A stretch of 23,302 nt of DNA, from positions 1-23,302 of IMG/VR virus record IMGVR_UViG_3300017719_004071; one strand, 5' to 3'. The notes below the pieces were generated by a model. That model had not been told where the DNA came from and ran no database searches. It worked only from the letters and a program-made list of their open reading frames with translations. Shown here in pieces: positions 1 through 23,302 of the stretch; the first letter of the stretch is position 1, and each line of letters opens with the position of its first letter. This DNA comes from a virus. The translations under genes and the position numbers were made by a program.

Positions 1-2
1 AT

Positions 3-68
3 GGCGGCGGCATTCCAACTAAAGGACCAAGATGTATTGTCAATTACGATATTAGGGTTAAAAAATGA
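3..68 (+). CDS. 3' end of an unidentified gene (5' truncated by window edge)
   Basis: Only the last 21 codons are in the window, read from base 3 to a TGA at 66-68. The visible C-terminus contains a Gly-Gly-Gly-Ile-Pro stretch and ends in Arg-Val-Lys-Lys. I prefer this frame to the ATG at base 1 because its stop overlaps the next start in an ATGA arrangement (65-68), the coupling used repeatedly in this genome. The product cannot be recognised from so short a tail; its position before SGNH-like genes hints at a structural gene, but that is a guess. Confidence 0.45.
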   Translation, partial: GGGIPTKGPRCIVNYDIRVKK

Positions 69-142
69 AGTTAGGTATAGGAGCATTAATCACTGCCATA
101 ATGGCATTGGTCACTTGGATCATAAGAAAGTTTAAAAAATGA
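65..142 (+). CDS. 25-residue single-pass membrane peptide
   Basis: ATG at 65 opens a 25-codon frame closed by TGA at 140-142. The peptide starts Met-Lys-Leu-Gly, runs through a hydrophobic stretch (about residues 3-20, rich in Ile, Leu, Ala and one Trp) and ends in Arg-Lys-Phe-Lys-Lys. This is a one-helix membrane protein with a positive tail, likely facing the cytoplasm. It is joined by ATGA overlaps on both sides: its ATG sits in the upstream stop and its stop overlaps the ATG at 139. That double coupling is the main reason to call it real. Function unknown; a lysis-related or spanin/holin-like accessory peptide is possible but unsupported. Confidence 0.55.
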   Translation: MKLGIGALITAIMALVTWIIRKFKK

Positions 143-957
143 GCAGAACATTATTCATAGGAGACAGTCATACAGTTGGTTATCAAACTGTGGCAGGTAA
201 AGTAGGTCCTGGCAGTTATTCCTTTTGGAATTCAAACAACTATTGTGAAATATATCAAAAACTAACAAATAAGCCAGTTTCGATATATGCACAACCAGGC
301 AGTACAAACACTTTGTACACAACTTGGTTAAAATCTATGTTTGAAAAATTTGATGATATTACAGAAGTGTACATCTGTTTGGCGCCATTGAATAGAATGG
401 TAATCAGTTTTGATCCCAAGTTAGAAAATGAAGCAGTGCCAACAAATCATTTTACATTAGAACATCAAGAGAGTACAGACTTAATTAGAAAATTTAGTGA
501 TCAACCAGTTGCAGGGGAAACAGTTCAAATACTTACTAAACCAACAGGTGAAGATTATCAAAACAGTTTAGGTTTAGAGTTTAGTCCTGACAAAGGTTTA
601 ATAAAGCCAGACCTTAGATCAGATCCCTGGATGAATATAAAGTTGTACAATGAGTGCAACACTATGTTAGAAAAGAAAGAATTTTTATTGAACTTGTATG
701 CATGGGACAATATTTGTGCAGACAACAAAGCAAAACTGTATGTGTTCAATTTCAGAAGCAGAGGAGTATGGCCCACTAAGACAGATTATTTTGGTAAAAT
801 GAAAGTTACCAAAAGAGCAGAAAAGAGTGTGGAAGACTATCTGCAAAGCCTAAATATACAAGCAAAGGATTATTTTTTAGAAGATGAAGAACACTTTAAT
901 ATTGATTACCACACAGCAGTGGCGGAGAAATACATACCATGGCTAAAAAGTTTATAG
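139..957 (+). CDS. SGNH/GDSL-type hydrolase-like protein
   Basis: The 272-residue product opens with a short beta strand and Gly-Asp-Ser-His at residues 8-11, the block I nucleophile motif of SGNH hydrolases. Near the C-terminus an Asp-x-x-His pair (residues 249-252, in a D-E-E-H-F-N context) fits the block V catalytic dyad. The family cleaves ester or acyl groups from lipids and sugars; in phages such proteins may act on host or virion glycans. The middle is poorly recognisable, so the substrate is unknown. The start overlaps the upstream peptide by four bases, and the 3' end overlaps the next SGNH-like gene by 19 bases, so the two are probably cotranscribed. No signal peptide is visible. 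Confidence 0.7.
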   Translation: MSRTLFIGDSHTVGYQTVAGKVGPGSYSFWNSNNYCEIYQKLTNKPVSIYAQPGSTNTLYTTWLKSMFEKFDDITEVYICLAPLNRMVISFDPKLENEAVPTNHFTLEHQESTDLIRKFSDQPVAGETVQILTKPTGEDYQNSLGLEFSPDKGLIKPDLRSDPWMNIKLYNECNTMLEKKEFLLNLYAWDNICADNKAKLYVFNFRSRGVWPTKTDYFGKMKVTKRAEKSVEDYLQSLNIQAKDYFLEDEEHFNIDYHTAVAEKYIPWLKSL

Positions 958-1550
958 CATTATTAGGTGATAGTTTCGCGGCAGAATACAAAGCAAAAAC
1001 TCCAGGTTGGGTAGACGTACTAGCAGAAGAATATTCCGTGAACAATGTTGCTCAAGCAGGTGTAGGAGAATACAAGATATTGCGTCAATTACAAGACCTG
1101 GAAAGCACAAATCCTAATTGGAAATCATTGTATCAATGTGTGATAGTGGCACATACCAGTCCATTCAGAGTACACACATCAAAACATCCTATTCATAAAA
1201 AAGGACTGCACAAAGACTGTGATTTGATATACAGTGATTTAAAAGATAGGTTTGATTGGTTCAATGAAAGTCTATCCACTGCCAAAAATTGGTTTGTACA
1301 TCATTGGGACGATGACTATCAGATAGGTACCTACAAATTGATAAGGGAAGAAATAAACAGAATGATAGGTGATGTACCATATTTGGCAATAGATCATTTT
1401 GGTTTAAGTGCCAATATTTCTAAAGAAACACACAAATTAGACTTCAGTGATTTTTGGTTATTGAATCGTGGTGATGTAAACCACTATACGGTAGAAGCAA
1501 ACCAAACAGTAGCCAAAGCAGTCATTGACAAAGTGGAACAAATTTGTTAA
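939..1550 (+). CDS. second SGNH/GDSL-type hydrolase-like protein
   Basis: The 203-residue product begins with a beta strand leading to Gly-Asp-Ser-Phe at residues 10-13 (block I), followed by an Asn/Ala/Gly-rich turn (about residues 35-42, 'NNVAQAGVGE') that resembles block II. Asp179-x-x-His182 near the C-terminus matches block V, so the catalytic Ser, Asp and His all appear present. It overlaps the preceding SGNH-like gene by 19 bases and is clearly divergent from it, so the pair reads as two separate acquisitions or an old duplication. A role in deacylating surface glycans or lipids is inference from the family. Confidence 0.7.
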   Translation: MAKKFIALLGDSFAAEYKAKTPGWVDVLAEEYSVNNVAQAGVGEYKILRQLQDLESTNPNWKSLYQCVIVAHTSPFRVHTSKHPIHKKGLHKDCDLIYSDLKDRFDWFNESLSTAKNWFVHHWDDDYQIGTYKLIREEINRMIGDVPYLAIDHFGLSANISKETHKLDFSDFWLLNRGDVNHYTVEANQTVAKAVIDKVEQIC

Positions 1551-1553
1551 TAT
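1525..1553 (+). promoter_or_regulatory. candidate sigma70-type promoter
   Basis: TTGACA at 1525-1530 lies inside the end of the preceding gene, with TAATAT at 1548-1553 after a 17-base spacer. The -35 is perfect, the -10 matches four of six. It would drive the folE-queE run that starts at 1574. The weak -10 keeps this tentative. Confidence 0.4.
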
Positions 1554-1573
1554 AACATAATAAGGAGAAAACT

Positions 1574-1786
1574 ATGAGCAATAGACAAATGATATATGAT
1601 GCTCTTGTGGAACACGCAAAAGGTCATATTAAAAAACACGCCGCTAATGTTGAAATATACATGGAAAAATCAGTAGGTATTGGAGAACATCCAGACGTAT
1701 TGGAAGCAATTGAAAAGGAATTAAAAGTGATTGCTGAATATCATGATCAACTTGATGTGCTTGAAACATATATCAAGAGGGATTAA
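1574..1786 (+). CDS. small conserved T4-like phage protein of unknown function
   Basis: This 70-residue, mostly helical and charged protein has a strong ribosome binding site (AAGGAG at about 1560-1566, eight bases before the ATG). I recognise its general form, starting 'MSNRQMIYDALVEHA' and containing a Gly-Ile-Gly-Glu-His-x-Asp-Val-Leu-Glu-Ala-Ile segment (about residues 36-47), as one that recurs in cyanobacterial T4-like phages without an assigned function. The stop TAA overlaps the folE start by one base (TAATG), so it is translationally coupled to folE. Confidence 0.75.
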   Translation: MSNRQMIYDALVEHAKGHIKKHAANVEIYMEKSVGIGEHPDVLEAIEKELKVIAEYHDQLDVLETYIKRD

Positions 1787-2475
1787 TGAGCAAAAGTAAA
1801 GAAATAATTGAAAGGCTGAAAGAGGCCGGTGTAAGGTATTGGGCAGGAGATAATATTTCTAAAGTCTTAAAAGAAGGCGACAAAGAAGAACTTATTGAAG
1901 AAGCCGCAGTTGCTTTTGAAAATGTTCTTGACAAATTATTAATTGATAGACATAACGATCCCAACAGCAAGGGAACTGGTAAACGTCTTGCAAAAATGTA
2001 TATGAACGAACTAATGGCAGGAAGATATGATCCAATGCCTACTGCAACTGCATTTCCAAATGATAGTGCATCAAGATATGAAGGTATGCTAGTTGTAAGA
2101 AGTGAACTTACAAGTATGTGTTCGCATCATCATCAAATTGTTAGAGGTGTTGCATACATTGGTATAATTGCCGCAGACAAACTGATAGGTCTTTCCAAGT
2201 ATACACGTATTGCTCAATGGTGTGCTGAACGTGGTACACTGCAAGAAGAACTTGCAAATGACATCGCACGTGAAATTGAAAAAGCCACTGATGCAAAACA
2301 CTTAGGTGTGTATGTTCAAGCAACACACGGTTGCGTTGAAAACAGAGGTGTTAAGGCACATAGTAGTCTTACACAAACAACAGTACTGAAAGGTGCATTT
2401 AAAGATGACGCAGGTACTAAAAAGGAATTTATGGACAATATAAAATTACAACAGGAATTTGCTAGTGGCAAGTAA
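1786..2475 (+). CDS. folE: GTP cyclohydrolase I (FolE)
   Basis: The 229-residue product matches the standard length of GTP cyclohydrolase I. The zinc site is intact: Cys112-Ser-His-His115 (in place of the usual Cys-Glu-His-His) and Cys183 in 'HGCVENRG'. The stretch 'IGLSKYTRIAQWCAERGTLQEEL' (about residues 134-156, shown here only by its key Gly-Leu-Ser-Lys and Ala-x-Arg) is the family core. The enzyme converts GTP to dihydroneopterin triphosphate, the first step both of folate and of queuosine/7-deazaguanine synthesis. The directly following queE-like gene points to the 7-deazaguanine route, which in phages can end in modified DNA bases. Cytoplasmic; one-base overlap with the upstream gene. 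Confidence 0.93.
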   Translation: MSKSKEIIERLKEAGVRYWAGDNISKVLKEGDKEELIEEAAVAFENVLDKLLIDRHNDPNSKGTGKRLAKMYMNELMAGRYDPMPTATAFPNDSASRYEGMLVVRSELTSMCSHHHQIVRGVAYIGIIAADKLIGLSKYTRIAQWCAERGTLQEELANDIAREIEKATDAKHLGVYVQATHGCVENRGVKAHSSLTQTTVLKGAFKDDAGTKKEFMDNIKLQQEFASGK

Positions 2476-3364
2476 ACTGAGATATTCAGAAGCATTTTAT
2501 TCTGTGCAAGGTGAAGGAAGATTTGTAGGTGTTCCTAGTGTTTTTTTAAGAACATTTGGTTGTAACTTTAGATGTATGAACTTTGGTTTAGATAGACATC
2601 CTAATAGAGCAGAGAAGTTAAAGCAAGGAATAAAATACAATCCAGAAGTTAAAGCATTATTAGATGATGGGATTTTAGACAAAGTTGAAAAGTTTGAAGA
2701 CTTGCCGATCATTCACACAGGTTGCGACACATATGCCAGCATATATCCAGAATTTAAAAAATATATGATGGACAAAACGGTTGACGAAGTAGTGGATCAT
2801 GTGTTATCATTAACTCCTGAAGGCAAGTGGACAATGGCAAATGGACAAGATGTCCATTTTATTTTGACAGGCGGTGAACCTTTGTTAGGATGGCAGAGAT
2901 TATACATCGATTTATTTGAACATCCTAGAATGAAAGATTTAAAAAATGTTACTTTCGAGACAAATACAACGCAGGTTTTACATAAGGATTTTGAAGACTA
3001 CATCAGAAATCAAGACAGGTTCGAAGTCACTTGGAGTTGCTCTCCAAAACTTTCCGTATCAGGTGAACCTTGGGCTACTGCTATTAAGCCTGAAATTGCT
3101 CTTGCTTACAATAGGATTCCTAATAGTAAAATGTATTTTAAATTTGTGGTTGCTGATGCTTCCGATGTTGATGAAGTTTCAAAAGCAGTTGCCGAGTACA
3201 ATAAAGTGGGAATCAACGTTCCCGTTTATATCATGCCATTGGGAGGCAGATCAGAAGAGTACAAACTCAACACAAAAAATGTTGCCGAATTGGCAATGGC
3301 AAGAGGATGGAGATATACTCCAAGACTCCATGTCGACATATTCGGAAACGCCTGGGGAACGTAA
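2465..3364 (+). CDS. queE: QueE-like 7-carboxy-7-deazaguanine synthase (radical SAM)
   Basis: About 299 residues from a GTG at 2465, chosen over a TTG at 2459 because AGGA at 2453-2456 gives eight-base spacing to the GTG. It begins with the QueE signature 'EAFYSVQGEG' and carries 'TGGEPLLGWQR', the SAM-binding Gly-Gly-Glu-Pro region. The family rearranges 6-carboxytetrahydropterin to 7-carboxy-7-deazaguanine. The cluster motif is odd: Cys33 and Cys37 are in place, but the third position (residue 40) is Phe. A later Cys87 in 'HTGCDTYAS' may be the third iron-sulfur ligand, a form I believe is typical of phage QueE relatives. The gene overlaps folE by 11 bases. Longer than bacterial QueE (about 220) because of the insert between Cys37 and Cys87. 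Confidence 0.85.
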   Translation: MASKLRYSEAFYSVQGEGRFVGVPSVFLRTFGCNFRCMNFGLDRHPNRAEKLKQGIKYNPEVKALLDDGILDKVEKFEDLPIIHTGCDTYASIYPEFKKYMMDKTVDEVVDHVLSLTPEGKWTMANGQDVHFILTGGEPLLGWQRLYIDLFEHPRMKDLKNVTFETNTTQVLHKDFEDYIRNQDRFEVTWSCSPKLSVSGEPWATAIKPEIALAYNRIPNSKMYFKFVVADASDVDEVSKAVAEYNKVGINVPVYIMPLGGRSEEYKLNTKNVAELAMARGWRYTPRLHVDIFGNAWGT

Positions 3365-3412
3365 AAATATGACAAAGGAAGAAAAAGAAAAACATTTAAC
3401 GGAGATAAGAAA

Positions 3413-3796
3413 ATGGATATAATGAAAAAAGTAAAAGATGTCTTTGTTAAAAAGACAGAAGAGAAAACAACACCAAGCAGTGATCCTAAATTAGAAGCAT
3501 TAAAGTTGGAAAAAGAAAAAGCAACTAAAGATGGAAAACCTTGGGTGGCTGTGTTGAACACACACATTAATAAAGACAATATAAAGAATGGGTTTTTTGA
3601 ACTAGATTGGAACAATGAATTTATTGAGCAGTTGGTTGACGCAGGATACAAAGGTGAATCAAATGAACAGATAGTTGATCAGTGGTTTAAAACTATTGCA
3701 AAACAAGTGCTTGAAGATAGTGGACAAGATCCAGACAGAGGTGCAGGGTACATTAACACAAAAAATTTAAGTGACGATAAATCGGAAATTAGTTAA
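3413..3796 (+). CDS. conserved phage protein of unknown function
   Basis: 127 residues with a Lys-rich N-terminal third (residues 5-40) and a more ordered middle containing 'GKPWVAVLNTHINKDN' and 'NGFFELDWN', a pattern that I associate with small uncharacterised proteins of marine T4-like phages. The C-terminus is acidic and likely disordered. GGAG at 3401-3404 is eight bases before the ATG at 3413, so I keep this start; an in-frame ATG at 3422 is the alternative. Function unknown. It sits between queE and a His-rich small protein in a single forward run. Confidence 0.75.
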   Translation: MDIMKKVKDVFVKKTEEKTTPSSDPKLEALKLEKEKATKDGKPWVAVLNTHINKDNIKNGFFELDWNNEFIEQLVDAGYKGESNEQIVDQWFKTIAKQVLEDSGQDPDRGAGYINTKNLSDDKSEIS

Positions 3797-3805
3797 GGAG
3801 AAAAT

Positions 3806-4054
3806 ATGACAGACAACAACGACACACATGAACACGGTGCAGACACACACGATCATGATATGACATACGAAAACGAATCCACTAGAGACTTATCACCTAT
3901 GGTACGTATTTCAATCAAAGAGTATGATTCATTAAGACAACAACAAAAAATGATTGTTGATCCAGATTTAATTGCTGTAATTGATAAAATGGATGAATTA
4001 TTAAGAGTGTTGAAAAGAAGAATTAATAGATCAGACATATACACTGCGAGATAA
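3806..4054 (+). CDS. small protein with a His-rich N-terminus
   Basis: The 82-residue product has a strong AAGGAG ribosome binding site seven bases or so before its ATG. Residues 1-20 are rich in His and Asp ('THEHGADTHDHD'), which looks able to bind divalent metal ions. The rest (residues 30-80) is probably helical and ends in a basic segment ('LKRRINRSD'). No family recognised. It is followed after one base by a predicted Fe(II)-dependent oxygenase, which makes an iron-handling link conceivable but unproven. Confidence 0.65.
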   Translation: MTDNNDTHEHGADTHDHDMTYENESTRDLSPMVRISIKEYDSLRQQQKMIVDPDLIAVIDKMDELLRVLKRRINRSDIYTAR

Positions 4055-4055
4055 A

Positions 4056-4715
4056 ATGTTACAAATCCACAAAAGTATGCATCCAATGAATGAGTTTGCT
4101 CCAACATGGAACATTCCATTATGGTTTGACAAATACGAAAACACTGCAGATTTGAATACAATGCGTGAGTGGATCATAAGCAACGAACAAAATATAATTG
4201 CTACGCACAAAGGTAAGTCTGGAGATGATGGTGGTACTGGTTTAGGAAAAGAAAGTTTAACTGCACAATACAAAAGTTTTAACTTGTTTAAAGAAGCAAA
4301 AGATGTTAGTGTGTTTAATACTTTGTTTAATTGGCTACAACAGTCTTACATTAATTTTATGGACGAATACAAAACACAACCAAGAAAATGTATTATGTTT
4401 TGCTGGGCAAACGTATTAAGGAAAGATCAACCTATAGACATACACTGTCATGGTGCTAAACATTTTTCTTATTTGAGCGGAAATTTACATCTTGAAGATT
4501 ATTCAACGCAAACAGTATATCACAATCCTGTGAATCCTAGAATGGTGTATGAAACAAAAAATGTTGCAGGTGGCTTAACACTGTTTCCTAGTTACATATT
4601 TCATCAAGCAGACACGCACAAAGGTGAAAAAGAAAGAGTCAGCATGGCTTTTGATTTATTTGACACAGGTTTTTATGAAGGAGACCGTACAAACGGTATA
4701 GAGTTTAACGCATGA
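4056..4715 (+). CDS. putative 2OG-Fe(II) oxygenase (TIGR02466-like)
   Basis: 219 residues with a double-stranded beta-helix core in the C-terminal half. The iron site appears as His130-Cys-His132 followed by 'LSGNLHLED', then 'LFPSYIFHQ' with His183, and Arg194 for 2-oxoglutarate in 'KERVSMAFD'. The His-x-His start, the 'LSG' strand and the 'LFPS...H' strand are hallmarks of the TIGR02466/2OG-FeII_Oxy_5 group, common in marine phages. The substrate is unknown; related phage enzymes have been proposed to hydroxylate proteins or small molecules. The stop TGA overlaps the RNase H start in an ATGA. Confidence 0.75.
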   Translation: MLQIHKSMHPMNEFAPTWNIPLWFDKYENTADLNTMREWIISNEQNIIATHKGKSGDDGGTGLGKESLTAQYKSFNLFKEAKDVSVFNTLFNWLQQSYINFMDEYKTQPRKCIMFCWANVLRKDQPIDIHCHGAKHFSYLSGNLHLEDYSTQTVYHNPVNPRMVYETKNVAGGLTLFPSYIFHQADTHKGEKERVSMAFDLFDTGFYEGDRTNGIEFNA

Positions 4716-5701
4716 CAACACACATATTAGTAGATACTGCAAACACATTCTTCAGAGCAAGGCACGTTATTAGAGGTGACCTTAATGAAAAGATAGGTAT
4801 GGCACTGCACATCACATTTAATTCAATACGTAAAGTATGGAGAGATTTTGATGGCAGTCATGTTGTGTTCTGTTTAGAAGGACGCAGTTGGAGAAAGGAT
4901 CATTATGCTCCATACAAACGTAATAGGTCAGATGCTAGAGCAGTTAGAACAGAAACTGAGGTAGAAGAAGACGAAGTGTTCTGGGAAACATTTGATAATT
5001 TTAAAAATTTTATTGACGAAAAAACTAATTGTACTGTATTGAGACACGAAAATTTAGAAGCAGATGATTTAATTGCAGGGTGGATCCAAGCACATCCTAA
5101 CGATAATCATGTAGTTGTATCTACAGATGGTGACTTTGCCCAACTGATTGCACCTAATGTAAAACAATTTAATGGTATTCAAGATATTACAACCACACAC
5201 GAAGGATACTTTGATGAAAAAGGCAAACGTGTGATAGACAAAAAAACAAAAGAAGAAAAACCTGCTCCAAATCCACAATGGTTGTTATTTGAAAAATGTA
5301 TGAGAGGCGATAGTTCAGACAACGTTTTTTCAGCATATCCTGGTGTGCGTACAAAAGGAACTAAAAAGAAAGTAGGTTTACTTGAAGCCTTTGCAGATAG
5401 AGAATCAAAAGGTTATAATTGGAATAATTTAATGTTACAAAGATGGGTAGATCATGAAGGTGCAGAACACAGAGTGCTAGATGATTATCAAAGAAATGTA
5501 AAACTGTGTGATTTAACAGCACAACCAGATGAAATACAAAAGATTATAAAAGACACAGTAGCCAGTGCTACTGAAAAACAAATAGAACAAGTTGGTTTAA
5601 AACTAATAAAGTTCTGTGCAAAATGGGATATGCAGAGAATTGCAGACTCTCCAGAGTCATATGCAGAACCATTAAACGCAAAATACAAAAAAGGAGAATA
5701 A
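4712..5701 (+). CDS. rnh: T4-type RNase H / 5'-3' exonuclease (FEN1 superfamily)
   Basis: The 329-residue product follows the T4 Rnh plan. The first metal-binding Asp is at residue 8 in 'ILVDTANTFFRA'; 'LEADDLIAG' (116-119) gives the Glu-x-Asp-Asp cluster; 'STDGDFAQL' gives Asp139 and Asp141; and 'MRGDSSDNVFSAYPGV' (about 197-212) gives Asp200 and Asp203 and leads into a helix-hairpin-helix-like region. These are the acidic residues that bind the two magnesium ions. The enzyme removes RNA primers and adjacent DNA from lagging-strand fragments. In T4 it cooperates with the single-strand binding protein and helicase loader. It is the clearest core replication gene here. Confidence 0.9.
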   Translation: MTTHILVDTANTFFRARHVIRGDLNEKIGMALHITFNSIRKVWRDFDGSHVVFCLEGRSWRKDHYAPYKRNRSDARAVRTETEVEEDEVFWETFDNFKNFIDEKTNCTVLRHENLEADDLIAGWIQAHPNDNHVVVSTDGDFAQLIAPNVKQFNGIQDITTTHEGYFDEKGKRVIDKKTKEEKPAPNPQWLLFEKCMRGDSSDNVFSAYPGVRTKGTKKKVGLLEAFADRESKGYNWNNLMLQRWVDHEGAEHRVLDDYQRNVKLCDLTAQPDEIQKIIKDTVASATEKQIEQVGLKLIKFCAKWDMQRIADSPESYAEPLNAKYKKGE

Positions 5702-5702
5702 C

Positions 5703-6203
5703 ATGGTAACAAAATATTTTGCCAAACCTATACTAGATGGACGTTTTTGGATACTAGAAGAAGATGGAAGAAAACTAGGAACAATTTGTAAACAAGAAGA
5801 CAGAAGGTATATGTTTAGTTGCGATACTGGTACAATGATATTTGATAATCAGGTACAACTTCAAAGCAGATTTGATGGAAGTTGGATGTGGGGATCTACT
5901 TTAGACGATATAGAAGATTTTCCTAAAGTTTTGAAAGAAGTTTCAGTATATGACTACCCAAGCAAATTCAAAGCATACAATCAAATATTTGATGTGCAAA
6001 AAAAATTACCTTTGTTTACAAAAAGCAAAAAATCTAAAAGTTTATATTGTGCAGGATACTACATTATAAAGTTTGAAAAAGGATGGGTAAGAAGTTTTTG
6101 CCCTAAAATGTTGACACTAGACAGATATCCTTTTAAAGGTCCGTTTAGAACACAATTAGAAATGAAACAGGAGTTAGCAAATGCAAACAAAAGCACCTAT
6201 TAA
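5703..6203 (+). CDS. conserved marine T4-like phage protein of unknown function
   Basis: 166 residues, rich in aromatic and basic residues and probably mostly beta strand in the first 100 ('GRFWILEEDGRKLGTI', 'GSWMWGSTLDDIE'). A segment with Lys-Leu-Pro-Leu-Phe-Thr-Lys-Ser-x-Lys-Ser (about 99-109) followed by Tyr-Cys-Ala-Gly-Tyr-Tyr matches my memory of a protein conserved in cyanobacterial T4-like phages. No catalytic motif is obvious. It starts right after the RNase H gene, with GGAG a few bases before the ATG, so a part in DNA metabolism is possible from position alone. Confidence 0.75.
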   Translation: MVTKYFAKPILDGRFWILEEDGRKLGTICKQEDRRYMFSCDTGTMIFDNQVQLQSRFDGSWMWGSTLDDIEDFPKVLKEVSVYDYPSKFKAYNQIFDVQKKLPLFTKSKKSKSLYCAGYYIIKFEKGWVRSFCPKMLTLDRYPFKGPFRTQLEMKQELANANKSTY

Positions 6204-6414
6204 CACTGCACCCATTGAAAGACTGCTACAACAGATTAAAAATGCAGACAGTTCACAACAGAAGCAGGTTACTTTGGACATAGCAAATGCCAAAGAAGTT
6301 GCATATAGCCTTGGCACAGTGTTGGCACGATTGGCTGGTAACTACGAAAACATCATTGCAAAAGCAGATAATCAATCAGATATTGAAGTTAAAGTAGACG
6401 GCGGAAGTCTATAA
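6181..6414 (+). CDS. small conserved phage protein of unknown function
   Basis: 77 residues, predicted to be helical (residues 10-65), with no Cys or Trp. It overlaps the preceding gene by 23 bases; AGGAG at 6169-6173 lies seven bases before the ATG and settles the start. The last residues are Gly-Gly-Ser-Leu. No family with a known role is recognised. It closes the forward run begun at 1574; a late-type promoter motif follows. Confidence 0.7.
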   Translation: MQTKAPINTAPIERLLQQIKNADSSQQKQVTLDIANAKEVAYSLGTVLARLAGNYENIIAKADNQSDIEVKVDGGSL

Positions 6415-6447
6415 TCTATTAACTACGCATAATATAATCCAAAATTG

Positions 6448-6455
6448 GATAAATA
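6448..6455 (+). promoter_or_regulatory. T4 late-type promoter motif (GATAAATA)
   Basis: ATAAATA in a 50-base gap, nine bases before the ATG at 6465. T4-like late promoters consist of TATAAATA recognised by the phage sigma gp55. Transcription would begin about four bases before the start codon. No Shine-Dalgarno sequence is seen in front of that ATG. First base departs from the T4 consensus. Confidence 0.5.
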
Positions 6456-6464
6456 TTACATATT

Positions 6465-6755
6465 ATGAGTAGACCTAAACCAACAATATTATTAGAAAAC
6501 GTCAATAAAAGCGACTATAAATCAGAGCAAGTTTTGGCGGCTGAAGCCATTTGGGCAGTTTTCTACAAAAACAATCCCTTCAATTTGAAGTCATCTAATC
6601 TATTGAACAATTATCCAGGACCAAAATACAAAAAGGTCTCATTTTCAAATCCTGGACACGCATTCAATCTTGCGAAGAAATTGAACACTATGTTCAACAC
6701 TGAAGAATTCACAGTGGTCAAATTGACCCAAGGTGAAACTGTCAGTGAAAAATGA
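6465..6755 (+). CDS. conserved T4-like phage protein of unknown function
   Basis: 96 residues beginning 'MSRPKPTILLENVNK', with 'YPGPKYKKVSFSNPGHAFNLA' across about residues 50-70 (core: Pro-Gly-Pro-Lys-Tyr, then Pro-Gly-His-Ala). I recognise this layout from small proteins of cyanobacterial T4-like phages, where it has no assigned role. It has no visible ribosome binding site and lies directly behind a late-promoter motif. It is coupled to the next gene by ATGA at 6752-6755. Confidence 0.75.
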   Translation: MSRPKPTILLENVNKSDYKSEQVLAAEAIWAVFYKNNPFNLKSSNLLNNYPGPKYKKVSFSNPGHAFNLAKKLNTMFNTEEFTVVKLTQGETVSEK

Positions 6756-7135
6756 TTTCTAAAGAAGCCTACACAAAAGTTTTCCTAAAACAAGCAAATA
6801 TTTCGTTGGGTGAAAATACCATGAAAGAATACATGCCTATTTGGTGGAAAAACACTAGACGTTCAGGAGGGTTGAGGTTAACCGATGAAGGGTTTACATT
6901 TATAACTGAAAGATTAGAAATACAAGTTTACGAAGTTCCTTTTCCTGTAGATTTTACCCTTACAACTCAAGTGATTATATTTTTAGACAAATATATTAAT
7001 TGTCCATATCTATTAGCAGAAGATGGTATTGTTGTTACCAACGAAAGAAAAGCAATGGAATTGATGTTATTTTCTGGAGATATTAGAAAATACGGTCTCA
7101 ATAAAGCAATTTCAAGACTAGAAACTGAAGAATAG
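6752..7135 (+). CDS. conserved T4-like phage protein of unknown function
   Basis: 127 residues with no known domain. Landmarks are 'MPIWWKNTRRSGGLRLTDEGF' (about 29-49; the Arg-Leu-Thr-Asp-Glu-Gly core suggests a winged-helix-like turn) and 'FLDKYINCPYLL' followed by 'AMELMLFSGDI' near the C-terminus. The combination resembles an uncharacterised protein found in cyanobacterial T4-like phages. A small nucleic-acid-binding role would fit the basic N-terminal half, but this is speculation. Overlaps the preceding gene by four bases; the stop is followed at once by a DnaA-box-like sequence. Confidence 0.75.
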   Translation: MISKEAYTKVFLKQANISLGENTMKEYMPIWWKNTRRSGGLRLTDEGFTFITERLEIQVYEVPFPVDFTLTTQVIIFLDKYINCPYLLAEDGIVVTNERKAMELMLFSGDIRKYGLNKAISRLETEE

Positions 7136-7144
7136 TTATCCACA
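7136..7144 (+). other. perfect DnaA-box-like 9-mer (TTATCCACA)
   Basis: The sequence TTATCCACA, identical to the strong bacterial DnaA box, starts at the base after a stop codon and lies about 50 bases before a sigma70-type promoter. Only one copy was seen. It could be a host DnaA binding site that regulates the promoter or part of a phage origin, or it could be chance. Confidence 0.3.
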
Positions 7145-7192
7145 GGTCAAATCACCCGCATAAACCTTGACGTTTTAAGTCATTATTTCTGG

Positions 7193-7221
7193 TTGACATT
7201 TTTGGTACATGAATATATTAT
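7193..7221 (+). promoter_or_regulatory. sigma70-type promoter for moxR-like gene
   Basis: TTGACA at 7193-7198 and TATTAT at 7216-7221 are separated by 17 bases; a perfect TATAAT also lies at 7219-7224 with a 20-base spacer. AGGAG at 7245-7249 serves the ATG at 7259. Lying in a 123-base gap, this is a convincing host-type (early) promoter, so the ATPase is probably expressed before late genes. Confidence 0.75.
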
Positions 7222-7258
7222 AATACTATACAACAAGTTAATATAGGAGTACAAACAT

Positions 7259-8359
7259 ATGCCAAAAGCACAAGACACAATAGGTACTAGACAAGTTAGC
7301 CCAAACAAGGCAAAGGCTAGTATTTTACACGCACTAAAAATTAAAAGACCAATCTTTTTATGGGGAGGCCCTGGGATTGGTAAATCAGAAATCATTCACC
7401 AAATTGGAGATAGTATGGATGCTCATACTATTGATATTAGGTTAAGTTTATGGGAGCCAACAGATATTAAAGGTATTCCATATTTCAATTCAAAAGAGAA
7501 TACAATGGATTGGGCTCAACCTTCAGAACTTCCAGATCAGAAATTAGCCAAGAAACATAAATGTATCATTTTGTTTTTAGATGAAATGAATTCCGCGGCA
7601 CCAAGTGTACAAGCGGCGGCATATCAATTAATCCTAAACAGAAGAATTGGTACATACAGCCTACCAGACAATGTTGTTATTATTGCGGCAGGTAATAGAG
7701 AGGCAGACAAAGGTGTTGTTTACAGAATGCCTGCTCCGTTGGCAAATAGATTCATTCACTTGGAGATGAAAGTTGAGTTCGATGACTGGTTTGAATGGGC
7801 AGTTGACAAAAGCATCCATAAAGATGTTTTAGGATATTTGACTTTCAGCAAGAAGGACTTATACGACTTTGATCCAAAGTCACCTAGTCGTTCGTTTGCG
7901 ACTCCGAGAAGTTGGTCATTTGTTAGTCAATTACTAACAGATGAATTGGATGAAAGCACAACGACTGATATGGTCAGTGGTGCAGTGGGTGAAGGACTTG
8001 CAGTTAAGTTCATGGCTCACAGAAAAGTGGCAAGTAAGTTGCCAAATCCATCTGAGATTTTAGATGGTAAAGTGGACACATTGAAATCGAAAGAAATAAG
8101 TGCTATGTACTCGCTTACGGTTTCTTTATGTTATGAACTTAAAGATGCTTGTGACAAGAAAGATAAGAAATTTGACGAAAAGGTCAATAGGTTTCTTAGA
8201 TTTATGATGGACAACTTTGATACCGAACTTGTTGTAATGGGTATTAAACTTGCTCTAACGCAGTATCAATTACCGATTGATCCTGATAAAGTCAAGTGTT
8301 TTGATGAGTTCCACGAAAAATATGGCAAGTATGTCACTGCCGCTCAATCAATCAAATAA
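7259..8359 (+). CDS. MoxR-family AAA+ ATPase
   Basis: 366 residues. Walker A is 'GGPGIGKSE' (36-44), Walker B 'IILFLDEM' (103-110) and sensor 1 'IIAAGNR' (141-147, Asn146), followed by a lid-like helical region and a 150-residue C-terminal part. These features place it in the MoxR/RavA group of AAA+ ATPases, which act as chaperones that load metals or remodel partners, usually with a VWA-domain protein. Such a partner is the next gene. The pair recurs in marine T4-like phages. It has its own sigma70-type promoter and a good ribosome binding site, and ends at two overlapping hairpins. Confidence 0.88.
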   Translation: MPKAQDTIGTRQVSPNKAKASILHALKIKRPIFLWGGPGIGKSEIIHQIGDSMDAHTIDIRLSLWEPTDIKGIPYFNSKENTMDWAQPSELPDQKLAKKHKCIILFLDEMNSAAPSVQAAAYQLILNRRIGTYSLPDNVVIIAAGNREADKGVVYRMPAPLANRFIHLEMKVEFDDWFEWAVDKSIHKDVLGYLTFSKKDLYDFDPKSPSRSFATPRSWSFVSQLLTDELDESTTTDMVSGAVGEGLAVKFMAHRKVASKLPNPSEILDGKVDTLKSKEISAMYSLTVSLCYELKDACDKKDKKFDEKVNRFLRFMMDNFDTELVVMGIKLALTQYQLPIDPDKVKCFDEFHEKYGKYVTAAQSIK

Positions 8360-8396
8360 AAGTGCTGACAATAGGGCACTTTTAACGGTGCCCTAT
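8358..8396 (+). terminator. two mutually exclusive hairpins after moxR-like gene
   Basis: Hairpin 1 pairs AAAAGTGC (8358-8365) with GCACTTTT (8376-8383). Hairpin 2 pairs ATAGGGCAC (8371-8379) with GTGCCCTAT (8388-8396). They share GCAC at 8376-8379, so only one can form. Hairpin 1 ends in four T's inside its stem, like a weak intrinsic terminator; hairpin 2 is stronger but lacks a T run. The arrangement resembles a terminator with an antiterminator and lies just before the next promoter. Confidence 0.55.
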
Positions 8397-8408
8397 ACCA
8401 AAAACAGG

Positions 8409-8437
8409 TTGACTATAATACCAAAAAAATGTATAAT
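8409..8437 (+). promoter_or_regulatory. near-consensus sigma70-type promoter
   Basis: TTGACT at 8409-8414 and TATAAT at 8432-8437 with a 17-base spacer: eleven of twelve consensus bases. The expected start of transcription, about 8443-8446, falls on the tandem ATG-ATG that opens the next gene, which has no ribosome binding site. The message may therefore be leaderless. Confidence 0.85.
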
Positions 8438-8442
8438 ATAAT

Positions 8443-9693
8443 ATGATGGACACAATAGAAAAAACAAAAATTACACCAGAAGAGTACAAAATACTTAAAG
8501 CAGAAGTAATAGATAAAATTGTTGTTGCAAGAGTAGGATTGTTGTTAAGACATCCATTCTTTGGTAACATGGCTACTAGATTACAAATACAAGAATGTGA
8601 TGAATGGTGCCCAACTGCGGCAACTGACGGCAGAAACTTGTTTTACAATGTAGAGTTCTTCAGCAAACTTTCAAACAAAGAAATAGAATTTGTAATTGCA
8701 CATGAAATACTTCATTGTGTATTTGATCACATGACTAGAAGAGAAGATAGAGATCCACAACTGCATAACATTGCCTGTGATTACATTGTGAACAATACTC
8801 TTGTGAGAGATAATATTGGTGAAAAACCAAAGGACATACAAATATTCCAAGATTGGAAATATGATGGTTGGACTTCAGAAGCAGTGTATGATGACATCTA
8901 CAAAAAAGGTAAAGAGCAGATGGACAAACTTGGAAAACTTTTAGATGAACACATTGATTGGGAAAAAGGAAACACGCCAGGTGGTGGAGATAAAAAAGAT
9001 AAAGATGATAAAGGCAGTAAACAACCTACATACTCTAAAGAAGAATTAGAATCAATTAAAGATGAAATAAAAGACTCTATGTTGCAGGCGGCACAAACTG
9101 CCGGAGCAGGCAATCTTCCTAAAGAAATTGAAAGAGTAATAAAGCAGTTTACAGAGCCAAAAATGAATTGGAGAGAAGTGCTACAAACACAGATTCAAAG
9201 TGTTATTAAGAACGACTACACATTTACAAGACCTAGCAGAAAAGCATGGCACTCTGGTGCTATACTTCCTGGTACAAAACACGATGAAACAATTGATGTG
9301 TGTGTTGCCATAGACACTTCAGGTTCTATTAGAGATGAACAAGTTAAAATATTCTTAGGTGAAATACAAAACATAATGTCACAGTATGCAGATTACAATA
9401 TTAAAATTTGGTGCTTTGACACCGAGGTTCACAACGAACAAGATTTTACGCCGCATGACGACAGTCTTACAGAATACAATATTGAAGGCGGTGGCGGAAC
9501 AGACTTTATGGCAAACTGGGAGTATATGAAAGAACATGGCATTGAACCTAAAAAGTTTATCATGTTTACAGATGGTTATACTTGGGATACCTGGGGAGAT
9601 TCAGAGTACTGTGATACTGTGTTTGTGGTGCATGAACATCACGATAAAAACGTTGAAGCACCATTCGGCGTCACAGTAAGATACGAAGATTAA
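8443..9693 (+). CDS. DUF2201-type protein: metallopeptidase-like domain plus VWA-like domain
   Basis: 416 residues. The N-terminal half has 'VIAHEILHCVFDH' with His-Glu-x-x-His at 87-91, a zinc-peptidase-like motif. A charged Lys/Asp/Gly linker follows (about 185-205). The C-terminal half holds a VWA-like fold with Asp291-Thr-Ser-Gly-Ser295 (the MIDAS metal site) and 'MFTDGYTWDTWGD' later. This is the DUF2201 architecture that accompanies MoxR ATPases. Together they probably make a metal-dependent chaperone or maturation unit; the target is unknown. The first codon lies at the expected transcription start of a very good promoter, and two ATGs in a row (8443, 8446) are candidates. Overlaps the next gene by one base (TAATG). 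Confidence 0.85.
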   Translation: MMDTIEKTKITPEEYKILKAEVIDKIVVARVGLLLRHPFFGNMATRLQIQECDEWCPTAATDGRNLFYNVEFFSKLSNKEIEFVIAHEILHCVFDHMTRREDRDPQLHNIACDYIVNNTLVRDNIGEKPKDIQIFQDWKYDGWTSEAVYDDIYKKGKEQMDKLGKLLDEHIDWEKGNTPGGGDKKDKDDKGSKQPTYSKEELESIKDEIKDSMLQAAQTAGAGNLPKEIERVIKQFTEPKMNWREVLQTQIQSVIKNDYTFTRPSRKAWHSGAILPGTKHDETIDVCVAIDTSGSIRDEQVKIFLGEIQNIMSQYADYNIKIWCFDTEVHNEQDFTPHDDSLTEYNIEGGGGTDFMANWEYMKEHGIEPKKFIMFTDGYTWDTWGDSEYCDTVFVVHEHHDKNVEAPFGVTVRYED

Positions 9694-9977
9694 TGCTACA
9701 AAAAACAAACACACCCAATCCACTAAATTATTTCAATGTAAGAAGGTTTAAAAAGAAACCAAAAAACTTGAACTGTGAAAAATACAACTTTGAATCCGAT
9801 GAATTAGGAGAGCAGGTTGTAAAGTGGATAGAACAAAATCTAAAAAGTCGATACTATTTTGGTAGACATCTCGTGCTTGACGGCGAAGCCAAGTTTCAAT
9901 ATATTTTTTTGGTAGGGTTTGAAGCACCAAAAGAAATGTCCATATTCAATTTGAGCTGTCCATTCATTCATCAATAG
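9693..9977 (+). CDS. small conserved phage protein of unknown function
   Basis: 94 residues with a basic N-terminal segment (residues 15-28) and a C-terminal half that alternates aromatic and charged residues ('RYYFGRHLVLDGEAKFQYIFLVGFE'; about 53-77, core Tyr-Tyr-Phe-Gly-Arg). No motif of known function. I think it resembles an uncharacterised small protein next to the MoxR/VWA pair in other marine T4-like phages. Its ATG overlaps the VWA gene's stop by one base, which suggests joint expression. Confidence 0.7.
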   Translation: MLQKTNTPNPLNYFNVRRFKKKPKNLNCEKYNFESDELGEQVVKWIEQNLKSRYYFGRHLVLDGEAKFQYIFLVGFEAPKEMSIFNLSCPFIHQ

Positions 9978-10029
9978 TAAATATTTCAGTTATAACAAAG
10001 TCTAAAAATAATAAAGGAGACATATCGAT

Positions 10030-10332
10030 ATGACAGAAGAAACAAAAAATGCTCCACAACAAGCACAGGTAGGTCAAGCACCTGCTGGCGCTCAAGCACC
10101 AGCGGCAGACTTAACTGTTCAAGATTTGGGAGTCATTAGATCAATTATTGATGTGGCGTCAACAAGAGGTGCATTCAAGGCAAATGAAATGCAGGCTGTT
10201 GGGGCAACTTACAATAAACTAGAAGCATTTTTAAAAATTGTTGAATCACAACAAAAAGATGCCGCTGGTAAAAAAACTGAAACTGCACCTGCGACAACAA
10301 TCAAAGATGCAAGTAATAAGGAGGCAAAATAA
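10030..10332 (+). CDS. Ala/Gln/Pro-rich small phage protein of unknown function
   Basis: 100 residues in three parts: a low-complexity N-terminus (1-27) rich in Ala, Gln and Pro; a compact helical core (30-80, starting Leu-Thr-Val-Gln-Asp-Leu) with 'IRSIIDVASTRGAFKANEM' and 'ATYNKLEAFL'; and a disordered Lys/Ala/Thr tail. AAGGAG sits eight or so bases before the ATG. The core is one I have seen in T4-like cyanophage proteins of unknown function. The stop TAA abuts the next ATG (TAATG), so it is coupled to the following gene. Confidence 0.75.
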   Translation: MTEETKNAPQQAQVGQAPAGAQAPAADLTVQDLGVIRSIIDVASTRGAFKANEMQAVGATYNKLEAFLKIVESQQKDAAGKKTETAPATTIKDASNKEAK

Positions 10333-10892
10333 TGGCCGACATGAAACACGTAGGTAGAATCAAAGGCACTAATGAAAAAGTTGCAGTGGTCTACCGAACT
10401 ATTCCAGGAGACAGTAAACACGCTCTTGTAATAAGAACTGCAAAATTAGAAGAAGGAGACCATGACGGTTTAATGAGAATAATTGAATCTAATGAAGGAC
10501 AATCTTCTAATGAATTGTATCAAGCAATGGAAAGAAACCCGTTGCCATCAGGAACAAATGCTTTACCTAAATTTTTTAAAGCAGGAAATTTAGAAAAGAT
10601 TTCAACTGAAGAAATCGAGATGGTACAAAATCCTCAGTCTATTATTCAATTAAGTGATTTGAATAAAGTAATTGCTCAACAAAGAGGCATATCAATTGAT
10701 GACTTGGCTGTTAAAGCCGATGGCGCTAAATTGCCAAAAATGCCTGAAGGTGTAAAACCTCAAGACAGCAAAGTTTTAACAGATGAACAGATTGCTGGTA
10801 AAATGAGAAGCGATGCAGATAGACTGTACAAGGAAGCCGCAAAATTGAGGAAGGATGCGGAAGACTTAGACCCAAGTAAGAAAAAGTCTTAA
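10332..10892 (+). CDS. conserved phage protein, possibly structural
   Basis: 186 residues. The N-terminal 70 ('MKHVGRIKGTNEKVAVVYRTIPGD'; core residues Val-Gly-Arg and Ile-Pro-Gly, 6-26) appear beta-rich, the middle is mixed, and the last 40 residues form a charged helix that could be a coiled coil ('KMRSDADRLYKEAAKLRKDAE'; about 156-176, Lys/Asp/Arg heptads). The N-terminal pattern resembles a protein widely kept in T4-like marine phages and lacking an assigned role. Neighbours on both sides are small phage-specific proteins upstream of a tail-fibre gene, so a virion or assembly role is plausible. ATG overlaps the upstream stop by one base. Confidence 0.72.
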   Translation: MADMKHVGRIKGTNEKVAVVYRTIPGDSKHALVIRTAKLEEGDHDGLMRIIESNEGQSSNELYQAMERNPLPSGTNALPKFFKAGNLEKISTEEIEMVQNPQSIIQLSDLNKVIAQQRGISIDDLAVKADGAKLPKMPEGVKPQDSKVLTDEQIAGKMRSDADRLYKEAAKLRKDAEDLDPSKKKS

Positions 10893-10896
10893 GATT

Positions 10897-11232
10897 GTGG
10901 AAACTGTCGCTGTGGTACGTTTTAGCAAAGGCAAATTGCCTAAACAGGTAGTAAGAGAATGGCCCGAAATATTCGGAGATGTAGAAGTTTCGGCTATACC
11001 TGTCCAATATCTTAAGAGCATTAATGTAACTTTTAAAGACGGTAAAAAATGGGAAGTACGCATGAAACCCAGCCGTAAAAACGTTTCATCTAAGGAATTA
11101 GAGGCTACAATCAACGAAATGTTTGTACACTACAAAGATGCCATCAAAAACGTGGATTTTAGGCTGGATGTAAGCAAGGTAAAAGCAGATATCAGCACAA
11201 GAACTAAAAAGTTTATTAAGAAGAACAAATAA
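10897..11232 (+). CDS. conserved basic phage protein of unknown function (GTG start)
   Basis: 111 residues from GTG at 10897, four bases after the upstream stop. No clear ribosome binding site is visible, so initiation probably depends on coupling to the preceding gene. The protein is basic throughout, with 'INVTFKDGKKWEV' in the middle and 'VDFRLDVSKVKADIS' then a Lys-rich C-terminus ('FIKKNK'). This layout is familiar from small proteins of T4-like cyanophages. A binding role (nucleic acid or assembly) would fit its charge but is not shown. The stop TAA overlaps the first late-promoter-like motif. Confidence 0.72.
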   Translation: METVAVVRFSKGKLPKQVVREWPEIFGDVEVSAIPVQYLKSINVTFKDGKKWEVRMKPSRKNVSSKELEATINEMFVHYKDAIKNVDFRLDVSKVKADISTRTKKFIKKNK

Positions 11233-11245
11233 ATACGAATAAATA
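11228..11245 (+). promoter_or_regulatory. tandem late-promoter motifs (AATAAATA x2)
   Basis: AATAAATA occurs at 11228-11235 and again at 11238-11245, ten bases (one helical turn) apart, the first overlapping the upstream stop codon. Both match seven of eight bases of T4 TATAAATA. AGGAG at 11254-11258 and the ATG at 11268 follow. They probably drive late expression of the tail-fibre-like gene. Confidence 0.6.
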
Positions 11246-11267
11246 AACGTACTAGGAGCATATTTAA

Positions 11268-12275
11268 ATGGCATTACAGTTAAGACGAGGAACTAACGCA
11301 GAACGTGGAGCAATCACTCCTGCATTGGGCGAACTTGTATATGTAACGGATTACACAACGGCGGGCGTTGCACCGCTTTTTGTTGGTGATGGTGTAACAG
11401 TTGGCGGAAGTCCAGTTGGTGCTTCTTCATTAACTTTCACAGGAATTGCAGGTAACGTAACACCTGACACAGACAGCACAAGAGATTTAGGAACAAACAC
11501 AGAAAGATGGGCAAATGCCTATGTGGATGATATCACAGTAACAAACTTGGTAACAGGTACTGTTAAAGGTGATGTACAAAACGCCGCAGGACAAGTTGTA
11601 TTTGATGCCGCTTCAGGTTCAATCACAGCAAACATAACAGGATCAGTAAGTGGTTCAGTTGTAGGTCACGTGGTAGGTTCAGTGTTTGGAGATGATTCAA
11701 CACAATTAGTTGATGGTGCAAACGCAAATATTTCAAACATCAACAATGTTAATTTTAACGCAGGTCCTAACACAGGACTTAATGAAGTTTATCAAATCAA
11801 TGTAGACACAGCAACTAACCTTGTTAGAATTGGTCACGCAACTGATGATGAATTTCCAAGAGTTGCATTCATAAGACAAAAAGCCGCAGGTGCAATAGGT
11901 GACACAGATGCAGTTGGAAGATTGCAATTCACAAAAGTAGACACAAACGGTGAAACGTTTTTTGGTCTTGTATCAGTCACACCAAATCAAATGTTTTTCT
12001 CAATTGATGACGGTGTACACGGTTTTGCTAAATTTTTTAAATTTTACAAAACAGGTAAATTTGCAATTAATGGTAGTTCACCAAATGAGCCAGATGCAGA
12101 ATTAGATGTGGATGGTGTTGCAAAACTATCACCACAAACCAATGCTCCAGCAAATCCAGTAACTGGTATGATTGCAGTAGCAGATGGTAGCACATGGGAT
12201 CCTGCTTCCAAAGGCGGAACACCAAATCCTTACCCAGCATTCTATGATGGAACTGCTTGGGTGGCAATGGCATAA
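11268..12275 (+). CDS. tail-fibre-like virion protein
   Basis: 335 residues, Gly/Ala/Thr/Val/Asn-rich and almost free of Cys. The N-terminus 'MALQLRRGTNAER' followed by 'TPALGELVYVTD' and 'LFVGDGVT' is the short virion-attachment module seen at the start of many phage tail fibres and appendage proteins (Mtd_N-like). Next comes a 'TRDLGTNTERWANAYVDDI' segment (about 70-90) typical of marine phage fibres, then beta-rich repeats with Gly-Ser-Val steps (about 120-150). The C-terminus ('AFYDGTAWVAMA') is a common fibre ending. It probably forms trimers on the tail or head and contacts the host surface. It has a strong AGGAG site and tandem late-promoter motifs, as expected for a structural gene. 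Confidence 0.82.
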   Translation: MALQLRRGTNAERGAITPALGELVYVTDYTTAGVAPLFVGDGVTVGGSPVGASSLTFTGIAGNVTPDTDSTRDLGTNTERWANAYVDDITVTNLVTGTVKGDVQNAAGQVVFDAASGSITANITGSVSGSVVGHVVGSVFGDDSTQLVDGANANISNINNVNFNAGPNTGLNEVYQINVDTATNLVRIGHATDDEFPRVAFIRQKAAGAIGDTDAVGRLQFTKVDTNGETFFGLVSVTPNQMFFSIDDGVHGFAKFFKFYKTGKFAINGSSPNEPDAELDVDGVAKLSPQTNAPANPVTGMIAVADGSTWDPASKGGTPNPYPAFYDGTAWVAMA

Positions 12276-12297
12276 AACACCCCGTAGAACCAAAAAT

Positions 12298-12374
12298 TAG
12301 CGTCGTACAGTGCCCATGAAAGGCACTCATGATAAGTTATAGCCATGAAGAAAAACAGGGCATAAATGACGCTA
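12298..12374 (+). other. possible structured RNA element between tail-fibre and dioxygenase genes
   Basis: TAGCGTCGT (12298-12306) pairs with ATGACGCTA (12366-12374): nine pairs including one G-U. Inside it, AGTGCC (12309-12314) pairs with GGCACT (12322-12327) around a seven-base loop, and CATG (12328-12331) with CATG (12344-12347). The 77-base span is tRNA-like in length but lacks a T-arm and CCA. It overlaps the late promoter at its 3' end. It might be a 3'-end structure of the fibre message or an RNA of its own. Confidence 0.35.
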
Positions 12375-12380
12375 TAAATA
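12373..12380 (+). promoter_or_regulatory. perfect T4-type late promoter (TATAAATA)
   Basis: An exact TATAAATA preceded by C, the form reported for T4 and cyanophage late promoters, lies ten bases before the ATG at 12391. No ribosome binding site lies in between. Transcription would begin only about four bases before the start codon. Confidence 0.75.
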
Positions 12381-12390
12381 ATTTTAAATT

Positions 12391-13278
12391 ATGCAAGAAA
12401 GTTTTTTAGATAAAGATTTTGGTACTGACCAATCAAGAGAAAAACAAATTCGTAAACATTTTGGTATCAAAGAATTACAACCAAAATGTCAAGATGAGTA
12501 TGTAAAAATTCCTATAGATTTACCTTGGAAAGAATTAGAACAAGACGTAACAGGTGCATTCGATAAGTTTGGTTGGTATGGTATGTGCCACAGAGGAAAC
12601 AGTGATTGGAGTCGAAGTAAATTGTATGGAGGTTTAGGATTAAACTATAACCCTGACTACAAATTTAACATACCCACACACGCACAAGGTCTAGGTCAAC
12701 CAAGATCCATAAAAAATGTTAATGCAAAAGAGTGGGTTAGAGATTTAGAAAATTATGATTATTCTAATCAAACTGAAGAAATACAGATAAAAGGATTTAA
12801 CACATATGATGATTGTTTAGGATTACGTGTTGCCACAGATGTAACAAATTATAGATCCTTTACAACCATATTCGATAAACTCAAAAGAAAATCCATTCAA
12901 GGAAGAATAGCAGAAATAAGAGCCGCAGAACACGGAAAAAGTGTAAGCGAAGATGACAAAGAATTTATGTGGCATACTGATGAACGAAATGAAATAGTGT
13001 CCAGGGTATTGATACCTGTAGTTTTTGATGAAGATTATTTTATTGAATTTAAAGATACAGGAACAAAATTATACTTTGAACCAGGCTATGCATATCATTG
13101 GAACACATACAAAGTACATAGATTTAATTTTAACTATCACAACAGCATAAAAAATAGAACTTGTATTGTGTTAGGTTGGTCTCCGTGGCTAGACTTTGAT
13201 GGTGAACGTTGGATTCAAAATGAATACTTTAATAAAATACATCCTACTGACATGGTCAAGCAAGGACTAGTAATTTAA
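12391..13278 (+). CDS. putative 2-oxoglutarate/Fe(II) dioxygenase, Asp/Asn-hydroxylase-like
   Basis: 295 residues. The N-terminal 150 have no recognised domain. The C-terminal half reads as a cupin-type dioxygenase: His195-Thr-Asp197 in 'MWHTDERNEIVSRVLIPV', then 'PGYAYHWNTYKVHRF' supplying His236 or His243, and a possible 2-oxoglutarate Arg256 before a strand. This fits the aspartyl/asparaginyl hydroxylase-like group abundant in marine T4-like phages. The substrate is unknown. A perfect late promoter drives it, and no Shine-Dalgarno site is visible. It is transcribed toward the reverse operon, with a one-base gap between the two stop codons, and is probably a distant relative of the enzymes coded there. 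Confidence 0.72.
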   Translation: MQESFLDKDFGTDQSREKQIRKHFGIKELQPKCQDEYVKIPIDLPWKELEQDVTGAFDKFGWYGMCHRGNSDWSRSKLYGGLGLNYNPDYKFNIPTHAQGLGQPRSIKNVNAKEWVRDLENYDYSNQTEEIQIKGFNTYDDCLGLRVATDVTNYRSFTTIFDKLKRKSIQGRIAEIRAAEHGKSVSEDDKEFMWHTDERNEIVSRVLIPVVFDEDYFIEFKDTGTKLYFEPGYAYHWNTYKVHRFNFNYHNSIKNRTCIVLGWSPWLDFDGERWIQNEYFNKIHPTDMVKQGLVI

Positions 13279-13279
13279 T

Positions 13280-13963
13280 CTATTTAGAAAAATAACTTTC
13301 TATATCTTCAGGCATGGTCATATCTAATTTAGATATGTAAGAATTTTCATATTTTTTAATAGAGTTGTCCAATAGTTGATCGTACTTTGCATTATGGTCT
13401 TCCACTGTCCAAGGAGCACCCATTGCCAAAGTAAATTTCATATCAGAGTTATTATTACTCATACTATGAGGCCAATATCCAGACATTACAAAAGGCTGAT
13501 TTATTAAATTTTCTTTTATGTGATAATTTGTGTTTTGTCCATTAAAATACAAGTTGTCTGTTTGTCCACGTAGTACCACTCTAAATTTGTGTTCTAGCAT
13601 CTGTTTGTCAAAGTTTTTTCGACTACAATCTATATGCGTTGGATTTGATTCTCCTGCTTTTGTGCATATCACTACAACACGTCCTAATTCATTAGTCCAA
13701 GGTTTAACATAAGTTTCAATGTAATTTTTAATCTCAGGCAATTGTTCACTTTCTTTTGACCATTGTTTTTCAATCAAGTTGTTATTGCGTATGTCTTTTC
13801 CTGCACTTACGTATATTGGTATGTGTCTACAATTTCTAAATTGGTCATCAAAACTGCTTTCTTTTACTATTGTTTCTAGCCTTTGTATCAATGAAGATGT
13901 TACAGGAAACGGAGGCAAATCCAAATAAAGAAATGCTAGTTTTTCTTTTATATTATCAAGCAT
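13280..13963 (-). CDS. putative aspartyl-hydroxylase-like dioxygenase
   Basis: 227 residues; last gene of the reverse operon. The core has 'NPTHIDCSR' (His110-Ile-Asp112), Arg128 in 'KFRVVLRG', 'SGYWPHSMSN' (His166) and the strand 'DMKFTLAMGAPW'. This order matches the aspartyl/asparaginyl hydroxylase cupins, where two Arg bind the 2-oxoglutarate. Here the second basic position is Lys176, which may lower or alter cosubstrate binding. The start overlaps the upstream methyltransferase by 16 bases; AGGA lies eight bases before it. Substrate unknown. Its 3' end is one base from the convergent dioxygenase gene, with no terminator visible. Confidence 0.72.
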   Translation of the reverse strand: MLDNIKEKLAFLYLDLPPFPVTSSLIQRLETIVKESSFDDQFRNCRHIPIYVSAGKDIRNNNLIEKQWSKESEQLPEIKNYIETYVKPWTNELGRVVVICTKAGESNPTHIDCSRKNFDKQMLEHKFRVVLRGQTDNLYFNGQNTNYHIKENLINQPFVMSGYWPHSMSNNNSDMKFTLAMGAPWTVEDHNAKYDQLLDNSIKKYENSYISKLDMTMPEDIESYFSK

Positions 13964-14562
13964 TTTTGCATTCCTAACAGTGTTTTTGTATCATACTTGG
14001 TTTCTTTTATATCACATTGCAATAATGATTTAATGTATTCATCATTGTAAAAGGTCCATAAAAAGTCTTCGGTTTTTAAATAATACACATTACTTTGACT
14101 TATTGCTTTCCAGTTGTCTGCTTTTAAGTTTCTATATCTACAAATATTTTCGTATGCGTCTTTGTTGGTGTTTGAATAGTATGACAGTAATAACTTGCTA
14201 CAATTTTTTTTAAGTGTATCAACGACCTCTAACATCTCATTTTCATACATATGAGTAATCACTGAAAATGATACTGCAACATCATATTTGTTTTCTAACT
14301 GCAATTTTGCTGTTCCTTTTTTATTGTACATATAATTGTATCCGTTGTAGTACAACCACTGGTATTGCGGATATTTTGTTTTGTTAATGTCAATGATTTG
14401 TTTGTTAATGTCTATTCCTGTGTATTCATTGTGTGGAGTATAACGAATAAAGTTGCCATGATTACACCCAAAGTCTAGCACAGACTGATTGCTGAAATCT
14501 ATGTACTGTTCAAAGTATTCTCTAACGTTGTATCTAAAGTAATTTTTCAAATCCGACATCAT
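13948..14562 (-). CDS. SAM-dependent methyltransferase (class I)
   Basis: 204 residues. Motif I is 'VLDFGCNHGNFI' (28-39), followed by the acidic loop 'YTGIDINKQII' with Asp51, so the Rossmann-type SAM site is present. A post-I region and 'DVAVSFSVITHMYENEMLE' (about 94-112; core His-Met-Tyr) look like motif IV and the helix after it. The family transfers methyl groups to small molecules, lipids or sugars; the target is unknown. GGGAG lies three bases before the first ATG and six before the second, so Met2 (14559) is the likelier start. It overlaps both neighbours in the operon and may methylate the same product that the dioxygenases hydroxylate. Confidence 0.82.
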   Translation of the reverse strand: MMSDLKNYFRYNVREYFEQYIDFSNQSVLDFGCNHGNFIRYTPHNEYTGIDINKQIIDINKTKYPQYQWLYYNGYNYMYNKKGTAKLQLENKYDVAVSFSVITHMYENEMLEVVDTLKKNCSKLLLSYYSNTNKDAYENICRYRNLKADNWKAISQSNVYYLKTEDFLWTFYNDEYIKSLLQCDIKETKYDTKTLLGMQKCLII

Positions 14563-15043
14563 GAACTCCCATATGAAATACTATTCGAGTCTTTGATGGA
14601 GATTTAACACCGTGAGGTTTTTTAGTGTTTAGCACAACCATTGAATCATATAAAATACTGTCACTATCATTGCCATCATCAAAGTACAATGCACCTGTGT
14701 TTTCTGTAATAGGCACAACAAATGAGCATTTGCTTTTTACATCTGCATGTAAAGGCAACTCTCCACCTTCTAGAACTTTAAAGAAATTGCATCTAAATTC
14801 TTTTGGTCTTATCCCAAACTGGTTCCAAATACTTTTAATAAATCTTAACAATTTCCTATCAAAGTTTTTAATTTCTTGTACGTAAAATTTATTCATGTTT
14901 TTTCCACCAGTAGCATCACTCACGTATTCTGAATACAATTGATTACTATCTTCCCATTCGTCATTGAAGTAGTCATCGAAAAACTCAGGTTCTACTTTGT
15001 AATCTGTTTCAATAAAAAAGTTTTTGTGCCAAGTTTTATTCAT
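14534..15043 (-). CDS. putative 2OG-Fe(II) oxygenase
   Basis: 169 residues with a complete dioxygenase signature: 'ELPLHADVKSKCSFVVPI' contains His99-Ala-Asp101; 'GALYFDDG' is a core strand; 'MVVLNTKKPHGVKSPSKTRIVFHMGV' (about 135-160) holds His144 and the 2-oxoglutarate Arg153. The short N-terminal region has no known domain. It resembles small prolyl/aspartyl hydroxylase-like enzymes of marine phages; the substrate is unknown. AAAGGA lies six bases before the ATG. It overlaps the upstream gene by eight bases and the methyltransferase by 29. Confidence 0.8.
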   Translation of the reverse strand: MNKTWHKNFFIETDYKVEPEFFDDYFNDEWEDSNQLYSEYVSDATGGKNMNKFYVQEIKNFDRKLLRFIKSIWNQFGIRPKEFRCNFFKVLEGGELPLHADVKSKCSFVVPITENTGALYFDDGNDSDSILYDSMVVLNTKKPHGVKSPSKTRIVFHMGVHDVGFEKLL

Positions 15044-15842
15044 CTAAATCCTTTTGACCATCTACAGAAACAATTATATGAGATCTAGCAGTGGTGCCTT
15101 TGTTCCATGCACTGTGTCTTAATCCTTGATTCAAAAACCAACAAGATCCTGGTTCCATTGTTTGATATACTTTTTCTCCGTCTACCACACAATAAAAACC
15201 ACAATCTTTGTTTGTTGTAATGGGTATGTGAAATCTAATAGAATAATCTGTGTTGTAATCAATGTGTTCTGCCACATAAGCACCTGGATCCATTATGGCA
15301 ATCCTAGCACGTGTTGTTTCTGATTTAAATGATGTAACAACTTCTTCTAAATAAGTTCCTTTAACCCAGTCTTTTATTTTGTTGTAGTGTCTTTCATCTA
15401 ATCTGTTTTTAGGTATTTTTTTATCATACACTCTATCTTCCATATCTGGATTGTATTGACAAAGGGCAATTTGTTTGTATGGAGACCCGTTGACCTCAAA
15501 TCTACCATCATCATCTTTTTGTATGTAATTTTCAAATGGCTTCACATAGTTTCTATAATCCCACGCCATTCTTTTTCCACCTAAACCTTTTCTAAACTCA
15601 GATTCTTCAACATCGTTGTCTTGTAAAAATTTATAAGCATCTTCAATAGAGTCAAATTTTAAGCCAAATGCTTTTTGCAGTTTAGGAGATTTACCTCCTA
15701 CAAGTTCACCATAGCCGTCTTTCGCTTTTAAATCGTCCACTTCTACTGGCATTTGTTGTACCACTTCAATAATTTTATCTACATCAAAAGTTATGTCTAA
15801 CTTTTTAAATGGTGGTAAATCATGTCTCTTTTTTAATGTCAT
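15036..15842 (-). CDS. putative aspartyl/asparaginyl hydroxylase-like dioxygenase
   Basis: 268 residues from ATG at 15842. A longer frame begins with GTG at 15905, but the shorter start has AAAGGA five to six bases upstream and reduces the overlap with the preceding gene from 86 to 23 bases. The C-terminal cupin reads 'VAEHIDYNTDYSIRFHIPI' (His193, Asp195), 'PGSCWFLNQGLRHSAWN' (His243) and 'ARSHIIVSV' (Arg253), a full Fe(II)/2-oxoglutarate site. The N-terminal 160 residues are unassigned and may bind substrate. This is the best-conserved hydroxylase of the operon. Substrate unknown. Confidence 0.82.
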   Translation of the reverse strand: MTLKKRHDLPPFKKLDITFDVDKIIEVVQQMPVEVDDLKAKDGYGELVGGKSPKLQKAFGLKFDSIEDAYKFLQDNDVEESEFRKGLGGKRMAWDYRNYVKPFENYIQKDDDGRFEVNGSPYKQIALCQYNPDMEDRVYDKKIPKNRLDERHYNKIKDWVKGTYLEEVVTSFKSETTRARIAIMDPGAYVAEHIDYNTDYSIRFHIPITTNKDCGFYCVVDGEKVYQTMEPGSCWFLNQGLRHSAWNKGTTARSHIIVSVDGQKDLDE

Positions 15843-16404
15843 GTATTCCTTTGTATTGCCAGCATCTTGGGTTTTCTTTTCTACAAACAAGAACTTTGTC
15901 ATCACTAAACTGCCACGTTGTTCCTGTTTTCTTTTCTATTTCTAAAAATAATTTCTTCATGTACAATCTATTTCTACATCTACTGATGAATGCTTTTGTA
16001 AAACCTAATTTTGTTGCAATTTCCAATTGGTGATTTATTGTTGCCAACAAGTGTGGTCTTACAATATCTCTCCCAGGTTTTCTTAAACTTGCATCTTCCC
16101 AGTATCTATTCAAAATTCTTACTTCACCTTTTTCATAGTATTCCGGACGGTGCCAAACAGAACTAAAACCTAGCACTGCTTCATCTTTAAGCAACACAGT
16201 GATACATTCAAAGTCTGACCAATTAATAGTAACATAATCTTCTTTTTGTTCTAAATCATCAAAAGAAATTTGTTTTAATTTTTCTATGATGTCTGGTCTG
16301 TCTTCAGGCTTGAACGTTAAAACATCACACTCTGAATTTTTACTTTCGTAATTACTGTGGCCAGGTGTCAACATCGTTCCAAAACTCTTTGTTCTTTTTT
16401 CCAT
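15820..16404 (-). CDS. possible GNAT-type N-acetyltransferase
   Basis: 194 residues. 'YVTINWSDFECITVLLKDEAVLGFSSVWHRPEYY' (about 57-90; key Gly in Val-Leu-Gly-Phe) looks like the central GNAT strands, and 'RILNRYWEDASLRKPG' followed by a helix with 'HQLEIATKLGFTKAFISR' fits the acetyl-CoA-binding helix and beta-5. The classic Arg/Gln-x-x-Gly-x-Gly/Ala loop is not clean, so the call is tentative. Two starts are possible: ATG at 16404 (53-base overlap) and ATG at 16374 (23-base overlap); neither has a good ribosome binding site. It sits between two dioxygenase genes and may acylate the same substrate. Confidence 0.5.
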   Translation of the reverse strand: MEKRTKSFGTMLTPGHSNYESKNSECDVLTFKPEDRPDIIEKLKQISFDDLEQKEDYVTINWSDFECITVLLKDEAVLGFSSVWHRPEYYEKGEVRILNRYWEDASLRKPGRDIVRPHLLATINHQLEIATKLGFTKAFISRCRNRLYMKKLFLEIEKKTGTTWQFSDDKVLVCRKENPRCWQYKGIHDIKKET

Positions 16405-16927
16405 GTACTAATAAATGCACTCTTTCTTCATCTGAGTTGTTTTCTACATAGTGTTCATAATGTATATTCAACACAACACTCATACCAGGTTTATATTTTA
16501 TTTCTTTATTGTTTAAAATAAATTTGTTTCCTTCTGGATACGTAATACTTATGTTGAGCGGTTCAAGCCAATTTCTTTCTGGAACATCTATGTGTTTTGT
16601 GATATATCCTTTTGGTTTAATTACTAAAAATCTAACATCATCAATCCGTGAATATGGTAAAGTGTTAACCCATTTCAAAGTGCCTTGACATTTTTTCCCT
16701 ACTTCAGTAACAAAAGGTTTTTCTCCCTTCTGTCTATATTCCCAATGACTGTTTGTCTTGTCTGACCCAAAACCAAACAAAGTCACTGCGTACCAATCCT
16801 TGTGTCCGTCTTCTGGTCTATGATTAATCAGTGTGTCTTTTATTTCTTTGTACTCACGTAAAATTGCGTTGGTTGGAACAACGAACTTCATCTCTACCCA
16901 TTCTACACTGCTGTCTCGATTAAACAT
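16352..16927 (-). CDS. putative Asp-hydroxylase-like dioxygenase
   Basis: 191 residues from ATG at 16927, which has TAAGG seven bases upstream and overlaps the desaturase gene by only eight bases; a longer frame to 16984 exists but its extra residues copy an alternate frame of the desaturase. The core is 'GYITKHIDVPERNW' (His112, Asp114), 'KYKPGMSVVLNIHYEHYV' (His156 or His159) and 'EERVHLLVHG' (Arg169), an aspartyl-hydroxylase-like cupin with its iron and 2-oxoglutarate residues in place. It also has an 'FGFGSDKTNSHWEY' segment that may shape the substrate site. Substrate unknown. Confidence 0.75.
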   Translation of the reverse strand: MFNRDSSVEWVEMKFVVPTNAILREYKEIKDTLINHRPEDGHKDWYAVTLFGFGSDKTNSHWEYRQKGEKPFVTEVGKKCQGTLKWVNTLPYSRIDDVRFLVIKPKGYITKHIDVPERNWLEPLNISITYPEGNKFILNNKEIKYKPGMSVVLNIHYEHYVENNSDEERVHLLVHGKKNKEFWNDVDTWPQ

Positions 16928-17495
16928 TTGATGCCTTAGGATTGTAATTGTGATGATCTTTATGATTGCCTTCAAAAGGTGCAATCAAGTTTATTAACAA
17001 ATTATTGGCTGGTCCTTGTGCATCATGTCCATAAAAATTAAGCACTCCAAAACCAATGTAAGATAATATTAATATCATTGAATTAATGATCAAAGCATTG
17101 ACACCAAAAATTAAAAAAGTAATCATCCAATGACTTGCAAAAATATATTTTCCATATTTGTGGAAAAACATGATTCTTGGGTTACGTATCAAGTCAATTA
17201 AAAATTTTCTTGGAATAGATTTTACTTTCCAAAGACTGAACAGCACAACATACCAAGGATGATTTTTTGGACTATGAGGATCATTTTCTGTGTCGGCATA
17301 AGCATGGTGCATTCTGTGAACACCTGCCCAAGTCAATAAACTTCTTCCCCCACACAGTAAACCAAAATACAAATAGATGATTTCTAATACAGGGTGCTGT
17401 TGTTTTCCGCCGTGGGCAAAGTATCTATGGTACCCCCAAGTGATGCCAATAGCCGCCAAAATCCAGTATAAGATATATCCATATAATAAAATCAT
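16920..17495 (-). CDS. compact delta-9-type fatty acid desaturase
   Basis: 191 residues with all three histidine boxes of membrane acyl desaturases: His-Arg-Tyr-Phe-Ala-His (23-28), His-Arg-Met-His-His (60-64) and His-Lys-Asp-His-His (178-182). They bind the di-iron centre that inserts a double bond into an acyl chain. 'TWGYHRYFAHGG' and 'HHAYADTENDPHSP' are characteristic of the stearoyl-CoA desaturase-type family. Hydrophobic stretches at 1-20, 38-58, 80-90 and 120-155 would span the membrane. At 191 residues it is much shorter than typical enzymes (about 260-380), lacking the first transmembrane hairpin and the C-terminal tail. It is the first gene of the reverse operon and may alter membrane lipids during infection. 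Confidence 0.85.
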   Translation of the reverse strand: MILLYGYILYWILAAIGITWGYHRYFAHGGKQQHPVLEIIYLYFGLLCGGRSLLTWAGVHRMHHAYADTENDPHSPKNHPWYVVLFSLWKVKSIPRKFLIDLIRNPRIMFFHKYGKYIFASHWMITFLIFGVNALIINSMILILSYIGFGVLNFYGHDAQGPANNLLINLIAPFEGNHKDHHNYNPKASNV

Positions 17496-17521
17496 AAATT
17501 AAAATGTATTAAATACAACTA

Positions 17522-17529
17522 TATTTATC
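17522..17529 (-). promoter_or_regulatory. late-type promoter motif (GATAAATA) on reverse strand
   Basis: Reading the reverse strand, GATAAATA lies 26 bases before the desaturase ATG (17495). It matches the T4 late core at seven of eight bases and is the only such motif seen in front of the seven-gene operon, suggesting late expression of the whole set. No Shine-Dalgarno site precedes the desaturase. Confidence 0.5.
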
Positions 17530-17561
17530 AGGGTTAAATCGCTCTAGGAAAAATTAAGAAT

Positions 17562-18464
17562 ATGAATAAGAAACCTACTACACCTTTTGAATTGCCACGT
17601 TTTAGTGCGGAGAAAAACACGCAAGTAAAACATCTTTTTTACAATTGGGATCAAGAACAAGAAGTGATTCGCGAGATGCAAAAGTGTCAACGTAATTGGG
17701 ACTACTCAAAAGAAGTGCCACCAGAAATCATTGACTACCTATTATGGCACTGCACCAACTCACCATCAAAACAATTTGAGGCATATTATGATGTGTATTG
17801 GACAGCAGACAGAAAAGTTATAAAAGAAATATCAAAATACACATGGGGCCATACTCATTTTAGAACTCCGCCAGCCACTTGGAGAAACACTCAGGCAAAT
17901 GCAAACCTTTACATATTGTTTGTTGCCAAAGAACCTGAAACACAATTGAATTGTAAAAGTGATGGTACTTTAAAATCAAATAAATCTCCTGCACGTTGGG
18001 AAAATGCTTATGTCAGCATTGGTATTGCAATGGGGCTAGTGATGAGAGCCGCTAGGAGTATGGGACTTGCAACAGGCTGTAACAAAAGTCACAATGATTT
18101 AGATGGAAATGACTTTTGGGAGAAAAAATTAGGAATACTAGAAGAAGTAAAAGCAGGCACAAAGCAAATTGCATATGGCATAGGTATAGGTTTCCCGCAG
18201 GAAGGAAGACCACGTTGGGAGGCTGATGATCCTGAAATAATGATTGGTGCAGGAAATGGCAGTAGAAACACAACACGTGATGATTTGCCTACACACCCAA
18301 GGACGGGTAAGGAATTACGCAAAGTAAAAATTGTAAACATAAACATACATGGTGGACAAAAAGTTGCAGACCCTTATGGTGACCTGCATGAGATTCCTAA
18401 AAAGCACGAAAGCAAGATTAATAGTTTTAGAAATAGAATTATAAACGTCACCGAAATTAAATAA
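17562..18464 (+). CDS. nitroreductase-like flavoprotein
   Basis: 300 residues. 'CTNSPSKQFEAYYDVYWT' (64-81) looks like the N-terminal nitroreductase element that contacts FMN phosphate, and 'NAYVSIGIAMGLVMRAARSMGLATG' (about 148-172; key Gly-x-Ala-x-Gly and Ala-Ala-x-x-x-Gly-Leu) is the long dimer helix of the family. 'IAYGIGIGFPQEGRPRW' (about 208-224) is the strand before the C-terminal arm. These enzymes reduce nitro groups, quinones, flavins or enones with NAD(P)H. In this island it might act on a biosynthetic intermediate; substrate unknown. Only a weak AGGA site lies about twelve bases before the ATG. Confidence 0.7.
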   Translation: MNKKPTTPFELPRFSAEKNTQVKHLFYNWDQEQEVIREMQKCQRNWDYSKEVPPEIIDYLLWHCTNSPSKQFEAYYDVYWTADRKVIKEISKYTWGHTHFRTPPATWRNTQANANLYILFVAKEPETQLNCKSDGTLKSNKSPARWENAYVSIGIAMGLVMRAARSMGLATGCNKSHNDLDGNDFWEKKLGILEEVKAGTKQIAYGIGIGFPQEGRPRWEADDPEIMIGAGNGSRNTTRDDLPTHPRTGKELRKVKIVNINIHGGQKVADPYGDLHEIPKKHESKINSFRNRIINVTEIK

Positions 18465-19324
18465 TGATTAATATTGTTGTATCCAGCAAACCTGTCGACG
18501 GTTTATTCTATTACAGTTACGAATATTGCACTTTGCTTAATGATGCAGGCATTGACGCTAGAGTTGTTGTGATTACACATAGAAAATTCACTAGAGAAGA
18601 TTATATTCAGGTAATCAATAACAAATACATTCACTGCAACAACATTGTGTTTGAAGACATCACAGTAGACAACAAAGATGTAACATTTATACTGGGCAGA
18701 AGCATGATGACATTGGCTTGGCAAGATTATGACCAATGCACAACATTACAACAAGAAATTTTACGTAAATTATTTGCTGATAAAGTTATATCAGTGTATT
18801 CAGAAAATCATCCTACAAAATATCCGTTGGCTGTGGAGTTTTTTGCACCAAAACGCATTGTAGATTTGTGTGATACAGAAGTCTATCTAAAAGGTGTGGG
18901 CAAACACTTCGAGAAAACTATTAACTTTGATATCTACAAGCCACACGTAGATGATATAAAGTTCAAACATTTATTTTTGGGCACCAATCAAAGATACTAT
19001 GCCACTGTTGAAAAAGTAATCAAGGATTATCCGGATCATGGCATATTGACATATGAAGCAGACTATGTTAATATGGAAAATAACAATGTATTTGTGCCTG
19101 TTGACAACATTATGAGTATGTTTGAAACATATGTGTACACCAAAGACACATTTGACCCTGCTCCTAGAATATTTCAAGAGTGCAAACACTTTGGAAAAGA
19201 AGTAATTTATATGAGAGACAAATCAATTCATGATGGCGGCAGTGTGTATTGGACAAGAGAGATTGCAAAACCAAACATAGCACCCATATTAGAAGCAATG
19301 GAAGAATTAAATGATACCGTATGA
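18464..19324 (+). CDS. possible glycosyltransferase-like protein (GT-B-like)
   Basis: 286 residues. It opens with 'INIVVSSKPVDGLFYYSYEY', a Rossmann-type strand and loop, and ends with 'FDPAPRIFQECKHFGKEVIYM' (about 238-258) where 'PAPRIFQE' resembles the nucleotide-sugar-binding 'E' segment of some GT-B glycosyltransferases. Motifs are loose, so the family is not certain. The ATG overlaps the nitroreductase stop by one base (TAATG), and the next gene overlaps by 14 bases, so it belongs to the same transcript as a sugar-type aminotransferase. That context favours a glycan role. Confidence 0.5.
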   Translation: MINIVVSSKPVDGLFYYSYEYCTLLNDAGIDARVVVITHRKFTREDYIQVINNKYIHCNNIVFEDITVDNKDVTFILGRSMMTLAWQDYDQCTTLQQEILRKLFADKVISVYSENHPTKYPLAVEFFAPKRIVDLCDTEVYLKGVGKHFEKTINFDIYKPHVDDIKFKHLFLGTNQRYYATVEKVIKDYPDHGILTYEADYVNMENNNVFVPVDNIMSMFETYVYTKDTFDPAPRIFQECKHFGKEVIYMRDKSIHDGGSVYWTREIAKPNIAPILEAMEELNDTV

Positions 19325-20399
19325 AGGTTGGGATAGAGAATATCAACAAAACAAAGATGCATATCTTAAATTGTTTGATGATTTTATGTCGCAAAGCAAC
19401 TATGAGAACTGCGAACAGTTTGAAAAAGAGTTTGCAGAACTGATAGGAAGAAAATATGCAGTCAGTGTTGCCAATGCCACCGATGCATTACATTTTTCAT
19501 TAAAGAGTAGGAATATAGGTCCAGGTGATGAGGTATTAGTGACAGACTTCAGTTGGATATCCACATCATCATGCATTAGCATGGTTGGAGCAACTCCTGT
19601 TTTTTGTGATATAGATGCAGACACTTGTCATATTTCATTAGACAGTATAAAACGTATGACCACACCCAACACAAAGGCGTTGATATACACGCATCTGTTT
19701 GGCAACATGAGTGATACTACTGATATTGAACAACATTGCAAAGACAATGGCATAATGTTTGTGGAAGATGCGGCACAAAGTTTAGGTTCACGCATCAACA
19801 ACCGTAAAGCAGGCTCTATTGGCGATTGCAGTTCATTTAGTTTTAACACAAACAAAGTTATATCCGGAATAAATGGTGGTGGAATATTTTTAACAGACGA
19901 TGAACAATTGGCAAACACAGTTAAAAAATTAAGACGTCATGGAAAAGGCAAGGATTATGAAATGCTTGGATACAATTCAAGAATGTATGTGCTGAATGCA
20001 CAAATAATTCAATTGCGTTTAAAAAATTTAACACGTGATAGGCAAATAAGAGAGCAAAATGCTATGACGTACAACAGTGCTTTTAAAAATTTGCCCATAC
20101 AAACACCAACTGTGCCTTTTAATGTTGAACACAACTGGCACAAATATACAATTAAATTCAAAGACAAAGAAACAAGAAACAAAGTAAAAAATAAACTAAA
20201 TCTTTCTGTGCATTATGAAACTCCACTATCAGAAAATTCTATGTACAATGCATGGAGTATTGATTACGTGAAAGATGATTGCGTAAATTCTAAACAAGTG
20301 GCAGATACAATACTATCTTTGCCTGTCCATGCTTACTTGGAACAAAATGAGATTGCAAATTTAATTAAATACATTAAAGAAGCAATTAATGAAAAATAA
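19311..20399 (+). CDS. DegT/DnrJ/EryC1/StrS-type aminotransferase
   Basis: 362 residues, normal for the family. The PLP site is visible: 'VANATDALHFSL' (about 53-64) binds the phosphate side, 'FVEDAAQSLGS' (150-160) supplies Asp153 for the pyridine nitrogen, and 'SFSFNTNKVISGINGGG' contains Lys182, the PLP-binding lysine, followed by the Gly-rich turn. The family moves amino groups onto keto sugars or related cyclic ketones, giving aminosugars of LPS, capsules or natural products. The start overlaps the preceding gene by 14 bases and the 3' end overlaps the radical SAM gene by 11. Likely substrate: a nucleotide-linked keto sugar. Confidence 0.9.
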   Translation: MIPYEGWDREYQQNKDAYLKLFDDFMSQSNYENCEQFEKEFAELIGRKYAVSVANATDALHFSLKSRNIGPGDEVLVTDFSWISTSSCISMVGATPVFCDIDADTCHISLDSIKRMTTPNTKALIYTHLFGNMSDTTDIEQHCKDNGIMFVEDAAQSLGSRINNRKAGSIGDCSSFSFNTNKVISGINGGGIFLTDDEQLANTVKKLRRHGKGKDYEMLGYNSRMYVLNAQIIQLRLKNLTRDRQIREQNAMTYNSAFKNLPIQTPTVPFNVEHNWHKYTIKFKDKETRNKVKNKLNLSVHYETPLSENSMYNAWSIDYVKDDCVNSKQVADTILSLPVHAYLEQNEIANLIKYIKEAINEK

Positions 20400-21021
20400 A
20401 CATTCAAATTTATTCTGGACAAGGAAAAAAAACGAGTGGGTTAATTTAGATATCACTAACAGATGTCCTCTGTTATGTCCATTGTGCCAAAGACAAAAAC
20501 TCTACACAGACAACAATGAAAAAGTTCCAGGACATGATATGTCATTGGAAGTATTCGACGTAATTACAAATCATTTTCCAAGAGTTGACTTTTGTGGACA
20601 GTACTCAGATCCAATACATCATCCGCAATTTGACAAAATTCTAGATATGTGTAAGAAAAAAAATATAAGAGCAACAATTCATACTGCATCATCTTTTAAA
20701 CCTAAAAAATGGTATGTAAAAATGTTTCAACAATATCCAAATTGTGAGTGGTGCTTTGGCATTGACGGCTTACCTAAAGACAGCAACCAGTATAGAATAA
20801 ATCAGGATGGTGAAAAATTGTTCGAGATAATGCTAGAAGCAAAAAAATATCTCAGATCCACACCAATTTGGCAATACATAGTCTTCAAGTACAATGAAAA
20901 AGATGTAGATACAGCCATGCAAATAGCCAAAGACAATAAAATTTTCTTTCAACTTATAAATTCAAGAAGAACTAGAATTAATTATGAACATTACAAAACC
21001 ACTAAAAAAATATATGTCTAA
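20389..21021 (+). CDS. radical SAM protein, N-terminal part (frameshifted)
   Basis: 210 codons. 'LDITNRCPLLCPLCQRQ' carries Cys26-x3-Cys30-x2-Cys33, the 4Fe-4S motif of radical SAM enzymes. The rest of the barrel follows, with 'FCGQYSDPIHHPQF' in place of the usual Gly-Gly-Glu-Pro. The frame stops at 21019 right after an A7 run at 21004-21010; shifting one base there continues into the overlapping frame ending at 21352, which supplies the missing C-terminal cysteines. Joined, they would give about 320 residues, a normal radical SAM/SPASM size. So this is probably half of one gene, broken by a real mutation, an assembly error or programmed slippage. Reaction unknown. Confidence 0.8.
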   Translation: MKNKHSNLFWTRKKNEWVNLDITNRCPLLCPLCQRQKLYTDNNEKVPGHDMSLEVFDVITNHFPRVDFCGQYSDPIHHPQFDKILDMCKKKNIRATIHTASSFKPKKWYVKMFQQYPNCEWCFGIDGLPKDSNQYRINQDGEKLFEIMLEAKKYLRSTPIWQYIVFKYNEKDVDTAMQIAKDNKIFFQLINSRRTRINYEHYKTTKKIYV

Positions 21022-21352
21022 ACTTGATCCACAATGTATAAAAGGAACAATATCCTTTGCTATAACAAACAGACAAGAACTTCTCCCTTGTTGCTATCTA
21101 GATTCACCAAACAATCTTAATCATCCACTTTTACAAAAATTACTAAAAGTCAGTAAAATAGACACCACGAATACTGTTGACAAAATTTTAAACCATAAAG
21201 AATGGAAAAGATTCTACAAAAATCTTAAAAAAAATATAGCACCGCCAGAATGTCATAGTATATGTGCAAAATTTAAAAAGTCAAAACGTAAACAAAGTTG
21301 GCAAGTTGTTGACCCTGAGACAGGTAAAGTTGTGTTCAAAAATGAATTTTAA
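20984..21352 (+). CDS. C-terminal SPASM-like part of the radical SAM protein (frameshifted)
   Basis: The frame is open from 20960 and has an ATG at 20984, with no convincing ribosome binding site. From 'LDPQCIKG' onward it contains a Cys-Cys pair ('LLPCCYLDS') and Cys-x3-Cys in 'PPECHSICAKF', like the auxiliary iron-sulfur binding C-termini of radical SAM/SPASM enzymes. It has no N-terminal domain of its own. It is best read as the continuation of the preceding frame after a one-base shift at the A7 run, giving about 113 more residues. The 3' end overlaps the convergent SGNH-like gene by four bases. Confidence 0.65.
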   Translation: MNITKPLKKYMSKLDPQCIKGTISFAITNRQELLPCCYLDSPNNLNHPLLQKLLKVSKIDTTNTVDKILNHKEWKRFYKNLKKNIAPPECHSICAKFKKSKRKQSWQVVDPETGKVVFKNEF

Positions 21353-21972
21353 AGTATCAGTTCTAAATGCTTCTGCATAAATTCAGCCATTAATTTTTGC
21401 GATTTTACCCCTGGATGATCATTATCCTTAGCAAAGTCTACATTGCTGAACTTTTTTGATATTAAATTTACCTTATTCCATGCAGGTCTTTTAATTTGAT
21501 ATGGACTAGGATCCCAAGTAAAATGCAAATTTTTAAGTTGTAAAGAATCAAGATGTGCTTTCGCAAGATTTATTTGCACCATGCTGTCATACCAAGCATT
21601 GTGATCAGAATCAAAATGTTCATAGTAGTATGCAGAGTGCAGTCGATTTGCTTCTTTATTGTCTATTTTAGGTCTGGTGATGTCTGATGGTAGCATACGT
21701 AAAACTTTATCTGTGTCAATAAAACAACTTCGACAAAAAGCAGTCCACTGTATTACGACAATGTCGTTTTTTTCAAAATCAGTGTTTAACAATCTGTGCA
21801 AAATTAATTTGTTGCTGGCTCCTCCGTGGGCTCGATTCCAAACCGTAAAGCCTAAATTTTTTGCCAAAACAGACGGCCAAGCATATTCACTCACATTATT
21901 ATCGCCATCTTCTAAATCAGGCAATGCCTGTCCTTGTGTATTACTGCAACCAAAAGCAACTATTCTGTTCAT
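21349..21972 (-). CDS. SGNH-hydrolase-like protein (GCS variant)
   Basis: 207 residues. It begins 'MNRIVAFGCSNTQG', with Gly8-Cys9-Ser10 where SGNH enzymes have Gly-Asp-Ser. 'NRAHGGASNKLI' (about 46-57) resembles block II-III, and 'AKDNDHPGVKSQKLMAE' near the C-terminus gives the Asp-x-x-His pair followed by Pro-Gly, as in block V. Ser, Asp and His are thus available. The family cleaves or transfers acyl groups; the substrate is unknown. It lies alone on the reverse strand inside the sugar-type island, behind a perfect late promoter that ends only five bases before its start codon. Confidence 0.72.
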   Translation of the reverse strand: MNRIVAFGCSNTQGQALPDLEDGDNNVSEYAWPSVLAKNLGFTVWNRAHGGASNKLILHRLLNTDFEKNDIVVIQWTAFCRSCFIDTDKVLRMLPSDITRPKIDNKEANRLHSAYYYEHFDSDHNAWYDSMVQINLAKAHLDSLQLKNLHFTWDPSPYQIKRPAWNKVNLISKKFSNVDFAKDNDHPGVKSQKLMAEFMQKHLELIL

Positions 21973-21977
21973 GATGA

Positions 21978-21985
21978 TATTTATA
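21978..21985 (-). promoter_or_regulatory. perfect T4-type late promoter (TATAAATA) on reverse strand
   Basis: On the reverse strand an exact TATAAATA is followed by five bases and then the ATG at 21972. The expected transcription start falls at the start codon, so the message may be leaderless. A second, forward late-type motif lies 31 bases away (22017-22024). Confidence 0.7.
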
Positions 21986-22016
21986 ACCTAGACAGGCACA
22001 ACCAAAAATTTGTGTC

Positions 22017-22024
22017 AATAAATA
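22017..22024 (+). promoter_or_regulatory. late-type promoter motif (AATAAATA)
   Basis: AATAAATA lies seven bases before the ATG at 22032 and faces away from the reverse late promoter at 21978-21985. No ribosome binding site is present in between, so translation would begin almost at the 5' end of the message. Confidence 0.55.
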
Positions 22025-22031
22025 TGATATA

Positions 22032-22880
22032 ATGAAAAAAGATATCTTAACATTAAAAGATTTAAAAAACTCAGACTATCTTTCGGTTGATTTCTATCTA
22101 TCTAAATCATGCAACAAGTCATGTCACTACTGTACAGCATGGACTTTGGAGATGCGTAATTTGACTGTGGATATGGATTTTTTGAAACGCACAGTAGAAT
22201 ATTTGAGTCCCTACAAAACACGTATCTGTTTGTTGGGTGGTGAGCCTGGTCTGATAAAAAATCTAGATGAAGTTATTGCAGAAATCAAAAAACATCCTAA
22301 TCTTGTAGTGCAAGTGATGTCCAATTCATTCATAAGAAAAAGATATCCACACGTGTTGGAAGATCCTGAAATAATCTACATAGAACATCTGGTATTAGAT
22401 TTTTACGAAGATCGTATTGAAAAATTGGGCAACTTTGATTTCCTTCCAGAGAATAACAAAAACAATTACAATTTGATTATTGAAACTCCTGGATACTTCA
22501 AATACAGAGACTTACATGACTTGTCTTATTTGAAACACAAAAACACAGAATTTAAAGAATATAATTCACGATCACCTGACTATCATGGTGATCACACAAT
22601 GATTCAAGCACCAGAACTGGACAGACGTATTTGTGCTAAATTTCCGCTAGTACCAGTAGTAGATTTTGAATTGCAAAAAATTAGACATTGCAGTAGAAAA
22701 GTGATTAACGGTTCTAGACAGTTTGACATAACCAAAGAAAATGTAGACAAAATGATGACGTTTAATTTGTTTCAGTTTGAAACTTATTGTAGAGGTTGTA
22801 TGGACATCATTCCTCCAAGACCAATTAAACGCAAACTGCAAATACTAGAAAAAATTGCATTAGAGGAGCCCAACGCATAA
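22032..22880 (+). CDS. radical SAM protein with C-terminal Cys-rich region
   Basis: 282 residues. 'LSKSCNKSCHYCTAW' gives Cys27-x3-Cys31-x2-Cys34, the 4Fe-4S site, and 'ICLLGGEPGLIKNL' (66-79) is the SAM-contacting Gly-Gly-Glu-Pro motif. The C-terminal part has 'DRRICAKFP', 'IRHCSRKV' and 'TYCRGCMDIIPP', four or so cysteines that could hold an auxiliary cluster (SPASM/twitch-like). The enzyme likely performs radical chemistry on a sugar, peptide or small molecule; the substrate is not evident. It is distinct from the frameshifted radical SAM gene nearby. Its stop overlaps the start of the carbamoyltransferase gene (TAATG). Confidence 0.85.
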   Translation: MKKDILTLKDLKNSDYLSVDFYLSKSCNKSCHYCTAWTLEMRNLTVDMDFLKRTVEYLSPYKTRICLLGGEPGLIKNLDEVIAEIKKHPNLVVQVMSNSFIRKRYPHVLEDPEIIYIEHLVLDFYEDRIEKLGNFDFLPENNKNNYNLIIETPGYFKYRDLHDLSYLKHKNTEFKEYNSRSPDYHGDHTMIQAPELDRRICAKFPLVPVVDFELQKIRHCSRKVINGSRQFDITKENVDKMMTFNLFQFETYCRGCMDIIPPRPIKRKLQILEKIALEEPNA

Positions 22881-23302
22881 TGAGTATATTTGCAGTGGCA
22901 TTGAACATACATGATCACAACACATACAATGGTGATGTGCATATTCAGATTGAGCGACAAAATAGGAAACGGCACAATCTCAATCCTGCAAATCCACATG
23001 ATGCTTTTCCAAGCCAGAAATTTTTTAAAGAACACGTGCTGGAAGCATTTAAAAATAGGACGCAGGACAATGTGTTTGCTTTCACTGTTAGCAACCTTGG
23101 ACAAGAATATGTGTCTGATTTATTGGATCAACATTTCCCCAACAAAAACTTTTTAGATTTCAAACCTTTAACGTTGTGGGAACATTATCACAAAGACGAA
23201 ATGTATTACATTGATCATCATCAATCGCACTCCGCTTATGCTTTTTTAACTTCAGGTTATGATCACAGCGACATACTAGCAATAGATGGCAGAGGTTGGA
23301 AG
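22880..23302 (+). CDS. carbamoyltransferase, NodU/CmcH family (3' truncated by window edge)
   Basis: The first 141 codons are present, open to the end of the window. 'YYIDHHQSHSAYAFLTSGY' contains the His-x-x-x-His metal-binding pattern of the family's N-terminal Kae1-like domain, and 'ILAIDGRGW' matches the phosphate/metal-binding 'IDGxGE' strand, here with Trp for the usual Glu. Family members move a carbamoyl group from carbamoyl phosphate to hydroxyls of sugars or antibiotics through carbamoyl adenylate. Full-length proteins have about 550 residues, so most of the gene lies outside. It starts in a TAATG overlap with the radical SAM gene, so the two probably act on one substrate. GAGGAG at 22863-22868 is the likely ribosome binding site. 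Confidence 0.8.
   Translation, partial: MSIFAVALNIHDHNTYNGDVHIQIERQNRKRHNLNPANPHDAFPSQKFFKEHVLEAFKNRTQDNVFAFTVSNLGQEYVSDLLDQHFPNKNFLDFKPLTLWEHYHKDEMYYIDHHQSHSAYAFLTSGYDHSDILAIDGRGWK

Follow-up and report, generated by a model that had tools for sequence, protein, structure and literature searches.

Marine phages commonly carry genes for 2OG oxygenases whose purpose is unexplained, and the question raised by the locus analysed here is whether several of them, overlapping in one operon with other enzymes, form one pathway, and what that pathway would make. The window, i.e., the whole stretch of DNA that was analysed, is the IMG/VR virus record IMGVR_UViG_3300017719_004071, positions 1 to 23,302 (23,302 nucleotides), with the operon lying at 13280-17495. 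As described below, it appears to be a cassette of metabolic genes that phages carry in a host-recognition island. Its single parts are already known in marine phages, and what is unusual is the number of coupled oxygenases together with the fixed core. Since this fixed cassette links several 2OG oxygenases to a desaturase and a GNAT-fold protein, it turns single unknowns into one testable pathway. We tentatively favour the reading that it encodes a late tailoring pathway in the host-recognition island, with the product being an oxidised acyl-amide, for instance an aminolipid or an acylated glycan of the envelope.

Layout of the operon

The seven ORFs reported in the initial annotation at 13280-17495 are present, all on the minus strand and overlapping one another, with the transcription order h-g-f-e-d-c-b. 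The ORF of g extends to a TTG at 16984 while the start in its relatives is the ATG at 16927; the ORF of f extends to 16404 with the relatives pointing to a start at 16374; and the ORF of e extends to a GTG at 15905 with the relatives pointing to the ATG at 15842. Because the corrected starts of e, f and g lie further in, the large overlaps are reduced to 8-29 bp, and from overlaps of this size, which resemble those of translationally coupled genes, we infer that such coupling may operate here. With L003, the nearest distinct relative, taken for comparison, pN/pS is 0.01-0.14 for all seven genes, indicating purifying selection. In Pfam, e, g and c are above the family cut-off, h is below it, and b, d and f have no useful match.

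Conservation of the cassette across viral contigs

Scanning viral contigs for e gives 37, most of which keep the string h-g-f-e-d. As this sample contains e by construction, independent scans were run with h and f, and the three scans together, with repeats removed, give 90 loci. The core string h-g-f-e-d is present in 24 loci, and a further 8 have h-g-f-e. Where at least 4 kb of sequence follows the desaturase gene (71 genes), its downstream neighbour shares its strand in 71/71, the gap after h is at most 20 bp or an overlap in 70/71, and within 4.5 kb of h an AAH gene is present in 69/71 and both an AAH and a GNAT gene in 61/71, where it is noted that some loci are close relatives, so that these association counts are not independent events. 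The initial annotation had suggested searching phage and metagenome contigs for co-occurrence of these families, and the association of AAH and GNAT genes does recur in contigs found by the desaturase alone: of the 41 contigs that come from the h scan alone and extend at least 4 kb downstream of h, an AAH gene is present in 40, a GNAT gene in 33 and both in 32, the background in the h-scan contigs, counted over 217 genes at distances above 6 kb, being 7 AAH and 0 GNAT genes. The cassette order desaturase-AAH-GNAT-AAH, mostly followed by the 2OG oxygenase d, is fixed in marine viral contigs. The idea that the seven genes stay together holds, beyond chance, for the core h-g-f-e-d, but not for b and c, which are variable additions outside the core: c occurs in roughly half the loci, and b is aligned at full strength in few.

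Three further layouts were found, namely h-GNAT-SDR-AAH, h-aminotransferase-like-AAH-GNAT and h-TauD-AAH followed by other genes. The TauD, SDR-like, aminotransferase-like and methyltransferase genes that are added in other versions of the cassette are as expected of a biosynthetic pathway. Moreover, the between-locus distances of e, f and d correlate with one another (Spearman 0.75-0.90), whereas those of h are uncoupled from them (Spearman 0.02-0.16), and h lineages that are only about 40% identical occupy one slot beside e proteins that are 76-89% identical and g proteins that are 58-83% identical. The presence of divergent h lineages in the same slot beside similar g and e suggests that the desaturase has been exchanged with its role apparently kept. 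From the conservation of order and slot alone, the core is very probably one functional unit.

The four oxygenases

Four proteins had been described as carrying an intact or near-intact HxD...H...R site, and the alignments bear this out, with the site being invariant in d, e and g and with b having Lys for Arg. The proteins e (AAH1; 15036-15842, with an N-terminal extension) and g (AAH2; 16352-16927) are Asp_Arg_Hydrox oxygenases, scoring 51.2 and 48.1 bits, respectively, against PF05118 with its cut-off of 22.6. The site of e, H214/D216/H264/R274 in ORF numbering, is invariant in 15 relatives, and that of g, H131/D133/H178/R188, in 17 relatives. The profile of e matches in the PDB the beta-hydroxylase 7v4f and the proline cis-4-hydroxylase 4p7w. 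For d (14534-15043), the site H99/D101/H144/R153 is invariant among close orthologues, and its AlphaFold model (pLDDT 93.6) has a double-stranded beta-helix that compares with the algal prolyl 4-hydroxylase 3gze at Z 15.8 and rmsd 2.9 over 158 residues. Based on this model, d is predicted to be a double-stranded beta-helix 2OG oxygenase that is nearest to the prolyl 4-hydroxylases. The variable last gene, b (13280-13963), encodes a 2OG-oxygenase-like protein with H110/D112/H166 and K176 invariant in 8 relatives, the Lys being at the usual Arg position; its profile match to d is weak (E 3e-4).

In a tree of the AAH family together with bacterial domains, g is sister to the LpxO/OlsC/AspH-like clade with support of 96/94, while e is in the other half of the tree among proteins some of which are apparently AAH-sulfotransferase fusions, both placements being provisional with long branches; neither g nor e falls inside the bacterial LpxO/OlsC/AspH clade in this long-branched tree. 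Although 16/17 g proteins match OlsC and LpxO in NCBIfam, the matches are weak, with g at 16.1 bits versus the OlsC cut-off of 450 and e at 14.5 bits versus the LpxO cut-off of 500. A protein from a bacterial genome that is over the OlsC cut-off shows HxG where g and e show HxD. The failed OlsC and LpxO cut-offs, the positions in the tree and the HxG/HxD difference together imply that g and e are new branches outside those families. An acyl-hydroxylase-like action of g is possible. The four dioxygenases are not of one family, as their lineages differ, with g beside LpxO/OlsC/AspH, e elsewhere and d prolyl-hydroxylase-like; comparison of the shallow oxygenase profiles by hhalign was too weak to unite d with e or g.

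The desaturase, the GNAT-fold protein and the methyltransferase

The first gene of the operon, h (16920-17495), encodes a protein of 191 aa that corresponds to the di-iron desaturase with three His boxes of the initial annotation, since all nine His and the Asn of the SCD1 site are kept. The metal ligands, H23, H28, H60, H63, H64, N153, H157, H178, H181 and H182, are all invariant, and the profile of h matches the SCD1 structures 4zyo and 4ymk at about 1e-16. By contrast, h scores 25.3 bits against Pfam FA_desaturase, below the cut-off of 29.7, and 38.2 bits against the NCBIfam DesA family, below the cut-off of 400, and in PHROGs its match is weak and unnamed. By its sequence, then, h is a short, divergent desaturase that misses the curated family cut-offs, and it appears clearly to be a compact membrane form of the stearoyl-CoA desaturase type (SCD/DesC). 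The complete SCD metal site and the acyl-CoA desaturase matches point to an acyl substrate.

No family in Pfam, including PF13444 for N-acyltransferases of the OlsB type, is matched by f (15820-16374) up to E = 1. The AlphaFold model of f (pLDDT 87.9, pTM 0.85) has the strand and helix order of GNAT, and the comparisons with Foldseek and VIA give matches to GNATs, with 249 PDB matches at E<=0.001 and with GNATs as the best ones, reaching Z 12.0 (141 residues). The predicted fold therefore agrees with the GNAT-like protein noted at first in the operon, and we describe f as a putative acyltransferase-like protein of GNAT fold. In comparisons with the model, FeeM, LasI and RpaI score Z 10.3-10.5, no better and no worse than many acetyltransferases, so that the fold neighbours fail to separate acetyl from long-chain acyl donors. 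The one class I methyltransferase that had been assigned to the operon is c (13948-14562), which scores 38.7 bits against Pfam Methyltransf_12 (cut-off 30), is supported as a SAM-dependent enzyme by its family alignment, and has generic methyltransferase matches in PHROGs. Matches in PADLOC for d and f are only at E 0.005-0.006 and were taken as noise, and a defence role was set aside.

Proposed pathway

The acyl desaturase, the GNAT-fold protein, the hydroxylases and the methyltransferase, taken together, lead us to expect a product that is N-acylated and oxidised. In the model, the enzymes would all act stepwise on one substrate. The GNAT-fold protein f would join an acyl group to an amine (an amino acid or an amino sugar), and the membrane desaturase h would put a double bond into an acyl chain. 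Hydroxylation of the product would fall to the oxygenases, with g perhaps acting on the acyl chain and with e and d acting on the head group, and the methyltransferase c and the oxygenase b would provide optional finishing steps. The oxidised acyl-amide so formed would change the infected cell or the virion at its surface. The analysis itself establishes the gene families, the intact catalytic residues, the purifying selection, the fixed order and the conserved location; the substrate, the order of the steps, the late timing and the surface role are what we infer.

The presence of the cassette in many uncultured marine T4-like viruses suggests that an oxidised molecule is made during infection. 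The fuller claim, that marine T4-like phages encode a multi-step pathway for a new oxidised acyl-amide that is made late and remodels the envelope or virion surface, is at present doubtful. A product of this kind, should it prove real, would be a phage-made surface chemistry beyond those described so far and could account for part of the host-recognition island in phages of abundant ocean bacteria.

Several observations count against an acyl-amide. Neither an acyl carrier nor an acyl activator nor a second acyltransferase is encoded in the operon. The lack of PF13444 in f and the scores of g and e far below the OlsC and LpxO cut-offs count in the same direction, as do the matches of e to amino-acid hydroxylase structures and the prolyl-hydroxylase-like fold of d, a fold group that includes protein and peptide modifiers. 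In addition, the placement of g, which is used for the acyl-amide reading, is weakened by the long branches.

Genomic location and alternative explanations

The plus-strand neighbours of the operon in the window encode a nitroreductase, a GT-like protein, a DegT aminotransferase, a radical SAM protein and a carbamoyltransferase, and these kinds of genes recur beside the cassette in Pelagibacter phage Mosig and several other contigs, with at least one gene possibly of glycan kind being present in 40/84 loci. This is consistent with the cassette decorating a phage-directed O-antigen-like surface glycan, with f acylating an amino sugar made by the products of the neighbouring genes (aminotransferase, radical SAM, glycosyltransferase and carbamoyltransferase) and the oxygenases oxidising the attached group, the effect of which would be an altered receptor or the exclusion of other phages. 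It is also in line with the hypervariable host recognition cluster of pelagimyophages, which adjoins the tail fibres and is described, in the part of the paper available to us, as having metabolic genes, LPS-type genes and radical SAM cassettes (PMC7029224). However, over half of the loci have no such neighbour in the stretch covered, and a membrane desaturase of SCD type has no obvious part in sugar chemistry, and we thus consider this explanation rather unlikely.

The cassette is also near a fibre-like gene (cluster 8; in the window at 11268-12275 on the plus strand, its fibre identity being by sequence style only) in 21/21 loci showing both, at a distance of at most 120 bp in about 16-17 of the 21, with the window among them, in either orientation, and of 1-3 kb in the other four. 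As to the late-type promoter that had been noted before the operon, a late-promoter-like GATAAATA does lie at 17522-17529 on the minus strand, 26 bp before the start of h, but it differs from the T4 late promoter TATAAATA at one position, and the exact motif is no more frequent in the window than chance predicts (2 copies versus 2.5 expected). Among 88 desaturase genes, 8 have the exact late motif within 60 bp upstream, compared with 0.9 in shuffles, an enrichment that makes late expression plausible with weak support. Both the fibre-like gene and the late-type motif would fit a post-translational modification of a virion protein, e.g., the nearby fibre-like protein, by the oxygenases and the GNAT, as would the prolyl-4-hydroxylase-like d and the AAH family (PF05118), which includes aspartyl/asparaginyl hydroxylases. 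A membrane desaturase with the SCD site is ill-suited to protein modification, and hypervariable regions next to fibres gather many unrelated genes; modification of a virion protein is therefore improbable.

Equally improbable is that there is no joint pathway and that the genes are loose auxiliary ones, with the oxygenases consuming 2-oxoglutarate and thus shifting host nitrogen signalling, a role proposed for cyanophages in the available part of the study in which 14/16 genomes have several 2OG-FeII oxygenases (PMC3037559), because, although the gene content outside the core varies strongly, the order is fixed, the frames overlap and the non-2OG enzymes (the desaturase and the GNAT) keep their slots across many phages.

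Carriers and comparison with known systems

Returning to the preferred pathway for an oxidised acyl-amide, we compare the cassette with known systems. Among 50,697 phage records, a recognisable version is present only in Pelagibacter phage Mosig and is divergent there, and f, g and d have no match in these records. In Mosig EXVC030M (MT647606), genes 00072-00081 include an FA_desaturase, two Asp_Arg_Hydrox proteins, a GNAT, a methylase and a TauD-type dioxygenase in one minus-strand run, which lies between the tail-fibre and baseplate regions and has nitroreductase, radical SAM and carbamoyltransferase neighbours of the same families as those of the window. The Mosig cassette differs in its protein identity of 30-34%, its gene order, and its extra genes for a peroxiredoxin, an FMN reductase and an aminotransferase. 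Its GNAT was annotated independently, and a relative of the cluster of that protein matches Acetyltransf_1. The T4 major capsid protein gp23 is present in 5/16 tested records holding the cassette or a relative, Mosig included, which implies that the carriers include T4-like phages; gp23 is absent from the window's own 23-kb fragment.

The hypervariable cluster of pelagimyophages occupies a similar kind of place, beside tail fibres, and freshwater pelagimyophages have a stearoyl-CoA desaturase, with one AAH called core to all. In the part of that paper that we could consult the genes of the cluster are named singly, and no desaturase-AAH-GNAT-AAH-2OG cassette was found described there (PMC7029224). 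The cyanophages with several 2OG-FeII oxygenases, one pair of which has two asparaginyl beta-hydroxylases and TauD in common, are likewise marine T4-like phages, but the accessible portion of the study describes no operon of desaturase, GNAT and oxygenases (PMC3037559). In agreement with the view that the coupled operon is undescribed, no published account of it was found in the searchable open-access papers, a set that leaves most subscription journals outside. The match of h to cyanophage records was also considered: there is none at E<=1e-5. Cyanophage-encoded lipid desaturases have reportedly been found.

Among cellular pathways, the nearest in kind is that of ornithine lipids, where OlsB is an N-acyltransferase (PF13444) and OlsC and the related LpxO are AAH-family acyl hydroxylases. 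It has a similar mix of acyl-amide-forming, hydroxylating and methylating enzymes, and g is sister to the OlsC/LpxO clade. In aminolipid synthesis generally, the N-acyltransferase step can be followed by hydroxylation and methylation (PMC11631085). Membership of the operon in the ornithine-lipid pathway was rejected on the absence of PF13444 in f, the scores of g and e far under the OlsC and LpxO cut-offs, the HxG versus HxD difference and the positions of g and e in the AAH tree; no relatives of OlsA or OlsE were recognised in the operon.

A cellular source of the cassette was considered as well and rejected on the genomes sampled, outside which bacterial homologues may exist. When e is searched in 84,980 species genomes, a single match results, on a contig binned with a Rhodobacteraceae genome, and since this contig carries the whole phage cassette, it is no evidence of a bacterial pathway. 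A sample of genomes, 385 from that bacterial class and 398 from its phylum, yields no further f, and g has only weak AAH matches in the sampled bacterial genomes.

Finally, we note that an oxygenase-like gene, a (12391-13278, plus strand; HTD...H...R by eye), abuts the operon, ending where b ends. It is found in 4 loci only, all of the window's own lineage, has an exact copy of TATAAATA just upstream at 12373-12380, and is under purifying selection.

Variant cassettes and neighbouring genes

Among the compared loci, the cassette also occurs in enlarged forms. In a number of loci, L011-L021 among them, a further small oxygenase gene (protein cluster 6) is often followed downstream by a second, distantly related paralogue of the prolyl-4-hydroxylase-like gene d, and with these additions some cassettes have at least six oxygenase genes. 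In L089, L093, L096 and L114 a single cassette holds two desaturase genes, with the second one lying 3' of the GNAT or the Asp_Arg_Hydrox (AAH) gene. It is also noted that the cassette of L011 contains a PP-loop (asparagine synthetase-like) gene (12165-13136), a possible amide-forming enzyme.

Outside the cassette, the window encodes on the plus strand another 2OG-Fe(II) oxygenase (4056-4715, phrog_81), which brings the likely 2OG oxygenases in the 23-kb window to about six. Also on the plus strand are a FolE-like GTP cyclohydrolase (1786-2475) and an exonuclease (4712-5701), the closest DNA match of the latter being to PA5oct-type jumbo phages that infect Pseudomonas. A second plus-strand module (17562-23302) comprises nitroreductase, GT-like, DegT aminotransferase, radical SAM and carbamoyltransferase genes, and relatives of its genes adjoin the desaturase cassette in Pelagibacter phage Mosig and in other contigs.

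The full cassette is also present on L041 (FZLS01000007.1), a contig of phage-like appearance that is binned with the Rhodobacteraceae bacterium Water_Bin34 genome; additional AAH genes lie on other contigs in the same assembly. Among the closest cellular relatives found for the AAH oxygenase e are proteins of about 650 residues in two alphaproteobacterial genomes (L163 and L165), in which the AAH domain is fused to an apparent sulfotransferase domain.
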